DNA of 64,000 nucleotides from Candidatus Koribacter versatilis Ellin345 (GTDB taxonomy: Bacteria > Acidobacteriota > Terriglobia > Terriglobales > Acidobacteriaceae): NCBI RefSeq assembly GCF_000014005.1, contig NC_008009.1:4216001-4280000 (forward strand). Direction: 5' to 3'. The notes under the pieces were generated by a model. The model did not search any database. It was given only the letters and a program-made list of their open reading frames with translations, and was not told the DNA's origin. The translations under genes and the position numbers were made by a program. Shown here in pieces: positions 1-64,000 of this stretch. Positions within the stretch are counted from its first letter, which is position 1. Each line of letters begins with the position of its first letter.

Positions 1-285
1 GGACAAATCTCCGACAGCCGCATCGAGAACTACGACTTCACCGTGCCGATCAACGTCGCCGCTCCGATCGTGACGCCGAATCCGCTGGAAGGCGTCCCCG
101 AATCGGCAATCCGCGACGCCACGAACAAACGCAAGAAGAACACGAAAAACGCGCCCGATTTGCTCATCGCGCCAGCCACTCCCGTGCAGGAAGAACACAT
201 CGTAGTCGTCCGCATCTACGACAAGTTCGACAACATGGCCAGCGCCAAAGTAATAGTCCGCAACCTGCCCCCGGCAAAGAAGTAG
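1..285 (+). CDS. C-terminal part of an unidentified protein
   Basis: An open frame runs in from the left edge and stops at 283-285. The visible 94 residues contain a basic stretch (NKRKKNTKN) and end in a beta-rich segment (HIVVVRIYDKFDN, then AKVIV). This looks like the last strand of a beta-sandwich or propeller domain. Proline-rich stretches and the lack of membrane segments fit the end of an extracytoplasmic protein, but I do not recognise the family and the start lies outside the window. It is followed by a dispersed hairpin repeat. Confidence 0.6.
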   Translation, partial: GQISDSRIENYDFTVPINVAAPIVTPNPLEGVPESAIRDATNKRKKNTKNAPDLLIAPATPVQEEHIVVVRIYDKFDNMASAKVIVRNLPPAKK

Positions 286-312
286 ATCGGGTTGTCAAAT
301 AATTTTCGAGTT

Positions 313-361
313 CTGTCATCCTGAGCGGAGTTTCGCGCAGCGAAACGGAGTCGAAGGACCC
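313..361 (+). repeat. Dispersed intergenic hairpin repeat, family A copy 1
   Basis: The copy begins CTGTCATCCTGAGCG and ends GTCGAAGGACC. Between these is an internal inverted repeat, GTTTCGC/GCGAAAC. The same outer sequences recur at six other intergenic sites here, in both orientations, with different stem sequences. It lies in the 118-base gap before the methyltransferase-like gene. Confidence 0.75.
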
Positions 362-403
362 CTGTCCCCGCGACTCTTTCTCCGACGAACCGTAAAATAA
401 ACC

Positions 404-994
404 GTGCGCTCTCTCCTCGCCACTCTCGCCCTCATCGCCTGCGCCGTCTACGCGACGATCCCGCTCTTCTGGTTCACCCTCCACCCCTTCACCAAACACT
501 GGCGCGCCCGCGGACGCCACTCCTTCAAGCTCATCCTCCCCCTCTGGCTCGCGTACATCGTCATCGCGATCGCCGTTCTCTATCCGTGGCGCAACCAATC
601 GCTCTACACCACGCCCTACGCCTATATTCCTGGCGGCTTACTCGTCCTCACCGGTCTGCTCCTCTACGTGCTCTCCTCGCGCGGCTTCACTCACGTCCAA
701 CTCTCCGGCCTCGCCGAGGTCGAACCCGACCGCCACGCCCAGCGCCTCGTCACCACCGGCATTCGCGCGCGCGTCAGGCACCCCATCTATCTCGGCCACC
801 TCTGCGAACTCCTCGGCTGGACCATCTGCTTCGGCACCGTCTCTCTTATTGCGCTCAGCGCATTCGCCATCGTGACGGGCTACTTCATGCTTCGCCTCGA
901 AGATCGCGAACTAGAAGACCGCTTCGGCCCCGAATATACCGCCTACCGCCAGCGCGTCCCCGCCATTATTCCCCGCGTTTTCCTGTCATCCTGA
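404..994 (+). CDS. Isoprenylcysteine carboxyl methyltransferase-like (ICMT/PEMT) membrane protein
   Basis: A 196-residue integral membrane protein with about five hydrophobic segments. The second half carries the ICMT/PEMT-type SAM-binding signature: RVRHPIYLGH near residue 125, then an amphipathic tail LEDRELEDRFGPEYTAYRQRV ending in a proline-containing strand. Family members methylate small thiols, lipids or isoprenylated substrates at the membrane. The substrate here cannot be told. The start is GTG at 404. The final codons (L-S-S-stop) lie inside a dispersed repeat, so the natural C-terminus may have been altered. It is followed by a Lol-type permease. Confidence 0.75.
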   Translation: MRSLLATLALIACAVYATIPLFWFTLHPFTKHWRARGRHSFKLILPLWLAYIVIAIAVLYPWRNQSLYTTPYAYIPGGLLVLTGLLLYVLSSRGFTHVQLSGLAEVEPDRHAQRLVTTGIRARVRHPIYLGHLCELLGWTICFGTVSLIALSAFAIVTGYFMLRLEDRELEDRFGPEYTAYRQRVPAIIPRVFLSS

Positions 995-1030
995 GCGAAG
1001 GCGTGCAGCGCGACGCAGTCGAAGGATCCC
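983..1030 (+). repeat. Dispersed intergenic hairpin repeat, family A copy 2
   Basis: It shares CTGTCATCCTGAGCG and GTCGAAGGATC with copy 1 but has a different stem (GCGTGCAGCGCGACGC). It overlaps the last four codons of the preceding gene and provides that gene's TGA stop at 992-994. Confidence 0.75.
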
Positions 1031-1069
1031 TATCGCGACCACGATCCCCCTATTCGCTACAATGAACTG

Positions 1070-2341
1070 TTGAAATTCGAACTCTTCATCGCGACCCGCT
1101 ATCTCCGCGCCAAGCGCCGTCAGGCGGTCATCGGCGTCATCACCGGGATCTCCATCATCGGCGTGGCCGCCGGCGTCGCATCGCTCATCATCGCGCTCGC
1201 GATCAATAACGGTTTCCGTTCCGATCTCCAGGCGCGTCTGCTCGGCTCCATGTCGCACATCAACCTCATGCGTCTGCAAAACGACGGCATCAAGAACTGG
1301 CGCGATCTTCTTGCGAAGCTGGAAAAGCAGCCGCACGTCGTCGCCGGAGCTCCCGCGATCTACGAACAGGTCTTGATTTCCCGCGGCGCACGCGCACAAG
1401 GCGCACTCCTCAAGGGCATCGTTCCCGCCGATGAACGCCGCGTCAGCGCGCTACTCGACAACGTGAAATTCGGATCCGCCGACGCTCTCGATTCCTCGCA
1501 GAACGGCGAAGGCGCGCCCAAGACGCTCTCCGACGAAGTCACGCAATCCCTGCCGCCGATCGTCCTAGGCAAAGATATGGCCGACACCCTCGGCGCAACC
1601 ACCGGCTCGGTCGTGCTCGTCACCAGCCCGCAAGGCGAACTGACCCCCTTCGGCATCGTGCCGAAATACCAGCGCTTCAAGGTTGTCGGGATCTTCGAGT
1701 CCGGCTTCTACGACTACGACTCTTCCTGGGGCCTGACCCGTCTTGACGACGCGCAAAAACTCTTTGGCCTTGGTGACATCGTCCCCGTCCTGGAATTCAA
1801 AGTAGATGACATCTATAAAGCCCCGCAGATCGCCGACCAACTCGTCGACGTCGCCGGCCAGGGCTTCGGCGCCAAGAACTGGATGGAACAGAACCAGGCG
1901 CTCTTCCGCGCGCTCCGCCTTGAAAAAGTCGTGACTTTCATCACCATCGGCCTGATCGTGTTCGTCGCCGCGCTCAACATCCTCATCTCGCTCATCATGA
2001 TGGTGATGGAGAAGACGAAAGACATCGCCGTCCTCGTCTCCATCGGCGCACGCCGCCTGCAAATCCGACGCATCTTCATGCTGCAAGGCGTGCTCGTCGG
2101 CGCGGTCGGCACCCTTATCGGTTTGGTCCTCGGCTTCGGCCTCGCCATCGCCGCCGGCCACTACCACTGGATCCGCCTCTCCGCCGAGGTCTACGCCATC
2201 GACTACGTCCCCTTCGCCCCCCGCCTCATCGACGGCCTAGTCGTCTCCGTTGTCTCCATCGCGATCAGCTTCATCGCGACAATCTACCCCGCGATGAACG
2301 CGTCGCGCGTGCTCCCCGCCGAAGCCCTGCGCTACGAATAG
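1070..2341 (+). CDS. Lipoprotein-releasing system permease (LolC/LolE family)
   Basis: The 423 residues match the usual length of LolC/E. The order is a short cytoplasmic start (FELFIATRYLRAKRR), TM1 at about 20-45, a large periplasmic domain of about 230 residues, and three C-terminal membrane helices with the FtsX/MacB-type segment KTKDIAVLVSIGARRLQIRRIF. It ends ASRVLPAEALRYE, typical of the family. In Gram-negative bacteria such permeases work with LolD to release outer-membrane lipoproteins from the inner membrane. The start is TTG (1070), just after a dispersed repeat. A LolD-type ATPase lies 4 kb downstream at 6513 rather than next to it. Confidence 0.9.
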   Translation: MKFELFIATRYLRAKRRQAVIGVITGISIIGVAAGVASLIIALAINNGFRSDLQARLLGSMSHINLMRLQNDGIKNWRDLLAKLEKQPHVVAGAPAIYEQVLISRGARAQGALLKGIVPADERRVSALLDNVKFGSADALDSSQNGEGAPKTLSDEVTQSLPPIVLGKDMADTLGATTGSVVLVTSPQGELTPFGIVPKYQRFKVVGIFESGFYDYDSSWGLTRLDDAQKLFGLGDIVPVLEFKVDDIYKAPQIADQLVDVAGQGFGAKNWMEQNQALFRALRLEKVVTFITIGLIVFVAALNILISLIMMVMEKTKDIAVLVSIGARRLQIRRIFMLQGVLVGAVGTLIGLVLGFGLAIAAGHYHWIRLSAEVYAIDYVPFAPRLIDGLVVSVVSIAISFIATIYPAMNASRVLPAEALRYE

Positions 2342-2383
2342 CGGCTTTACAGGCCCGCCTGATTGACCCACAATTTAGGCACG

Positions 2384-2869
2384 ATGAAATGGACTCTTGC
2401 GTTCCTCATTCTTAGCGGTGCACTTCTGACAGCGCAGCAGGTGCCAGCGACATTACAGGGCAAATGGGTCGTCAAGCGAGAGCTCCCTACGAGGACTATC
2501 TCCTGTTGGGGAGAAAAAGAAGCGCAGCAGGTCATCGGAACTGAAATCGAGTACACAGAGGACTCGTTCCGCTGGAAGGACCACACCATCCATCACCCCA
2601 AAATTACGGTGAGGAGGCTCACAGGCGACCAATATCATGATGAATATTCTTCGCCGGCTTCTGATGGATCGCAGGTGGACTTCACGCAGCTTGGGATCAA
2701 ATCAGCCACTGCCGAACAGATTGAATTCGGTCATCCTCCGGCACACGTTGTGAGCGAGAGCTCCGAAATTCCGGGGGACGTGGTTCTCATCAAGCACCAC
2801 GACGCAATTGTGTTCTCGGTGTGCAATGTTTATTTCGAGGCCGAGCGCGCGCAACCCCGCAAGCGGTGA
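2384..2869 (+). CDS. Secreted hypothetical protein
   Basis: A protein of about 161 residues beginning MKWTLAFLILSGALLTAQQ, a clear Sec signal peptide with probable cleavage after LTAQ. The mature part starts with LQGKW, as many small lipocalin-like secreted proteins do, and has two cysteines. I know no firm family. I chose ATG 2384 over an upstream in-frame TTG (2363) because it places the signal peptide at the N-terminus. Codon choice (TTA, AGG, GGA) is less GC-rich than in the neighbours, as in the next gene, which hints that the pair arrived together. Confidence 0.6.
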   Translation: MKWTLAFLILSGALLTAQQVPATLQGKWVVKRELPTRTISCWGEKEAQQVIGTEIEYTEDSFRWKDHTIHHPKITVRRLTGDQYHDEYSSPASDGSQVDFTQLGIKSATAEQIEFGHPPAHVVSESSEIPGDVVLIKHHDAIVFSVCNVYFEAERAQPRKR

Positions 2870-2887
2870 CGAAGGTGACGCTTCGTT

Positions 2888-2922
2888 CGACCATCCTGAG
2901 CGAAACGGAGTCGAACGCCCCT
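2888..2922 (+). repeat. Dispersed intergenic hairpin repeat, family A copy 3 (degenerate)
   Basis: A shorter, diverged copy: CCATCCTGAGCG, then AAACGGAGTCGAACG. It lies between the secreted hypothetical protein and the HEXXH protein. Confidence 0.55.
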
Positions 2923-2960
2923 ATAGCTACAACGCCGCAATTCCATGTACCCTACGCGTG

Positions 2961-3797
2961 ATGCGCAATCCAACCCGCCGCAATCGCAATATCGGTACTG
3001 CGAAATCCGGGCACGGTCAGAACAACCGGCTCACGATCCCTCGGCCGCATCACGGCGGCAACGTCTATTGGGAACGCATCGAAAAGGCCACGAAGGTTAA
3101 GCGAGAAGTCTCTGGCCAGACGGTCCACTTCTTTGTACAGCCCACGCTCGCGGATTATGTCCACGCCTGCACGATCGATGACATCGTTCATCTGCTGTCG
3201 CACGTTCCACCAGCAGATTGGGAAACACTTTGCGCGATCGTCCTGCGCCAACCGCGTCGGAAAGAGGAGACTCTCTCGCCCGTTTGGGGACGCCTCGCCT
3301 ACGCCGCAGACCTGGTCAACGCTCACGGCACACTGCTGTATCAAGGTCCCGCCATCGTTCTTGAGGCTCACCATCCAACAGGAGCTTGGGAATTTGGGAG
3401 GAATCTTGATCCGGACGATCTGAAAGAACTCGAACGGCTCCAGCGGGATGGACATCGTCTCAGAACCGAGCACGGCAAGCATATCTTCGAAAACACCGTT
3501 GAATCCTGCAGAACCACGCAGCTCCACCGAACGCTGCTCCATGAGATCGGACATTGGGTTGATTACTTGGAAAAGGTAGAGCGCCCAGCCGACTCCGGCC
3601 TCGATTGGGAACAACTCAACGATCGCTATCATCAAAGGCCATCACGAGAAAAAGAAGATTTTGCACATCGCTATGCCGATCAGATGGCAAAGGAACTCAG
3701 CGACTTTGGCGTCATCCCTTTCGCTCGAGTTCTGGATTCCGAGTCGCTCTCCCGCGACGGCCTCCAACTCTCGGATTTCCTCCCGTCCGAAACCTGA
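2961..3797 (+). CDS. Putative zinc-metallopeptidase-like protein (HEXXH motif)
   Basis: A 278-residue soluble protein. The motif LLHEIGHWVDY at about residues 192-202 has the HEXXH zinc signature in a helix context. A second acidic/His-rich segment, REKEDFAHRYADQM at about 229-242, could supply the third ligand, as in gluzincin-like or IrrE/ImmA-like proteins. There is no signal peptide, so it is probably cytoplasmic. ATG 2961 was chosen because upstream in-frame codons run through a dispersed repeat. Its composition is less GC-biased than flanking genes. The function is unknown and a peptidase role is inferred from the motif only. Confidence 0.6.
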   Translation: MRNPTRRNRNIGTAKSGHGQNNRLTIPRPHHGGNVYWERIEKATKVKREVSGQTVHFFVQPTLADYVHACTIDDIVHLLSHVPPADWETLCAIVLRQPRRKEETLSPVWGRLAYAADLVNAHGTLLYQGPAIVLEAHHPTGAWEFGRNLDPDDLKELERLQRDGHRLRTEHGKHIFENTVESCRTTQLHRTLLHEIGHWVDYLEKVERPADSGLDWEQLNDRYHQRPSREKEDFAHRYADQMAKELSDFGVIPFARVLDSESLSRDGLQLSDFLPSET

Positions 3798-3821
3798 CAC
3801 CCCTGTGCTACCCTCGCCTTC

Positions 3822-4601
3822 ATGTCTCCCGCGATCGAGACGCAGTCCCTCACCCGCACTTTCGGCGCGTTCACCGCGGTCAACGCCATCAACCTCACCG
3901 TTGCCCCCGGACAATTCTTCGGATTCCTCGGCCCCAACGGCGCCGGCAAATCTACAACCATCAAAATGCTCACCGGCCTGCTCGCGCCGACGTCGGGCTC
4001 GATCCGCATCCTCGGCCACGACCTCACCGCGAACCCGGTCGAAGTGAAGCAGCAAATCGGCGTTGTCCCCGAAGGCATGGCTCTCTTCGGACGCCTCACC
4101 GGCCGCGAATATCTCGAGTTCGTCGGACGCATGTACGGACTCGGCCGCGACGTCTCCGCCCAACGAGCCGACGAGCTTCTCGACTTCATGCACCTTGCCG
4201 ACGAGCCCAAGAAACTCGTTGCCGACTACTCGCACGGCATGCAGAAAAAGATCGCCCTCGCTGCCGCCGTCATCCACGGCCCACGCGTTCTCTTTCTCGA
4301 CGAGCCCTTCGAAGGCGTCGACGCCATCGCGGCAGGCACCCTCAAAGCCATGCTCCAGCACATGATCACGCGTGGTGCGACGATCTTTTTAACCTCGCAC
4401 GTGCTGGAAATTGTCGAGCGCCTCTGCTCGCATGTCGCCATCATTCATCAGGGAGCGCTCGTCGCGCAGGGTTCGTTAGAAGAACTCCGCTCCGGCATCC
4501 AAACCGCCGGCACCGAGAAACTCACGCTCGAACAAATCTTCCTAAGCATCGTAGGCGGCGACGCGCAATCTTCCGTCTCGGAACTCTCATGGCTCGCATA
4601 G
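3822..4601 (+). CDS. ABC-2 type transporter ATP-binding protein
   Basis: A 259-residue ABC ATPase. It has Walker A GPNGAGKST near residue 40, a modified signature YSHGMQKKI in place of LSGGQ near 138, Walker B VLFLDEP near 158, and the switch histidine in TSHVLE. The spacing and VVPEGMALFGRLTG segment match the drug/Na+/polysaccharide ABC-2 exporters (CcmA-like). It pairs with the large permease that starts about 100 bases downstream. The substrate cannot be deduced. Confidence 0.92.
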   Translation: MSPAIETQSLTRTFGAFTAVNAINLTVAPGQFFGFLGPNGAGKSTTIKMLTGLLAPTSGSIRILGHDLTANPVEVKQQIGVVPEGMALFGRLTGREYLEFVGRMYGLGRDVSAQRADELLDFMHLADEPKKLVADYSHGMQKKIALAAAVIHGPRVLFLDEPFEGVDAIAAGTLKAMLQHMITRGATIFLTSHVLEIVERLCSHVAIIHQGALVAQGSLEELRSGIQTAGTEKLTLEQIFLSIVGGDAQSSVSELSWLA

Positions 4602-4641
4602 CGACAATTCTCATAGCTAGCGTAGACGAGACTCGTATCAG

Positions 4642-4695
4642 GGCACGACTTCAGTCGTGCCGAAAAGCCTCGAAAGAATTGGGGGCTTTAGCCCC
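4642..4695 (+). repeat. Double-hairpin intergenic repeat (family B)
   Basis: Two adjacent inverted repeats: GGCACGACT/AGTCGTGCC (4642-4650 with 4653-4661) and GGGGC/GCCCC around TTTA (4682-4695). It fills the gap between the ATPase and permease genes and ends three bases before the chosen permease start. From memory, similar double hairpins are common between genes in Acidobacteria. Confidence 0.6.
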
Positions 4696-4698
4696 TGC

Positions 4699-6300
4699 AT
4701 GATCTCCCGCGCCCAATTCACCACCGTCGCCTGGCTGCGCTGGCGCGCCTTCCGCAACGGTCTGCGCTCGCGCCGCGGCAAAGCCGAAGCCTTCTCCGGC
4801 ATCTTCATGCTCATCCTCATGCTGATGTTCGGCTTCGGTCCGTCCATCGGTTATGCCTTCGGCTCGTATTACGCTATATCGCATCACGAGCCGCGCATGC
4901 TCGCGATCTTCTTCTGGATCACCTTCTTTTACTGGCAACTCGTCCCTACCATCGCCATCAGCGTCTCCGACGTCTTCGACACCACTTCGTTCCTGCGCTT
5001 CCCCGTTTCTCTCTCGACGTACTACGCGCTCTGGCTCGCCTTCGGTTCCCTCGATCCCGCGCTGATCGTGCCGACGCTCTGGCTGTTCGGGATTTTCTGC
5101 GGCGTCGCCTTCGCCAACCCGCTCCTCATTCCGTGGACGCTCCTCGTCCTCGCCGCGTTCGCCGTCTCGAACCTCATCTTGTCGCGCATGATCATCGCCT
5201 ACGTCGAGCGCTGGATGGCGAAACGCAAGACGCGCGAAATTGTCGGCGCGCTCCTCGCTTTCTCCGGCGTCGGGTTCCAGCTCATCATCCGTGGCGTCGA
5301 ACGCGTCGCGCCCCACAACCTCAACTCGCCGCTCTATCTAACCCTGACGAGCTTGCAGCAATCACTGCCACCGGGCGCCGCGGCCAATAGCCTCACCAGT
5401 GGCCTGCCCCATTCGCTCGGCTATTTCGCCATCCTCTGCGCATACATCGCGGTCTTCGGCGTGATCCTCGCTTTCCGTCTGAGCGGCCAATATCGCGGAG
5501 AAAATTTCAGCGAAGCCGCGGCGAAAACAAAAGTCGAGAAGCGCCCCATCGAACGCCATCGCGGATGGCTCGCACTCCCCGATCCCGTCGGCGCCGTCTT
5601 CGAAAAAGAAGTTCGCACTCTCGCCGGCACGCAACAGATCTGGCTCGTCCTGCTCTCGCCGTTCATCATGCTGCTCATCTTCGGCACCATCGGCAGCGGC
5701 CACAACAACTCATTCACCCGCTCTCACTGGACGCTCCCCCTCGGCGCCGCCTACGGACTGCTCTCGCTCTCGTCGTATTTCTGCAACAGCTTTTCCGGCG
5801 AACAGGGCGGCATCCAGTTTCTTTACCTCGCTCCGGTCCGCTTCCGCGAGATCATGATCGGCAAAAACCTCGCCCACGGACTCCTCGCTTCGCTCCAGTT
5901 CCTCCTCTTCGCCGTCGCCCTGTCGTTCTTCGCTCCGCCCTCGCCCGCGATGTTCGCCCTCACCCTAGCCGCCATGACCTTCGCGGTCTTCGCTAACCTC
6001 TGCGCCGGCAACCTGCTGTCGTTCTACTTCCCGCGCAAGGTCGATTTCAGCCGCCTCAACCAGAAAGGCTCCAGCGCCACCGGACTCTTCATGCTCGGCA
6101 TCCAAATCGCGACAATCGCTGTCGCCACGCCTATCTTCTTGGCTGCCTTCTACTTCCACTCCGACTGGATCGCCGTCCTCGGCTTCGTAATCCTCGCGCT
6201 GATCGCCTACGTCCTCTACCGGACGCTCCTAAACAGCGTAGATTCCGTCGCCCTTGCGAAGCGCGAATCATTAATCTCCGAGCTGACCAAAGCGGCCTAA
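4699..6300 (+). CDS. ABC-2 type transporter permease
   Basis: About 533 residues with some twelve hydrophobic segments arranged as two halves separated by a charged linker at about 275-300 (EAAAKTKVEKRPIERHRG). The segment after the linker, DPVGAVFEKEVRTL, resembles the cytoplasmic start of ABC-2 permease halves. It is the membrane partner of the ATPase just upstream. ATG 4699 (MISRAQFTTVAWLRWRAF) was chosen. The longer GTG start at 4657 would begin inside the family B hairpin repeat. No good Shine-Dalgarno sequence lies outside the hairpin. Confidence 0.85.
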   Translation: MISRAQFTTVAWLRWRAFRNGLRSRRGKAEAFSGIFMLILMLMFGFGPSIGYAFGSYYAISHHEPRMLAIFFWITFFYWQLVPTIAISVSDVFDTTSFLRFPVSLSTYYALWLAFGSLDPALIVPTLWLFGIFCGVAFANPLLIPWTLLVLAAFAVSNLILSRMIIAYVERWMAKRKTREIVGALLAFSGVGFQLIIRGVERVAPHNLNSPLYLTLTSLQQSLPPGAAANSLTSGLPHSLGYFAILCAYIAVFGVILAFRLSGQYRGENFSEAAAKTKVEKRPIERHRGWLALPDPVGAVFEKEVRTLAGTQQIWLVLLSPFIMLLIFGTIGSGHNNSFTRSHWTLPLGAAYGLLSLSSYFCNSFSGEQGGIQFLYLAPVRFREIMIGKNLAHGLLASLQFLLFAVALSFFAPPSPAMFALTLAAMTFAVFANLCAGNLLSFYFPRKVDFSRLNQKGSSATGLFMLGIQIATIAVATPIFLAAFYFHSDWIAVLGFVILALIAYVLYRTLLNSVDSVALAKRESLISELTKAA

Positions 6301-6512
6301 TCCCCTCCGCTGTTTGTCCCCTGTCAATTAAAAACACGTCCCCTTTTGGTACACCGAAGTACCCCAAACATATCCGCATCGAAAACCCTCATCCCGTGTT
6401 CTAATCTGCATATCGCAGCACCGCCGGAAGGGCGTAAACACTGCGATATCTGCACCGTGGAGGCGAGCTTCTGCATCCAACAGATCAGGCCCAGATCCTG
6501 CGGGCAGAGCGA

Positions 6513-7184
6513 TTGGCCAAGGTCTTTCGCTCCGGTAGTACAGATTTAAGGCTCTTTGAGAACTTGTCCTTTCAGGTGATGAAAGGTGAAATGGTCGCAA
6601 TCGTCGGCGATTCAGGCTCCGGGAAAAGCTCACTTTTGCACATCCTCGGTGCCCTTGATAGGCCTTCGGACGGTGACGTATACTTCGCGGAACTCAGGCT
6701 TGCAAAGTTATCTGAGGCCGCGGCAGCGGAGTTCCGTAATCGTGAACTCGGGTTCGTGTGGCAGTTCCACTACCTCCTACCCGAATTTACGGCGCTTGAG
6801 AACATCGCCATGCCGTTGCTGGTCAGAGGCTTGGGACGTCGCGAGGCCGAAACTGAGGCCCGCCATTGGTTGAATGAAGTCGGCTTGTTGGACCGCGGCC
6901 ATCATCGGCCCGGCGAACTATCCGGGGGAGAACAACAGCGTGTTGCTCTTGCTCGGGCTTTGGTTACAAGGCCCAAGGTGCTCATGGCAGACGAGCCAAC
7001 CGGCGACCTCGATAACCGTACGGCGGAGACAGTTTTTAATTTGATTGCCAGGCTACATCGCGACTATCAGCTCACCTCCCTCATCGTCACCCACAACCTC
7101 GCGTTTGCGCGACGCTGCGACCGGGTTATCCGGCTGGCGGCTGGTGTCGTGGATGAGGTAGAGCCACAGTCGTTACCGGCATAG
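6513..7184 (+). CDS. Lipoprotein-releasing ATPase LolD-like
   Basis: A 223-residue ABC ATPase with Walker [11 protein letters not shown]-loop [12 protein letters not shown], signature [15 protein letters not shown], Walker [13 protein letters not shown] and the H-loop THN. The ADEPTGDLD and ENIAMPLL features are typical of LolD/MacB-type ATPases. The listed start is TTG 6513, but family-like sequence ([12 protein letters not shown]) continues at least ten codons upstream in frame without any ATG, GTG or TTG back to a stop at 6435. The codon mix (TTA, AGG, CGT) differs from the neighbours. It probably serves a LolC/E permease such as the one at 1070. Confidence 0.85.
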
Positions 7185-7198
7185 GCCGGATGAGTTTT

Positions 7199-7255
7199 AC
7201 CCGGGATTGAAATGCCCGGGCTGAAAGGACCAGTTGGCATTCTGCTTGCAGAATG
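7199..7255 (+). repeat. Two hairpins upstream of clpC
   Basis: CCCGGG at 7200 and again around 7216 can pair across ATTGAAATG. A second perfect stem, CATTCTGC-TT-GCAGAATG, spans 7238-7255 with no T tract after it. The 229 bases between the LolD-like gene and clpC hold these plus the clpC leader. They could be intergenic repeats or leader structure. Confidence 0.5.
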
Positions 7256-7413
7256 TTAATGAGGCGGCGGCCATCGGGCCGTCGAGGCGGCGCGGACAAC
7301 GTCAGGCTCCAATGTCCGCGTGGTCCGTACCATTGGGTGCGGATCGGGGGTGAGCTGGTAGAAAGCTCCTGCAGTCGACGTCAGATCGGCGCAGATGGGC
7401 TTTGGAGAATTAC

Positions 7414-9870
<2,457 letters not shown>

Positions 9871-9890
9871 CTTGCTTTTGCTTAACGATG

Positions 9891-9913
9891 AAGCCCGCCG
9901 AAAGGCGGGCTTT
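9891..9913 (+). terminator. Rho-independent terminator after clpC
   Basis: GCCCGCC, a GAAA loop, GGCGGGC and then a T-rich tail (TTTGTTG), starting about 20 bases after the clpC stop. Confidence 0.85.
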
Positions 9914-10050
9914 GTTGTCTCCGCTGCATCTCCGTCCACGGCGATTGCAACTCCACCGGTGACGCACACCCTGTCGCGGAGTGTCGGAAGCTGCTCCGCT
10001 CCTAATCCTCCGGTTTCTCAACCAGCCCCCACATCGCCAGAGTGGGTGGA

Positions 10051-10096
10051 TTGACGCCGCAACCCGGCGGCGACTACAATTTGGTCAGTCAACTAA
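10051..10096 (+). promoter_or_regulatory. tetR promoter with abutting operator
   Basis: TTGACG (10051-10056), an 18-base spacer and TACAAT (10075-10080) make a good sigma-70 promoter. The interrupted palindrome TTGGTCAGTCAACTAA follows at once (10081-10096). The same 16-mer, 14 of 16 identical, recurs before doxX. This is the arrangement expected for autorepression by the TetR-family protein encoded 18 bases downstream. Confidence 0.7.
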
Positions 10097-10114
10097 CTTT
10101 GCTGGAGACCGCGC

Positions 10115-10678
10115 GTGGCCAAGACTGATGTCGACAAAAGATCTCGGCTGATCCAGACGGCGGCGAAACTCGCCTATCGGCAGGGCTTTCGAAAAACAAC
10201 GCTTGCGGATATTGCCGAGGAATCGCAGGTTCCGCTCGGCAACGTGTATTACTACTTTAAGACGAAAGACGAAATCGGCGAGGCCATCCTCCAACAACGC
10301 TTTTCGCAGTTCGAAGCCCAGCGCGAGAAGTGGGAGGAGTCCGGCTCTCCTAAAGAACGGCTTCAGGCATTCGTGCAAATGACGCTAAACAACCGCGAAC
10401 AATTGGCACGCGGAGGTTGCCCAATAGGGACGCTCTGCAGCGAGTTACAGAGAGAGGGCGGTGAGCTCGCGAAGAAGGCGAGTCCGCTACTCGGCGGGAC
10501 CTTGGCCTGGATAGAGAAGCAATTCAAAGCTCTCGGGAAAGGTAAGGATTCGGCGGGCCTCGCGCTTCATTTATTGTCTGCGCTGCAAGGAGTATCCCTC
10601 CTGTCGCACGTTTCAGGGAATTCGAACCTAGTGATGGTTGAGGCTGGCCGACTAAAGGCGTGGCTTGAAACGCTGTGA
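10115..10678 (+). CDS. TetR/AcrR-family transcriptional regulator
   Basis: 187 residues. The N-terminal helix-turn-helix (KTTLADIAEESQVPLGNVYYYF, about 29-50) is textbook TetR, including the YYYF end of the recognition helix. The C-terminal ligand domain contains CPIGTLCSEL, as in the TetR_C_6/YcdC-like group. The start is GTG 10115, downstream of its own promoter-operator. It probably represses itself and the doxX-SDR genes behind it, with release by an unknown small molecule. Codon use (TTA, AGG, TCG) is more relaxed than in clpC, so the cluster may be acquired. Confidence 0.92.
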   Translation: MAKTDVDKRSRLIQTAAKLAYRQGFRKTTLADIAEESQVPLGNVYYYFKTKDEIGEAILQQRFSQFEAQREKWEESGSPKERLQAFVQMTLNNREQLARGGCPIGTLCSELQREGGELAKKASPLLGGTLAWIEKQFKALGKGKDSAGLALHLLSALQGVSLLSHVSGNSNLVMVEAGRLKAWLETL

Positions 10679-10713
10679 GCTTTCAAGGAGGAAGATTTTT
10701 TTACGGTACGTTA

Positions 10714-10729
10714 TTAGTCAGCCAACTAA
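10714..10729 (+). promoter_or_regulatory. Second TetR operator, upstream of doxX
   Basis: TTAGTCAGCCAACTAA, an imperfect palindrome with TTAGT/ACTAA arms (12 of 16 positions symmetric). It matches the site at 10081-10096 at 14 of 16 positions and sits 51 bases before the DoxX-like gene. Confidence 0.7.
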
Positions 10730-10779
10730 CTCACGACGAATAAGCTATTCAATCTCAAGTTTCAGAAGGAAGCCACGGA

Positions 10780-11157
10780 ATGATGACTAAAGCGTCTGGT
10801 TACTGGGCTTCGACGGTACTAGCGGCCCTGCTCTTCATGGTGCCCGGTCTCGGGCTGCTCGGACGGGTGTCGCACTTTACCGACGACATGGCCCATCTTG
10901 GATACCCCCTCTATTTCCTCACATTTCTTGGCGCTTGGAAGGTCCTCGGCGCCCTCGCGATCCTGGCTCCAGGCATTCCGCGCGTTAAAGAGTGGGCCTA
11001 TGCAGGAATGATCTTCGACCTCAGCGGCGCGATGATCTCTCGGGCAGTCATGGGTGATGGAGCAGTGAAGGTAATTGTGCCTTGCGTTGTTGGCTGTCTG
11101 GTCGTCTTTTCGTGGTCCCTCCGGCCTGCCGGACGTCTGCTGCGCGAAGCGACCTAG
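10780..11157 (+). CDS. DoxX-like family membrane protein
   Basis: 125 residues with four predicted membrane helices (about 8-25, 45-65, 70-90, 97-112) in the layout of DoxX-like proteins, including the LGYPLYFLTFLGAWKVLGALAIL segment. Members are small inner-membrane proteins often found with oxidoreductases. Their activity is not well defined. There is a GAAGGAAG sequence upstream, and the start could be ATG 10780 or 10783. It lies between tetR and an SDR gene on the same strand behind a TetR operator, so it is probably induced with them. Confidence 0.85.
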   Translation: MMTKASGYWASTVLAALLFMVPGLGLLGRVSHFTDDMAHLGYPLYFLTFLGAWKVLGALAILAPGIPRVKEWAYAGMIFDLSGAMISRAVMGDGAVKVIVPCVVGCLVVFSWSLRPAGRLLREAT

Positions 11158-11220
11158 ATGACAAACCTTTGCCAAGTGACAAACGGACGCACACAACAAA
11201 CAACATAAGGATGGTCCCAC

Positions 11221-12051
11221 ATGAAAACCAAAGTTGACTCCAAGCGATTTGGCCCATGGGCGCTCATTACGGGTGCTTCTTCGGGTATAGGCAGGGAATT
11301 TGCACGCCAGGTTGCCGCGTCGGGTATCAATGTGGTGCTCGTGGCGCGGCGAGAACCCCTCCTCCAAGAGGCAGGGGCCGAGTTCAGCAAAACCTACGGG
11401 GTTGAGCACCGCATTGTTCTGGCTGATCTCTCCGAGGAAGGCTTCATGGACAGGCTCATTCCCGCGACAGATGACCTCGATATCGGCCTCGTAATTTCCA
11501 ATGCGGGCACCGCTAGCCCTGGCGAGTTCCTGAAACGTGATCGCGTCAGTATGCTCGAAATAATCCGGCTCAATGCTCTTTCACACCTGGAAATCGCTCA
11601 CCACTTTGGCGAGCGGCTGGCCCGACGTGGTCGCGGCGGGCTGCTCATGAGCGGCGCGATGGGCGCGATGGTCGGGCTGCCATTCATGGCGGCAGAAAGT
11701 CCGAGCAAGGCCTTTATCCAGACGCTGGGCCAGGCCTTGCACGTCGAGTTCGCCCCGTTGGGCGTGAATGTCACGGTCCTTGTCATCGCACCCACGGAGA
11801 CAGCAGTCATAGCCAAAATCGGATTCGATCACCATAATATGCCGACGGAGCAGATGCGGATGAAGCGGATGCCAGTGGAACAGTGCGTGCGAGAAGGCCT
11901 CCTCGCGCTCCAACGCAATCGAGCGACTCATCTTCCGGGTCGGACAAATCGCATCGCGAACGCCCTCATGCCCCCCTCGATCGCACGGCGGATTATGGGC
12001 AAGATGTTGGGCAGGGCAGTCGCTGCCCGTTCCCGGACGGCTTCTACATAA
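11221..12051 (+). CDS. Short-chain dehydrogenase/reductase (SDR) with altered active site
   Basis: 276 residues. The Rossmann cofactor motif TGASSGIG is at about 18-25, VARRE follows beta-2, and the NAG motif is at about 94. The classical YxxxK position reads ESPSK, so the catalytic tyrosine is replaced by glutamate. The catalytic-serine segment reads LMSGAMG instead of the usual SS. The lysine is kept. It may be inactive as an ordinary SDR, or use different chemistry. It is the last gene of the TetR-DoxX-SDR cluster, 63 bases after doxX. Confidence 0.88.
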   Translation: MKTKVDSKRFGPWALITGASSGIGREFARQVAASGINVVLVARREPLLQEAGAEFSKTYGVEHRIVLADLSEEGFMDRLIPATDDLDIGLVISNAGTASPGEFLKRDRVSMLEIIRLNALSHLEIAHHFGERLARRGRGGLLMSGAMGAMVGLPFMAAESPSKAFIQTLGQALHVEFAPLGVNVTVLVIAPTETAVIAKIGFDHHNMPTEQMRMKRMPVEQCVREGLLALQRNRATHLPGRTNRIANALMPPSIARRIMGKMLGRAVAARSRTAST

Positions 12052-12065
12052 CCCATGATGAAGGA

Positions 12066-12126
12066 AAGGGGGAAACCCGGGGGAAACCCGGGGAAAATCG
12101 GGGGGAAAATCGGGAAAATCGGGGAC
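12066..12126 (+). repeat. G-run array (quadruplex-prone, low complexity)
   Basis: Six G runs of 3-6 bases separated by AAACCC or AAAATC units, ending GGGGACAGACG, in the gap between the convergent SDR gene and the gene ending at 12186. An inverted, diverged match (GGGACATTCCCCGATTTCCC) lies at about 13049-13068 on the far side of that gene. Confidence 0.6.
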
Positions 12127-12185
12127 AGACGAAATAATCACCAATTTCGCCGAGAAGAGTGGAATCGCCAATTCCGCGTCATCCC

Positions 12186-13004
12186 CTACTTAATCGTGTG
12201 TTCGACTCTGAATTCCCGATAGTTGCGGAAATCAATGATGTTGTGCGAGCACTCCGGATTGCCCCGATCACAGGACAGGACCTCGGCATGAACGGGAAGC
12301 AAAGACGTGTTCCCTGCGATCGTCGTGTAGGTGTAGTCCACCGCAACTTCGACCCGGTCCATCGCAAAGTCCCGAGGCAGATCGACGGCCTCCCGCTCAA
12401 TGCGCAACACCCGCGCCGTGTCAGGATCGATCCACACCCTGCCTTCATACGCCGGGTAGACAACCTGCGACCCGTCCCTTATTTCCCAGCTCGATTTTCT
12501 CTTTCGTACCTGGAAGTCGTAGACCTCGGCAACGGAACCGGAGAGCTCAGTCCTGCGCCCAGCCCCGAAGAGCGCGTCCGTCCTTCTGTCAAAAATGCCC
12601 CGCAGCGTCGAGCCAAATTCTCCTTTCGAACCGTATCCATCCAGCTCCTCGATGCCGTGGTTCGTAGCATGGCCGTCGACTTTTACGTTCCGATAGCTTT
12701 CCACGCCGATGCTGTAAATCACTTCGGCCGTCACGACATCCAGCGCCTTTTTCTTCTGCCCGCGCTGCATATATCGCGCGATGTGCTCCTCGCAAATGAA
12801 GTTGGGTAGCTTCTGCGAAAACTGCAACGCTGCCTGCCGGGCCCGCTCGATCAACGGGTCCACAGGCAGCCCCGCCGCATTCGCAGACGGGCCGTCCGTA
12901 CCCTGCTGGGTTGGCTGCCCGGGCGCTTCCCTCTGCGCTACCAATGCAACCGGAGCCATCAGGAGCAGCACGAGCCACGCGCCGAAACCCATCCGAACTT
13001 TCAT
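12186..13004 (-). CDS. Secreted protein, paralogue of the gene at 14868
   Basis: 272 residues with a Sec signal peptide (GAWLVLLLMAPVALVAQ). The mature part has conserved blocks: LPNFICEEHIARYMQRG, VWIDPDTARVLRIE, YTTIAGNTSLLPVHAE, and a C-terminal CxxGxPECSHNIIDFRNY. The last suggests a disulphide near the C-terminus. The alternating beta strands and the WIDPDTARVLRIE block recall LolA/outer-membrane lipoprotein-sorting folds, but this is only a resemblance. It is clearly homologous to the protein encoded at 14868-15746. The function is unknown. Confidence 0.75.
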   Translation of the reverse strand: MKVRMGFGAWLVLLLMAPVALVAQREAPGQPTQQGTDGPSANAAGLPVDPLIERARQAALQFSQKLPNFICEEHIARYMQRGQKKKALDVVTAEVIYSIGVESYRNVKVDGHATNHGIEELDGYGSKGEFGSTLRGIFDRRTDALFGAGRRTELSGSVAEVYDFQVRKRKSSWEIRDGSQVVYPAYEGRVWIDPDTARVLRIEREAVDLPRDFAMDRVEVAVDYTYTTIAGNTSLLPVHAEVLSCDRGNPECSHNIIDFRNYREFRVEHTIK

Positions 13005-13070
13005 CCAACGCTCCTCGAAATGAGGGAAAGAAATGAGGGGACCGACGGGACATTCCCCGATTTCCCAGCC

Positions 13071-13850
13071 TTACCCCATGACCCGCGCCCAAGCCTCCAC
13101 CCATCCGCGCGCCGTCGCTGTCCACGGCGGCCAGAAAAACAGCACCGACGCAACCAACAACGCCGTGGTCAGGCCCACCGCTCCGATCACAAACTGCCGC
13201 ATCAGTCTTCCCTGCCGCCAATCCCACAACGCCATCAGCAGCAACAGGACCACGTTCCCGTAGAAATAGAAGAAGAACCACGGCACTGCCGATTTCGGTT
13301 CGTGCCACAGGTTGCCGGTAAACCGCGCAAACCCCGGATCGGCAATTGCCACCATGGCCAGCATTATCAGCCGCTTGTGCGCAGCCGGGTTCTTCCGCGA
13401 AGCGAGCCCCCACCCGATAAAAATCAGGAACCCACCGACATCCACGATGTTCACCGCGAGGAACGCCGGCGTAAACCCGGGCGTGTTCAGGTTCAACGCC
13501 AGCGACGACAACGCCGCCCACGGTCCGAGCACCGCCATCAACACCGTCCACGCCGCCGCGAACCAGCCAAACTTGCGGTGCCAACCTACTCGATCGCCCA
13601 CCACCATCGCGACCTGCGCCGTCATGATCAAAAGCCAGACGCTGAACACCACCGCGTGCACATGCGCTACCAGCGGCGCCGCCGGACGCTCGTGGAAGTA
13701 CCGCTGCAAATCAACGCCGAATCCCGCGAGGATCCCAACCCAGAAAATCCCCAGCCACACCGCACTAGGAACGCGGTCGTCGCGCGCGTTCCAGTTCCCG
13801 CGCTCGTGCAAAAATGTCGTTCGTTTCGAAACCGCAGCGGCAGTCGCCAT
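13071..13850 (-). CDS. Multi-pass membrane protein, DUF2306-like
   Basis: About 259 residues with seven predicted helices. Conserved polar residues occur in membrane context: HVHAVVFSVWLLIM, WHRKFGW, HKRLIMLAMVAIADP and PWFFFYFYGN. Paired histidines within helices are reminiscent of haem- or quinone-binding membrane proteins. The start is taken at MATAAAVSKRTT (13850). It lies 67 bases upstream of the secreted-protein gene on the same strand, possibly in one transcript. The family assignment is approximate. Confidence 0.7.
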   Translation of the reverse strand: MATAAAVSKRTTFLHERGNWNARDDRVPSAVWLGIFWVGILAGFGVDLQRYFHERPAAPLVAHVHAVVFSVWLLIMTAQVAMVVGDRVGWHRKFGWFAAAWTVLMAVLGPWAALSSLALNLNTPGFTPAFLAVNIVDVGGFLIFIGWGLASRKNPAAHKRLIMLAMVAIADPGFARFTGNLWHEPKSAVPWFFFYFYGNVVLLLLMALWDWRQGRLMRQFVIGAVGLTTALLVASVLFFWPPWTATARGWVEAWARVMG

Positions 13851-14475
13851 TCTTCCCCCACCCAATGAGCATCAGGAATCTAGCGGACGCTGATTCGTCA
13901 ATCAACAACTTTCGCAACCATGTATTGAGGGCGAGAAAGGCGAAAGATGCGACATTCGTCAAAATTCCCACCGTGTCCTTCGTGGTGAATCTTTTAACTT
14001 TCACCGCCAGAACCACGCAGAGGTCTTGTCAATCCCCACCAAACGTGGGATCGGTGCGCCCCATCACCTCGCCCTGCATCGCCCATCACATCTTTCCACG
14101 ACCCAATTCCCTATCCTGTCTTCCTCCGACACAAACTGGACCCCACCGCCTTCCCGGCCAAAGGTCTCGTTTCCCGGAGACAAGTCGTTTGTTTTCAAAT
14201 TTTTGCCTGTAACCCCTTGCGGCTCAAATTTTTGCGAGTTTTCCACAGCCTAAGCTATTGAAAACAAAATTCAAGGGGGAGGGGGGTGGGGTCGGCAAGG
14301 CCGCGCCCTCCGCTACTCAATCGTGGGGTCGAAATGATGTTGTGGCGCCCGTTCGCCTCTCATTACCTTCGGCACGTTGCCGTCGCACCCTATCGGCAGT
14401 ACTGTTTCCCCCCGATCGTTCTACCGACGAATCGGAAGACGCGTAGTCCGCAGGAAAGGCGTTGGTCTCGCGAAT
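13851..14475. other. Intergenic region without a recognisable gene
   Basis: About 625 bases. Around 13965-14020 is sequence reading (on the minus strand) GATTCACCACGAAGGACACG, a style of dispersed repeat seen in several soil phyla. Around 14200-14275 is an AT-richer stretch followed by a G-rich run (GGGGGAGGGGGG). I see no convincing coding frame; the PilZ-like gene follows. Confidence 0.5.
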
Positions 14476-14844
14476 ATGTCCTCATCCAGGAAAGAAAACA
14501 GGATCACCGCAGTATTGCCGGTGCGCGTCTCGACCGTGAACCAGAAGGGCGTCCTCGCAGAGTGCGTCGCCTACACTCTCTCCCTCTCCCTGCACGGCGC
14601 GCAGTTGGCAGGAGTAACCGTCCCGGTCAAAGTTGGAAACGTTGTTCGTCTCCAGCGCGGCCGCGCCACTGCAAACTTTCGCGTCGTCTGGATTGGTTCC
14701 GAGGCCGACGATCGCCCAGGTCAAATCGGCGTCGCCTCCACTCTCAGTGTCAGCAATTTCTGGGGACTGGAAGAATCGAAACCTCTTCCGGACATCGACC
14801 TGCGCGCCATGTCGCGCCGCCGGGACTCCGCGCCTCCGGCGTAG
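14476..14844 (+). CDS. PilZ-domain-like protein
   Basis: 122 residues from ATG 14476 (MSSSRKENRITAVLPVRV). The layout fits a small PilZ beta-barrel: a basic R-x-x-x-R-like start (RKENR), ECVAYTLSLSLHGAQLAG (the position of the D/NxSxxG motif, here SLSLHG), then GRATANFRVVWIG and QIGVASTL. PilZ proteins bind c-di-GMP, but the second motif is degenerate, so binding is uncertain. The gene is convergent with the secreted paralogue ending at 14868. Confidence 0.7.
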   Translation: MSSSRKENRITAVLPVRVSTVNQKGVLAECVAYTLSLSLHGAQLAGVTVPVKVGNVVRLQRGRATANFRVVWIGSEADDRPGQIGVASTLSVSNFWGLEESKPLPDIDLRAMSRRRDSAPPA

Positions 14845-14867
14845 AGCCCACCCTTGTCGGATGTTCA

Positions 14868-15746
14868 CTACTTAATCTTCACGTCCACTTTGAATTGGTG
14901 ATAGTTGCGGAAGTCGATGATGTTGTGGCTGCAATCCGGACTGTCCCGCTGGCATCCCAGGCTCTCGGCGTGGACCGGAAGCAGCGACGAGTTCCCGGCA
15001 ATCGTCGTGTAGGCATAGTCCACCGCGGTTTCGATCCTATCCAGCGGAAAATCCGGCGGGAGGTCGACGGCCTCCATCTCAATCCGCAATACGCGCGCCG
15101 TTGCCGGATCCACCCACATGCGCCCCGAATACGCCGGTCGCGTGCTCTGGTCTTCGGCCTTTACCTCCCAGTGCGAGTTCTTCTGTGCCACCCGGAAGTC
15201 GTAAACCTGGGCAATCGAACCGGAGATCACGCTCCTGCCGCCAGCCCGGAATTGCGCGTTCGTATTGGTAGAAAAAAGATTCGTCAGCACGGTGGCAAAT
15301 TCTCCCGTTGAGCGGGACCCCTCGATTTCCATCATGCCTTTATTCGTCGGACGCCCGCCCACTTTCACGTTGCGATAGCTTTCCTCTCCATCGTGGTAAA
15401 CCACTTCTGCCGAAACGATGTCCAGCGGCCTCTTGTCCTGACCACGCTGCGCAAACCGCGACACGTACTCCTGGCAAATGAAGTTGGGAAGCTTCTGCGA
15501 GAACTGGAATGTCGCGTACCGGGCGCGCTCGATCAAGGGCGCAGTGGCAGGTGGCGCGTCACCCGACGGACTGGCAGGCGCCGCGGGCTGCGGCTCCGGC
15601 GCGTCAGCCGACGAATCGTCAGGCACCGTCTCTGGCGCGGGTCGCCATACGGGTGGCTGCGCGGGCGATCCACTCTGAGCAACCAGTGCAACCGGAGCAA
15701 CCAGAAGAAGAGCAAGCAGCGTGGCGAAACCGATCCGAATTGTCAT
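14868..15746 (-). CDS. Secreted protein, paralogue of the gene at 12186
   Basis: 292 residues from ATG 15746, with signal peptide MTIRIGFATLLALLLVAPVALVAQ and a proline/alanine-rich linker of about 55 residues (PAQPPVWRP, EPQPAAPASP). The conserved part follows: LPNFICQEYVSRFAQRGQ, MWVDPATARVLRIEMEAVDLP, YTTIAGNSSLLPVHAE, CSHNIIDFRNY. It is the same protein as at 12186 with a longer linker. The pair bracket a membrane protein and a PilZ-like gene, suggesting local duplication. The function is unknown. Confidence 0.75.
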   Translation of the reverse strand: MTIRIGFATLLALLLVAPVALVAQSGSPAQPPVWRPAPETVPDDSSADAPEPQPAAPASPSGDAPPATAPLIERARYATFQFSQKLPNFICQEYVSRFAQRGQDKRPLDIVSAEVVYHDGEESYRNVKVGGRPTNKGMMEIEGSRSTGEFATVLTNLFSTNTNAQFRAGGRSVISGSIAQVYDFRVAQKNSHWEVKAEDQSTRPAYSGRMWVDPATARVLRIEMEAVDLPPDFPLDRIETAVDYAYTTIAGNSSLLPVHAESLGCQRDSPDCSHNIIDFRNYHQFKVDVKIK

Positions 15747-15916
15747 CCGACTCTCCTCGATCAGCGGGGGCTGGCCCACCCAATCAATCCTATCCGAAGG
15801 TATAACCCTATACCTTGGTCCAATCCGCAATACCCACAATTCTGGCCTAATGGCAAAGATTCACTTCTGACGCAATTTCGATTTCCACGCCTCACAACGT
15901 ATCGGAGACCAAACTC

Positions 15917-16738
15917 ATGAGCACGATCACCGTAAAAGACGGCACCGAGATTTTCTACAAAGATTGGGGCACCGGGCAGCCACTCTTCTTCCATCACGGC
16001 TGGCCGCTTTCCGCCGACGACTGGGACACCCAGATGATGTTCTTCCTCGCCCACGGCTACCGCGTCATCGCCCATGATCGCCGCGGCCACGGCCGCTCAA
16101 CCCAAACCGACAAGGGCCACGACATGGACGTTTACGCCGCCGACGTTGCCGAACTCACGGCGAAGCTCGAACTCAAGAACGCCATCCACATCGGCCACTC
16201 CACCGGCGGCGGCGAGGTCACGCGCTATGTTGCGAAGTTCGGCAAAGGACGCGTCGCCAAAGCTGTCCTCATCAGCGCAATTCCCCCAACCTTCATGCAG
16301 TCGGAGAGAAATCCCGATGGCGTTCCCAAAGAAGCGGTGGACAGCATTCGCAATGGTACCGCCTACCATCGCGCGCAGTTCTACAAAGACATCACCATCC
16401 CGTTCTACGGCTTCAACCGTCCGGGTGCGAACGTGTCGGAAGGCATTCGCGAGAACTGGTGGCGGCAAGGCATGATGGGCAGCGCCCAGGCGCACTACGA
16501 ATGTGTGCGCGTCCTCTCCGAAACGGAGTTCTTCGACGACCTCAAGGCGATCGACGTCCCCGTCCTGGTGATGCACGGCGAGGATGACCAGATCTGCCCG
16601 TTCCCCACCACTGGCGCAAGGTCGGTGAAGCTCTTGAAGCACGGCCAGCTCAAGTCCTACCCCGGCTTCCCCCACGGCATGCCCACCACTCACGCCGACC
16701 AGATCAACGCCGACCTTCTCGCATTCATAAGGTCGTAA
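15917..16738 (+). CDS. Alpha/beta hydrolase, non-haem chloroperoxidase type
   Basis: 273 residues, the normal size for the cofactor-free haloperoxidase/esterase group. The nucleophile elbow is GHSTGGG (Ser95), the acid lies in HGEDDQICP (about 223), and the histidine is in GFPHGM (His253). The oxyanion segment is HHGWPLSADDW. There is no signal peptide, so it is cytoplasmic. Such enzymes are esterases or perhydrolases in vitro. The gene is divergent from the secreted-protein gene across a 170-base promoter region. Confidence 0.92.
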   Translation: MSTITVKDGTEIFYKDWGTGQPLFFHHGWPLSADDWDTQMMFFLAHGYRVIAHDRRGHGRSTQTDKGHDMDVYAADVAELTAKLELKNAIHIGHSTGGGEVTRYVAKFGKGRVAKAVLISAIPPTFMQSERNPDGVPKEAVDSIRNGTAYHRAQFYKDITIPFYGFNRPGANVSEGIRENWWRQGMMGSAQAHYECVRVLSETEFFDDLKAIDVPVLVMHGEDDQICPFPTTGARSVKLLKHGQLKSYPGFPHGMPTTHADQINADLLAFIRS

Positions 16739-16831
16739 ATGTCGGGTGCCGCAGGTCTGGCGATCTTTGAGACCTGTGGCCCTGGCAGTCTTTTGAAGAT
16801 TTTGCATTTTCAAAGAGGGAGGTAGGCCAAC

Positions 16832-17284
16832 TCAACGCATCGCCAAACTCAGGGTAAGCAGTCCAAAAGCAACGATCAGCGCCAACGTTCGAAAGGCATG
16901 ATAAGCATCCCAGCGATGCTCCTGCGCTTGCCAATCTTGCGGAACGGTCTCAGGCGTCCAGCGCAAGATCCGGTTGTTGATGGGCACCGGAAAAATGAGC
17001 GAGAACACTACCGCGAATACCTGGAGCGCAAAAGCGATTGCCGCGAAACGCCAGGCCGTCCGGTTCAAGCCTTCAAACGGCAGCAGTAAAACCAGCATCA
17101 GCAACGTGGAGCCGGCCATCCAAAATGGCATCACCCGGCCGAGCAATTTTGCGAGTGCCGCACGCACCGGAACATGGACGTCCAAATTCTGTGCGTTGAG
17201 GACGGGATGTGCAAACGCACCGACATTGAGTTCGCTGCCGCACATCAGGCCCAGAACCAGGATTGCAGAGAGATGGATGATCAC
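16832..17284 (-). CDS. Anthrone oxygenase-like membrane protein (DUF1772)
   Basis: 150 residues with four helices. Family features include the polar GSELNVGAFAHPVL in helix 1 and the PVPINNRILRW segment before the last helix, with the QEHRWDAYHAFRT motif. DUF1772 proteins include anthrone oxygenases of polyketide pathways, but most bacterial members are uncharacterised. No polyketide genes are nearby. Confidence 0.8.
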   Translation of the reverse strand: MIIHLSAILVLGLMCGSELNVGAFAHPVLNAQNLDVHVPVRAALAKLLGRVMPFWMAGSTLLMLVLLLPFEGLNRTAWRFAAIAFALQVFAVVFSLIFPVPINNRILRWTPETVPQDWQAQEHRWDAYHAFRTLALIVAFGLLTLSLAMR

Positions 17285-17397
17285 GAAACCAACCTCCTCT
17301 GCTTTCGATGCCAGCTCTGTCGCGAGGATTCGTGATCTAAGGCTGCTGGTCGCAGCGGCTCTTCAGCACGACGCGCCAGCGAATTACGTTGCGAGCC

Positions 17398-20300
17398 TTA
17401 GTTATTCGGATACGAATAGTCAACCGACTGCCACGCTCCGGCAATGTACGACCAGAGCCGCACATAGACAGTCCCACCTGTGGCGGGCAGATTCGTTACG
17501 GTCGCAGAGGTTGAGGTACCGGGCACGTAATCCAAGTCACGCGCGCCGAACCTGGTTCCGACATACAGGCTGTAGCTTGTCACACCTGATCCGGGTGTCC
17601 AGGTGAACGTGGCTGAGTTACCGGTGATCGTGGTGCCATTCGCCGGAGAGATCATCGTCGCCTTCGTTGCCGTTCCCGAAGCAACGTAAGTGTAGTTGCC
17701 GCGCTGGTAAGTTCCGGCGATGAGTGAGCACAGCGTGACGTACAGCGTGCCGCCGTTGGTGGGTAGAGTCGTAACGGTTGCGGAAGTGTTCGTCCCGGTG
17801 TTGATGAAGGCGATGTCATGACCGCCCGGTTGGGTTCCCACGTAGAGGCTGTAGCTTGTTACACCTGATCCAGCCGTCCAGGTGAAGGTTGCCGAGTTTC
17901 CGGTAAACGTGCTGCCATTCGCCGGGGAGATCATCGTCGCCTTCGTTGCCGTGCCCGCAGCAACGTACGTGTAGCTGCGGCTCTGGTAAGTTCCACCGAT
18001 GAGCGAGTACAGCGTGGCGTACAGGGTGCCGCCGTTGGTCGGCAAAGTCGTAACCGTCGCGGAAGTGTTCATGCCCGCGTTGATGAAAGCGATGTCATGA
18101 AGACCTGGCTTGGTTCCCACGTAGAGGCTGTATTGGCTTACACCCGTGCCTGAAGTCCAGCTAAACGTGTCCGTTGAACCGGCAAGCGTCGATCCCTCGG
18201 CGGGGCTTACTATCGCCGCGGGGACCGGTGTGCCGGCCTCGATATAACTAGATGCATTCACTCCATACTTTCCATTAATCAGAGTGTAGAGAGTGACAAA
18301 AATCGAAGCGCCGTTCGTCGGAATATTGTTCACAGTAGTCGAGTTGCTCTGCAGGGCGTTGACGAAAGCAATGTCATGGCTTCCAGGCGTGGAGCCAACG
18401 TAGAGGGTGTATTGCGTCGCAGTGGGAACGTTCGTCCAGGTGAAGGTCGCGGACGCACCGGGCAATGTGGAGCCGTTAGCCGGCGTAAGCAGGATTGCCT
18501 TGGTAGGCGGCATGACTGCGATCGGGTAGCTGCTGAGGTTCGAGAGATTTCCGGCATACATAGCGAACGCATAAACCGTGTGAACTCCCACCTTCACATT
18601 CTGCAATGAGAGCGCATACGCGGCCGGATTGGAGTTTCTGGGGTTCGTTTGAGATGCGCGTTGCCATGCACCTTGCGCCGAATCCAGCTGATAGTAAAAA
18701 GCGCTGGGCGCAAGCAGGATTGGCGAAGACGTGCTCGTAACCGACGCCGTTAATTTGGGGGCCGAATTCTCCGTCGCAAAAATCGATAATCCAGCTACAG
18801 TCTGCGAATCAGTCACTCCCTGGAACACCGACGCGATGGGTATCGTGCTTTCCACTGCAGCATCGATCACCGTAACGGTGGTGCTGGCCGGATCCGAATT
18901 GGCTACGTAGATCCTGTCGCTCGTCGGGTCCACTGCAATCGCGCTGGGCACTCGGCCCACACCGACCAAAGTCGCCGCATTGGTCGCACCGTCAATCACA
19001 GTCACGTTGTTGCTGCCATTGTTTGCGACGTAAATCTTGTTGGTAACCGGATTAACGGCGACGGCGATCGGGCCATGCGCAAGACTTGCAGCAACCGTGG
19101 TGACATTCAGGGTTGCGCCAGCGACTACGCTTACGTCGTCCTCTCCGGAATTGACAACATAAATCTGATTGGTCAGCGCATTGACAGCCAGGTCGGAAGG
19201 ACTTGTTCCCGTAGTCGCAAACGTGGTCGAGTTGGTGACGCCGTCGATGATCGTAATGTAGTTTGCGCCGGAGTTGGCTACGTAGATTTTGTTGGTGACC
19301 GGGTTGACGGCAATCGCAGTGGGGAGCAGCCCAACCATGACGCTGGTTGTGCTCCTGGTGAGCCCGTCGATCACCGTTACCGATCCGTTAAACGCACAAT
19401 CCCCGGCCGTTCCGCAGTAATTCGCGACGTAAATCTTATTGGTTACGGGATTGACCGCGAGGGCCCACGGCAAAAATCCTGTACCGACAGTGCTTGTGCT
19501 CGAACTCGCCCCGTCAATGATGGTGACGTTGTTGCTCGTCCGGTTTGCAACGTAGATGGTGTTCGTTGCCGGATTTACGGCGACTGCGTCAGGCCCTAAA
19601 CCGGCTTGCAGAGTGGTCGTGTCGTTTGTCACTCCATCGATCACGGTAACGTCGTTGCTGTAGTTGTTAGCGACGTAAACCTTGTTGGTGACGGGATTCA
19701 CGGCAACTGCGCTGGGATCGACGCCCGTGGTGACCGCGGTTGTCGTGTTGGTTTTCCCATCGATCACCGTGACGTCGTTGCTGGACAAATTGGCAACATA
19801 GATTTTGCTCGTTGCTGAGTTCACAGCTACGGCAAACGGACGCGTCCCAACACTGACGTTTGTGGTGCGATTCGTGTCTCCGCTTATGAGCGTTACGTCA
19901 TTGCCGACGTTGTTCGCGACGTAAACCTCATTGGTGATCGGATTCACGGCCACGTCGAAGGGACGCGTGTCGGTCGCAACGGTTGATGTTCCATTGGTTG
20001 TTCCGTCAATAACGGTGATCTCGCTTCCCAGCTCGGTGACAAAAGCTTGGTTTGTAATGGGATTGACGGCTATGGCTTGCGGTTGTGCGGTTAAGCTCAC
20101 CGGGGTCGCTTGGTTCGTTGCTCCGTCGATTACCGTAACGTCGTTACTCGCGACGTCGGCGACGTAGACTTTGTTACTGACCGAATTGACTACGATTTTC
20201 CAGGGATTCGTTCCAACCGGTATCATCGCCGTGCTTTTGGTCGCACCGTCAATCACCTCGACGCTCGAGTCGAAGTTGTTGGAAACATAAATCTTGTTGG

Positions 20301-20928
20301 TTACCGAATTGATCGCCACGAAGTGCAGACCCGGAACATCGGCAACGGTGCTGATGCTGTTCGTCACGCCGTCAATCACCGCGATCGTGCCGTTCCCGAG
20401 GGGAACGTAAATCTCGTTGGTCGCTTGGTTGACTCCGACGTCCAGCCCGCTCGATCCGACGCTCAAGATTGTCGTGCCATTCGTCACGCCATCGATCACC
20501 GTGACGGTTGATTTGGAACTTGCAACGTAGATCTTGTTGGTGATTGGGTTGACCGCGACTGCCGCAGGATTGCCGCCGACACTTACCGTCGTCGTACCCC
20601 TCGTAGCTCCGTCTATCACGGTCACATTATTGGCGGGAGATGTGACGTAGATCTTATTGGTGAGCGGGTTAATCGCAATCGCTTGCGGGGAACTCCCGAC
20701 AACGATCGTTTGTACTTGCTTGGTTTTACCGTCGATTTCGCTCACCGAGCCGGGTCCGCCACAGGCGGGGTCCGTACCACAGGAGTTGACAACGTAGATT
20801 TTGTTGGTCGCCGGGTTGATCGCGACCGCAACCGGAGCGACCCCGGCAGGGATATTCTTCAACCACGTTTGCGCGGAGACTCGAGTTCCAGCGAGGAGAA
20901 TGAGGGAAATTAGAACGGTTCTGAACAT
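17398..20928 (-). CDS. Giant secreted YVTN beta-propeller protein with C-terminal Ig/Fn3-like modules
   Basis: 1176 residues from ATG 20928. A signal peptide (FRTVLISLILLAGTRVSAQ) is followed by 16 repeats of about 42 residues on the pattern AVNPVTNKIYVAN-(S)NDVTVIDG-TN-TTTV (about residues 15-690), enough for two seven-bladed propellers. A linker follows, then four modules of about 90 residues (SPANGST, SLYVGT, GHDIAFIN, TLPTNGGTLY), and a terminal variant with LWSYIAGAWQ. No membrane anchor or sorting motif is visible. It is probably an exported surface or binding protein. The start at 20967 was rejected because it would put a basic stretch before the signal peptide. Confidence 0.88.
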   Translation of the reverse strand: MFRTVLISLILLAGTRVSAQTWLKNIPAGVAPVAVAINPATNKIYVVNSCGTDPACGGPGSVSEIDGKTKQVQTIVVGSSPQAIAINPLTNKIYVTSPANNVTVIDGATRGTTTVSVGGNPAAVAVNPITNKIYVASSKSTVTVIDGVTNGTTILSVGSSGLDVGVNQATNEIYVPLGNGTIAVIDGVTNSISTVADVPGLHFVAINSVTNKIYVSNNFDSSVEVIDGATKSTAMIPVGTNPWKIVVNSVSNKVYVADVASNDVTVIDGATNQATPVSLTAQPQAIAVNPITNQAFVTELGSEITVIDGTTNGTSTVATDTRPFDVAVNPITNEVYVANNVGNDVTLISGDTNRTTNVSVGTRPFAVAVNSATSKIYVANLSSNDVTVIDGKTNTTTAVTTGVDPSAVAVNPVTNKVYVANNYSNDVTVIDGVTNDTTTLQAGLGPDAVAVNPATNTIYVANRTSNNVTIIDGASSSTSTVGTGFLPWALAVNPVTNKIYVANYCGTAGDCAFNGSVTVIDGLTRSTTSVMVGLLPTAIAVNPVTNKIYVANSGANYITIIDGVTNSTTFATTGTSPSDLAVNALTNQIYVVNSGEDDVSVVAGATLNVTTVAASLAHGPIAVAVNPVTNKIYVANNGSNNVTVIDGATNAATLVGVGRVPSAIAVDPTSDRIYVANSDPASTTVTVIDAAVESTIPIASVFQGVTDSQTVAGLSIFATENSAPKLTASVTSTSSPILLAPSAFYYQLDSAQGAWQRASQTNPRNSNPAAYALSLQNVKVGVHTVYAFAMYAGNLSNLSSYPIAVMPPTKAILLTPANGSTLPGASATFTWTNVPTATQYTLYVGSTPGSHDIAFVNALQSNSTTVNNIPTNGASIFVTLYTLINGKYGVNASSYIEAGTPVPAAIVSPAEGSTLAGSTDTFSWTSGTGVSQYSLYVGTKPGLHDIAFINAGMNTSATVTTLPTNGGTLYATLYSLIGGTYQSRSYTYVAAGTATKATMISPANGSTFTGNSATFTWTAGSGVTSYSLYVGTQPGGHDIAFINTGTNTSATVTTLPTNGGTLYVTLCSLIAGTYQRGNYTYVASGTATKATMISPANGTTITGNSATFTWTPGSGVTSYSLYVGTRFGARDLDYVPGTSTSATVTNLPATGGTVYVRLWSYIAGAWQSVDYSYPNN
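17401..18513 (-). repeat. Four tandem DNA modules encoding the 90-residue Ig/Fn3-like repeats
   Basis: Units of about 270-280 bases. The two middle copies remain very similar in DNA: blocks such as CTGTAGCTTGTTACACCTG and GGGGAGATCATCGTCGCC recur almost unchanged. This points to recent duplication. Confidence 0.7.
18858..20883 (-). repeat. Sixteen tandem DNA units encoding YVTN propeller repeats
   Basis: Units of about 120-130 bases, each with a variant of (on the plus strand) ACGTAGATCTTGTTGGTGAC followed by GGGTTGACGGC. They are diverged in DNA but constant in phase, consistent with old tandem expansion. Confidence 0.7.
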
Positions 20929-21193
20929 ACGCTGCTTACGGCGGAGAAGATTCGAACGAGATTGCAAGCCGGAGCCTCCACGATCGCCTCAGCAGGAAAT
21001 TTCTATGGAAGTTAGGTGCGGTCCGATTCGTTCCGCGCCTCAACCAGCGACCCCTGAGCCAGAAAGGATAAGGTACCGTTTTAGGGTCCGAAATTCGAGA
21101 GAAATTCGGGGAATTCTTCGGGCCGGATGCAGGGCCGGTCGCACCTATAAGGCGCGGCGGATCACCGGGGCTTCGTCGTCTACACTATCGTTC

Positions 21194-21583
21194 ATGTCTC
21201 GCCCCGTCACCAGCGCCATCTCCCCATGCTTCATCGTCACGGACGTCCCGCGCAGCATCGCGTTCTATCGCGACAAGCTCGGCTTCGAAACAACTTTCCA
21301 GCAGCCCGACGACGACCCGTTCTTTGCAATCCTCGTCCGCGACGGCGCTCAGCTCTTCATTAAAGCCGAGGGCGGCATCGCACCGATCCCCAACTCCCAG
21401 CGCCATCGCCACCTGCGCCTCGACGCCTTCATCTACGCCCCCGACCCCGATGCCCTCGCCGCCGATTTCCTCGCCCACGGCGCCACCTTCAGCTCGCCTC
21501 TCCAGGACACCCACGACGGCCTTCGTGGCTTCGAAGTCACCGACCCCGACGGCTACGTCCTCTTCTTCGGCCGCCCACGGTAA
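21194..21583 (+). CDS. VOC-family (glyoxalase/bleomycin resistance-like) protein
   Basis: 129 residues, one VOC module pair. The start FIVTDVPRSIAFYRDKLGFE and end GFEVTDPDGYVLFFGRP are diagnostic of the superfamily. A metal-ligand set is not complete by eye, so whether it is an enzyme, a dioxygenase relative or a binding protein is open. ATG 21194 was chosen; in-frame sequence upstream is unrelated. It is convergent with a methyltransferase gene 16 bases away. Confidence 0.88.
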   Translation: MSRPVTSAISPCFIVTDVPRSIAFYRDKLGFETTFQQPDDDPFFAILVRDGAQLFIKAEGGIAPIPNSQRHRHLRLDAFIYAPDPDALAADFLAHGATFSSPLQDTHDGLRGFEVTDPDGYVLFFGRPR

Positions 21584-21598
21584 GCCAAGAATTTTTCG

Positions 21599-22483
21599 TC
21601 AGATCTTCATTCCCCTGACAATTAACAGCGATTCCCAGACCTCCGCGCGGATCCTCTGGAATCCAGCATGGGAAAGAAACGCTGCCAACTCATCTGCCGT
21701 GGACGGTATCGGCATGTAAGGCGGGTTCACGTTGTTGCGCCGTTGCCCGAGGTTATTCGCCATCATTTGCCAGCCCTCAGACGATTCGAGAGCGACGGTG
21801 TCAAAGTAGAGCCATCCGCCGCGACGCAGCACCCGAAAGCTGTCTTGCGCATAACGCCAGCGCTCCACCGGATCGAAGTGCGGCAACGCGTTCGTGCAAT
21901 AGATGACGTCCGCCGACTCGCTTGGCAACTCCGCGAGCCCGTCTCCGGCAAGGCGCACCAATGAGACATTCTCCAACCCCGCCAATCGCGCGCGCGCATG
22001 CTTGAGCATGTTCTGCGAAATGTCGCAGCCCGTCCACGTGTGGCAGAGTGGCGCGAACTGCCGCCCGATGCGTCCTACGCCGCAAGCGATCTCCACCACA
22101 TCCCATTCCTTCGCGAGTGGGATGTACTCTCCGATCCGGCGCACCACCTCGTCTCCCGACGACCGTAGCTGCGCCTCGCTCGAGACCCCGGCCGCTGCCG
22201 CCGCTGCTGCCGCCAGCGGCTGCCCCGCCATCTCGTCCCACACCTCGGCGTACTGCGCCCGCTGATACTCGTGCAGTCGCGGCCATACCGCGCTCATGCG
22301 CGCCACATACCCGGTAATCAGCGCCAGGCCGGTCGCGACAATCATCAGGGCAACGAGCACGTCAGACGCGGCGCCATCGAACAACGCGAGAAAGAACCCC
22401 ACCAGAACTGCTGCCAGCAGCAGGGGAAACAAGTAGCGGAACTTTCGCAGGACCGACCGCGCGGCGCTTCTCCATGAACCCAT
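21599..22483 (-). CDS. Membrane-anchored class I SAM-dependent methyltransferase
   Basis: 294 residues. Two hydrophobic helices at about 18-40 and 42-62 precede a Rossmann methyltransferase domain. Motif I is VVEIACGVGRIGRQFAP, the post-I acidic turn is GCDIS, motif II ADVIYCTNALPHF and motif III LRRGGWLYFDT. An alanine-rich linker (eight Ala in a row) joins the two parts. The anchored layout suggests a lipid or membrane-associated acceptor. The substrate is unknown and there is no operon partner. Confidence 0.85.
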   Translation of the reverse strand: MGSWRSAARSVLRKFRYLFPLLLAAVLVGFFLALFDGAASDVLVALMIVATGLALITGYVARMSAVWPRLHEYQRAQYAEVWDEMAGQPLAAAAAAAAGVSSEAQLRSSGDEVVRRIGEYIPLAKEWDVVEIACGVGRIGRQFAPLCHTWTGCDISQNMLKHARARLAGLENVSLVRLAGDGLAELPSESADVIYCTNALPHFDPVERWRYAQDSFRVLRRGGWLYFDTVALESSEGWQMMANNLGQRRNNVNPPYMPIPSTADELAAFLSHAGFQRIRAEVWESLLIVRGMKI

Positions 22484-22772
22484 GCGAACCGTCTCCCGTG
22501 GAGACCGATTTTAGCCGCGTATTTCCAAATCGCTGAGATAGCCGCGTTGAGTTTGCAAAACGTTTTCATCGTGGAAACGGAGTGCCGGGTTCGCGTTTTT
22601 CCAGAATTGGGGTGGAGATGCCGACGGCCTCTTGCTTCGAGCAAGTCATAGAGTCCTGCGGCAGACCCCGATAGCACCCGCCCCCATGAACCAAAAGCAC
22701 GAAACCCGACTCGGGTCTAAGCCCACATCTTCAGACATGGGAGAGCGGACCCGCCTGAAGGCTTGTAGAGTC
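22484..22772. other. Intergenic region upstream of the toxin-antitoxin pair
   Basis: About 290 bases, moderately AT-rich near 22510-22570. I see no open frame with a plausible product and no strong terminator. Confidence 0.4.
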
Positions 22773-22788
22773 ATGCCAAATCTGGCAT
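22773..22788 (+). promoter_or_regulatory. Candidate HigA operator palindrome
   Basis: ATGCCA-AATC-TGGCAT, a perfect 6-base inverted repeat immediately before the toxin coding region. Xre-type antitoxins of HigBA loci usually bind such palindromes at their own promoter, so autoregulation is plausible. Confidence 0.5.
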
Positions 22789-22896
22789 AGTTATCTCCAG
22801 TGGCCTCTCATTTTCGTCGCGGACTCGCGTCGCTGCCTGCTTAAATTCCCGCAGCCGGTTCGCCATCACATCGGTTTCGCGCTGTATCAGGCGCAG

Positions 22897-23145
22897 ATGG
22901 GTGGGAAACACATTGACGCGAAGCCATTGAGAGGTCTCTCGCCAGGCGTTATGGAGGTCGTATCGGACCATCACGGCGACACTTTTCGCGCGGTCTACAC
23001 CGTGCGACTTGCAAATGCCGTCTACGTCCTGCACGCGTTCCAGAAAAAGTCCAAGCGCGGAATTGCAACGCCGCAGGCAGAAGTTGAGCTAATCAAGATG
23101 CGCTTACGTCGCGCCATCGAGATCGACAAGCAAGAGGAGAGATAA
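22897..23145 (+). CDS. HigB/RelE-type toxin (phage Gp49-like family), 5' end uncertain
   Basis: The core VMEVVSDHHGDTFRAVYTVR, VYVLHAFQKKSKRGIATPQ and ELIKMRLRRA is the conserved body of the HigB/Gp49-like toxin family, ribosome-dependent mRNA interferases. ATG 22897 gives only 82 residues, without the N-terminal strand and helices. Family-like sequence continues upstream in frame to about 22801 (PLIFVADSRRCLLKFPQPVR, then HHIGFALYQAQ), but that stretch has no ATG, GTG or TTG after the stop at 22756. So initiation is non-canonical or the toxin has lost its start. The antitoxin gene begins three bases after the stop. Confidence 0.75.
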   Translation: MGGKHIDAKPLRGLSPGVMEVVSDHHGDTFRAVYTVRLANAVYVLHAFQKKSKRGIATPQAEVELIKMRLRRAIEIDKQEER

Positions 23146-23148
23146 ACC

Positions 23149-23466
23149 ATGGCCAAGCGAAACCTCGACTACACCGTCAGTTCCGGAAACATCTTCGCCG
23201 ACCTCGGCCTTCCTAACTCCGAAGAACTGCTTGCCAAGGCCGAACTTGCGAACAAGATCTCGACTCTCGTCGGTAAGCGAGATCTCACCCAAGCCCAAAC
23301 CGCCAAACTTCTTGGCATAGACCAACCGAAAGTCTCCGCCTTGCTCCGAGGCAAGCTCTCCGGCTTTTCCATCGAGCGCCTGCTGCGCTTCCTGCTTTTG
23401 CTCGGCCACGACGTAAAGATCACCGTCCAACCCGCGCGCGGCCGCGCCCGTGTACGTGTCGCTTAA
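23149..23466 (+). CDS. HigA-like Xre-family antitoxin
   Basis: 105 residues. A Cro/C1-type helix-turn-helix in the middle (LTQAQTAKLLGIDQPKVSALLRGKLSGFSIERLLRFL) is the HTH_37 arrangement of antitoxins paired with Gp49-like toxins. The N-terminal extension (YTVSSGNIFADLGLPNSEELLAKAELANKI) is characteristic. It should bind and neutralise the toxin encoded just upstream and repress the shared promoter. Toxin-first gene order is the HigBA hallmark. Confidence 0.9.
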   Translation: MAKRNLDYTVSSGNIFADLGLPNSEELLAKAELANKISTLVGKRDLTQAQTAKLLGIDQPKVSALLRGKLSGFSIERLLRFLLLLGHDVKITVQPARGRARVRVA

Positions 23467-23475
23467 ACTCCTCGA

Positions 23476-24699
23476 TCACAAATACCGCAACCGTCCATCT
23501 TTATGGCGGGCCTTCACCGCGGCATACCATCGGCACGCGAAGAAGAGCAGGAATACCGCGATTGCCCACACCAAATACAACAACGGCAAACTCCACACAT
23601 ACCCGTCGGGTGGTTGAGGGTTCCCCATCGGATGGTTCGTGAACAACCACGGGTCCACGTAGCCAAAACGTATCTTCGAAACGATCAGCGCCAGCGCGTG
23701 AATGAGCGGAATGTGCAGCAGGTAGAAAAAGAACGGCACTCTGCCATATACCATCATCACCTTCGCAAATGCAGAGCTGCCACTTTCAAAGAGCGGAATC
23801 GCGAGGATTGCCGGCCCCAGCGTCATCAGTAAAAAGCAGAGCGAAGCCGGATACTTCGTCGTATTCAGGAAAGCCAGCAGCGGCGGCATCCCATGCACCG
23901 TCTGCCACCCTTGCCACGGTCGCGGATCGCCATAGAAGTGCGTAGCGCGCAGTAAAACAAACGCCGCGATCGCCACCAGTCCGACCATCATGCACACTTG
24001 CCGCCGACGCTCCGGCGTAAGCGCGAAGACCGATCCAAACGCATACCCCGCGGCCATCACGCCAATCCACGGGATCAGCGAATAGAGCACGTACACCGTA
24101 GGCCCGTGCGCCCCCATCTGCACCGGCCCTGCCCAAAATCCGACGTAGAGAAATTTCCAGAGTGCGGCGTAGGGGTTCGTCTCCAGCGATTTCACAATCC
24201 CCGGCATCGCATGGTCCATCAGGTTGTGCAGGCAAATAATCGCGAGCCCCACGGCGCCGACGACTTTGATCGGAAGCTTGACGAGCGCGGCCATCATGAC
24301 CATGCACCAGCCGAGCATCCACAGCACGCCCGCAAGGTCGTAGTCGAGGAAATGAAAGTTGAACGTCCACGCCACGCGCACCACGGTGAGTTCCAGCAAC
24401 ACCAGCCACAGCCCGCGTGTCGCCAGGAACTTCGAGACGCCGCTGTGTTTCTGCGCGTAGAGAAACACGCCGCTTCCCGCAAGAAATGCAAACCCGGGCG
24501 CACAGAAATGCGTGACCCATCGCGTAAAGAACACGCCCGCAGTCGGTCCGCCGGCAGGAACGCCGGAATACACGCGCACGTGGTCGATGGCCATCAGCAC
24601 CATCACCATTCCGCGCAGAACGTCCGCGGAGGCCACGCGTGTTCCAGTTGCGATCGCGGAACTCTGTCCAGGAGAAGTCTGTAGTTGAGGCACCGTCAC
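23476..24699 (-). CDS. DUF1624/HGSNAT-like membrane acyltransferase-type protein
   Basis: 407 residues with about ten membrane helices. The start RVASADVLRGMVMVLMAIDHVRVY matches DUF1624 and heparan-alpha-glucosaminide N-acetyltransferase-like proteins, whose conserved D...R..H residues lie in helix 1 (D-x-L-R-G and the AIDH motif). FYLLHIPLIHALAL near the C-terminus is also typical. It probably transfers or handles acyl groups on cell-envelope glycans, but the substrate is unknown. It is convergent with the antitoxin gene ten bases away. Confidence 0.8.
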   Translation of the reverse strand: MTVPQLQTSPGQSSAIATGTRVASADVLRGMVMVLMAIDHVRVYSGVPAGGPTAGVFFTRWVTHFCAPGFAFLAGSGVFLYAQKHSGVSKFLATRGLWLVLLELTVVRVAWTFNFHFLDYDLAGVLWMLGWCMVMMAALVKLPIKVVGAVGLAIICLHNLMDHAMPGIVKSLETNPYAALWKFLYVGFWAGPVQMGAHGPTVYVLYSLIPWIGVMAAGYAFGSVFALTPERRRQVCMMVGLVAIAAFVLLRATHFYGDPRPWQGWQTVHGMPPLLAFLNTTKYPASLCFLLMTLGPAILAIPLFESGSSAFAKVMMVYGRVPFFFYLLHIPLIHALALIVSKIRFGYVDPWLFTNHPMGNPQPPDGYVWSLPLLYLVWAIAVFLLFFACRWYAAVKARHKDGRLRYL

Positions 24700-24956
24700 G
24701 TTGCCCTCCCCACATCAAGTGTGAAGAGACTACCGCGTGCGGCGAAAACTGTCGAAGCTTGGGACGAAGTGCTAACGAGACTCTCTGTCTTCACCGGAAA
24801 GAGCCAACCCCGGGCGCTTTCGCTAACGTAAACGTGCCACTTCCTTTGGTGACAATATCGCGCCCATCACAATGTCGCGCGAGCTTCACCAGAGTTTTGC
24901 GCAACCATGACATTGCATCCAGCTTGAACGTTCATGCTTCCGCGTGAGGTGCACCT

Positions 24957-26096
24957 ATGCACGAGAACTGGACAAGCATGAAGTCAGCTATCAACCGTCG
25001 GTCGTTCGTCAAGAAAGGATTGGTTGCCGGTGCAGTCGCCGCCGGCACCGAAATGCTCGGCAGCAGCACGGCGCTGTTCGCCGACGATGGCGACGAACAC
25101 GGCCATCACCTGTCGCGAGGCGATGCGGCACTACTGCGCTTCGCCGCCGCCGCCGAAATTCTTGAAACCGATTTTTGGGTCCAATACAACGAACTGGCAG
25201 GAGTGCAAGACGGCGAGGAATCGAGTGGCTCCGGGAATCCTTTATTCACAGCGGCCCTCTCGGTGCTCGATTCAGACATGGCGCAGTATGTTCATGACAA
25301 CACCGACGACGAGTTTACCCACCAGAAGTTTCTGAATGCGTATCTCGAATCGAAGGGCGCGCGGCCCATCAGCCTGGAACACTTCCGCACCCTGCCGGGC
25401 AGCACCGCCACCGGCTCCAGCGGAAAGATGCGGCTCACGAACTTAATGCAGCTCACCCTCGACACCAGTTGGTGGACACGTTATCGCAGCAGCACGCACA
25501 ATCCAGATCTCGACCCGAACTTTAAGTTTCCGCAAGCTATACCGACGCTCGCCGTGGGACAACACACTGCAATCCCCCGCACCGACACCGACACCTCCGA
25601 CTCCAACTTCCTTCAGGCCATCGCCAACACCGCCGGTTTCCACATGCCGACCATCGAGCAAGGCGGCAACAGCTTGTACCCCTCGATGGCCCAGCGCGCC
25701 AGTAGCGTCGAAGTTCTGCGCATTCTCATCAGCATTGGGCCAACCGAAACCATGCACTTCCAGACCTGGGCCGACAAGGCCGGCAACGCCCTGCCCCTTA
25801 CCGCGGTCGATCCGGTCACCGGCGTCTCAGTCACCTTCCCCGACCTCAACTCTCCCCCGTTTGGTGGCGAAACCTTCCAGACAAACCTCATCATGCCGGA
25901 GCCGTGTCCGTTCATCAGCCGCAATCTGCCGCCGTGCTCCATCATTCGTCCCACAGAAACCCGCGGCGCTGCGACCGGTGCGGTGAAGTTCCTCACCGAT
26001 ATGGGCCTCTTCATCGGCCAATCCGCGGAGTTCTTCGCACTCCTGCACCAGTTGGCCAAAGACGCCGACAACGCGCAGCGAGACGAAGGCCACTGA
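24957..26096 (+). CDS. Tat-exported ferritin-like domain protein
   Basis: 379 residues. The N-terminus has a twin-arginine signal (NRRSFVKKGLVAGAVAAG) ending near ALFA, so folded export is likely. The mature part starts with DAALLRFAAAAEILETDFWVQYNEL and includes DDEFTHQKFLNAYL, the helix pair with E...ExxH ligands of the ferritin-like (Ferritin_2, desiccation-related) family. A later ETMHFQTWADKAGN segment fits another carboxylate/His helix. GAGGTG lies upstream of ATG 24957; ATG 24978 is an alternative. The role in metal or oxidant handling is inferred only from the fold. Confidence 0.82.
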   Translation: MHENWTSMKSAINRRSFVKKGLVAGAVAAGTEMLGSSTALFADDGDEHGHHLSRGDAALLRFAAAAEILETDFWVQYNELAGVQDGEESSGSGNPLFTAALSVLDSDMAQYVHDNTDDEFTHQKFLNAYLESKGARPISLEHFRTLPGSTATGSSGKMRLTNLMQLTLDTSWWTRYRSSTHNPDLDPNFKFPQAIPTLAVGQHTAIPRTDTDTSDSNFLQAIANTAGFHMPTIEQGGNSLYPSMAQRASSVEVLRILISIGPTETMHFQTWADKAGNALPLTAVDPVTGVSVTFPDLNSPPFGGETFQTNLIMPEPCPFISRNLPPCSIIRPTETRGAATGAVKFLTDMGLFIGQSAEFFALLHQLAKDADNAQRDEGH

Positions 26097-26103
26097 TTGT
26101 TTG

Positions 26104-26142
26104 GGTACCCCACGTCTCGCGATTTTCGGGACGTGGGAATAC
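26104..26142 (+). repeat. Intergenic inverted repeat (family C)
   Basis: GGTAC then CCCACGTC (26109-26116) pairs with GACGTGGG (26130-26137), followed by AATACC. It starts 8 bases after the ferritin-like gene and has no T tract, so it is more repeat-like than a terminator. Confidence 0.55.
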
Positions 26143-26191
26143 CATCCTCTTCCCCTTGCGGCAACCCCGCGGATGTCGTAGCATCGCGCGC

Positions 26192-26584
26192 ATGTCGCAT
26201 CACATCGCTCGGCAGGTCCACGAGAAATTCAAGGTATTCACCGGCGAGCTAGATTCGGATGGAACCATCGGCAAGCTTGCCGGCGAGGTGGCTGCTTTCG
26301 TCAACGCCTCGAAGATTGCTCCCAAGAGCATCGGCATCGTGTTCCTGGAATCAAGCAAGCATCTCCTCTTCACTCTCGGTTATCGCGATGACGAGGAGTC
26401 TTATCCCATCAGCCTCCACTGCGTCCATCTAGGCAAGGTCGAGAGCAAGACTCACGACTTCCAGGAGTTGGAAAAGAAGCTGAACGCGGTCAGCAGCAAG
26501 CACCGCAATGTCATTTGCCACGAACTCTATGTCGCCGACGGCCACAGCTTGAACGCCGTCATCATGACCCACGAAGCCTCGTAG
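26192..26584 (+). CDS. Conserved hypothetical protein, 130 aa
   Basis: A small soluble protein from ATG 26192 (MSHHIARQVHEKFKVF). It shows alternating helix and strand (SIGIVFLESSKHLLFTLGYRD, SYPISLHCVHLG, HRNVICHELYVADGH) and no signal peptide. I do not recognise the family. Codon use matches the genome, so it is probably real. It is followed by a terminator shared with the convergent permease gene. Confidence 0.6.
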   Translation: MSHHIARQVHEKFKVFTGELDSDGTIGKLAGEVAAFVNASKIAPKSIGIVFLESSKHLLFTLGYRDDEESYPISLHCVHLGKVESKTHDFQELEKKLNAVSSKHRNVICHELYVADGHSLNAVIMTHEAS

Positions 26585-26613
26585 TTTTGCGACCACACTC
26601 ACGAGAAATACAA

Positions 26614-26638
26614 AAGCCCCGGCTACTGACCGGGGCTT
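26614..26638. terminator. Bidirectional hairpin terminator
   Basis: AAGCCCCGG (26614-26622), a 7-base loop, CCGGGGCTT (26630-26638). It sits between the convergent genes ending at 26584 and 26658, with A-rich sequence on one side and T-containing sequence on the other. Confidence 0.8.
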
Positions 26639-26657
26639 CGTCATTGAATAATACGTC

Positions 26658-29120
26658 CTACTCCGACCGCAGTGCTTCCACCGCATTCACTCGCGCCGCG
26701 CGCATTGCCGGTATTGCCGATGCGATCACCGCTGCCGCCACAATCACCAGCGCCGCCGCGAGCAACGTCAGGATGCTCGGCATGTGCAATTGGGAAACGA
26801 AGCGCAGGACGGCCTTCATCGCGGCGAATCCCACGACGACGCCCGCCGCCACGCCGATTCCCGCCATAATCACACCTTCGCGTAGAACCCCGCCGAGAAT
26901 GTCGCGCGGTTGCGCGCCCATCGCAATGCGGATGCCGAATTCGCGGGTGCGTCCACTCACTGAGAACGCCAGCACGCCCGCCACGCCCACCACCGAGATC
27001 AGCAGCGCGATCGCCGCGAAGCCGCCGAAGACAATCGCGTTCAAACGGTCGGGGGTGAGCACTTCAGCGCGGATATCGTTGAGCGTCGCCGCCCGCTCCA
27101 CCGGCTGGTTCCCGTCCATCTCGTGGATGGAACGCGTGATCGCAGGAACCAGCGAGTAGGGATCGCCCTTAGCACGCACGAACAGACGTGCCGCCACCCA
27201 CTCCTGCGCCACCGGCTGATAAATCGTCATCGCCGGCGCGGGAATGATGTTCTCATCGTCCACATCGGGCACCACGCCCACAATGCGCCGCGGCTCGTAG
27301 CTGATGCCGATGAACTTCATCACGCTGTCCGTCCAGCGGATTTCGCGGCCAATCGCTTCCTGCCCGGGAAACAGGTTTTTCGCCAGGCTCTGGCTGATGA
27401 TCACCACGCGTTCCGCACCGGCTTTGTCGGTGTCGCGGAAATCGCGTCCCTCGATAATGGGCATGCCGAGCGTATTGAAGAAATTTGGCGAGATCGAGCG
27501 GAACTTGGCGCGCGGATCGTCCACGCCGTTCTTCTTCGCCACACCTTCTACCGCAAACTGGAACGCAATGCTCAGTCCCTGCGCATCGCGCCACGGGGTG
27601 CTGAAGCCACTGGCCACGCTCTCCACGCCGGGTAGCGCTGCCACGCGCGCCTTTACATCGCGATCGAAGTTCTGGATCTGTTCCGGCGTGCGTCCGTAGG
27701 CGATCGGCGGCAGATTCACCGCAAGTACATTCGCCGAGTTGTACGGCGGACGCGTGCTCTCCAGTTCATATAGCGTCCGCATCAACACGCCCGCGCCCGC
27801 AAGCAGCAGGAACGACGCGGCAATCTGCGTCACCGCAAAAATCCGCAACCGTCGGCCGTTGGCGCCCGTAACCCGCGTGCCCACGCCCGCCGCGCTCAGA
27901 CTGCGCGAAACCTGCGCCGCAGGAAGGCGCGGAATGAACGCGAGGAAAATCGAAGCCGCGATCGCCAGCGCAATCCCGAACCACACGAAACTCATATCGA
28001 GTTTGAGGCCGTCGGCGCGCACCGAGAAACGCGCGGCATAACGGCCGAGAATGCTGACCATCGGCGCAGCGACCAGCATTGCGGCGATCACCCCGCTGAA
28101 GCACAACACCACGCTCTCCGCCAGTAACGCGCGACGCAACTGACCGCGACTCGCGCCCAACGCGGTGCGCATGGCAAGCTCGCCCTCGCGCCGGACCGTG
28201 CGCGCGAAAACCAGGTTCGCCACGTTCGAGCACGCGATGATGAACAGCAGCGCAGCCGCCGCGAACAGAACCCACAGCACCGTGTTGGCGCGCGAGTTGA
28301 TCTGGTCATGCAGCCGCGTCGCGGTGATCTGGTAGTTATGCTCCGGACGATAGACCTCCGGATGCGCTTTCAGCATCCCAGTGTGCACCGCCTGGAGTTC
28401 GGCACGCGCTTGTTCAAGGGTTGCGCCCGGTGCGAGTCGCGCGAAGACTTCGGTCATGCGGTGCTCGCGGCCGGTCACCATCGTCGCCGAGAGATGGTGT
28501 GGGCTCGTCACCAGGTTGGCGATGATTTCCGTCTCCACCGGGTACGGCACCGACGGCTCGAGCACACCTACAACGGTCCCGGTCCGCGCGCCGGCAAAAC
28601 TCTCCAACCGAAGCTGCTTCCCGAGCACGCCGGGATCAGAGTGCAATGCACCGGTCCAGAATTTGTACGTGAGCACGACTGCGCCGGCCGCATTCTGTCC
28701 ATCATCCTGCGGTCCAATCAAGCGTCCCAGCACGGGGTGCAAGCCGACGGTTTCAAAGTAGTGGCCATCCACCACGCCAGCAGGGATTTCACGCGGCGTT
28801 CCGAGGCCAACCACGGTAAAGGCCACCTGGGAGAACGTCCCGATCTCGGAGATCGACTTGAGGTTTTTGCTGATGTCATCAATCTCGGGGATGGACCAGT
28901 TCGTCTCGGTTTGACCGAGGCCGGAGGCGCTCTGCCGCACGTACAGCAAACGGTCTTCATCGCGATTGTTCAGCGGGCGCAGCAACACCGCGCGCACAAT
29001 GCTGAAAATCGCGGAGTTGGCGCCAATGCCCAGCGCCAGCGTAAGCGCCACGGTGATCCAGAGGGCGCGCGCCCGCGCCAGCGAACGTACGGCAATTTTC
29101 AGGTCGCGAAAGAATGACAT
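26658..29120 (-). CDS. ADOP-type MacB-like ABC transporter permease
   Basis: About 820 residues. An N-terminal segment (FFRDLKIAVRSLARAR) is followed by TM1 (VALTLALGIGANSAIFSIV). Two MacB periplasmic domains and two FtsX domains follow in tandem, ending RAARVNAVEALRSE. This is the acidobacterial duplicated orphan permease layout: a double-length MacB permease with no cognate ATPase gene beside it. ATG 29120 is preferred because GGAG sits seven bases upstream; ATG 29126 is only one base from it. The substrate is unknown. Confidence 0.9.
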   Translation of the reverse strand: MSFFRDLKIAVRSLARARALWITVALTLALGIGANSAIFSIVRAVLLRPLNNRDEDRLLYVRQSASGLGQTETNWSIPEIDDISKNLKSISEIGTFSQVAFTVVGLGTPREIPAGVVDGHYFETVGLHPVLGRLIGPQDDGQNAAGAVVLTYKFWTGALHSDPGVLGKQLRLESFAGARTGTVVGVLEPSVPYPVETEIIANLVTSPHHLSATMVTGREHRMTEVFARLAPGATLEQARAELQAVHTGMLKAHPEVYRPEHNYQITATRLHDQINSRANTVLWVLFAAAALLFIIACSNVANLVFARTVRREGELAMRTALGASRGQLRRALLAESVVLCFSGVIAAMLVAAPMVSILGRYAARFSVRADGLKLDMSFVWFGIALAIAASIFLAFIPRLPAAQVSRSLSAAGVGTRVTGANGRRLRIFAVTQIAASFLLLAGAGVLMRTLYELESTRPPYNSANVLAVNLPPIAYGRTPEQIQNFDRDVKARVAALPGVESVASGFSTPWRDAQGLSIAFQFAVEGVAKKNGVDDPRAKFRSISPNFFNTLGMPIIEGRDFRDTDKAGAERVVIISQSLAKNLFPGQEAIGREIRWTDSVMKFIGISYEPRRIVGVVPDVDDENIIPAPAMTIYQPVAQEWVAARLFVRAKGDPYSLVPAITRSIHEMDGNQPVERAATLNDIRAEVLTPDRLNAIVFGGFAAIALLISVVGVAGVLAFSVSGRTREFGIRIAMGAQPRDILGGVLREGVIMAGIGVAAGVVVGFAAMKAVLRFVSQLHMPSILTLLAAALVIVAAAVIASAIPAMRAARVNAVEALRSE

Positions 29121-29270
29121 GTGCATGCTCCGAAAGGGGTCCCGCAACGGCTTCTCAGGCCCATTTGTGGATAGATCGATTGGCAGGCTGCCGTTTCGAC
29201 AGTTCGCTCAGGTTTTTTTCGATCGCCAGGTGCCCCACCGTTGAGGAAAATGATACGCCTGTTCACACGA

Positions 29271-29296
29271 AAAACCCGCCACAGGGGCGGGTTTCT
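29271..29296 (-). terminator. Terminator of the lipoprotein gene at 29317
   Basis: AAACCCGCC (29272-29280) and GGCGGGTTT (29286-29294) around a 5-base loop. On the minus strand the hairpin ends in TTTTTC, 20 bases after the stop codon. Confidence 0.85.
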
Positions 29297-29316
29297 CCAA
29301 TGATCCAAACGTTGTC

Positions 29317-31548
29317 CTACGGTTTGTACGGCACCCCCGTCGGCTTCGGCTCCTGCTGTCCGGGCAGCGAGAGCAGTCGGGAGTTGAAGTGCTGCGCCGG
29401 GGCCTGGAACTTCGCCCGCGAGAAGATCGGCAGGTTCTTGCCGAGCCGCTCGCGATCGGCCTCACGCACTTTCAACAGCTTCTTGTCGCCGCGTACGACG
29501 CCCGCGGGTGCGCCGCCGTCCACCGTGATCGCCGCCGAGAGGAAGTACGCATTCGCCTCCGGCAGGCTGTAGCGGTTGGGATGCAGCGGGTCGTATCCCG
29601 CGCGCGACGTGCTGAGCACCACGAAGATGTAGTTGTGCCCCGGCGTCAGGATTCCCGCCGGAACCGTGAACGACGTCCCAGTCAAGTGATTGAATTCGTA
29701 CACGAAGCCGCAGCCAGTGCTCGAATCCGGGTTCTGGTACGGCTCGCAGATATCGATCGTGTAGATCACCGGGTTGTCGGAAGCGGGCGCCGTCCACGTG
29801 AGCGTGGGCGAAGCAGTGCTAACGGTTTCCTGGGCCAGCAGATCCTTGCCGTCGATCTGCGCGCTGCTGATCGGCTTCAGCAGCGGCACGAGCGGGTTCG
29901 CCATTGTCGGCGATTGCATGTACCACTGCACCGTCGCGTACGCCGGCGCGGTCGAGCCCGGGAACGGGATCTGGTATTGCGCCGCGATATTGGCCGTGTA
30001 CACGATCGTGTTGCTGTCCGCGAATGGATTGTTGTACGGAATGCTGCCGAAGTCGCCATCGGCGGGCCACGTCGCGTCGCCGGCACCATCGGGCGGCCAC
30101 GGGCTGCTGCCATCCGCCACCGCACCTGCCAGGATCGGATAGAAGCCGTACAGTATCGGATTCTCGCGTGTAAGCGCGTCGGCCTTCTGGCGCGACTCCG
30201 CGTAGATCTGCGCTGCTACCGGCTGTGCCGTTGAGGGTCCGCCGCTATCGAACGCCGACTTCCAATCGGAGAACTTCACGTTGATGTCCTGGGTATCGGA
30301 AGTCTGACGCGTCAAGGCGCCGCCCACCACGGTCGTCGCCAGCGGTATCTCCATGTCGATGACCTGGTTGAGCGCCGGTCCCATGCCTTCCGCGCGGAAA
30401 AACGTGAGTGCGCTCGGCAACTGCTCAAACTGCGCCGCGGTGGAAACATCATTCGTGATGACGTTCAGCCCCATCGGGAACAGCGTGTTGGTGATGTCGC
30501 ACGTGGTGTCGCCAAAGGCCGGAACGTCCGACCATGGTTCGCTCAGCGGGACCGCGAACGCCTGCGAGTTGATGCTGTAGAAATCCAGCGATTGCAGACC
30601 CGGGTTCCACGGATCGAGCCCCGTAAGATCACAGCCAAAGTACTGCGGGATCACCTGCTTCTGCTTGCGACCCATCGCATCGCTGCCGTAATCCATGTAG
30701 CTGGCGTTGGTCCACATCACGTCGCCGGGCTGGAACTGGAGCCAGTAATATCCGGCGGGAACGTTGGGGATATCGAACGTCGCATCGGCGTAGCCATTGC
30801 CGGGCAGCACCGTCAGCGAGCCATCCGCCTGCGGCACCAGCGCGGCGAACGTCCAGAACGGCGGCGCTACCGAATTCGATTCGATGTCCACGGTGCCATC
30901 CGAACTCCAATGCGAAATCTGGATCTTGCCGTGGATGGTTCCGGTTGGTGCGACGGCCCACGACTGTGTGTTGGTTCCTCCGGCCGCAGTAGTCGCCGTC
31001 ACGATAAACGCATTCTGCTGGCGCGCCTGCTGCGCGGACGGGGTCCACGTAACCGTCTTGCCGTTCAGCGTAGCGCCGTCGGGAGCCGTGGTGAGCGCGA
31101 GCGTAACGTCGCTGCCCGCAGGATCGGAAACATCCAGTGTGTACGAGTACGCAGTTCCCTCGGCCGCCGCGGTGGTGGGCGTGCTGTTGAACGCCGGAGC
31201 GGGGACGCTGACGATGACCGCTGCCTTCGCGACCCTCGTCGTGTCTGCCTTGCTGATGGCAGTTACGTGATACGTGCCTGCGGTACCCGGCGCCGTGTAC
31301 TTGCCGGTGTCGTCAATGGTGCCGCCGCCGGATTCACTCACTCCCCAATTCACGGCGGTGTTCGTAGTGCCGGAAACCGAAACGCTGAATTGTTGCGAAC
31401 CGTTCACCCACATCTGCTGGGCATCGGGAGCAATCGCGATGGTGACGTTCTGCACCGGCGTGTTGGAGTGATGGTCATTACCGCATGCCAGCGTGAATAC
31501 GAAGAGCCCACACCCAAGGAACAGAAGTAAACGGGACCGAAATGTCAT
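29317..31548 (-). CDS. Large Ig-like domain lipoprotein
   Basis: 743 residues. The N-terminus FLGCGLFVFTLACGN contains a lipobox (T-L-A-C), so it is probably a lipoprotein. First comes an Ig-like domain with VNGSQQFSVSVSGTTNTAVNWGV and GGTIDDTGKYTAPGTAGTYHVTA, the Big-type pattern. A putative-Ig (He_PIG-like) domain follows (AAAEGTAYSYTLDVSDPAGSDV, VTWTPSAQQA). The remaining 550 residues are unassigned, with a final Fn3-like part (SPTLTWTAPASDNPVIYTIDICE). It is probably a surface protein. AGGA precedes ATG 31548. Confidence 0.8.
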   Translation of the reverse strand: MTFRSRLLLFLGCGLFVFTLACGNDHHSNTPVQNVTIAIAPDAQQMWVNGSQQFSVSVSGTTNTAVNWGVSESGGGTIDDTGKYTAPGTAGTYHVTAISKADTTRVAKAAVIVSVPAPAFNSTPTTAAAEGTAYSYTLDVSDPAGSDVTLALTTAPDGATLNGKTVTWTPSAQQARQQNAFIVTATTAAGGTNTQSWAVAPTGTIHGKIQISHWSSDGTVDIESNSVAPPFWTFAALVPQADGSLTVLPGNGYADATFDIPNVPAGYYWLQFQPGDVMWTNASYMDYGSDAMGRKQKQVIPQYFGCDLTGLDPWNPGLQSLDFYSINSQAFAVPLSEPWSDVPAFGDTTCDITNTLFPMGLNVITNDVSTAAQFEQLPSALTFFRAEGMGPALNQVIDMEIPLATTVVGGALTRQTSDTQDINVKFSDWKSAFDSGGPSTAQPVAAQIYAESRQKADALTRENPILYGFYPILAGAVADGSSPWPPDGAGDATWPADGDFGSIPYNNPFADSNTIVYTANIAAQYQIPFPGSTAPAYATVQWYMQSPTMANPLVPLLKPISSAQIDGKDLLAQETVSTASPTLTWTAPASDNPVIYTIDICEPYQNPDSSTGCGFVYEFNHLTGTSFTVPAGILTPGHNYIFVVLSTSRAGYDPLHPNRYSLPEANAYFLSAAITVDGGAPAGVVRGDKKLLKVREADRERLGKNLPIFSRAKFQAPAQHFNSRLLSLPGQQEPKPTGVPYKP

Positions 31549-31925
31549 TGGAATCCTTTTCGACTGTGACTACGCGGATGATCGCGGAGCGTGAGAGGAG
31601 GTTGGGATGGAGCGGCGGACCATCCGTTCGGCCGCCGAGGTCGTTGCGGTGGATGGATCGAAGTTGAAGTTCGACAGGAAGGCGCGCGCAGGCACGGAGA
31701 GTTGTGCGATACGCCGCCAGGAATAAGTGCGACGCAAAGATGACCACCACGTTGCGGGGCCCCTGCAGGTTCTGCCATGTCTGATAGAAAACCGATTTTG
31801 CTACCCGGTTAGCAAACCGTCAAGAACTCTCACCGAAGGATTCCCAGACTGGTGGGACGAACGCCATCGCCCGAAACCCTTAACGGACGCCGTTTTCGAG
31901 GGAGCCGCTCTTCCGCACAAGCAAA
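31549..31925. other. Intergenic region
   Basis: About 375 bases upstream of the lipoprotein gene, holding its promoter region. I see no coding frame or clear repeat. Confidence 0.4.
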
Positions 31926-31947
31926 GAGGGCTGCCTATGCAGCCCTC
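31926..31947 (-). terminator. Hairpin terminator, duplicate of the one at 34359
   Basis: GAGGGCTGC-CTAT-GCAGCCCTC. It has the same stem as the terminator of the Kelch-type gene and lies at the same position relative to the gene remnant that follows. Confidence 0.75.
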
Positions 31948-31970
31948 GCACTCATTTGCAACATTGCTCT

Positions 31971-32093
31971 CTACGAACTGACCTCCGCATTAGCCGGCGA
32001 CTCGAACAGGAAGTCGCCAACAATCAGCACATGGCCATCTGGAAGTATCGAAGCGCTGTGCTCGTTACGCGCATTGTGCAGCGATCCGTACGC
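31971..32093 (-). pseudogene. Remnant of a Kelch-type gene (last 40 codons)
   Basis: Minus-strand translation gives 40 residues ending in TAG at 31973-31971. Twenty-nine of them (AYGSLHNARNEH, then SASILPDGHVLIVGDFL) are identical to the end of the Kelch protein encoded at 34403-36904, and most of the remainder is similar (PANAEVSS against PAKAEVSP). Homology stops abruptly at 32093. With the matching terminator, this is the leftover 3' end of a duplicated gene whose body was lost. Confidence 0.8.
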
Positions 32094-32146
32094 CGGGCGA
32101 TTCGCCCGGCCTGCTCCGCCAATCGTTGGGACGACTCTTTAGGAGT

Positions 32147-32722
32147 TCAGCCCTGGTATTCCGGCCTGCGCTTTCCCAGCGCTTTGCGGATCCTCTGAAT
32201 CTGGTAGCAGTGGTGTGCGAGATGCGATTCCAGGAACCGTACTCCGGCACGCGCGTCGAGCCAGCCGCTCACCGGATGCCGCGCCACTCCCAATCTCCGC
32301 TCGGCGTCGGTTAAGCCTGCGATGAAGTCATGAAGCGTGGCGTCCACCCGCTCCCATTCCCCGCGCAATGCCGGCAGATCTCCGGTGAGTTGCGGTTTTA
32401 CTGCGGATTCCACCGGTTTCGGCATGGCTACACGCGTCGGTAGCCACATCACTCCGAGCACCATCCACGCCCGCACCCGGTCTTTCGGCCGCATCGCGCG
32501 CTGCGCACCACGCGCCGTTTCCGCCATGCGTAATATTTCGCGGTTGGAGCGAACCAGGTGGTCCACCACCTCCAGCGCCGACCAACTTCCCACCGCCGGA
32601 CGCTCTCTCAGTTTCTCCGTTGGCCACCTTTCAAGTTCGGCGAGCAAACCGTCGCGCCGGCGCAGCACGCGTTGCCACCGCCGCTCGAGTACCGCATCCA
32701 CCGTGCTGTTCTGGTTGGCCAT
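32147..32722 (-). CDS. DinB-family protein
   Basis: 191 residues from ATG 32722 (MANQNSTVDAVLERRW). It is a four-helix DinB-like fold. The first helix pair carries VDHLVRSNREI with one metal-binding His, and the C-terminal helix FLESHLAHHCYQIQRI carries the other histidines. The DinB/YfiT superfamily includes metal-dependent thiol transferases (bacillithiol, mycothiol). The function here is unknown. Confidence 0.8.
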   Translation of the reverse strand: MANQNSTVDAVLERRWQRVLRRRDGLLAELERWPTEKLRERPAVGSWSALEVVDHLVRSNREILRMAETARGAQRAMRPKDRVRAWMVLGVMWLPTRVAMPKPVESAVKPQLTGDLPALRGEWERVDATLHDFIAGLTDAERRLGVARHPVSGWLDARAGVRFLESHLAHHCYQIQRIRKALGKRRPEYQG

Positions 32723-32872
32723 GTCGCGCGCGCTCGATCTTCCACGCCGTTTCCAAGCCACAAAGTGCTACAGGACTCTACCATTCGGCAATTTCGCTTA
32801 AATTCACCTACATCGGGCAAACACGCGCAGCTCTGGCTACTCCAACTCCTTGTCCCCTGGCAGGAGAACTCC

Positions 32873-34330
32873 ATGTCGCGTCTACTGTCCGTCGCTCTGG
32901 TTCTACTCATCTGCTTGCCGTTCGCCGGCGCCCAGGTAACTTTCAGTAACTCCACCTACAGCGCGCCTTCCACAACTTCCGGCGTAACCAGCGGCGATTT
33001 CAATCGCGATGGCGCCCCTGACATGGCCGTGCTCAGCGGGCAGAGCGACACCGACAGCTTCGTCACCGTCTTCCTGGCCACCACGCCCGGCCATTTTCCG
33101 AGCACCGGCGCCAACTACCCAATCCACGCGTTTCCGCAGGACATCCGCACCGCCGACATCAACAACGACGGCAACCTCGACCTGATCATTTCCTTTAACG
33201 CTTCGCCCATCCTCACCATCCTCTACGGACATGCGGATGGCAGTTTCACTCCCGGCCCCGACATCACTCTCGCGGGAAATGTTCCTGCGCAGGGCTTTGA
33301 CGTAGGAGACTTCAACCACGATGGCAAGATCGACATCGCCGCAATCGAATGCGACAGCAGCGACGTATGCGACACGCGCGCCCTACTCGGCTCCGGCACG
33401 GGCACGTTTACCACAAGCTACAAAATTCAAATGACTGGCGAGGCGCGATCGCTTTCCGCGCGTGACGTGTACGGCGACGGCAATCTCGATCTGATCCTCA
33501 TCCGCACCAACGAAGTGCTGATCTTCGGCGGCGATGGCACCGGCCGCTTCCCCGAGTTCACCCACATCCGTCCGCCGGCGCATTGCACCGACATCAATGT
33601 CTGCAGCGATTCCTTGAACAGTGTCGTGGTCGCCGACTTCAACAACGACCAGAAGGTTGACTTCGCCGTGCTCCAGGCGCACAACTGCGGTGCAGGCTGC
33701 GGCTCGAACGACGTTTACGTCTACAAGAACGGCGGCACGTATCTCTTCACCCAGGTATTCGACTTGCCTATTGGCCCGAGTGCCGGCGGGCTCTTGCTTG
33801 CCTCCGACCTTAACGGTGACGGCAACATTGACCTGGTAAACGGCAACGGCGACCACTGGAGGCCCGGGAACATCTACGCTCAGGGCGCGGGCAACGGTAC
33901 ATTCACCGTCCAGAACAACAACATCCCGCAAGGCAGCGCGCAGTTGTTCGCGCGCGATATGAACCTCGATGCACGCCACGATGTGCTCGATACGATTTGG
34001 ATGGACAACGACGTCGTTCTTGCGTTGAACACCTCCGCCTACACAAACAACTGTCCTCCGCCTTCATCCGCCACAATCGCAGCTAAGATTTGCGCACCGA
34101 CCAATGGCTCTACTGTGGCCTCTCCCGTGCTCATCAAAGCCAGCGGTAACTCGCCCGCCGGTGTGGTGCGACTGGAAGTCTGGGTGGACGGCGTGAAGAA
34201 ATATCAGAAGTGGAACGACCTTATCGAAAAGAAAATCGCGCTCAGTTCCGGCAGCCATCGCGTCACGGTGGTGGCGGTCGATATGTATGTCGGCACCGCG
34301 AAAACCAGCGTGACGATCAACGTGCAATGA
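32873..34330 (+). CDS. Secreted FG-GAP/VCBS repeat protein
   Basis: 485 residues with signal peptide MSRLLSVALVLLICLPFAGA. A propeller of FG-GAP-like repeats follows, each with a calcium-type loop: DFNRDGAPDMAVL, DINNDGNLDLIIS, DFNHDGKIDIAAI, DVYGDGNLDLILI, DFNNDQKVDFAVL, DLNGDGNIDLVNG and DMNLDARHDVL. A C-terminal Ig-like domain (ICAPTNGSTVASPVLIKASGNS) follows. GGAG is well placed before ATG 32873. It is probably an exported binding protein. It is convergent with the Kelch gene over a terminator. Confidence 0.87.
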   Translation: MSRLLSVALVLLICLPFAGAQVTFSNSTYSAPSTTSGVTSGDFNRDGAPDMAVLSGQSDTDSFVTVFLATTPGHFPSTGANYPIHAFPQDIRTADINNDGNLDLIISFNASPILTILYGHADGSFTPGPDITLAGNVPAQGFDVGDFNHDGKIDIAAIECDSSDVCDTRALLGSGTGTFTTSYKIQMTGEARSLSARDVYGDGNLDLILIRTNEVLIFGGDGTGRFPEFTHIRPPAHCTDINVCSDSLNSVVVADFNNDQKVDFAVLQAHNCGAGCGSNDVYVYKNGGTYLFTQVFDLPIGPSAGGLLLASDLNGDGNIDLVNGNGDHWRPGNIYAQGAGNGTFTVQNNNIPQGSAQLFARDMNLDARHDVLDTIWMDNDVVLALNTSAYTNNCPPPSSATIAAKICAPTNGSTVASPVLIKASGNSPAGVVRLEVWVDGVKKYQKWNDLIEKKIALSSGSHRVTVVAVDMYVGTAKTSVTINVQ

Positions 34331-34358
34331 GTTGCATACAGCGATTGCAAATGAAAAA

Positions 34359-34380
34359 GAGGGCTGCACTGGCAGCCCTC
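34359..34380. terminator. Terminator between the FG-GAP and Kelch genes
   Basis: GAGGGCTGC-ACTG-GCAGCCCTC. On the minus strand it is followed by TTTTTC, a good terminator for the Kelch gene; it may also stop plus-strand transcripts. Confidence 0.82.
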
Positions 34381-34402
34381 TCCTTATCCAACCTGCTTCA
34401 TG

Positions 34403-36904
34403 CTACGGGCTGACCTCCGCCTTTGCCGGCAACTGATACAGGAAATCGCCGACAATCAGTACATGTCCATCCGGAAGGATCGAAGCACTATGCTCGTTGC
34501 GCGCGTTGTGCAGCGATCCGTACGCGGAGAACGAATTCGCTACCGGGTCGTACACTTCTGCCGCCGTCGGATACTCGTAGTTCGATACGTCGGTCTCGCC
34601 GCCAACAATCAGCACGCGCCCATTCGATAGCAGAGTCGAAGTATGGGACCACCGCGGATAGACCATGCCTCCCGGCACCGCTGTGAAGGTCTGTGTCGAA
34701 GGATCGTAGAGCATGGCGCTGTCCGACACGCCGATGTTGTAGCCGCCGGTGATCAGCACCTTGCCGTTATTGAGCAGCGTCGCGGCATGCTGTACACGCC
34801 CTTCCGGCATGCTGCCCGTAGTCAGCGTGAAGTGTTCCGCCACCGGATCGTAAATTTCCGCCGCCGCCACCGAAGTAAAGCCAGGAGTGGAAGTTCCCGT
34901 CGAACCGCCGACGAGAAGATAGGTTCCATCCTGCAGCTTGGTTGCCGTAAACCACGAGCGCGCGATATTCAGCACCGGCCCAGCGGAGAACGTCTTCGCT
35001 GCCGGATCGTACCAATCCGTTGTATTGGTCGTGCCGAGATTGTTGTCGTAATTCAACGTGCCCTGCCGCCCCGACATCACGAACACCTTGCCCGAGTGCG
35101 GCCCGGCGGTGAGCATCACTGCCTGGTGTCCCGCGCGCGCGGCGCCCATGTTGTTCGTGGTGCCGGCGAATGTTCCAGCCGTGAGGTCGAGAACTTCGGC
35201 CGTGTTCCACGCCGACTCCCAGTCCTGTTCGCCACCCGCGATCAGCACATGGGTCGCATCGAGTACCGTCACCGTCGGTTGCTGGCGCGACGAACCCAGG
35301 CTGCCGGTCAGCGCGGTGAAAGTGCCTGTCGTCGGTGAGTAGGTCTCCGCCGAATTGTTCGCCGATCCATCAGAAGGATTGCTCCCGCCCACAATCAGCA
35401 CACGTCCGTCGTTGAGCACCGCGGCCCCATGCCGATTGCGCAAGGAGAGCGGTGCACCCGTCGTTGCGGTGAATGAAGGTATTGCAGGAGCCGCGGTTAC
35501 CGGTACCGCTAGCGTCGCGCTCTTCGTTGTGTCTGCGTTGCTGGTGGCCACGATGTGGTATGTGCCCGGAGTTGTCGGCGGCACGTAAACCTTCGCATAC
35601 GTCGCGCCGGTGATCGTTCCTCCGGAAGGTCCTTCCAGCACCGACCACGTAACTGTCGGATCAATGCCGCTCGGCGTTACGGATGAATCGATGAACAGCG
35701 CATTCCCGCTGGTCAGCGTTCCGGGAGCATTCAGAGATGGCGGATAGATCGCCACGGAGATCGAAGATCCCACCGAGATCGTCGAGGTGAACGTGTCCGA
35801 TGTAGAAGTATTGGTCGCTACCAGGTGGTACGTTCCAGTTGTACTGCCCGCCGTGTAGAGACCAGTCGAGCTGACCGTGCCCGCCACGCCGCCTTCTTGC
35901 AGACTCCAATTCACCGTGCTGATCTGCGTGCCGTCTTGATAGGCATTGAACTGCTGCGCCGTACTCGGCGCGACCAGGATCGAGTCCGGCGATACCTGGA
36001 ACCCTGCCGGCGGCGTTACCGTCACGGTTGCCGTTTGCGCCTTCAGCGGATCCACTGCCGGCGTCGCGATCACGTGATAGGTTCCGACGAAGCTCGGCGC
36101 GAGATACGACGCTGTCGAAGGCCCCGTCTGCGTAATGGTTCCACCCGACGTTCCTTCCTGGATGGACCACGTCACTTGCTGGTTCGCGTTTCCAGTAACA
36201 GTCGAAGTGAAATTGATTGGGGTGCGTGGCCCAACCGACGACGTCGGCGGATTCACGCCCACGGTAATCAGCGGGTTCGTGTAGGTGTAGTCAGCGTACT
36301 GCCACGCGGCATCAATGTACGACCACAAGCGTGCGTAGATGGTGCCACCGTTCGCGGGCAACGTGTTTACGGTCGTGGTATGTGCGTAGGTATTGATGAA
36401 ATAAATGTCGTGCGCGCCGCGCGTGGTTCCCAGATACAAGCTATTCATCGTCACGCCGGTACCGGCGTTCCAGTTGAACGTGGCGCTGTTTCCTGCCAGC
36501 GTGCTACCCGACGTCGGCGTTAGCATCGATGACTTCACCGGCGTGCCCATCGCGACATAGGTCGCGGTACTGCGGTAGTACGTGCCTCCGATGAGCGAGA
36601 ACATCGTCACATAAATCTCGCGTCCGTCAGTCGGAAGACTGTTCACCGTCGCCGAAGTCGCAAGGTGCGCGTTCACAAACGCGATGTCCACCGCGCCAGG
36701 CTTCGAACCGAAGTAGATTGAATACTGGGTTGCGCCGGGTGTCGAAGCCGTCCACTGGAACAGCACCGACGAACTCGACAGCGTTGTGCCGCTCGCCGGA
36801 CTGGTGATCGCGGCCGGAGTCGGAATCACGGCGTTCGCGAACGCGCTAAGAGAGCACAAAATGGCTAAAACGACGAAACAGCGCCAACTGGAGAGCCTGA
36901 TCAA
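34403..36904 (-). CDS. Large secreted Kelch-repeat protein with Ig/Fn3-like modules
   Basis: 833 residues from a TTG start at 36904, chosen because GAGGAGG lies five bases upstream and a signal peptide follows directly (SSWRCFVVLAILCSLSAFANA). First come two copies of the 90-residue module also present at 17398 (SPASGTTL, DIAFVN, SLPTDGREIYVT; the second ends LWSYIDAAWQYADYTY). Three Ig-like domains (GTYHVIATP, GTYHLVATN, GTYHIVATS) follow. Six Kelch repeats (HGAAVLNDGRVLIVGG, HTSTLLSNGRVLIVGG) close the protein. It is exported; its ligand is unknown. Confidence 0.87.
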   Translation of the reverse strand: MIRLSSWRCFVVLAILCSLSAFANAVIPTPAAITSPASGTTLSSSSVLFQWTASTPGATQYSIYFGSKPGAVDIAFVNAHLATSATVNSLPTDGREIYVTMFSLIGGTYYRSTATYVAMGTPVKSSMLTPTSGSTLAGNSATFNWNAGTGVTMNSLYLGTTRGAHDIYFINTYAHTTTVNTLPANGGTIYARLWSYIDAAWQYADYTYTNPLITVGVNPPTSSVGPRTPINFTSTVTGNANQQVTWSIQEGTSGGTITQTGPSTASYLAPSFVGTYHVIATPAVDPLKAQTATVTVTPPAGFQVSPDSILVAPSTAQQFNAYQDGTQISTVNWSLQEGGVAGTVSSTGLYTAGSTTGTYHLVATNTSTSDTFTSTISVGSSISVAIYPPSLNAPGTLTSGNALFIDSSVTPSGIDPTVTWSVLEGPSGGTITGATYAKVYVPPTTPGTYHIVATSNADTTKSATLAVPVTAAPAIPSFTATTGAPLSLRNRHGAAVLNDGRVLIVGGSNPSDGSANNSAETYSPTTGTFTALTGSLGSSRQQPTVTVLDATHVLIAGGEQDWESAWNTAEVLDLTAGTFAGTTNNMGAARAGHQAVMLTAGPHSGKVFVMSGRQGTLNYDNNLGTTNTTDWYDPAAKTFSAGPVLNIARSWFTATKLQDGTYLLVGGSTGTSTPGFTSVAAAEIYDPVAEHFTLTTGSMPEGRVQHAATLLNNGKVLITGGYNIGVSDSAMLYDPSTQTFTAVPGGMVYPRWSHTSTLLSNGRVLIVGGETDVSNYEYPTAAEVYDPVANSFSAYGSLHNARNEHSASILPDGHVLIVGDFLYQLPAKAEVSP

Positions 36905-37102
36905 ACCTGCCTCCTCAAAAGGAACAAATAGGTAATCGGCCCAGACACACTTCTTCCCTGCACTTCCACATCTAGTTAGGCGTAATTGCAACAAGGGATT
37001 TGTCGCAAAACGAACAAATTCATGGAACCGCGGGGAATTTTCTACGTGGGGAGGAAGCATTGTCGCCGAGTTTAGGACTGGGCGCAAGCACGCTTACAAC
37101 AA

Positions 37103-37126
37103 AGCCCGCCTTTATTTAGGCGGGCT
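37103..37126 (-). terminator. Terminator of the ammonium channel gene
   Basis: AGCCCGCC (37103-37110), an 8-base AT loop, GGCGGGCT (37119-37126). On the minus strand it is followed by TTGTTG, about 25 bases after the stop. Confidence 0.8.
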
Positions 37127-37150
37127 GTATCGTTCACCGATTCATAAAAC

Positions 37151-38323
37151 TCAATCCGCTCCCGCGAACTCTTCCCGATCTTCGTAAGAGATCTTCTTCT
37201 CGCCGATCGTCCTAAGCAGGTAGCCGGAGAACAATCCCACCGACAGCGCCAGGACCACCGTCGTCGCGATGCCGGCAAGTTGTGCCTTGGCGATCCCGGG
37301 AATCACGACGATCGCGATCAGTCCGCCCATCAATCCCGGCATCCCGTGCAGGTTGTGTACGCCGCAGGTATCCGTGAGTTTGATCTTCTCCAGCAACCAT
37401 GGCTGCACGTACACGTAGCCCAGCACGCAGATCGCGCCGGCAACCACGCCGATCGCAAATGCGCCATGCGCCGAAACCACATTGCACGTAGCGCCGATCG
37501 CCACGCCGCCCGCCAACGCGGCATTCGCCATGTCGGAGAACGAGGTTCGTCCGTTGTGCAAGAGGGCGCTCAGCACGTACGTTGCAAGGGTCGCACCGCA
37601 CAACGCCAGAATTGTATTAATCACCGTCTGTGGCATTTGTTCGGACGGAACCACCGCACTGCAGAAGCTCGGCCAGAAGATCCACAACACCATGGACCCG
37701 ATCATAGACAAACGGTCCGAGGTCGCGTCGCTCTCGATGGGCTGTCCGGCATGGCTCACATGCTCAGTGCGCATCAAAGCAATCGAAGCGCCAAGCCCGA
37801 AATACGCGCCGAAGGCATGGATAACGATCGAGCCAGCGCTGTCAACAAAACCCTTGGTGATCCCGAGGCCGCCGTCGAGTACCAGCCATTCGTTAATCAT
37901 GTAGGCCGGCACCAGCACCGCGACCAGCGCGGCATACTGATACAGCCGCATCCGACCGAGCACCGCTCCCATCGCGATTAACGCCGAGGCACACGCGAAC
38001 TCTGCCAGCAGCAGCACGTGGATGCTGTTTGGCGCCATCGCCTCCGCCGAAATCGCACCCGTCAAGCGCAGCAATAAATAGAGCGGGATCCCCGCGCCCA
38101 CGACGAGGTACGTTCCGGTCGTCGCGCTATACCCGTACTTCTTCACAAACACCATGAGGAAGCCAAAGCCGACGAGCAACATGGCCAGGATATGAATCGA
38201 ATAGTTGTACTGCTCCACCTGCCGCAGGCTCGTCTCCACGTGGGATGTGCCTTGCGCCCAAGCGGGCAGGCCCAATAACCACCACGCGCAGGCCGAGCCT
38301 AAAACGCAAATCTTCTTTTGCAT
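37151..38323 (-). CDS. Rh-type ammonium channel (Amt/Rh family)
   Basis: 390 residues, with a signal-like N-terminus (ICVLGSACAWWLLGLPAWAQ) and about eleven helices. SAGSIVIHAFGAYFGLGASIAL carries the first pore histidine (IHAFGAYFG), and VHNLHGMPGLMGGL follows the second pore region. MVLWIFWPSFCSA and the HAFGAYFGL wording are those of Rhesus-type (Rh50) proteins rather than classical AmtB. It conducts ammonia/ammonium across the inner membrane. No glnK/PII gene follows, as is usual for Rh-type genes. Confidence 0.88.
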   Translation of the reverse strand: MQKKICVLGSACAWWLLGLPAWAQGTSHVETSLRQVEQYNYSIHILAMLLVGFGFLMVFVKKYGYSATTGTYLVVGAGIPLYLLLRLTGAISAEAMAPNSIHVLLLAEFACASALIAMGAVLGRMRLYQYAALVAVLVPAYMINEWLVLDGGLGITKGFVDSAGSIVIHAFGAYFGLGASIALMRTEHVSHAGQPIESDATSDRLSMIGSMVLWIFWPSFCSAVVPSEQMPQTVINTILALCGATLATYVLSALLHNGRTSFSDMANAALAGGVAIGATCNVVSAHGAFAIGVVAGAICVLGYVYVQPWLLEKIKLTDTCGVHNLHGMPGLMGGLIAIVVIPGIAKAQLAGIATTVVLALSVGLFSGYLLRTIGEKKISYEDREEFAGAD

Positions 38324-38574
38324 CTCGTTCTCCTCAAATTTTCATGGAAGCGAAAGCTACTGCGGGATCGCGCAGCTAGCCGTAACGCAGTACGGAGCGG
38401 TGCAGCGCGCGATGGAAAATGAAGGCTGGCACGAATGCCTCTCGGCCCGACATGTGTCCATCGAGCCGTTCAGTAGCTTGTGCCGAACCGCGTTTCTCCG
38501 CAGTGATGTAAGACACGCGCTGCTGTGACGAGGGTTTCGGGGGGCGGTCGACGCTGCGCGCCGGCTCTAGACTG

Positions 38575-39039
38575 TCATCGCTCGTTGAAATTCGAGGCGT
38601 GGATGTGGACGATTCTCCATTCTCCGGCCTGGCGCTGCCATACCATCGTCCGTCGGCCGAACACTTCACCATCATCGAGATGGAATGTAACCAGCGCTAC
38701 ATCCTTGTCGAGATACTGGATGCGCAGGTCCTTCGGCTGTAACTGCATATACGGCGGCGCGCTCTTCCGGGAGTTTTTGCGGATGCGCTCGAAGACGCCT
38801 AGCCATGCTTGCTCAAACGACTCGCGGCTGTCGGTGCGTTTCAGGTTGGGCGCAGCGGGGTGGAACACTGTGGCATCGTCGGCGAAGAATGGGCGGAACC
38901 TCTGCCAATCGAGATCGTCAAAGGAGCTAACGAATGCGGTCAGCCGCTGATCGAGCGCCGCGGGCGTCGGAGCCTTGGTGTTCGTTTGAGCCACACAGTT
39001 GCTGAACAGCAGCAGGAGTACGAGTGCAATCCGGATCAT
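38575..39039 (-). CDS. Secreted NTF2-like (DUF4440/SnoaL-type) protein
   Basis: 154 residues from ATG 39039, beginning with a signal peptide (MIRIALVLLLLFSNCVAQ). The mature part is an NTF2-like cone: LDQRLTAFVSSFDDLDWQRFRPFFADDATVFHP, then VALVTFHLDDGEVFGRRTMVWQRQAGEWRIVHIHAS. These are ketosteroid-isomerase-like or ligand-binding folds. No catalytic assignment is possible. The 250 bases on its far side (38324-38574) are the leader of the ammonium channel gene, without a clear riboswitch. Confidence 0.82.
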   Translation of the reverse strand: MIRIALVLLLLFSNCVAQTNTKAPTPAALDQRLTAFVSSFDDLDWQRFRPFFADDATVFHPAAPNLKRTDSRESFEQAWLGVFERIRKNSRKSAPPYMQLQPKDLRIQYLDKDVALVTFHLDDGEVFGRRTMVWQRQAGEWRIVHIHASNFNER

Positions 39040-39136
39040 GCGTTCCTCGGTCGAATGGCTGATTATTTTACGATCTGTCGAGGACGGCTGGTCCATCACC
39101 TTGACGCTTTCCCTCCACCCGTCATAACTTCTCCAG

Positions 39137-39514
39137 ATGCCTTATCTCCTCAAAACCGAGCCCGGCACTTACTCCTTTGCCGACCTGCAGCGCGACAAGG
39201 AAACTACTTGGGATGGTGTGAGCAATCCGACGGCGGTGAAGCACCTGCGCGAAATGAAAAAGGGTGACGAACTCGTCATCTACCACACCGGCGACGAACG
39301 GACCGCCGTTGGCACGGCGACTGTCCTCTCTGTAGACGCAGCCGATCCGAAGAAGCCGCTAGTGAAGATCAAAGCGGGCAAAGCGATTGCGAACCCGAAG
39401 ACACTCGAAGTTGTGAAGGCTGATCGCCGTTTTACAGAATCACCACTGGTCCGGCAATCGCGCCTTTCGGTGGTGCCGCTGACTGCGGTGCAATTCGAAT
39501 TTCTCATCCATTGA
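39137..39514 (+). CDS. EVE-domain protein
   Basis: 125 residues. The N-terminal MPYLLKTEPGTYSFADLQRDKETTWDGVSNPTA and LREMKKGDELVIYHTGDER are diagnostic of EVE domains, a PUA-like fold that reads modified bases in nucleic acids. The C-terminus (SPLVRQSRLSVVPLT) is complete, though the protein is somewhat shorter than the usual 135-150 residues. It stands alone rather than fused to a restriction enzyme. Confidence 0.9.
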   Translation: MPYLLKTEPGTYSFADLQRDKETTWDGVSNPTAVKHLREMKKGDELVIYHTGDERTAVGTATVLSVDAADPKKPLVKIKAGKAIANPKTLEVVKADRRFTESPLVRQSRLSVVPLTAVQFEFLIH

Positions 39515-39518
39515 ACGA

Positions 39519-39548
39519 AATTGCCGGATGGTCTCCCACCCGGCAATT
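39519..39548. terminator. Hairpin terminator between the EVE and NHL-type genes
   Basis: AATTGCCGG (39519-39527) pairs with CCGGCAATT (39540-39548); GTCTTG follows. It serves the convergent genes ending at 39514 and 39581. Confidence 0.75.
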
Positions 39549-39580
39549 GTCTTGTTCGATAGAGACGCGCGGCTGACGGC

Positions 39581-41665
39581 TTAGTTGGACGTCGCCGCGG
39601 TTTTTACCGTGACCGTCTCACTCACCGTACCCGAGGCTGTGTACCGGTCGCCACTGTACGACACCGAGAGCGTGTGCGATCCCGCAGACAAACTGGTCTG
39701 CAACGCAGAAGCGCTTCCGCCGGCCAGTGCAACCGTCCCTCCGATCTGCTTACCGTCAACCTTGAAAGTCACCGTGCCGGTCGGAGCCGTGGAAGCATCC
39801 GACGTCACACTGACTTTCATGCCGACTTTTGCATTGGCCAGAAGCAAGCTGGCGCTCGTCGGCGCGGTGAACCGGATCGCCGGGGCCGTGGTCGCCGCGC
39901 CGCTGAGCGTCACGTTGTTGATGCCCAGTAACGTGTTGCTGAGCAGGTTGAAGTACGCCGAGCGTGAACCTGTTCCGGTCGGCTGGAAGATGAAGCCGAC
40001 CTGGCAACTCTGCCCCGCGGCGAGCACGCTGCCCGGTGTCAGCAAGCAGGTCGTGGTGTTGGGATCGACCGCGAAGTCGTTGGGATTCGTCCCCGTGAAC
40101 TTGGCGTTTGTGAGTTGCATCGCAGAGTTGCCGGTATTCGAAACCAGGACCGTCGAAGCAGCGCTCTTCACGCCGTTCTTCGTCGTCGGCAGCACCAGTT
40201 TGCCGAACGTGGTCACTCGACGCACAACTTGCGTTGTGCTGCTGGCCGCGTCCCCCGCAATGATGAACACCTGCCCCTCCGAATCAACGCCTACGCCAGT
40301 CGGGTTGGCCAACTCAGCGGTTGTCGCTCCGGCGGTATCGCCGATATACCCCGCAATGCCATTGCCGGCAATCGTGCGGATGATGCCGCTGGTGTAGTCA
40401 ATGCGGCGCACGCGATTGTTCGCCTTATCGGTGAAGTACAGGTTCCCGGCAGCATCGAAAGCAATCTGCCCGATCTTGTTGCCGATCTCAGCATTGGTGG
40501 CTTGGCCATTATCACCTGCGAAGCCGCACGTGTGTCCACCGGCGACCTTGATGAACGATACGAAATTGTTCTCCGCGTTGTACAACGACTGCTGCGCGAT
40601 TTCGCAGACGCTACCGTTTGCCCAGAGCGAGTAAAGATTGTCGCTGGAATCCACGGCCATCGTCGCCGACGGGCTTTGCTGGTACGGAAATGGATCGTAG
40701 AGGAAGATCAGGTTCGCGGGTATGGGCTGAACCGTGGAAAAAGCCGCGCCTTGATGGCTGTCAACGAAAAACAGGTGATTGTACGGATCGATGGACATTG
40801 CGCCCGGAGTCCCCAGCGCCTCGGAACTGAGAGTGCATGGAGTCGAAGCGGGACAAGCGATGGTGCCCGTCCCGCTGACTTGAACGACCGGGCCGTAGTC
40901 GTAGATCTCGTACATCTTGCCGGTGGACGGCACATCGTAGTAAATCTGCCCGAAGGTATCCTGTGCGACTCCGTACACGCCGGTATAACCGGTGGCGAGA
41001 GCTTTCGACGTTCCAGTCGAATCGATCGAGAGGACCTTCCCATTGCCAGTGTCCGCAATCAGCAGCGTATCGCCGGCCAGTGCAAGATTCTGGGCGCCGT
41101 TCAGCAGGCCGACGCCCGCCGAAACTGTCGCCGGAACCGTCGTGATGATCGACGGTACGAAGCTGATCACCGGCGCGTAGCCGTAACCGCCAATTCCAAA
41201 GCCCATCGGCAGCACGCTTGCACTATGGCTCACCTGCAATTTCCCTGCTCGGTGGCCGGGGCCCTGCGGCACAAACCGCACCATCAGGATGCAATCGGTG
41301 CCTGCGCTATAAGTTCGTCCTTCCCCGCAGGTGCTGTCGCTTTCCACCTTGAAATCGGCGGACGAAGTGATCTTCGTGATGGTTGCAGTTTGCGCGAACT
41401 GCACGGTGAACCGCTGCGGACCGGTGACTTCGCCCAACTTGGCCGCGCCAAACTCGTAAAAGTTTTCGGGAGCTTGGGCAAGAATCGCCTTCTCGCTGGC
41501 GGGCAACTCGGACAACATAGTCGCGGACGTTGCCGGCTTCGTGATTGTGACCGCAGAAGGTTTGGTTTGTGCAAATGCACTCATGGAAGCAAGCCATGCC
41601 GCAAAACCGGCAAATAGCAGGCACTTCCACGGCAGCAGGGAGTTTTGACGCGTCGGGACGAACAT
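39581..41665 (-). CDS. Secreted NHL-repeat protein with Ig-like and choice-of-anchor-type domains
   Basis: 694 residues from ATG 41665 (GGAG upstream), with signal peptide WKCLLFAGFAAWLASMSAFAQ. An N-terminal beta domain with a possible disulphide (STCGEGRTYSAGTDCILMVRF) resembles the choice-of-anchor group. NHL-like propeller units follow (AGDTLLIADTGNGKVLSID, GNLYFTDKANNRVRRIDYTSGIIRTIAGNGIAGYIGD). A second anchor-like domain and an Ig_3-type domain (GTVTFKVDGKQIGG, AGSHTLSVSYSGD) end the protein. It is exported; the function is unknown. Confidence 0.85.
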   Translation of the reverse strand: MFVPTRQNSLLPWKCLLFAGFAAWLASMSAFAQTKPSAVTITKPATSATMLSELPASEKAILAQAPENFYEFGAAKLGEVTGPQRFTVQFAQTATITKITSSADFKVESDSTCGEGRTYSAGTDCILMVRFVPQGPGHRAGKLQVSHSASVLPMGFGIGGYGYAPVISFVPSIITTVPATVSAGVGLLNGAQNLALAGDTLLIADTGNGKVLSIDSTGTSKALATGYTGVYGVAQDTFGQIYYDVPSTGKMYEIYDYGPVVQVSGTGTIACPASTPCTLSSEALGTPGAMSIDPYNHLFFVDSHQGAAFSTVQPIPANLIFLYDPFPYQQSPSATMAVDSSDNLYSLWANGSVCEIAQQSLYNAENNFVSFIKVAGGHTCGFAGDNGQATNAEIGNKIGQIAFDAAGNLYFTDKANNRVRRIDYTSGIIRTIAGNGIAGYIGDTAGATTAELANPTGVGVDSEGQVFIIAGDAASSTTQVVRRVTTFGKLVLPTTKNGVKSAASTVLVSNTGNSAMQLTNAKFTGTNPNDFAVDPNTTTCLLTPGSVLAAGQSCQVGFIFQPTGTGSRSAYFNLLSNTLLGINNVTLSGAATTAPAIRFTAPTSASLLLANAKVGMKVSVTSDASTAPTGTVTFKVDGKQIGGTVALAGGSASALQTSLSAGSHTLSVSYSGDRYTASGTVSETVTVKTAATSN

Positions 41666-42028
41666 CGGAGTCTCCTCAATCGATTCGAATTGTGGGGAAC
41701 ACAAGGGGTCAAACGAATAGGCACAACCGGCGCGAAGTGGGGGGGCACCGGCAGAAAGTGCCTGATTCTCCCTCTGTTCGGGTTTTCTTGTCAATCAACT
41801 AAAGGGCAGAAATTACCTTAGAAGAGCGCTGCCGGCGTTGGTTCTTAGCACTTTACGATCGCTCCCCACTCCTCCGGATCGCGATCGGTCGCGCGGCGGG
41901 AGTATAGCCAGTGGTGGCCGTCGACGTCCAAGGCGCGGAAAAATTCTGGTCTTGCCCGGGACTCTCACAAACAACCGTGACCGCCATCACAGACTCTCCT
42001 TGCGATCCATTGCTAGAGTGCTAAATGA
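41666..42028. other. Intergenic region upstream of the NHL-type gene
   Basis: About 360 bases holding the leader and promoter of the gene at 39581. No coding frame is evident. GAGTGCTAA at 42015-42023 looks like one half of a CIRCE site but has no partner. Confidence 0.4.
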
Positions 42029-42280
42029 GGCTCAGTAGGCCCAGGCGACAAGCCCAGGGCCCACTGAGCCGAAAGTGTCTCTGGCCTCAAATGAGGTCAC
42101 CGCCCGAAGGGGCGGCCGGAAGATCTTTGAAAATCGGGCGCAAGAGGCCCAAACCAAACCGCCGGAGGCGGGGGCAAGCTTGCGCACATAAAATACCGCG
42201 CAACGAGAGTTTGCGGACGACGGTCCGCAGTCGAAGCGGAGGCAGCAAGGCCTCTGTCTCCGCTTCAATCTCTCGTTCGA
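42029..42280. ncRNA. Heavily structured intergenic element, candidate non-coding RNA or composite repeat
   Basis: A chain of stems fills 250 bases without a coding frame. GGCTCAGT (42029-42036) pairs with ACTGAGCC (42063-42070), with GGCCC/GGGCC nested inside. CCGCCC-GAAG-GGGCGG spans 42100-42115, CCGCC-GGA-GGCGG 42159-42171, and the palindrome GCAAGCTTGC 42174-42183. AACGAGAG (42202-42209) pairs with CTCTCGTT (42270-42277) and encloses two further hairpins, TGCGGAC/GTCCGCA and GAAGCGGAG/CTCCGCTTC, forming a three-way junction. Strand and function are unknown. It could be a structured RNA in the 3' region of the histidine kinase mRNA or a mosaic of repeats. Confidence 0.45.
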
Positions 42281-42307
42281 ATCAGTATTGGCTGAATTGC
42301 AGTTCGA

Positions 42308-44608
42308 TCAGGCTTTGACCGGAACGGCGTCCAACACCTCGCGTACGCGCTCGCCGAGCGCCGCGGGGGTAAATGGTTTTTGCAGTAGTGAAATGCCCTC
42401 TTCGAGAATGCCGTGGGTGCCGATTGCGTCGTCAGTGTAACCGGACATGTAGAGCACCTTGATGCCTGGCCGGCTGGCCGAAATTTTGACCGCGATTTCA
42501 GGACCGCTGGCGCCGGGCATCACCACGTCCGTGAGCAGCAAATTGATTTCGCCGCTATGAGTTTCGTTAAATTTCAAGGCTTCGGTGCCGTTCTCGGCCA
42601 CGTACACGGTATAGCCAAAGCGGCGCAGCATGGTGAGCGTCAGGTTGCGCACCTGCTCGTCGTCTTCCACGAGCAACACGATTTCCGAACCCTTCCCCAC
42701 GGCGACGGGATGCAAGCCCGTCTCGACTTCGGTACGCGCCTGGATCCGCGGCAGGAAAATCTTGAAGCTCGAACCCTTCGCGAGCTGGCTCTCCACCACA
42801 ATGCTTCCACCGCTCTGCTTGACGATGCCATAAACCATCGAGAGGCCGAGGCCGGTGCCGCGGGCGCGTTCCTTGGTGGTGAAGAACGGTTCGAAGATGT
42901 GCACCTTGGTAGCGTCGTCCATGCCCACGCCGGTATCGTGCACCGCGAGCATCACGTAATCGCCGGGCGTAAGGTCCACGTGCTCGCGCGCGAACGCTTC
43001 GTCCACCTGGACGTTTCGCGTTTCCAGCACCAGCGATCCGCCCCGGGGCATGGCGTCGCGCGCATTTACGACGAGATTCAGGATGACCTGCTCGATCTGT
43101 CCGGGATCGGCCTTCACCGCGCCGAGTCCTTCGCCCGCACGCGTAGTGAGCTCGATGTGCTCGCCGATGAGGCGCTGCAGCATCTTCTGCAGATCGCGAA
43201 CGAGACCGTTGAGGTTGATGGTGCGCGGCTGCAGCATCTGACGACGGCTGAAGGCCAGCAACTGGCTGGTGAGCGCGGCGGCGCGGGCGCCGGCTTCGTC
43301 AATCTGCTCAACGTCGGTGCGAAGCTCAGGATCGTTCCCGACGCGATCGAGCACCATGCGTGCATAACCGCGAATCACCGTCAGCAGGTTGTTGAAGTCG
43401 TGCGCGATGCCGCCGGAGAGTGTGCCGATCGCTTCCATCTTTTGCGTCTGGCGCAACTGTTCTTCCAGTCGCTGGCGCTCGATAATCTCGGAGCGTAGTT
43501 GCGAGTTGGCCTCGCTCAGTTCGCTGGTGCGGTTGGCGACTTGTTCCTCGAGGTGTTCTTCGTTTTCGCGCAGCAATTGTTCAGCGCGACGACGCTCTGC
43601 GATCTCCGCCTGTAGATCAGCGGCGATGCGCAGTTCGCGCTGCTGCACCACCACCATGCGCAGGCTGGAGCAGACGAACGAAATCGAAACCATCATCACG
43701 GCGAAGCCAAGGCGCTCGCGGACGATGACCATGGAGAGAATGAGCACGAGGAAAGCGGTCATCACCGGGAAGAGTTGGTCCCCTAGCACGCGTCCCGCCT
43801 TGCTCTTCGCGTCAATCCAGTCGGTTTCGTCCTCAGTCCACGTGCCTGCGAGGACGATAGGAGCGATATTGAGAGCGGTCCAGACGAGTTGGAACCACGT
43901 AGCCGACGGCAGCTTGTTGTAGTTGGCGTAAAGATCGGCAAGGCATCCGACAACCAGAAAGAGCGAAAAACGCCAGAAGAAGCGGCGTGTGGACCGTGAG
44001 CGCGTGAGCATGGCGCGCAGGCTGAACAGCATGGTCATCGAGAGGTCGTAGACCAAGGTTCCGCCCCAGGTAGCTTGCAGCCAGGAATGAGGCGTCTGGC
44101 CGACGAAGACATGCATGGGGAGGAACAGAAACATGAAGAAGACCGCGACCCAGAAGATCACGAGCTGGATGAAGTCGAGGACGTGGATGGGATCGAAGCC
44201 GCGGAACTCGAAATCAGGTTCGAGGAAAAGCGTGAAGCTGAGTGGCGCCAGCCAGAAAACGCTGATCTCGTCGGAGAGTTCGGTAAGCGCCCTGGTGTAA
44301 GGCAGCACTTCCGCGCCGATGCCGATCGCGAGCGATAGAGCGAAAAACGAGCAGCAGAGCGACAACGTCATCCACGCGACACGGGTGAGGCCGCGAGAGC
44401 GCCGCGACGCCTGCCAGGCAACGACGATTGCGATCGAAGAGAGCCCGAAGTCGAGGCAGTTCTCGACGATGATTTCCCGGCCCACCAAGTGCAACGCAAT
44501 CAGCGTTATAACTTGTAGTAGGACAATGGTGGCAACTGGAACGCGCCACCAGTATTGCCCGGAAAACCACGAAGCAAAACGACTTCGCGCTGGAACGCGA
44601 TTCAACAT
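42308..44608 (-). CDS. Hybrid sensor histidine kinase with receiver domain
   Basis: 766 residues. About eight to nine membrane helices (residues 25-315) form a sensor region, followed by a coiled coil ([28 protein letters not shown]). The HisKA domain has [11 protein letters not shown] with phosphorylatable His403. The ATPase domain has N-box NARDAM (515), DTGVGMD and GTGLGL. A C-terminal receiver has Asp694 in LLTDVVMPG and the TxK lysine in LLQKPF. This is the HWE-unrelated GGIAHDFNN class common with C-terminal receivers. The signal is unknown, and no separate response regulator is adjacent. Confidence 0.93.
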
Positions 44609-44738
44609 TTAGGGAACACCCGGGGTTGGAACATAAATATTGGTTTGATTATTCACCGCCACTTTCCGGCAGGCAACAACTTCGTGGCAACCGAGGTTAC
44701 CGTCGTGTCATGTCCCGCATGACGATAGGCCTAAGGGA

Positions 44739-45890
44739 TTAATCCGGGAACGGCTCTCCGGCTTTGGCGATCCGAATCCGGTGATCGGTGAAAGTATGAT
44801 GGAAGTCGGGCAATTCGATCTTCTGCATGTGGCAGGTAGCGCAGTCGCTGGTGGACTTGGGACAGGCTTTACCGATTTGCTCGGCCGTGGGTTTCTGGCC
44901 CATCAGCACGTGACACTGCAGGCAGTTGTGGTCGTAAGATTTGGCTTCCGTGACCAGCGGCTTGTGGGGATCGTGGCAGGCCGTACAGGTCAGGCGAGCA
45001 TCGCCCTTTTGCCAGCACTTACTCTGCTCCAGGCGGAAGGGCTGCGCCTTTAATGTGGCGATTCCGCGCCCGCGCTGCAGCGTCAGGTCCCAATAGGAAA
45101 TGTGGCAGGCACCGCAGAAATCCACGGAATCACTGGGTGAAAGCTTGCCGGGATTGAGAATGCCGCCGCGCGCGGCATCCGGCGTTCCTGCCGACATGGC
45201 CACCGCAGCTTCCGCCGCATGCGAGGCCCCAGGTCCGTGGCAGGCTTCGCAACTCACGCCAGACTTCACGTTGGTCTCGGTGAGACGTCCGGCGACGTTC
45301 GATCCCGTGGTATGGCAACCGAAACACTTCTTCAACTCGGTATCGGGAATGCGGCGTCCCATTGCCTCGTCTGCCGACTCGGGCCGCGTCAGTTCGCGGG
45401 ACGGCGTCCAACTCAGCGATTTCAGTACCTCGAAGTACGACGCTCGCGCTTCGTAGTAATAGCCGTCCTCTTTCTTGAAAAGATAAGACTGTCCCAGGTG
45501 ACCGTTGCCGAAGGCCCATAGCAGGTCTGCGGACTTGGACTGCCCATTGACGGTGGCGCTAAAGGTTGCGTGGGTCCCGTCGGTGTGGATCTCGTACGTG
45601 GCGGCGCCACCCTTAAACGTCAGTGCGGGATGATCGCGGAGGGGGGAGGCGTCCACGGCGTGGACGGAAGTTTCTCCCATCGGCGTGATCTTCTGCGTGT
45701 TGGCTTTGTCGGCATGACAACTGGCACAAACCTGGCTGCCGACAATGTCTTTTTGCGAAGCAATCTCTTTGGTGGGCCAGAACTCGAAACCCAGCACGTG
45801 GTCGTCGGTCGTGAGTTGGGCGCGCAGAAAAACGGGGGAGAACAGGAGGGTGGCAACCGCCAGGTACACGTATCGCTGACCCCACTTCAA
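44739..45890 (-). CDS. Periplasmic seven-haem cytochrome c
   Basis: 383 residues with signal peptide MKWGQRYVYLAVATLLFSPVFLRA. Seven CxxCH motifs are visible: CASCH, CFGCH, CEACH, CGACH, CTACH, CLQCH and CATCH. The spacing, with GPGASHAAEA after the third and a DPHKP segment after the fifth, resembles the cytochrome c554/NapC-like and decahaem-domain proteins. It probably carries electrons or reduces a substrate in the periplasm. No membrane quinol oxidase gene lies beside it. Confidence 0.88.
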   Translation of the reverse strand: MKWGQRYVYLAVATLLFSPVFLRAQLTTDDHVLGFEFWPTKEIASQKDIVGSQVCASCHADKANTQKITPMGETSVHAVDASPLRDHPALTFKGGAATYEIHTDGTHATFSATVNGQSKSADLLWAFGNGHLGQSYLFKKEDGYYYEARASYFEVLKSLSWTPSRELTRPESADEAMGRRIPDTELKKCFGCHTTGSNVAGRLTETNVKSGVSCEACHGPGASHAAEAAVAMSAGTPDAARGGILNPGKLSPSDSVDFCGACHISYWDLTLQRGRGIATLKAQPFRLEQSKCWQKGDARLTCTACHDPHKPLVTEAKSYDHNCLQCHVLMGQKPTAEQIGKACPKSTSDCATCHMQKIELPDFHHTFTDHRIRIAKAGEPFPD

Positions 45891-46140
45891 TGCAAGAGCT
45901 CCCCACCGGATGCGAACTACACGATCGATTCGAGTAGCGATGCGGTATTCCCGGGCGCAATCTCCCGGTTAGCAGAAGTTTAACGATACGTACGGTTTTG
46001 TCAAAACCCGATTGCGGAGCTGCCGATAAGGCCTTGGAGGGCCGCCAGTCGAAAGATCGTCGGCCGCGCGCTGAGGGTCGAGGGGCTCCGTCACCGAGTC
46101 GCTACTGACATTGCAAAGCCGCGGAAGATACCATGGGCGG

Positions 46141-47889
46141 ATGGAATCCGCGCCGGCTTCGCCGTCGAACTTGCCCCAAACAGCGCCGCGTTTGTGGAAG
46201 CGCTGGGGAATTGAGGCGATGCTGGCGGGCTTCGTCGCCCTGCTGTTTGCCCCGACCTTGCGGTACGGCTTCGTCTACGACGACCGCGTGGTGATTCTCG
46301 AGAACCCGTACATCCAGTCGTGGCGATGGTTCCTGCACGATTTCACCTCCCACGTTTGGGCCCAAGTCTCGAGCCAGCCCGCCAGTTACTATCGTCCGGT
46401 TTTCATAACCTGGCTGCGCCTGAACCACACCCTCTTCGGTTTCCAGCCGTGGGGATGGCACCTGACCACGGTACTGGCGCACGTGGTGGCAACGCTGCTC
46501 GTCTATCGCTTGGCGTTGCGGCTTTTGCGAAGCCCCTGGCAGGCGGCGATTGCGGCTTTAATCTTCGCGGTTCATCCAGTCCACGTGGAAAACGTCGCAT
46601 GGGTCTGCGGATCGGTGGATCCGCTCATGTCGATTTTCTATCTCGGCGCGATATTGAGCTATTTGCGTTGGCGCGAACAGCATTCGCCGGTTGCGCTCGC
46701 CGTCTCGGTGCTGCTGGCGCTGACAGCTACGCTTACGAAGGAGATCGCGATCACACTGCCCGCGGTGATCTTCGCATACGCAGCGCTCTTTAGCCCCGCC
46801 GAAGCTGGTTGGGGCAAGCGGTTTCTCGCGGCTGCGAGAGATACCGTGCCCTTCGTGCTTGTCGCTGCCGCCTACATGGCCGCGCGCAGTGTGGTGTTGC
46901 ATGGGCCAATATTCGCGGAGATATCGCTGGCAACCGTGCTGCTCACACTGCCGGGACTTCTGCTCTTCTATGCGCGGCTGACGGTCTGGCCGGTGAATTT
47001 GAGTCTCTTCTACAACCGCGCGCCGGTGCAGAGTTTCAGCGCGCAGCGCGTACTGCTTCCGCTGCTGGTTCTGGCGCTGATCGCGGCGGGTCTGTTCATG
47101 TGGCTGCGGAGAAGTAAACAGCGACGTGAAGGCCTGTTCGCGCTTGTTCTGGCGCTGCTGGCGCTGTCGCCGCCTCTGTATATCCGCTTGTTCAATCCGG
47201 ACGACTTCGTGCACGACCGCTATTTGTACCTGTCGATGGCGGGTGTCGCGATGCTTGCGGCGATGGCTATAACTTCAATCAGGGGCGTCAAAGATGGAAA
47301 GTCGTTCGCGCCGCTCCCGCAGGTGCTGGTAGTAGCGGCCATCACGCTTGCCCTGAGCCTCGGAACGACAATGACGAACGGCAACTGGCGCGATGATCTT
47401 TCGCTCTGGGGGCATTGCTTCAAGGTAGCTCCGCACAACGTGCGCGTACTGAACAACCTCGCCTCGTCGCTCGGGGAGTCGGGCGCCTACCAGGTCGCGG
47501 TGCCAATGTTCCTCGAAGTACTGAAACGCGATCCGAGCAATGCTCGCGCTAACGCGAACCTTGGCTATACGCTCTACCAGGCAGGCGCGCTGGAGCAGGC
47601 GGAGAAGTATCTCTCGAAAGCAGTGCTGTTGAACGCCTCCGATGCCCATTCCTGGCTATATCTTGGCGTGACTCACCTCAAGCTAGGCGCGACTGCGGAA
47701 GCGGAGTCGGACCTGCGCCAGGCGATAACGATAGACCCCTCGGCCACCGGCGCGCACTTGGCTTTATCAGTGGTGCTCGAACAGCGCGGTGACCGGGCGG
47801 GCGCCATCGCCGAATCGCAAGAAGAGCTGCGCTATCACCCCGAGGAACAATCGGTGCAGCAGCGCCTCCAACAACTGCAGGCGAAATAA
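46141..47889 (+). CDS. Tmtc-like multi-pass membrane protein with C-terminal TPRs
   Basis: 582 residues from ATG 46141. About ten to eleven helices occupy residues 20-420. An early periplasmic loop contains YGFVYDDRVVILENPYI, with the acidic DD pair typical of GT-C glycosyltransferases (Tmtc/ArnT-like), and HTLFGFQPWGWHLTTVLAHVVAT follows. Three to four TPRs (ARANANLGYTLYQAGALEQAEKYL, SWLYLGVTHLKLGATAEAESDL) end the protein. Such proteins are thought to be lipid-linked sugar transferases. The substrate is unknown. Confidence 0.8.
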   Translation: MESAPASPSNLPQTAPRLWKRWGIEAMLAGFVALLFAPTLRYGFVYDDRVVILENPYIQSWRWFLHDFTSHVWAQVSSQPASYYRPVFITWLRLNHTLFGFQPWGWHLTTVLAHVVATLLVYRLALRLLRSPWQAAIAALIFAVHPVHVENVAWVCGSVDPLMSIFYLGAILSYLRWREQHSPVALAVSVLLALTATLTKEIAITLPAVIFAYAALFSPAEAGWGKRFLAAARDTVPFVLVAAAYMAARSVVLHGPIFAEISLATVLLTLPGLLLFYARLTVWPVNLSLFYNRAPVQSFSAQRVLLPLLVLALIAAGLFMWLRRSKQRREGLFALVLALLALSPPLYIRLFNPDDFVHDRYLYLSMAGVAMLAAMAITSIRGVKDGKSFAPLPQVLVVAAITLALSLGTTMTNGNWRDDLSLWGHCFKVAPHNVRVLNNLASSLGESGAYQVAVPMFLEVLKRDPSNARANANLGYTLYQAGALEQAEKYLSKAVLLNASDAHSWLYLGVTHLKLGATAEAESDLRQAITIDPSATGAHLALSVVLEQRGDRAGAIAESQEELRYHPEEQSVQQRLQQLQAK

Positions 47890-47926
47890 TCCCGCGCGCA
47901 ACTCGTCCCGCATTCGTCCCTTCCCC

Positions 47927-47973
47927 TTGACAGCTTAGGAGAGCCGTCATAATCTCCTAATCCGTTTAGGAGA
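47927..47973 (+). promoter_or_regulatory. padR promoter overlapped by PadR-type operator repeats
   Basis: TTGACA (47927-47932) and a -10 at CATAAT/TAATCT (47948-47955). TTAGGAGA (47935-47942) and its inverse TCTCCTAA (47953-47960) are separated by ten bases and cover the promoter. A third direct TTAGGAGA (47966-47973) lies over the Shine-Dalgarno position. The layout is expected for autorepression by PadR. Confidence 0.7.
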
Positions 47974-47976
47974 GAT

Positions 47977-48318
47977 ATGGGCGACCAGGCGCAACTGCTT
48001 CCCGGCACACTCGATTTGCTGATCTTGAAAGCAGTCTCACTCGGGCCTCTGCACGGCTACGGAGTACTGCTGCGCATTGCGCAAATCACCGCCGATGCGT
48101 TGCTGGTGGAGCAGGGTGCGCTCTATCCCGCGCTCTTCCGCCTGGTGCGCCAGGGATTGCTGAAGTCGACTTGGGGCACTTCGGAAAACAATCGTAAGGC
48201 GAAGTTTTATGAGCTCACTGCCGGCGGCCGCAAGCGGCTGGTGGAAGAGACGAGCGACTGGAAGAAGCTGGCGGCGGCGATGTCGGCTGCGCTGGCAGCG
48301 CGTCCGGAGGAAGTATGA
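47977..48318 (+). CDS. PadR-family transcriptional regulator
   Basis: 113 residues. The winged helix contains GTLDLLILKAVSLGPLHGYGVLLRI, EQGALYPALFRLVRQGLLKSTW and KFYELTAGGRKRL, the PadR signature. A short C-terminal helix provides dimerisation. Its promoter carries three TTAGGAGA half-sites, one overlapping its ribosome binding site. Its stop overlaps the start of the ADOP permease gene (ATGA), so the two are translationally coupled and probably co-regulated. Confidence 0.93.
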   Translation: MGDQAQLLPGTLDLLILKAVSLGPLHGYGVLLRIAQITADALLVEQGALYPALFRLVRQGLLKSTWGTSENNRKAKFYELTAGGRKRLVEETSDWKKLAAAMSAALAARPEEV

Positions 48319-50969
48319 AGTTCACCGCTTATCTGAGATCGGTCTATGCGAAGTTCTTCCATCGCGAGGAAGTAGGCGAGGAACTCGAACTTGAATTGCG
48401 CTCGCACGTCGAGATGCGTGCCGACGATCTGGAGCGCTCGGGAATGTCGCGCGCGGAAGCAGAACGGCGGGCGCGGATCGAGTTCGGCAGCCGCGAACGG
48501 GTGCGCGAAGAATCGCACGTCGCCATGGGCGGAAACTTCTTCGACGTATTGCTCCAGGACCTGCGTTACAGCGTGCGTGTGCTGCGCAAGTCGCCGGGCT
48601 TCACCATCGCCGCGGTGATGACCCTGGCGCTTGCGATCGGCGCCAACGCGGTGGTGTTCAGCGTCACGAACGCGTTTCTGATCAAGCCGCTGAATGTGCC
48701 GAACCCGGAGAGCCTTTACCAGGTGCTTCGCGCCGACAAGGTTGCGGGCGGCTATTCCTATCTCAACTATCAGGACCTACGCGATAGAAATCGCACCTTC
48801 GAAGACCTGGCTGCGTACGACATCGCCACCGCTGCCTTCGATACGGGCGGTAAGGCGCGTCCGTCGTGGGTAATTCTGGCGACCGGCAATTATTTCGACG
48901 CGCTGCAGATGAAGCCATACTTGGGCGAGTACTTCCACGATCGCGACGAGCGTGGTCCCAACAGCGCGCCGTACGTCGTGCTGAGCTACTCCTTCTGGCA
49001 CACGCAATTCCAGGACGACCGCACCGTCATCGGCCGAAAGGTCCGCTTGAACAAGCACGCCTACACCGTGATCGGCGTGGCACAGCCGAACTTCCGCGGC
49101 GTGCTGATGTTTTTCAATCCCGATATCTTCGTGCCCTTCGTGCAGCAGGAACAGATTGAAGGCCAGAACACGATGAACGCGCGCGGTAAGTCGGCGACGT
49201 TCATGGTGATCGGCCACCTGAAATCGGGCATCACCAAGGCGCAGGCCGCCGCGGATCTAAACACGATTGGCGCCTACCTGCACCAGGCCTTCCCGGCCGA
49301 CGTCGGCGAGATGAAGTTTGACTTAGGACGTCCGAATTTTTATGGCGATTATCTCGGGCGTCCGGTGCACGCGTTCCTCACCGGGCTCAGTCTGCTGGCG
49401 GCGTTGATCCTGTTGGCGTCGTGCGCGAACCTCGGAAGCTTGTTTTCGGCACGGGCTTCCGACCGCTCGCGCGAGATGGCGCTACGGCTCGCGTTAGGCT
49501 CATCGCGGCGACGCCTGCTGCGCTCGCTCTTCACCGAAGCGGTACTGATTTCGCTCGCCGGCGGCACGCTCGGCGTCACTGCGAGCATCTTCCTGCTGCG
49601 CGGGCTCACGCGCTGGCAGCCCTTCGATCGCTGGCCGCTTCAAGTCACCGTGGATCCCGACGCGAGGGTGTACATCGTGTCCCTGCTGATCGCGCTCGCG
49701 GCCGGCTTCATCTTTGGCGCGGTGCCGGTGCGGCAGGTGCTGCAAACCGATCCCTACGGCGTGATCAAGGCCGGGACTGCGCAAGGATCGAAGCGTCGCA
49801 TTACGATGCGCGACGTTCTGGTGGTGGTACAGATCGCGATCTGCGGGGTGCTGGTGACTTCATCGTTGGTGGCGCTGCGCGGCTTGGAGCGGTCGCTGCA
49901 TGCCGATTTCGGCTTCGAACCGCAGCACCGGGTGATGGCTGAACTCGACCTCAACATGGCCGGTTATAAAGGCGACGCCGTTCCGGCAACGCAGAAGAAA
50001 ATGATCGACGCGCTGATGACCATCCCCGGCGTGCAGGCCGCAGGCTCGATTGACTCGGTACCACTCGGCGACACGCCACCGTACGAGCGCATCTTTGCCG
50101 AGAACGAAGCCGATTTGCGTCCGGGAAAAGAGATGTTCAAAGCCACGCTGATGAATGTGACGCCCGGCTATTTGAAAGCAGCGGGAACCGTAATGTTCGC
50201 CGGTCGCGACTTTACCTGGGCGGACGACAAGAATGCGCCTCAAGCCGCGATTGTGAATCGCCAATTCGCCGAACGCGTGTTCGGCTCGATCGACAAGGCC
50301 ATTGGAGGCCACTTCAAGTTCAATGACGGCGCATTGATTCAAGTCGTCGGCGTGATACAGAACGGAAAATACGAAAACCTGACCGAGCCATGGCAGCCGG
50401 GGGTGTTTCGCCCAACGCAGCAGTCGCCCGCGCCGAAGACTGTCATCATCGTGCACTCGGACCGCGACGCGCTGGAAGTGCAGTCGGCAATCCGCGCCAA
50501 GCTACGCGAGATTGACAGCGAGCTGCCGGTCTTTACCGAGACCTGGTACAAGGAACTCGATGCAAGCCTGTTCGCACCGCGGATGGCGACGCTTGCGCTG
50601 TGCGTGCTGGGAACGCTGGGGTCGATGCTCGCGGTGACCGGCGTCTTCGGCATGGCCGCGTACTCGGTAAGCAAGCGGCTGCGGGAATTGGGAATCCGAC
50701 TGGCGCTGGGCGCCCGACGGCAGGAACTCGTGTTCGCAGCGCTGGGGCGCGCGTTCAAGCTGATGTGTTTCGGATCGGCGGCGGGACTGGTGCTGGGGAT
50801 CCTCGCGAGCAAGGTTCTGGCATTTGTGTTCTTTGAGGCGAACTCGCACGACCCGCTGACTCTGACGCTCGTCGTGGTGGCGATGGCGTTGCTTGGGATG
50901 ATTGCGACGTGGATTCCGGCGCAGCGCTCGCTGTCGGTAGACCCGATGATGCTGTTGCGCGAGGAATGA
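48315..50969 (+). CDS. ADOP-type MacB-like permease, PadR-linked
   Basis: 884 residues. The N-terminal soluble prefix (EEVGEELELELRSHVEMRADDLERSGMSRAEAERRARIEFG) is the helical domain found on PadR-linked permeases. TM1 follows (VMTLALAIGANAVVFSVTNAF), with two MacB periplasmic domains and FtsX helices, ending LSVDPMMLLREE. It is double-length with no ATPase partner, as in other orphan permeases. It overlaps padR by four bases, so its expression should follow PadR control. Confidence 0.92.
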   Translation: MKFTAYLRSVYAKFFHREEVGEELELELRSHVEMRADDLERSGMSRAEAERRARIEFGSRERVREESHVAMGGNFFDVLLQDLRYSVRVLRKSPGFTIAAVMTLALAIGANAVVFSVTNAFLIKPLNVPNPESLYQVLRADKVAGGYSYLNYQDLRDRNRTFEDLAAYDIATAAFDTGGKARPSWVILATGNYFDALQMKPYLGEYFHDRDERGPNSAPYVVLSYSFWHTQFQDDRTVIGRKVRLNKHAYTVIGVAQPNFRGVLMFFNPDIFVPFVQQEQIEGQNTMNARGKSATFMVIGHLKSGITKAQAAADLNTIGAYLHQAFPADVGEMKFDLGRPNFYGDYLGRPVHAFLTGLSLLAALILLASCANLGSLFSARASDRSREMALRLALGSSRRRLLRSLFTEAVLISLAGGTLGVTASIFLLRGLTRWQPFDRWPLQVTVDPDARVYIVSLLIALAAGFIFGAVPVRQVLQTDPYGVIKAGTAQGSKRRITMRDVLVVVQIAICGVLVTSSLVALRGLERSLHADFGFEPQHRVMAELDLNMAGYKGDAVPATQKKMIDALMTIPGVQAAGSIDSVPLGDTPPYERIFAENEADLRPGKEMFKATLMNVTPGYLKAAGTVMFAGRDFTWADDKNAPQAAIVNRQFAERVFGSIDKAIGGHFKFNDGALIQVVGVIQNGKYENLTEPWQPGVFRPTQQSPAPKTVIIVHSDRDALEVQSAIRAKLREIDSELPVFTETWYKELDASLFAPRMATLALCVLGTLGSMLAVTGVFGMAAYSVSKRLRELGIRLALGARRQELVFAALGRAFKLMCFGSAAGLVLGILASKVLAFVFFEANSHDPLTLTLVVVAMALLGMIATWIPAQRSLSVDPMMLLREE

Positions 50970-50973
50970 GGAA

Positions 50974-50992
50974 AGCCCGCGTCGTGCGGGCT
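50974..50992 (+). terminator. Terminator after the PadR-ADOP operon
   Basis: AGCCCGC-GTCGT-GCGGGCT directly after the permease stop codon, preceded by GAA and followed by CTCTC; the T tract is weak. Confidence 0.65.
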
Positions 50993-51015
50993 CTCGCAGT
51001 TTCGTAATTCAGCGG

Positions 51016-51324
51016 CTATCCGAAGATGCTTTTACGGATGGGCTTCACGCGCTTGTTCATTACTTTGCGCTTTTCTTCTGCCCAATCGGACCCGCGCTCA
51101 TACGCGTCTTCGGCCTGGTCCTGCAAATCGCCGAGCATGTCTTTGGCGTCTTCATAGCGGCGGCGCAGGCGCTTACGCGTCTTGCGACCGGAGTCTGGGG
51201 CGAGCAGCAGCGCGGTTACGGCGCCAATGCCGAGACCGATGAGAAGCAGGCTGATGCCGAGGCCGGCTCCACTGCCGGAGCTGGCCGATTCGTTGCCGAT
51301 GCCGCGGTGTCTTGCTTCGTTCAC
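51016..51324 (-). CDS. YtxH-like small membrane protein
   Basis: 102 residues. A glycine-rich hydrophobic helix (GLGISLLLIGLGIGAVTALLLAPDSGRKTRKRLRR) with the APxSGxxxR motif is typical of YtxH-like general stress proteins. A charged helical tail follows (EDAKDMLGDLQDQAEDAYERG). It is probably a single-pass inner-membrane protein. The start is GTG 51324 with AAGGAG upstream. A tiny ORF lies just before it on the same strand. Confidence 0.85.
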   Translation of the reverse strand: MNEARHRGIGNESASSGSGAGLGISLLLIGLGIGAVTALLLAPDSGRKTRKRLRRRYEDAKDMLGDLQDQAEDAYERGSDWAEEKRKVMNKRVKPIRKSIFG

Positions 51325-51354
51325 GGAGTATCTCCTTTTCAGGTCTGGAGGATT

Positions 51355-51519
51355 CTATTTGGTTTTACGGTCCGTTTCTTTTTTATCTGCACGTTCGCGG
51401 AACGGCAGGACCTTGGCAAGGCGCCTCTGCGTTTGGCCGAGGTTCCGATTGCTGATGCCCTGTTTGTCTTTCGGCTGCTTGTCGATGTTCGACTGCGAAT
51501 TTCCGGTGGAATCGTTCAA
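51355..51519 (-). CDS. Possible 54-residue basic protein
   Basis: A short frame from TTG 51519, with GAGG five bases upstream, to TAG at 51355. Translation is rich in K, Q, N and R (IDKQPKDKQGISNRN, RRLAKVLPFRERADKKETDR) and has codon choices like real genes here. It ends 31 bases before the YtxH-like start on the same strand, so the two could form an operon. There is no recognised family. It could be chance, but the hydrophilic, biased composition argues for a gene. Confidence 0.35.
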   Translation of the reverse strand: MNDSTGNSQSNIDKQPKDKQGISNRNLGQTQRRLAKVLPFRERADKKETDRKTK

Positions 51520-51706
51520 GTGGACCTCGAATCCGTGCTTAAAGAGTTAGACAGGATAAGCGCGGGCGGCGTTGCCCTGTGCCCCGTTCCCAAATACAGG
51601 GCCAGACGGTAGAATAGAGTGTTTGGCATTCCTCTCTGCAGCGCGCCAGAGTTTCTCGCGCAGGCCTGCACAAACACAGAACTTATCGTTAGGAGTACGA
51701 GTTTTC

Positions 51707-52267
51707 ATGGCCATTCCAGCCACCCAAATGCGTCCCGGCATGGTAATTAAGCACAACAACGACCTGCATTCCGTGTTCTCGGTCGAGCACCGCACCCCGG
51801 GCAACCTGCGCGCGTTCATTCAGGCAAAGCTCCGCAACCTGCGTACCGGCGCCATGTTCGAGCACCGCTTCCGCTCCGGCGACCCGATCGACAAGATCAC
51901 CGTGGACGAAGAGAAGATGGAGTACCTCTACCAGGAGGGCGACGCTTACGTCTTCATGAATACCGAGAACTACGAACAGCTTTACCTGAACCATGACGTT
52001 CTCGGCGATGCGGCAGATTACCTGACCCCGAATATCCAGATCTCGGTGGAGTTCTTCGATGGCAAGCCGGTAGGCGTTGGCCTGCCGCAGACGGTGGAAC
52101 TCACCGTTGTCGAGACCGAGCCGGGATTGAAGTCGGCAACGGCAAGCAGCGTCGCCAAACCGGCTAAGACGGAAACCGGGCTGGTGGTGTACGTGCCGCC
52201 CTTCATCAATGAAGGCGACAAAATTCGCGTGGATACGAGCGAAGGCGCGTACCTGGGCCGGGCGTAG
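51707..52267 (+). CDS. efp: Elongation factor P
   Basis: 186 residues, three beta-barrel domains: KOW-like N-domain (MIKHNNDLHSVFSVEH region), the OB domain with MEYLYQEGDAYVFMNTENYEQ, and the C-terminal OB domain ending TGLVVYVPPFINEGDKIRVDTSEGAYLGR. It relieves ribosome stalling at polyproline stretches. The loop-tip residue, usually a modified Lys or Arg, is Asn33 here (TPGNLRAF). ATG 51707 has AGGAG eleven bases upstream. No EpmA/B, EarP or YmfI gene is present in the window. Confidence 0.96.
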   Translation: MAIPATQMRPGMVIKHNNDLHSVFSVEHRTPGNLRAFIQAKLRNLRTGAMFEHRFRSGDPIDKITVDEEKMEYLYQEGDAYVFMNTENYEQLYLNHDVLGDAADYLTPNIQISVEFFDGKPVGVGLPQTVELTVVETEPGLKSATASSVAKPAKTETGLVVYVPPFINEGDKIRVDTSEGAYLGRA

Positions 52268-52289
52268 TTCGCTCAACCCTGAAGAACAG

Positions 52290-52326
52290 CAGATCCTTCG
52301 TTGCTTTGCTCCTCAGGATGACAGGA
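52290..52326 (-). repeat. Dispersed intergenic hairpin repeat, family A copy 4 (inverted, short)
   Basis: GATCCTTCG, then TTGCTTTGCTCC and CTCAGGATGACAGG, a shortened inverted copy. Its end (ACAGGAG) forms the Shine-Dalgarno sequence of the acylphosphatase start at 52334. Confidence 0.65.
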
Positions 52327-52333
52327 GAGAGTT

Positions 52334-52666
52334 GTGGAGAACGAGGCGACTGTGCCGGCTGGCCGCGAAGCTTCAATGACAGAGACCAATGAAACTCGGC
52401 GCTATCTTGTCACCGGACGGGTGCAGGGCGTGGGGTTTCGCTGGTTTGTGGAACATGCGGCGGTGCAACTGGGGCTCGCGGGCTGGGTGCGCAATCGTGC
52501 TGACGGCCGCGTGGAAGTGCTGGCCAGCGGGCCGCGACAGAAGCTGCATGATTTGTATGTCGAGTTGAAGAAGGGACCGCGGGCGTCGCGCGTCGACAAC
52601 GTGGAAGTGGAAGACGCTGCACCCGAGACGAACCTGAAATCATTCCGCATTGAAGGAACCTGGTAA
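52334..52666 (+). CDS. acyP: Acylphosphatase
   Basis: 110 residues, small alpha/beta enzyme hydrolysing acyl phosphates. RRYLVTGRVQGVGFRWFVEHAAVQLGLAGWVRNRADGRVEV contains the phosphate-binding loop GRVQGVGFR with its catalytic Arg and the catalytic Asn in WVRNRADG. GTG 52334 has AGGAG six bases upstream; ATG 52376 (MTETNETRRYLV) is an alternative that fits family length better. The stop codon abuts the apt start, so the two are probably translationally coupled. Confidence 0.93.
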   Translation: MENEATVPAGREASMTETNETRRYLVTGRVQGVGFRWFVEHAAVQLGLAGWVRNRADGRVEVLASGPRQKLHDLYVELKKGPRASRVDNVEVEDAAPETNLKSFRIEGTW

Positions 52667-53215
52667 ATGTCCGAGAGCACGACTGGCCCCTGCCACGACT
52701 CCCTGAAAGCTTACGTTCGCGAGATTCCGGATTATCCGAAGCCGGGCATACTCTTCTACGACATCACCACGCTAATCAAAGAACCGGTTGGGTTGGCGCG
52801 CACGATTGACGGCATCACCGAGCACTTCCTCAACAAGAATATTGACCTTGTCGTCGGCATGGAAGCGCGCGGATTTATCTTTGGGCCGGCGGTGGCGTAT
52901 CGGCTGAACGCCGGATTTATTCCGATCCGCAAGCCGCGCAAACTTCCCGGCGAAACCGTGAAGCACACCTACAAACTGGAGTACGGCGAAGACACGCTCG
53001 AGATCCACAAAGACGCAATCCAGAAGGCGCAGCGCGTGTTGGTTGTGGATGACCTACTCGCGACCGGCGGAACCGCAGTCGCCGCGACCGAGCTGGTGAA
53101 GCAACTTGGCGGAGAGATTTGCGGCATCGCGTTCGTGATCGAGTTGGACTTTTTGAATGGGCGCGAGCGGTTGAAGGATTACGACGTGTATTCGCTGCTG
53201 CATTACGACAAGTAG
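52667..53215 (+). CDS. apt: Adenine phosphoribosyltransferase
   Basis: 182 residues. It converts adenine and PRPP to AMP in purine salvage. The PRPP loop is VLVVDDLLATGGT; the adenine-binding start IPDYPKPGILFYDITTL and the MEARGFIFGPAVAYRL loop are characteristic. Its ATG directly follows the acylphosphatase stop. It is followed by an inverted-repeat element and a terminator. Cytoplasmic homodimer by family. Confidence 0.97.
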   Translation: MSESTTGPCHDSLKAYVREIPDYPKPGILFYDITTLIKEPVGLARTIDGITEHFLNKNIDLVVGMEARGFIFGPAVAYRLNAGFIPIRKPRKLPGETVKHTYKLEYGEDTLEIHKDAIQKAQRVLVVDDLLATGGTAVAATELVKQLGGEICGIAFVIELDFLNGRERLKDYDVYSLLHYDK

Positions 53216-53220
53216 AAAAT

Positions 53221-53260
53221 CCCCACCCTATCGCGCAACATAGGCGCGATAAGGATGGGG
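53221..53260. repeat. Intergenic inverted repeat (family D)
   Basis: CCCCACCCTATCGCGC and GCGCGATAAGGATGGGG form a long imperfect stem around a short loop, six bases after apt. From memory the style is common between acidobacterial genes; it is not a terminator by itself. Confidence 0.6.
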
Positions 53261-53286
53261 CACCCAGAGTTTCAGAGACAAAAAAG

Positions 53287-53309
53287 AGGGCGCTCGCGAA
53301 GAGCGCCCT
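53287..53309. terminator. Bidirectional terminator between apt and the ADOP gene
   Basis: AGGGCGCT (53287-53294) pairs with AGCGCCCT (53302-53309), flanked by AAAAAG on one side and TTTG on the other. Confidence 0.82.
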
Positions 53310-53324
53310 TTGTCATGGCTACAG

Positions 53325-55874
53325 TTATTCCGTGCGGAGAGCTTTCATCGGTTCCGTCGATGCCGCCCGGCGTGCGGGCAAGATGCTCGCGATCGCGGCA
53401 CACAGGGCGAGGGCGACTATGGATCCGCCGAGGACCAGAGGATCGTAGGCGCGCACCTGGAAAAGCTTCGAGGCCATGAAGTGCCCAGCGAACATCGCCA
53501 GCGGAATACCGAGGACCAGTCCGATCGCAACTTGCACGAACGCGCCCCGCAGCACCATCTGCACAATGTTCAGGCGGTTCGCGCCGAGCGCCATGCGGAC
53601 GCCGATTTCCGCGGTGCGTCGAACCACGCTATACGCGGTCATTCCGTAGAGGCCGATAGCCGCGAGCAGCAGCGCGATTCCGCCGAAGATGCCGGCGAGG
53701 TTCGCGACCATGCGCTCCTGGTTAAAGTTCGACGCGACCTGCTCGTGCATGGTCTGCACGCTGATGAGCGTGATCGTGGGATCGATTTCGGCGACCGCGC
53801 GGCGGATCTGCGGTTCAATGTTTTCAACGTTGCCGCCGACCAGAAGCTGGATGCTCTGCATGAAGTGCGAGCGAACGACCATCATCTGCATCAGTGGATC
53901 GTCAGCATGCTCGCTCTGCTCAAGCGAGACGTAGAAGAACGGCCGCGCTGGCTCCGAAGGATCGCCGTACTTGGCATTGCGCGCAATACCGACGATCTCG
54001 TACATCGAGGCAAACTTCGCGGCATCCATGCCGAAGTGCTTGCCCATCGGGTCTTCACCGGGGAAGAAAGTCTTCGCGAAGGCTTCGTTGATGATAGCTA
54101 CGGGATGTCCGCCGGAATCGCTGCTCTGGAAGTTGCGGCCGCGCAGGATCTGCTGGCCGATCGTCGGCAGGTAATTAGAACTGACGCGGTCCCAGGAGGC
54201 GGCGTCTTCCATGTTCGCCTTGGGCTCACCGCGGCCTTCCACGGCGACCAACTCGCCCCAGTTGTTCCCCTCCATCGGCGAATAGAGCGCGAAGCTGACG
54301 CCCTGTACGCCTGGGATTTGCGAGAGCCGGTCTTGCAGCGAACGATAAAGCGATGTCAGCTGCGGCACCGTGTGCGTCGGCGACGGCGGATTCATGCTGA
54401 CAATCACGCGGTTTTCGGGAACGAAGCCGAAGTCCTGGCGTTGAAGATTGAGCAGGCTTTGGGTGAGCAGTCCAGCGCACGCGAGCAGGCCAAGTGACAT
54501 CGCGGCCTGGGCGATGACCAGCAGTTTCTGCGGCAGAGTGGCGTGATCTTTCGTCGAGCGGTTGGCGCCGCGCAGGGCTTCTGCCGGGTCGGAGTGACTG
54601 GAGAACCACGCCGGCACCACGCCGAAGATGATTCCCGTCAGCAGGGATAAAGCAAACGCAAAACCAAGCACCGGCCACGATGGTGTCGCGCTGATGGGGC
54701 TGGCCTTTGCTTGCGGAAACGCCAACGCGAGCATGAGACGTGCGCCACCGAAGGCAACGAGAGTGCCGAGCAGTCCGCCGCAAACCGCGAGGGTTACGGC
54801 TTCAGTGAGTTGCTGGCGTATCAAGCGTGTGCGAGTGGCGCCGAGTGCCATGCGCATCGCAGTGTGTCCGCGGCGCGCGGTGCTGCGCGCGAGCAGCAAA
54901 TTCGCGATGTTGGCGCAGGCGATGAGCAACACCGTCAGGCAGACGAGCAACAGGATCCGCAGGTTCGTGCTGTAGTTGCTCTTCATCGAGGCAATGCCGG
55001 AGCCGGCCGGCGACATCTTGATGAACTTGTGCGGAACGGTGGTGAGGGCCATGGTGCGGAAGACCGCTGGGATCGGATCTTCATCGCTGAGCCAGTGCTG
55101 GAGCACCGTCGTGAGTCGCGCATCGAGGCCTTGCACGCTGGCGCCGGGCTTTAGCCGCCCGATGGCATAGAGCCATTGTTGCTGCTCGTCCTTGATGCGG
55201 CCGTCGGGACCGTCAATCAGGAGCTCCTGCTGGATCGGGAACCAGAAATCGGGAGGGCGGCTGCGCAGAGTGTCGCCGTAAAAGCCGGGAGGCGCGATAC
55301 CGACCAGCGTGACGGGATGACCTTCAATCACAAAGGTCGAGCCGATCAGCGACGGATCGGAGCCGTAGGTCTGCTGCCAGGTTGCGTAGTTCATGACCGC
55401 GACGGGCGCGACGCCGCGCTGGTCGTCGGAGAGCTGAATCACGCGGCCCGCGAACGGGTTGATGCCGAGGACGTGGAAGTAGTGGCCGTCGATGAATTCC
55501 ATCTTCATCGGGCGAGCGACCTGGTCCTTCACGCTGCTGCGAACGCCTTCCGTCTCCGGCGAGGCCTGGAACGCAGTGACTTCCTCGAACTCCGGCGTGG
55601 CTTCCGCGAAACGCCGGACGAGTTGGTGCGAGAAGAGGCTCCAGTCATCGTCTTCCCAGCCCTCGTTGCAGCACTCGTTGGTATCGCCAATGCGATAGAG
55701 CTGCGCGGGCTCAGCGACCGGCAACGACTTCAGCATGATCTCGTTGATCAAGGTGAAGATGGCCGTGGTGGCGCCAATGCCGATAGCCAGGGTGAGGATC
55801 GCCGTGACCGTGAAGCCGGGCGAGAGCCGCATCTGCCGGAGAGCGTAGCGAATGTCTTGTGCGAGCGTAGACAT
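53325..55874 (-). CDS. ADOP-type MacB-like permease
   Basis: 849 residues from ATG 55874 (GAGGA seven bases upstream). It starts LAQDIRYALRQMRLSPGFTVTAILTLAIGIGATTAIFTLINEIML, typical of the group, with two MacB periplasmic domains and a conserved end ARRAASTEPMKALRTE. A possible disulphide region (TNECCNEGWEDDDW) lies early in the first periplasmic domain. There is no ATPase or PadR gene beside it, unlike the copy at 48315. The substrate is unknown. Confidence 0.92.
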   Translation of the reverse strand: MSTLAQDIRYALRQMRLSPGFTVTAILTLAIGIGATTAIFTLINEIMLKSLPVAEPAQLYRIGDTNECCNEGWEDDDWSLFSHQLVRRFAEATPEFEEVTAFQASPETEGVRSSVKDQVARPMKMEFIDGHYFHVLGINPFAGRVIQLSDDQRGVAPVAVMNYATWQQTYGSDPSLIGSTFVIEGHPVTLVGIAPPGFYGDTLRSRPPDFWFPIQQELLIDGPDGRIKDEQQQWLYAIGRLKPGASVQGLDARLTTVLQHWLSDEDPIPAVFRTMALTTVPHKFIKMSPAGSGIASMKSNYSTNLRILLLVCLTVLLIACANIANLLLARSTARRGHTAMRMALGATRTRLIRQQLTEAVTLAVCGGLLGTLVAFGGARLMLALAFPQAKASPISATPSWPVLGFAFALSLLTGIIFGVVPAWFSSHSDPAEALRGANRSTKDHATLPQKLLVIAQAAMSLGLLACAGLLTQSLLNLQRQDFGFVPENRVIVSMNPPSPTHTVPQLTSLYRSLQDRLSQIPGVQGVSFALYSPMEGNNWGELVAVEGRGEPKANMEDAASWDRVSSNYLPTIGQQILRGRNFQSSDSGGHPVAIINEAFAKTFFPGEDPMGKHFGMDAAKFASMYEIVGIARNAKYGDPSEPARPFFYVSLEQSEHADDPLMQMMVVRSHFMQSIQLLVGGNVENIEPQIRRAVAEIDPTITLISVQTMHEQVASNFNQERMVANLAGIFGGIALLLAAIGLYGMTAYSVVRRTAEIGVRMALGANRLNIVQMVLRGAFVQVAIGLVLGIPLAMFAGHFMASKLFQVRAYDPLVLGGSIVALALCAAIASILPARRAASTEPMKALRTE

Positions 55875-56067
55875 AGGGAGTCCTCGGAGCTTTCTGTGCA
55901 ATTGATACGCCACCAAAGCCCCCGCAGTTCCATACACTTACGAAAAATGAGGTGTTCGACTTTGGACACGGCGGACAGCTAGGTTGAGCGTCAAGTTACG
56001 GAAACGAACCAAGGTTCTCTTTCCGAGGCGAACCAGCCGTGCTACAAACATGGGCTTCGGAGGCAAA

Positions 56068-57015
56068 ATGCGCCGCTTGCTGCTGTTTGTTCTCTGCTCT
56101 TCGTTCGTTCTCGCCCAAACTCCGCAGACGCCTCGCCAGGCATTGCTGGAAATGATCAAAGCTACTTCCGCGGATCAAATTGATAAGCACACACCGGAAG
56201 TCATGCTGGCCGAAATGGCGAAGTTGCCGCCCAACGTTCGCGAGATGCAACGTCGGCAGATGATGGTTCCTTCGATGATCATGGCGATCAACCCGGGCTT
56301 CCTGCAGTTGTTCGATTCGGGGCCGACGCTGGCGATTATCGACGACAAAAAAGACGCAACCAAAGTGGAGATCACCGTCGAGCGCGACGACCTCACCGGC
56401 GATCTCGATTCCATGGAGTTCGGGATCAAGTACACGAAGAACGGTAAGGAAGAGGCGCTGCCGTTCACTCCGCGGCTGCTGGTGGACATGAAGCTGGAGA
56501 AGGGTACGTGGCGGCTGGCGAAAATCGGCGGCAGCGCGAGCCTGCAGTTGGATGATCCGGCGGTGGCGGTGCTCCTTGCGAAGCAGATGCAGGACCAAGC
56601 GAAGCGAGCGGCAGAGATCACCGGAACTAGCGGCGGCGCTGCAGCGCCGAGGACGACCTCCGAATTCAACGTCGTGAGTTCGCTGCGCACGCTGGTGACA
56701 GCGGAAGTGACCTACGCGGCGTCGTATCCAAGCACGGGCTATACGTGCAAGCTCTCGGACCTCGGTGGGAGTTTGAGCGGCAAAGCTGCGGATGAAAGCG
56801 GCGCGCAACTCATCAACCCGGCGCTGGAAGCGGGGACGCGCTATAGCTACAAGTTCGAGTTGTCAGGATGCCAAGGCACGAAGAGCTTCCACGCCGTGGC
56901 GACGCCGATGCAGAAGGGCGTGGGACACCGGACGTATTGCGCGGACGAGAGCGGCGTGGTGAAGAGTGCGAACGAGGGTACGGACTGCTTTGCTGGCGGG
57001 AACCCGCTGAACTAA
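56068..57015 (+). CDS. Secreted protein with a pilin-like C-terminal domain
   Basis: 315 residues from ATG 56068 (GGAGG four bases upstream). Signal peptide MRRLLLFVLCSSFVLAQ. The N-terminal half is helical and charged (ALLEMIKATSADQIDKHTPEVMLAEMAKLPPNV). The C-terminal half begins EFNVVSSLRTLVTAEVTYAASYPSTGYTCKLSDLGG and has four cysteines, as in the globular part of acidobacterial type IV pilin-like proteins. The usual pilin N-terminal helix and prepilin cleavage motif are absent. ATG 56050 is an alternative without a Shine-Dalgarno sequence. Confidence 0.7.
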   Translation: MRRLLLFVLCSSFVLAQTPQTPRQALLEMIKATSADQIDKHTPEVMLAEMAKLPPNVREMQRRQMMVPSMIMAINPGFLQLFDSGPTLAIIDDKKDATKVEITVERDDLTGDLDSMEFGIKYTKNGKEEALPFTPRLLVDMKLEKGTWRLAKIGGSASLQLDDPAVAVLLAKQMQDQAKRAAEITGTSGGAAAPRTTSEFNVVSSLRTLVTAEVTYAASYPSTGYTCKLSDLGGSLSGKAADESGAQLINPALEAGTRYSYKFELSGCQGTKSFHAVATPMQKGVGHRTYCADESGVVKSANEGTDCFAGGNPLN

Positions 57016-57042
57016 GAGTGTGAGGGCCGCGCGTTGAATCCA

Positions 57043-57375
57043 ATGAATACTGATATCCCTTTAGCTCCGTACGAAGTGGTTGCGCGGGGGAAGCGCATCG
57101 TCACTTTACCCGTCATGCTAATCATGTTCGGAACTTGGGGAGCAGCCTGGCTGCTCGCCAATAAACTGAAACAAAACTGGATTTTGCTCGCGTCGGTCCT
57201 CCTCGGTCCAGGATTGGCGTGGGTATGGTGGTCCTGGATGGTGCCACGCTGGCGACGCTGGGCAGCTACTACCGGCGCAGACATGGAGGAAGTAGAAATC
57301 CTCGCCGTGAACTCCGGGCTCATTTGGCCTAAAGGCCACGTACTCGAAAAGACTGAGTTTCGGAAACGCGACTAG
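57043..57375 (+). CDS. Small membrane protein, hypothetical
   Basis: 110 residues, two hydrophobic helices (TLPVMLIMFGTWGAAWLLAN and ILLASVLLGPGLAWVWWSWMV) with a tryptophan-rich second helix, then a soluble tail of about 40 residues (DMEEVEILAVNSGLIWPKGH). The start could also be TTG 57034. It lies about 30 bases after the pilin-like gene on the same strand. I do not recognise a family. Confidence 0.6.
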   Translation: MNTDIPLAPYEVVARGKRIVTLPVMLIMFGTWGAAWLLANKLKQNWILLASVLLGPGLAWVWWSWMVPRWRRWAATTGADMEEVEILAVNSGLIWPKGHVLEKTEFRKRD

Positions 57376-57425
57376 TCAGTCTCTTCTCCAAATGACGGAG
57401 TGGTTAAGTTTTCGTCGCGCGATAG

Positions 57426-57475
57426 GGGTCCTTCGACTCCGTTTCGCTTCGCGAAACTCCGCTCAGGATGACAGA
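57426..57475 (-). repeat. Dispersed intergenic hairpin repeat, family A copy 5 (inverted)
   Basis: GGTCCTTCGAC, stem CGTTTCGC/GCGAAAC, then CTCAGGATGACAG. It is nearly the reverse complement of copy 1, including its stem, in the gap between convergent genes. Confidence 0.75.
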
Positions 57476-57478
57476 GGT

Positions 57479-58342
57479 TCAGTGGGTCAGGAGAACCTTC
57501 GTCGCTACGAACACGAAGAACAGGATCGCGATCACGCCGTTCATCGTGAAGAACGCGGCGTTGAGCTTGCTTAGGTCGTTGGGTTTCACCAGCGTGTGTT
57601 CGTAGAAGATGAGCGCGGCTACCGTGACCAGGCCCGCGATGCCGATGCCTCCCAACTGGAAGGCGTAGATGAACAACGCGAGCATGGTGAGCATGAGCAG
57701 GTGGAAGACTCGCGCCACGATCAGAGCGTTGGCAATGCCCAGATAGCGCGGGATGGAGTGCAGTCCGGCGGAGACGTCGTGTTCGTAATCCTGGCAACTG
57801 TAAAGGACGTCGAAGCCGGCGGTCCAGAAGGTTACGGCGGCGGTAAGTAGCAGGATGCGCGGGTCCAGCGAGCCCCGGACCGCGATCCATGCGCCTGCGG
57901 GGGCCATGCCGAGTGCAAATCCCAACACTACGTGCGACCAGCGCGTGAAGCGCTTGGTCAGCGAGTAGCCGAGCAACACCACGAGCACGATCGGCGACAG
58001 CATCAGCGAGAGCGCATTAAGCTGCGAGGCGGCAACGAAGAAAATCGCCGCGGCGATCAGCGTAAATACCAGCACAAAATTCGACGTCAGCAGTCCGGCG
58101 GGAATGGCGCGCATCTTGGTGCGCGGGTTGGCCGCATCAATGCGGGCATCCACCCAACGGTTGAACGCCATTGCGGCGCTGCGCGCGGAGACCATGGCAA
58201 CGATGATCCAGAGCAGCTGGCGTCCACTGGGGATGCCGTGCGCGGCGAGCATGGCGCCGCAAAGCGCAAACGGGAGCGCGAACACAGAGTGCTCCCACTT
58301 GATCATCTCGAGGGTAGTGCCGATATTACGAAAGAATCCCAC
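57479..58342 (-). CDS. UbiA-family prenyltransferase
   Basis: 287 residues, nine helices. Both aspartate-rich motifs are present: NRWVDARID (Asn61, Asp65, Asp69) and DYEHD (Asp184, Asp188), which bind the Mg-diphosphate of a polyprenyl donor. The early IKWEHSVFALPFAL is typical of UbiA/MqnP. In a menaquinone organism this could be the MqnP step of the futalosine pathway or the 4-hydroxybenzoate step of ubiquinone synthesis; the sequence alone does not decide. Nine bases separate it from the upstream epimerase gene, probably one transcript. Confidence 0.9.
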   Translation of the reverse strand: MGFFRNIGTTLEMIKWEHSVFALPFALCGAMLAAHGIPSGRQLLWIIVAMVSARSAAMAFNRWVDARIDAANPRTKMRAIPAGLLTSNFVLVFTLIAAAIFFVAASQLNALSLMLSPIVLVVLLGYSLTKRFTRWSHVVLGFALGMAPAGAWIAVRGSLDPRILLLTAAVTFWTAGFDVLYSCQDYEHDVSAGLHSIPRYLGIANALIVARVFHLLMLTMLALFIYAFQLGGIGIAGLVTVAALIFYEHTLVKPNDLSKLNAAFFTMNGVIAILFFVFVATKVLLTH

Positions 58343-58351
58343 GCTTCTATT

Positions 58352-59350
58352 TTACGTGGAGATGGGCTCCGGCGTCCGCTGATAGAGCAGGCGAAGGCGA
58401 ATGTCTTCGATAATGCTGCGCAGCGTCTCGTCGAGCGCGACCCGCGGGCGGTAGCCGATCAGCTTATGGGCCTTCGTCAGGTCAGGGACGCGGCGCATCA
58501 TGTCTTCGAAACCCTCTTCGTAGGCCTTCTCGTAGGGCACGAAGACGATCTTGGAATCGGAGTCGGTGAGCAGCTTGATGCGGCGCGCGAGATCGAGAAT
58601 CGTAATCTCTTCCTGCGTTCCGATGTTGTAGACCTCGCCGTTGGCATTAGGATGCGCGGCGATCTGCACGATTGAGTTCACGGAATCACTGACGTGGGTG
58701 AAGCAGCGCGCCTGCAATCCGTCGCCGAAGACGGTCATGTCCTCACCGGTGAGCGCCTGGGTTACGAGGTTCGGGATCACCATGCCGTAGCGGCCGGTTT
58801 GGCGCGGGCCGACGGTGTTGAACAAGCGCACGATCACCGTGGGAACTTTCTTCTCTTTCCAATAAGCGATAGCGAGAAATTCGTCGATCGCCTTGGAGCA
58901 GGCGTAACTCCAACGGCCTTTGCTGGTCGGCCCCATGATGAGGTCGTCGTCTTCGCGGAACGGAATGTGTTCCCGCTTGCCATAAACCTCGCTGGTCGAG
59001 GTGATGAGTACGCGTTTGCGCTTCCGCTCCGCAAGCGCCAGGACGATCTCGGTGCCCCGAATGTTGGTCTCCATGGTGCGGACCGGGCTTTCGACAATGA
59101 GGCGCACACCGACGGCAGCGGCGAGGTGGTACGTGATATCGCAGAGGTCCACCAGCTCGGTCATCAGCCGCTGGTTGGTGATGGTGTCAATGTGGTAGTG
59201 GAAGAGGGGACTGCTCTTGAGGTGCTGGATGTTGGCGATGGTCCCGGTTGAGAGGTCGTCGATGATATGGACTTCGTCCCCGCGGGAGAGGAGCTTCTCC
59301 GCGAGATGAGATCCGATAAATCCGGCGCCGCCAGTGATGAGAGCCTTCAA
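58352..59350 (-). CDS. NAD-dependent epimerase/dehydratase (nucleotide-sugar type)
   Basis: 332 residues, extended SDR. NAD motif GGAGFIG at residues 7-13, the catalytic STSEVYG Ser/Thr, and YACSK as YxxxK. RLFNTVGPRQTGRYGMVIPNLVTQAL and VFGDGLQARCFTHVSD resemble UDP-glucuronate decarboxylase and UDP-glucose 4-epimerase relatives. It probably makes a nucleotide sugar for envelope glycans. It is followed after nine bases by the UbiA gene. The exact sugar is not determinable. Confidence 0.9.
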   Translation of the reverse strand: MKALITGGAGFIGSHLAEKLLSRGDEVHIIDDLSTGTIANIQHLKSSPLFHYHIDTITNQRLMTELVDLCDITYHLAAAVGVRLIVESPVRTMETNIRGTEIVLALAERKRKRVLITSTSEVYGKREHIPFREDDDLIMGPTSKGRWSYACSKAIDEFLAIAYWKEKKVPTVIVRLFNTVGPRQTGRYGMVIPNLVTQALTGEDMTVFGDGLQARCFTHVSDSVNSIVQIAAHPNANGEVYNIGTQEEITILDLARRIKLLTDSDSKIVFVPYEKAYEEGFEDMMRRVPDLTKAHKLIGYRPRVALDETLRSIIEDIRLRLLYQRTPEPIST

Positions 59351-59462
59351 TCGGGTTACCTCAGGTGACTAGAGTAGCGGGGATAGGGGTGGGTGGCAAG
59401 CCTCACGCGCTTTTCCGAGGAATGTGACTCTTTCGCGCGAGGGAGATTGCCTTGTGGCAATA

Positions 59463-59515
59463 GGGTCTTTCGACTTCGCAGCGCCTGCGCGCTGCTTCGC
59501 TCAGGATGACAGAGG
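59463..59515 (-). repeat. Dispersed intergenic hairpin repeat, family A copy 6 (inverted)
   Basis: GGTCTTTCGACTTCG, the stem AGCGC-CTGC-GCGCT, then TCGCTCAGGATGACAG. It lies in the gap between aroA and the epimerase gene. Confidence 0.75.
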
Positions 59516-59533
59516 GCGCACACTTATGTGTGG

Positions 59534-60841
59534 TTAGCGTTCCACAACCTTGTTCAGCGTGTCGAAAAACTCCGGGTACGAGATGGCAACGCAGTCGGCA
59601 CCGTTGATGACCGTCTCGCCCTCGGCACGCAGCGCGGCGACCGCAAAAGCCATCGCTATGCGGTGATCTTCGTGTGATTCGATCTCGGCGCCGTGCAGTT
59701 TCTGACTTCCCTTCACGCGCAGGCCGTCGTCGAACTCTTCGACCTCGGCGCCCATCGCGCGCAGGTTCGCGCAGACGACTGCAATACGATCGCTTTCTTT
59801 CACGCGCAGCTCTTTTGCATCGCGGATCTCGATGCCATAACGCGTGTACGCACCGATGGCGGCAAGCACAGGCAGTTCGTCAATCAGCGAAGCCGTGAGG
59901 CCACCGGAAATTTTCAATCCAGAGAGGCCCGCCGGCGCCAGCGTGATGGTGCCCACGAGTTCGCCGTGCTGCTCCTGCACCTGGAGGAACTTCGGCTTGG
60001 CGCCCATGGAAGCGAGGACATCGAGGATCGCGGCGCGGGATGGATTGAGCAGGATGCCGTCGAAGACGAGGTTCGAGGTTGGGAAGAGCGCGGCCGCGCA
60101 GAGGAAGAACGCGGCGGAAGAGATGTCGCCGGGGACAACCGCTTCGATGGCGCGAAACTTGGCCCCGCCGCGCACGCTGACGCGGTTTTGGCGGCGTTCT
60201 ACTTCGGCGCCGAAGGCTTTTAGCGCGATTTCGCCGTGGTCGCGGGTGCGGATCGCTTCGTCCACCGAAGTAATGCCGGCGGCGAACGCGCCGGCGAAGA
60301 GCACGCACGACTTCACCTGCGCGCTGGGAACCGGCGTGATGTAGTCAATCGCCGTAAGTTTGCTGCCGCGAACGCGCAGCGGGGCGTGGCCGTCGGTGGT
60401 TTCGATGTCCCCGCCCATCTGCTTCAGTGGGTCTACGATGCGGCGCATGGGACGGCGAGAGAGCGAGGCATCGCCCATGAGTTCGCTATCGAAGGGCTGC
60501 GCCGCCAGAATTCCAGACAACATGCGCATGCTGGAACCGGAGTTTCCGCAGTCCAGTTGAGTTGCAGACTTTCGCAACTGTCCGGCGACGCCTTCAACCT
60601 CGATCACGCCGTCGTCTTTATGCGTGACCTTCGCACCAAGCTGTTCCATGCAGGAAAGCGTGCTGGCGCAATCGGCGCCGGTAGAGAAATTCTTGAAGCG
60701 CGACGTACCTTCGGCGAGCGCGGCGAGCATGCCGTAGCGGTGCGAGATGGATTTGTCGCCGGGGAAGGAAACGCTGCCGAGAATATTGCTTGCGGGTTGA
60801 ACACGGACCGACTTCACTGCGCTGTGCTGATCACTTGCCAA
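59534..60841 (-). CDS. aroA: 3-phosphoshikimate 1-carboxyvinyltransferase (EPSP synthase)
   Basis: About 435 residues. It joins shikimate-3-phosphate and phosphoenolpyruvate in aromatic amino-acid synthesis. Motifs: FPGDKSISHR near the N-terminus (PEP/substrate Lys and Arg), DCGNSGSSMRML, RPMRRI, and the C-terminal ELRVKESDRI and ESHEDHRIAMAF. The start is uncertain. TTG 60841 has a weak AGGTGG upstream; GTG 60817 (VKSVRVQPASNIL) matches the usual family start; longer TTG 60910 would add an atypical tail. Confidence 0.93.
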   Translation of the reverse strand: MASDQHSAVKSVRVQPASNILGSVSFPGDKSISHRYGMLAALAEGTSRFKNFSTGADCASTLSCMEQLGAKVTHKDDGVIEVEGVAGQLRKSATQLDCGNSGSSMRMLSGILAAQPFDSELMGDASLSRRPMRRIVDPLKQMGGDIETTDGHAPLRVRGSKLTAIDYITPVPSAQVKSCVLFAGAFAAGITSVDEAIRTRDHGEIALKAFGAEVERRQNRVSVRGGAKFRAIEAVVPGDISSAAFFLCAAALFPTSNLVFDGILLNPSRAAILDVLASMGAKPKFLQVQEQHGELVGTITLAPAGLSGLKISGGLTASLIDELPVLAAIGAYTRYGIEIRDAKELRVKESDRIAVVCANLRAMGAEVEEFDDGLRVKGSQKLHGAEIESHEDHRIAMAFAVAALRAEGETVINGADCVAISYPEFFDTLNKVVER

Positions 60842-61030
60842 GTTCCACCTGTCCCAAGTTGCCTCTGCTGTGGTTTTAAATTTCCACACATTGAGATAGA
60901 GTCCAGCCAACTAAGTCAAGAAAAAAACATCTATGTCACCAGCACTGGACCAACCAGTCCGGTGCCGAGTGGGAGCGGATCCCACAGACGGCGGGCGCAC
61001 ATGCACTCTCCGTGCTTTGAGCTGTGAAAG

Positions 61031-62101
61031 ATGGCACTCATGTACTACCGGCCCCTTTCCCTTCTCCTCGGTATCGTGGTCGCAACCACGGCCATCGGTA
61101 CCGCCCAGATTGAAGAGTACCGTACCGGCAGCGATTCTCCCGCTGCAGACACCTTAACGCACTCGACGTTGACCGGTACGGTGACTTCCGCCGACGGGTC
61201 GCCTCTCAATAATATCCGCATTGAGGTTCGCAGGATCGGGATCGGCTCACCGGCGGACGCAACTTACAGCCATGTGAACGGCTCGTTCGACTTCGCGAAC
61301 CTGCGGCCGGGTTCCTACGAAGTGGTGGCGATTGACGGTGTGATGGAGGCGCGGGAACAGTTCATCGTACAGAGCCAGTTGGTGTCTCTCAGCCTGCGGA
61401 TGCCGGTAACCCGGTCAGCAGCACCGACCCGCGGCACGATTTCTGTAGCGGAATTAAAGGTCCCCGATAAAGCCAAGCACCTGCTCGACAAGGCGCAAGG
61501 GGCGCTGTCGAAGGGTCACAGCGACGAAGCCGAGAAGCAGGTAGAAGAGGCGCTGCAGGCAGCGCCAGATTATGCGGCCGCACTGTCATTCCGCGCCGCG
61601 CTGAAACTTACCCGCAACGATACGCAATCGGCGCTCGATGACCTCGACCACGCGGTAAAGGCCGATCCGAATTTTGCGCAGGCTTACATGTTGCTGGGAG
61701 CGGCGTTTAACCAGCTAGGCCGCTACGACGAGGCGCTCCGCAGCTTGGATCGTGGCTCGATGTATGACCCTAAGTCATGGCAGGTTTCCTACGAGATGTC
61801 GAAGGCGTGGATGGGCAAGCATGATTACGTTCATGCCATCCAGCAGCTGAACCGGACGGAGTCGTTGGGCGCAGTGAGAATCGCGGGGCAGGTGCATCTG
61901 CTCAAGGGCTACGCGTTCATGGGCCAGAAACAATTTGAGCAGGCACAGACGGAACTGCAGGCGTACTTAACGTCCGAACCTCAGAGCAAGATGGCGGGAT
62001 CGGTTCGCGCTGCCCTTGCACAGATCCAGACCCAGATGGCGCAGAGTCCTGCGGCGTTGACGTTGCCGACGATGACGGGGATCTTCGCGCAGGCGCACTG
62101 A
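61031..62101 (+). CDS. Secreted TPR protein with carboxypeptidase-regulatory-like domain
   Basis: 356 residues. Signal peptide MALMYYRPLSLLLGIVVATTAIGTAQ. A CarboxypepD_reg-like beta domain (TLTGTVTSADGSPLNNIRIEV, SFDFANLRPGSYEVVAIDG) spans about 47-115. Five to six TPRs follow (DEAEKQVEEALQAAPDYAAALSFRAALK, AQAYMLLGAAFNQLGRYDEALRSLDRG). It is probably a periplasmic scaffold. It stands alone and divergent from aroA; the 190 bases between them show no clear operator. Confidence 0.83.
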   Translation: MALMYYRPLSLLLGIVVATTAIGTAQIEEYRTGSDSPAADTLTHSTLTGTVTSADGSPLNNIRIEVRRIGIGSPADATYSHVNGSFDFANLRPGSYEVVAIDGVMEAREQFIVQSQLVSLSLRMPVTRSAAPTRGTISVAELKVPDKAKHLLDKAQGALSKGHSDEAEKQVEEALQAAPDYAAALSFRAALKLTRNDTQSALDDLDHAVKADPNFAQAYMLLGAAFNQLGRYDEALRSLDRGSMYDPKSWQVSYEMSKAWMGKHDYVHAIQQLNRTESLGAVRIAGQVHLLKGYAFMGQKQFEQAQTELQAYLTSEPQSKMAGSVRAALAQIQTQMAQSPAALTLPTMTGIFAQAH

Positions 62102-62127
62102 GCGTGAAAAGAGCGATTAAAAGATAG

Positions 62128-62175
62128 GAGTCCTTCGACTTCGCACGCTTTGCGTGCTTTGCTCACGATGACAAG
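62128..62175 (-). repeat. Dispersed intergenic hairpin repeat, family A copy 7 (inverted)
   Basis: GAGTCCTTCGACTTCG, stem CACGC-TTT-GCGTG, then CTCACGATGACAAG. It overlaps the end of the gene at 62163 and supplies its stop codon, as copy 2 does for the gene ending at 994. Confidence 0.7.
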
Positions 62176-62564
62176 CGGAGAAGGTCGGGCGGCACCTGTT
62201 TGAACGTGATGCCGCAGACAAAACGCGGCGTCAGTTCGCTGCGCCCCCAACGCAAAACTTCCCAGTGCACGCGGACGAACTTGGTGGCTTTGTCGGCGCT
62301 CAGGTCGATAAGCGTGGGGTATTCGCCGGTATAGAAGTGTTGTGGCAGCGTCGCCAGCGGCGTTGTTGCCCAGGTGGTTCCGTCGGCGGACCCTTGCAGC
62401 CAGAGCTCGATGTATTCCTGCTCGATGGCTTCCGTAATCTTCAATGTCAGCAGGAAAACGCGATTGTCGGCGTGAATTTCAACGGCGGGGCTGTCGCCCT
62501 TTTGGGCAAGTATGGTGCCGCTGGGGACGAGCACAACATCAACGACGGGTTCGAGTACAGACAT
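62163..62564 (-). CDS. Conserved hypothetical beta-rich protein, 133 aa
   Basis: No signal peptide and no cysteine cluster. Strands alternate (VVDVVLVPSGTIL, NRVFLLTLKITEAI, YIELWLQGSADGTTWATTPL, TKFVRVHWEVLRW, RFVCGITF). The ELWLQGSADGTTW segment looks like a discoidin-type beta-sandwich, and phage or surface proteins also use such repeats. The final residues L-S-S-stop are encoded by a dispersed repeat. The function is unknown. Confidence 0.65.
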   Translation of the reverse strand: MSVLEPVVDVVLVPSGTILAQKGDSPAVEIHADNRVFLLTLKITEAIEQEYIELWLQGSADGTTWATTPLATLPQHFYTGEYPTLIDLSADKATKFVRVHWEVLRWGRSELTPRFVCGITFKQVPPDLLRLSS

Positions 62565-62631
62565 AATTTTGCCTCATGACCCATCCAGTCTGCCCGATTC
62601 CCTGCCCGTCGCCAGTGACGCGCGTCACAAG

Positions 62632-63342
62632 CTACTTCGCGGCGGAAGTTTGAGGGTTGGGCAGCGCCGCTACGCGCAACATATCTTTGGCGCGTTGCTG
62701 CGACATGCGCATCATGTTGGGATCGTCGATGATTTTCTGCAGAATTGGCGCGATGGAGCCGAACTCCAAGGCATTTCCCTGCTTCTGCTCTTCCTGCAAC
62801 GCCTTCAGATCGGCCTCAACTCCGAGCTTATCGAAGCGGAAGTCATGCCTGAGTTTGCGGCCCATCTCAGCTGTAGTGGCAATGGATTGGAAGATGTGCG
62901 TCAGATCGCGGACCAGCGGGTTCTCGGAGTAGTTGTATCTGGTAGAGGAATCGCGGCTGCCGTCTTTGTAGGTGAGCGTCTTGACGCCGGTTTTCGCGAC
63001 CTTGGCCTTGGTGTCGTAGTTCCCGTCTTTGAAGTAATCCAGCTTCTCGGCGGCATCGAAGATCTTCGTGCGCGTTGCTTCGGAGGCGGTCCACTCGACG
63101 GAGTAGGCATCGGGAGCGCTGCCACCTTTCTCATCGGCTGCAGGCTCGCAGTGGTAGGTGGCGCGGCCGGTGGAGTCCACAGAAATCTCGTAACGCGGCG
63201 GGTTTTGCACGCTCCAATCGAAGACAAATTGCACGGCCGCGGTGCCGGCCTTCGCCGGAGGCAAGGAAGGTGCCGGTTCCTGCGCGCCGGCGGCGAGGGA
63301 CACGAAAAGCAGGATCGAGAGCACGAGGGTCGTTCGCTTCAT
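62632..63342 (-). CDS. Secreted hypothetical protein
   Basis: 236 residues with signal peptide MKRTTLVLSILLFVSLAAGAQ. The mature part has a beta-rich first half (AAVQFVFDWSVQNPPRYEISVDSTGRATYHC) and a helical second half (ADLKALQEEQKQGNALEFGSIAPILQKIIDD). A single Cys is present in the mature chain. No family is recognised. It lies 45 bases downstream of ruvC on the same strand but its export suggests an unrelated role. Confidence 0.7.
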   Translation of the reverse strand: MKRTTLVLSILLFVSLAAGAQEPAPSLPPAKAGTAAVQFVFDWSVQNPPRYEISVDSTGRATYHCEPAADEKGGSAPDAYSVEWTASEATRTKIFDAAEKLDYFKDGNYDTKAKVAKTGVKTLTYKDGSRDSSTRYNYSENPLVRDLTHIFQSIATTAEMGRKLRHDFRFDKLGVEADLKALQEEQKQGNALEFGSIAPILQKIIDDPNMMRMSQQRAKDMLRVAALPNPQTSAAK

Positions 63343-63387
63343 CAGGCAAGAATTCTACGACAGCACGTGGCGGTGATGCGCGGCGAA

Positions 63388-63888
63388 TCAGGCTTTGGCG
63401 TGCATGCGCGTCAAGGTAGCCGAAGTGTGCAGGTGGCAGATCGCAATGGCGAGCGCATCGGCGACATCGGCTGGCTCGGGGACCTGCGGCAGGTTGAGCA
63501 GGCGCGCGACCATTGCCTGCACCTGGCATTTTTCGGCCTTGCCGTACCCCACGACCGCGCTTTTCACCGCGAGCGGCGCGTAGGTAGCGACGCGCAGACC
63601 ACATTCTGCAACCGCCAGCATCGCGACGCCACGAACGTGTCCGAGCTTCAGCGCGGATTTGGCGTTCACGGCGTAGAAGACGTCTTCAATCGCGACGACC
63701 TCGGGGTCGTGCTCACGAATGACCGAGCAGAGTTCGCGGAAAATCTTGGCAAGTTTGTTTTCCAGCGGGTCGCGGGCCGAGAGGTGAACCGCGCCGGCAA
63801 CAATGCAGTGCAGGCGGGCGCGGTCGTCGGATTCAACAATGCCGAAGCCGGTGTATTCGGAGCCGCAATCGATGCCCATGACCCGCAT
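63388..63888 (-). CDS. ruvC: Holliday junction endodeoxyribonuclease RuvC
   Basis: 166 residues, full length. It cleaves four-way junctions with RuvAB in recombination. The four acidic residues are present: Asp7 in MGIDCGSEYTGFG, Glu in VVAIEDVFYA, and two Asp in EPADVADALAIAICH. The phenylalanine needed for junction opening is in EDVFYA. No ruvA or ruvB gene is visible before the window ends; about 110 bases beyond its start show no gene I can assign. Confidence 0.96.
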   Translation of the reverse strand: MRVMGIDCGSEYTGFGIVESDDRARLHCIVAGAVHLSARDPLENKLAKIFRELCSVIREHDPEVVAIEDVFYAVNAKSALKLGHVRGVAMLAVAECGLRVATYAPLAVKSAVVGYGKAEKCQVQAMVARLLNLPQVPEPADVADALAIAICHLHTSATLTRMHAKA

Positions 63889-64000
63889 ATCGGCAGAGTA
63901 GCACGGGTCGGTGCGGGTGAGGATTGTGAATCGGGCACCCTTAGCAGCAGCGCGGGCGGCGCTCCTGGCTGGCCCGGCGATCGCGCTGGAAGTGCGCGTA

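Follow-up and report, generated by a model that had tools for sequence, protein, structure and literature searches.

A candidate structured RNA in Candidatus Koribacter versatilis with promoter-like boxes, a covarying 5' hairpin and a boxA-like motif, related to leaders of zinc-finger genes

A structured gap between two genes

The window (the whole stretch of 64,000 nt analysed here) contains an intergenic region flanked by a histidine kinase gene and an NHL-type gene, as the initial annotation had stated. Once the upstream boxes are included, the unit under study spans approximately 41965-42294 (+). Its inferred reading strand makes it convergent to the kinase gene and divergent from the NHL gene. 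The features are as follows.

14052-14102, + strand: second tandem-box promoter-like site of the window (of a different subtype, see below; no boxA regex match)
39581-41794, – strand: NHL/Ig-type gene, neighbour on the other side of the target
41965-41968, + strand: upstream TCAC half-box, 22 bp ahead of the second TCAC and without a preceding GTGA partner (from sequence)
41977-41992, + strand: GTGA-N6-TCAC box, GTGACCGCCATCACAG (from sequence; CRP/FNR-like by consensus)
42014-42020, + strand: TAGAGTG, a –10-like TAnnnTG element 27 nt past the second TCAC
42029-42070, + strand: P1, nested 5' hairpin, covarying (fold and covariation)
42083-42098, + strand: P2, hairpin (fold)
42100-42115, + strand: P3, hairpin (fold)
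42122-42135, + strand: boxA-like motif, GATCTTTGAAAATC (regex and consensus comparison)
42138-42185, + strand: P4, bipartite stem-loop with a GCGCAAG/CTTGCGC stem, an inner GCCC/GGGC and a terminal CCGCC/GGCGG (fold)
42202-42277, + strand: P5, three-way junction with outer strands AACGAGAG/CTCTCGTT and arms at 42212-42229 and 42233-42266 (fold)
42283-42294, + strand: P6, small hairpin with no T-run after it (from sequence)
42308-44608, – strand: histidine kinase gene, convergent neighbour of the target

The fold of 42010-42300 is more stable than that of any of 200 dinucleotide shuffles (z-score –6.75 for the + strand and –6.81 for the – strand). In a tile scan (250 nt, 20 shuffles each) the z-score of the target, –8.7, was reached by none of 255 tiles, and the next-strongest tile (z-score –4.6) overlaps the target. 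Folding confirmed the stems where they had been placed before, including the nested hairpin at 42029-42070 and the three-way junction; two points are amended, in that the unit begins earlier, with boxes from 41965, and reads on the + strand.

Searches for known RNAs, coding sequence and terminators

The earlier statement that no known RNA fits holds: Rfam 15 families gave no match at gathering score in the 64-kb window, the single match inside the target at E ≤ 10 (42062-42097, E = 6.7) is not credible, and no tRNA or tmRNA was found in the window. The target would join Acido-1 (RF01686) and Acido-Lenti-1 (RF01687), described as acidobacterial candidate ncRNAs in the accessible part of PMC2864571, as a further candidate RNA of this phylum; it differs in that neither family matched the target, nor any unit itself in the 18 loci scanned.

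The + strand ORF at 42025-42318 was rejected as protein-coding: a 1-nt insertion shifts its frame in the paralogues, and one congener copy lacks the ATG. The sequence GAGTGCTAA in the target resembles what we take to be half a CIRCE site; it is not conserved in congener copies, and this reading was also dropped.

A terminator scan of 41900-42500 called none on the + strand and three terminator-like sites on the – strand, against 0.6 expected in shuffles (both strands together). This excess would fit a 3' terminator region of the kinase transcript, read from the – strand. However, the T-tails are interrupted, two of the three sites have only 5 pairs, the larger stems have no T-run after them and the paralogous modules adjoin other genes, which makes such a role hardly credible.

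Copies of the 5' module and covariation of P1

We searched the genome (one contig of 5,650,368 bases) with 42010-42300 and found the target itself plus two places that match its first 142 bases at 92%. With flanks included, the module shared with the target measures 189 nt (88%) and 146 nt (92%) at these two other places. Between the two paralogues, which lie at 2681 kb and 3949 kb, 394 nt are shared at 86%, and of this the target has the 5' part only. The 3' half of the target is single-copy in the genome (next matches at E of at least 1.3), and no homologue of its three-way junction P5 was found. The congener has two weaker copies, and about 250 nt downstream of each lies a gene for a small Cys/His zinc-finger protein.

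The initial annotation had proposed a covariance search with homologous gaps; compensatory changes were found in P1 and in the two paralogues. We aligned P1 over 10 units from two species (the target, its two paralogues, four congeneric zinc-finger leaders, L121, L132 and L146), where 98.5% of 130 cells are paired (0 of 500 shuffles) and 5 of 13 pairs are changed on both sides (16 of 500 shuffles show as many), the rows not being independent as the target and its paralogues are near-identical. Doubly changed cells number 15 (0 of 500 shuffles), and the covariation score of 0.376 was reached by no shuffle out of 500, with slid controls at or below 0.113. The count of further pair types, 9, was matched in 308 of 500 shuffles, and an earlier, seven-row version of the alignment had 3 of 13 pairs doubly changed (59 of 500 shuffles). 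Between the 2681-kb and 3949-kb paralogues, none of 93 predicted pairs is broken and 3 are doubly compensated, for a structure that was predicted from the same two sequences. P4 has an identical layout with different letters in both paralogues, as judged by eye.

Both paralogues have an inferred length of 280 nt up to a T5 run, as given by a scan that left out the 40 nt after P4; the 3949-kb paralogue carries an additional T5 run directly after P4. By eye, each paralogue appears to end in a bulged stem closing at a T-run. A strict terminator scan of the transcribed strand of both called none. The P1 of the target is closer to those of its own paralogues than to that of the leader at the orthologous locus of the congener, and hence exchange or copying of the 5' module from locus to locus is probable.

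Promoter-like boxes and a boxA-like motif

The CRP/FNR-type consensus is TGTGA-N6-TCACA, and in class II geometry the box is centred near –42 of the transcription start. The second box of the target, with the –10-like element 27 nt on, has class II-type spacing by this rule and points to a start near 42026. By the same consensus, we regard the boxes as putative CRP/FNR-type sites. The target resembles CRP/FNR-activated promoters in its GTGA-N6-TCAC box, the second box being centred near –42 of the presumed start; it differs in the tandem 22-bp register and in the half-site first box, and its activator is putative. TCAC-N18-TCAC is present in all 5 copies (target, two paralogues and two congeneric copies) and upstream of all 12 zinc-finger genes found in the genus (7 own, 5 congeneric), in whose promoters TCAC is often the second half of GTGA-N6-TCAC. 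The 22-bp TCAC register was found at none of 19 zinc-finger hits in other genera, 5 of which have less than 300 nt of upstream sequence. The first TCAC stands 68 nt ahead of the CAGT of P1 in 5 of 7 P1 units, 67 nt in one and 54 nt in the 3949-kb paralogue, where 14 nt are deleted between box and –10.

The motif GATCTTTGAAAATC departs from the gamma-proteobacterial boxA consensus, GYTCTTTAANA in the available portion of PMC5725501, at positions 2 (A) and 8 (G). A hairpin ahead of boxA is the rrn order, according to the accessible text of PMC10250234. The target, likewise, has a 5' hairpin and then the boxA-like motif, as do the rRNA operon leader (boxB hairpin, boxA, boxC) and the E. coli suhB leader; unlike these, it is followed by no rRNA, and tens of dispersed copies stand behind CRP/FNR-like boxes. 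An RF00177 search of the genome sequence, aimed at the local rRNA-leader form of boxA, found no 16S.

A dispersed family of units with promoter-like boxes, a hairpin and a boxA-like motif

R2, a sequence-only model trained on 15 rows of the box region, the target among them, turned up dozens of additional places in the genome; like the model R1, it matches the target by construction. The places derived from R2 have a common layout of boxes, –10, a short hairpin of TGGGGCATTCCCA type and a boxA-like GNTCTTTGANA, after which AACTCC and AATATTTTGC motifs often follow, and then a GGGGGAGGGGGTAC tract about 220 nt on. Among the R2-derived places, doubtful hits included, TCTTTGA[ACT] occurs within 180 nt at 38 of 59 in the own genome and at 17 of 33 in the congener; in control windows, from which the units had not been removed, the count is 89 of 4316. 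An automated count found the –10 at 30 of 59 own and 14 of 33 congeneric places, with a scan slice that missed sites one base further on, TAGAGTG of the target among them. A number of the weak R2 hits, as well as hits from other genera, look like plain CRP-type sites, consistent with the CRP/FNR reading of the boxes. In 36 generic units the A, T and G of TAnnnTG are invariant, and all 36 contain G-N-TCTTTGA-N-A, the units having been selected for TCTTTGA[ACT] and the outer G and A unselected. Their 4-bp hairpin covaries weakly, one slid control scoring higher, and RNAalifold on the 3' domain of 11 generic units gave no convincing shared fold. The GGGGGAGGGGGTAC tract was seen about 220 nt past the boxes in L112, L123, L128, L129, L133 and other generic units. 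The site at 14052-14102 (+) of the window is of the same family and belongs to the subtype with an upstream ATCCCCACCAAACGTGGGAT hairpin.

From 150 scored candidates per genome, a model built on the 36 generic units (R3; trained on members, with rough E-values) matched, at E ≤ 0.01, 61 places in the own genome, 7 of them zinc-finger promoters, and 40 in the congener. Neither the target nor its two paralogues appear in the R3 list at this threshold. They differ from generic units in the large P1 and in a boxA motif that lies 125-139 nt past the second TCAC versus about 65 nt. On the basis of the boxes, the –10, P1 homology and the boxA motif, we suggest that these three are divergent members of the family.

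With genes called by a simple codon score, 62 of the 64 units (61 R3 matches and the trio) have a called gene downstream and none overlapping them. The downstream gene is convergent in 34 of the 62 and on the same strand in 28, including 7 zinc-finger genes, and in none of them does a gene call come within 150 nt of the end of the match. The unit could in principle exert antisense or readthrough control over the convergent histidine kinase: P6 ends 14 nt from the kinase stop, a boxA-like site is present, no + strand terminator was called, and the 34 convergent units speak for such a role. However, the convergent partners vary (by eye, among those listed) and the other 28 units face a same-strand gene. 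Orientation therefore looks incidental, and we consider control of the kinase very unlikely.

The core pattern was found in 2 of 300 family genomes, the own genome and the congener. In a wider genome collection it gave 3 stretches, two from the congener and one from Bacteroidetes (L029), the latter with no P1 partner by eye; there were none in viral contigs. R1 over 398 family genomes matched strongly in the own genome and the congener and weakly in two others (E = 2.6e–5 and 3.2e–4). R3 over 150 relatives matched in 13, of which 11 lie outside the genus with one weak match each. Two of these 11 (L191 and L193) look like real units; we took the rest for plain CRP-type sites or chance. The L191 unit (genus g65, G073) has hairpin and boxA and precedes a 314-aa gene that we take to be transposase-like.

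Such a distribution raises the question of a dispersed DNA repeat (REP- or MITE-like), in which the hairpins would act as DNA, transposases would spread them and the promoter-like motifs would be incidental. The many dispersed intergenic copies agree with it, as does the presumed transposase-like gene after one unit in another genus. The accessible part of PMC3733652 reports three tyrosine transposase genes in K. versatilis, one with a repeated terminal inverted repeat family, and like those REP/TIR repeats the target is a dispersed palindromic intergenic sequence; its family differs in consisting of whole promoter-leader units. Against a DNA repeat, the generic copies share short motifs at fixed spacing rather than whole-length identity, boxes, –10, hairpin and boxA keep a constant order, and no transposase-like gene was seen by eye beside the three close copies. 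We regard a DNA repeat as quite improbable. The initial annotation's alternative of a composite of repeats is correct for the 5' part, a module present at two other places and, in weaker form, at many more, but not for the 3' half, which is unique. Copies are indeed as numerous as its doubt about a repeat mosaic had envisaged, but they keep motif order and spacing and form no random mosaic.

Relation to zinc-finger genes and synteny at the kinase locus

Small Cys/His zinc-finger proteins with a basic stretch number 7 paralogues in the own genome and 5 in the congener (L034-L040, L041, L048, L054, L059 and L063). Two of them were scanned and stayed under the Pfam and NCBIfam cut-offs, with a best PHROGs E-value of 0.11. 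The boxA regex matches in only 7 of 12 zinc-finger leaders. In L037, L039 and L040 the zinc-finger start codon comes shortly after a GGGGGAGGGGGTAC-type tract. At L142 (congener C268) a zinc-finger-like start follows the G-tract of the unit, and the protein search probably missed at least one zinc-finger gene, as here.

The congener has an orthologue of the kinase (72% identity over 1974 nt), which converges on a zinc-finger gene preceded by a P1-type leader; the target locus holds an ORF-less unit instead. The distance from the end of P1 to the kinase stop is about 240 nt here versus about 850 nt in the congener. Synteny covers the kinase side only and not the NHL side. No zinc-finger ORF was found on the + strand between the target and the kinase stop.

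A remnant leader is a serious rival to an RNA gene: a former zinc-finger gene would have lost its ORF, leaving the stems as decaying leftovers. The zinc-finger gene at the orthologous locus, the unique 3' half of the target and the missing + strand terminator all fit such a loss. However, the stems are intact and form the strongest fold among the tiles tested, the 5' module is 88-92% identical to two other ORF-less copies in which 93 of 93 predicted pairs are kept, and more than half of the family units (34 of 62) have a convergent rather than a same-strand gene downstream. Overall, we consider decay unlikely, though less so than spread as a DNA repeat.

A proposed untranslated RNA unit

Motif order, the family, covariation and one-sided synteny can be read from the sequence itself. 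We consider it probable that the target is an ORF-less + strand transcription unit from about 42026, a divergent member of a family with tandem boxes, –10, 5' hairpin, boxA-like motif and variable body, which would act as RNA. The half-site first box, the unique 3' half, the lack of a + strand terminator call and the place outside the R3 list count against this unit reading. The earlier suggestion of a structured RNA gains from the compensatory changes, the promoter-like and boxA-like motifs in one orientation and the paralogues of the same layout, and is supported as far as sequence allows.

From this anatomy we infer transcription, factor binding, antitermination and titration. A CRP/FNR-family activator bound around –42 and –64 would start transcription; the 5' hairpin and boxA would recruit NusB/S10 in the fashion of an rRNA leader, which would shield the untranslated RNA from Rho, and the hairpin chain would yield a stable RNA of about 270 nt. 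At other loci of the genus, this 5' module is the leader of zinc-finger protein genes. Since an ORF is absent at the target, its product would most likely work as a free leader-type RNA, which might, for example, titrate whatever recognises the zinc-finger leader; titration of a leader-binding protein is our guess. The most economical account is a structured RNA that is driven by a promoter, protected by boxA and retains the leader without the ORF.

More tentatively, the genus may possess a family of at least 60 CRP/FNR-controlled, boxA-protected untranslated RNA genes that employ the antitermination leader of rRNA in a regulatory RNA regulon, with the structured, ORF-less trio derived from, or developing into, leaders of a zinc-finger protein and acting as its decoys; we hold this to be less likely than not. 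The accessible parts of PMC5725501 and PMC10250234 describe boxA antitermination at rRNA operons, at phage nut sites and for suhB, and the former, a survey without non-coding RNAs, predicts boxA at 407 gamma-proteobacterial gene starts. About 60 promoter-hairpin-boxA units in one genome would extend the boxA device to dispersed untranslated units. If real, the family would offer a test system for Nus factors outside rRNA, and Acidobacteriota would gain a large candidate RNA regulon that is linked with a signal of CRP/FNR type. A literature search, with subscription papers mostly outside its reach, found no description of the family.

Two further observations concern the surroundings of the units. 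In the L034 and L035 leaders we saw by eye tandem near-copies of a TGTCATCCAGAGGAGGGCG..CGTGGGATCTGCTGTTCT repeat, which also appear as self-similar pieces in the comparison. Acido-Lenti-1 (RF01687) was seen close to units at 3 of the 18 scanned loci, at L132:1855-1900 (–), L143:2116-2161 (+) and L034:2063-2108 (–); in two of these it lies upstream and opposite, in the other one roughly where the zinc-finger gene has its 3' end.
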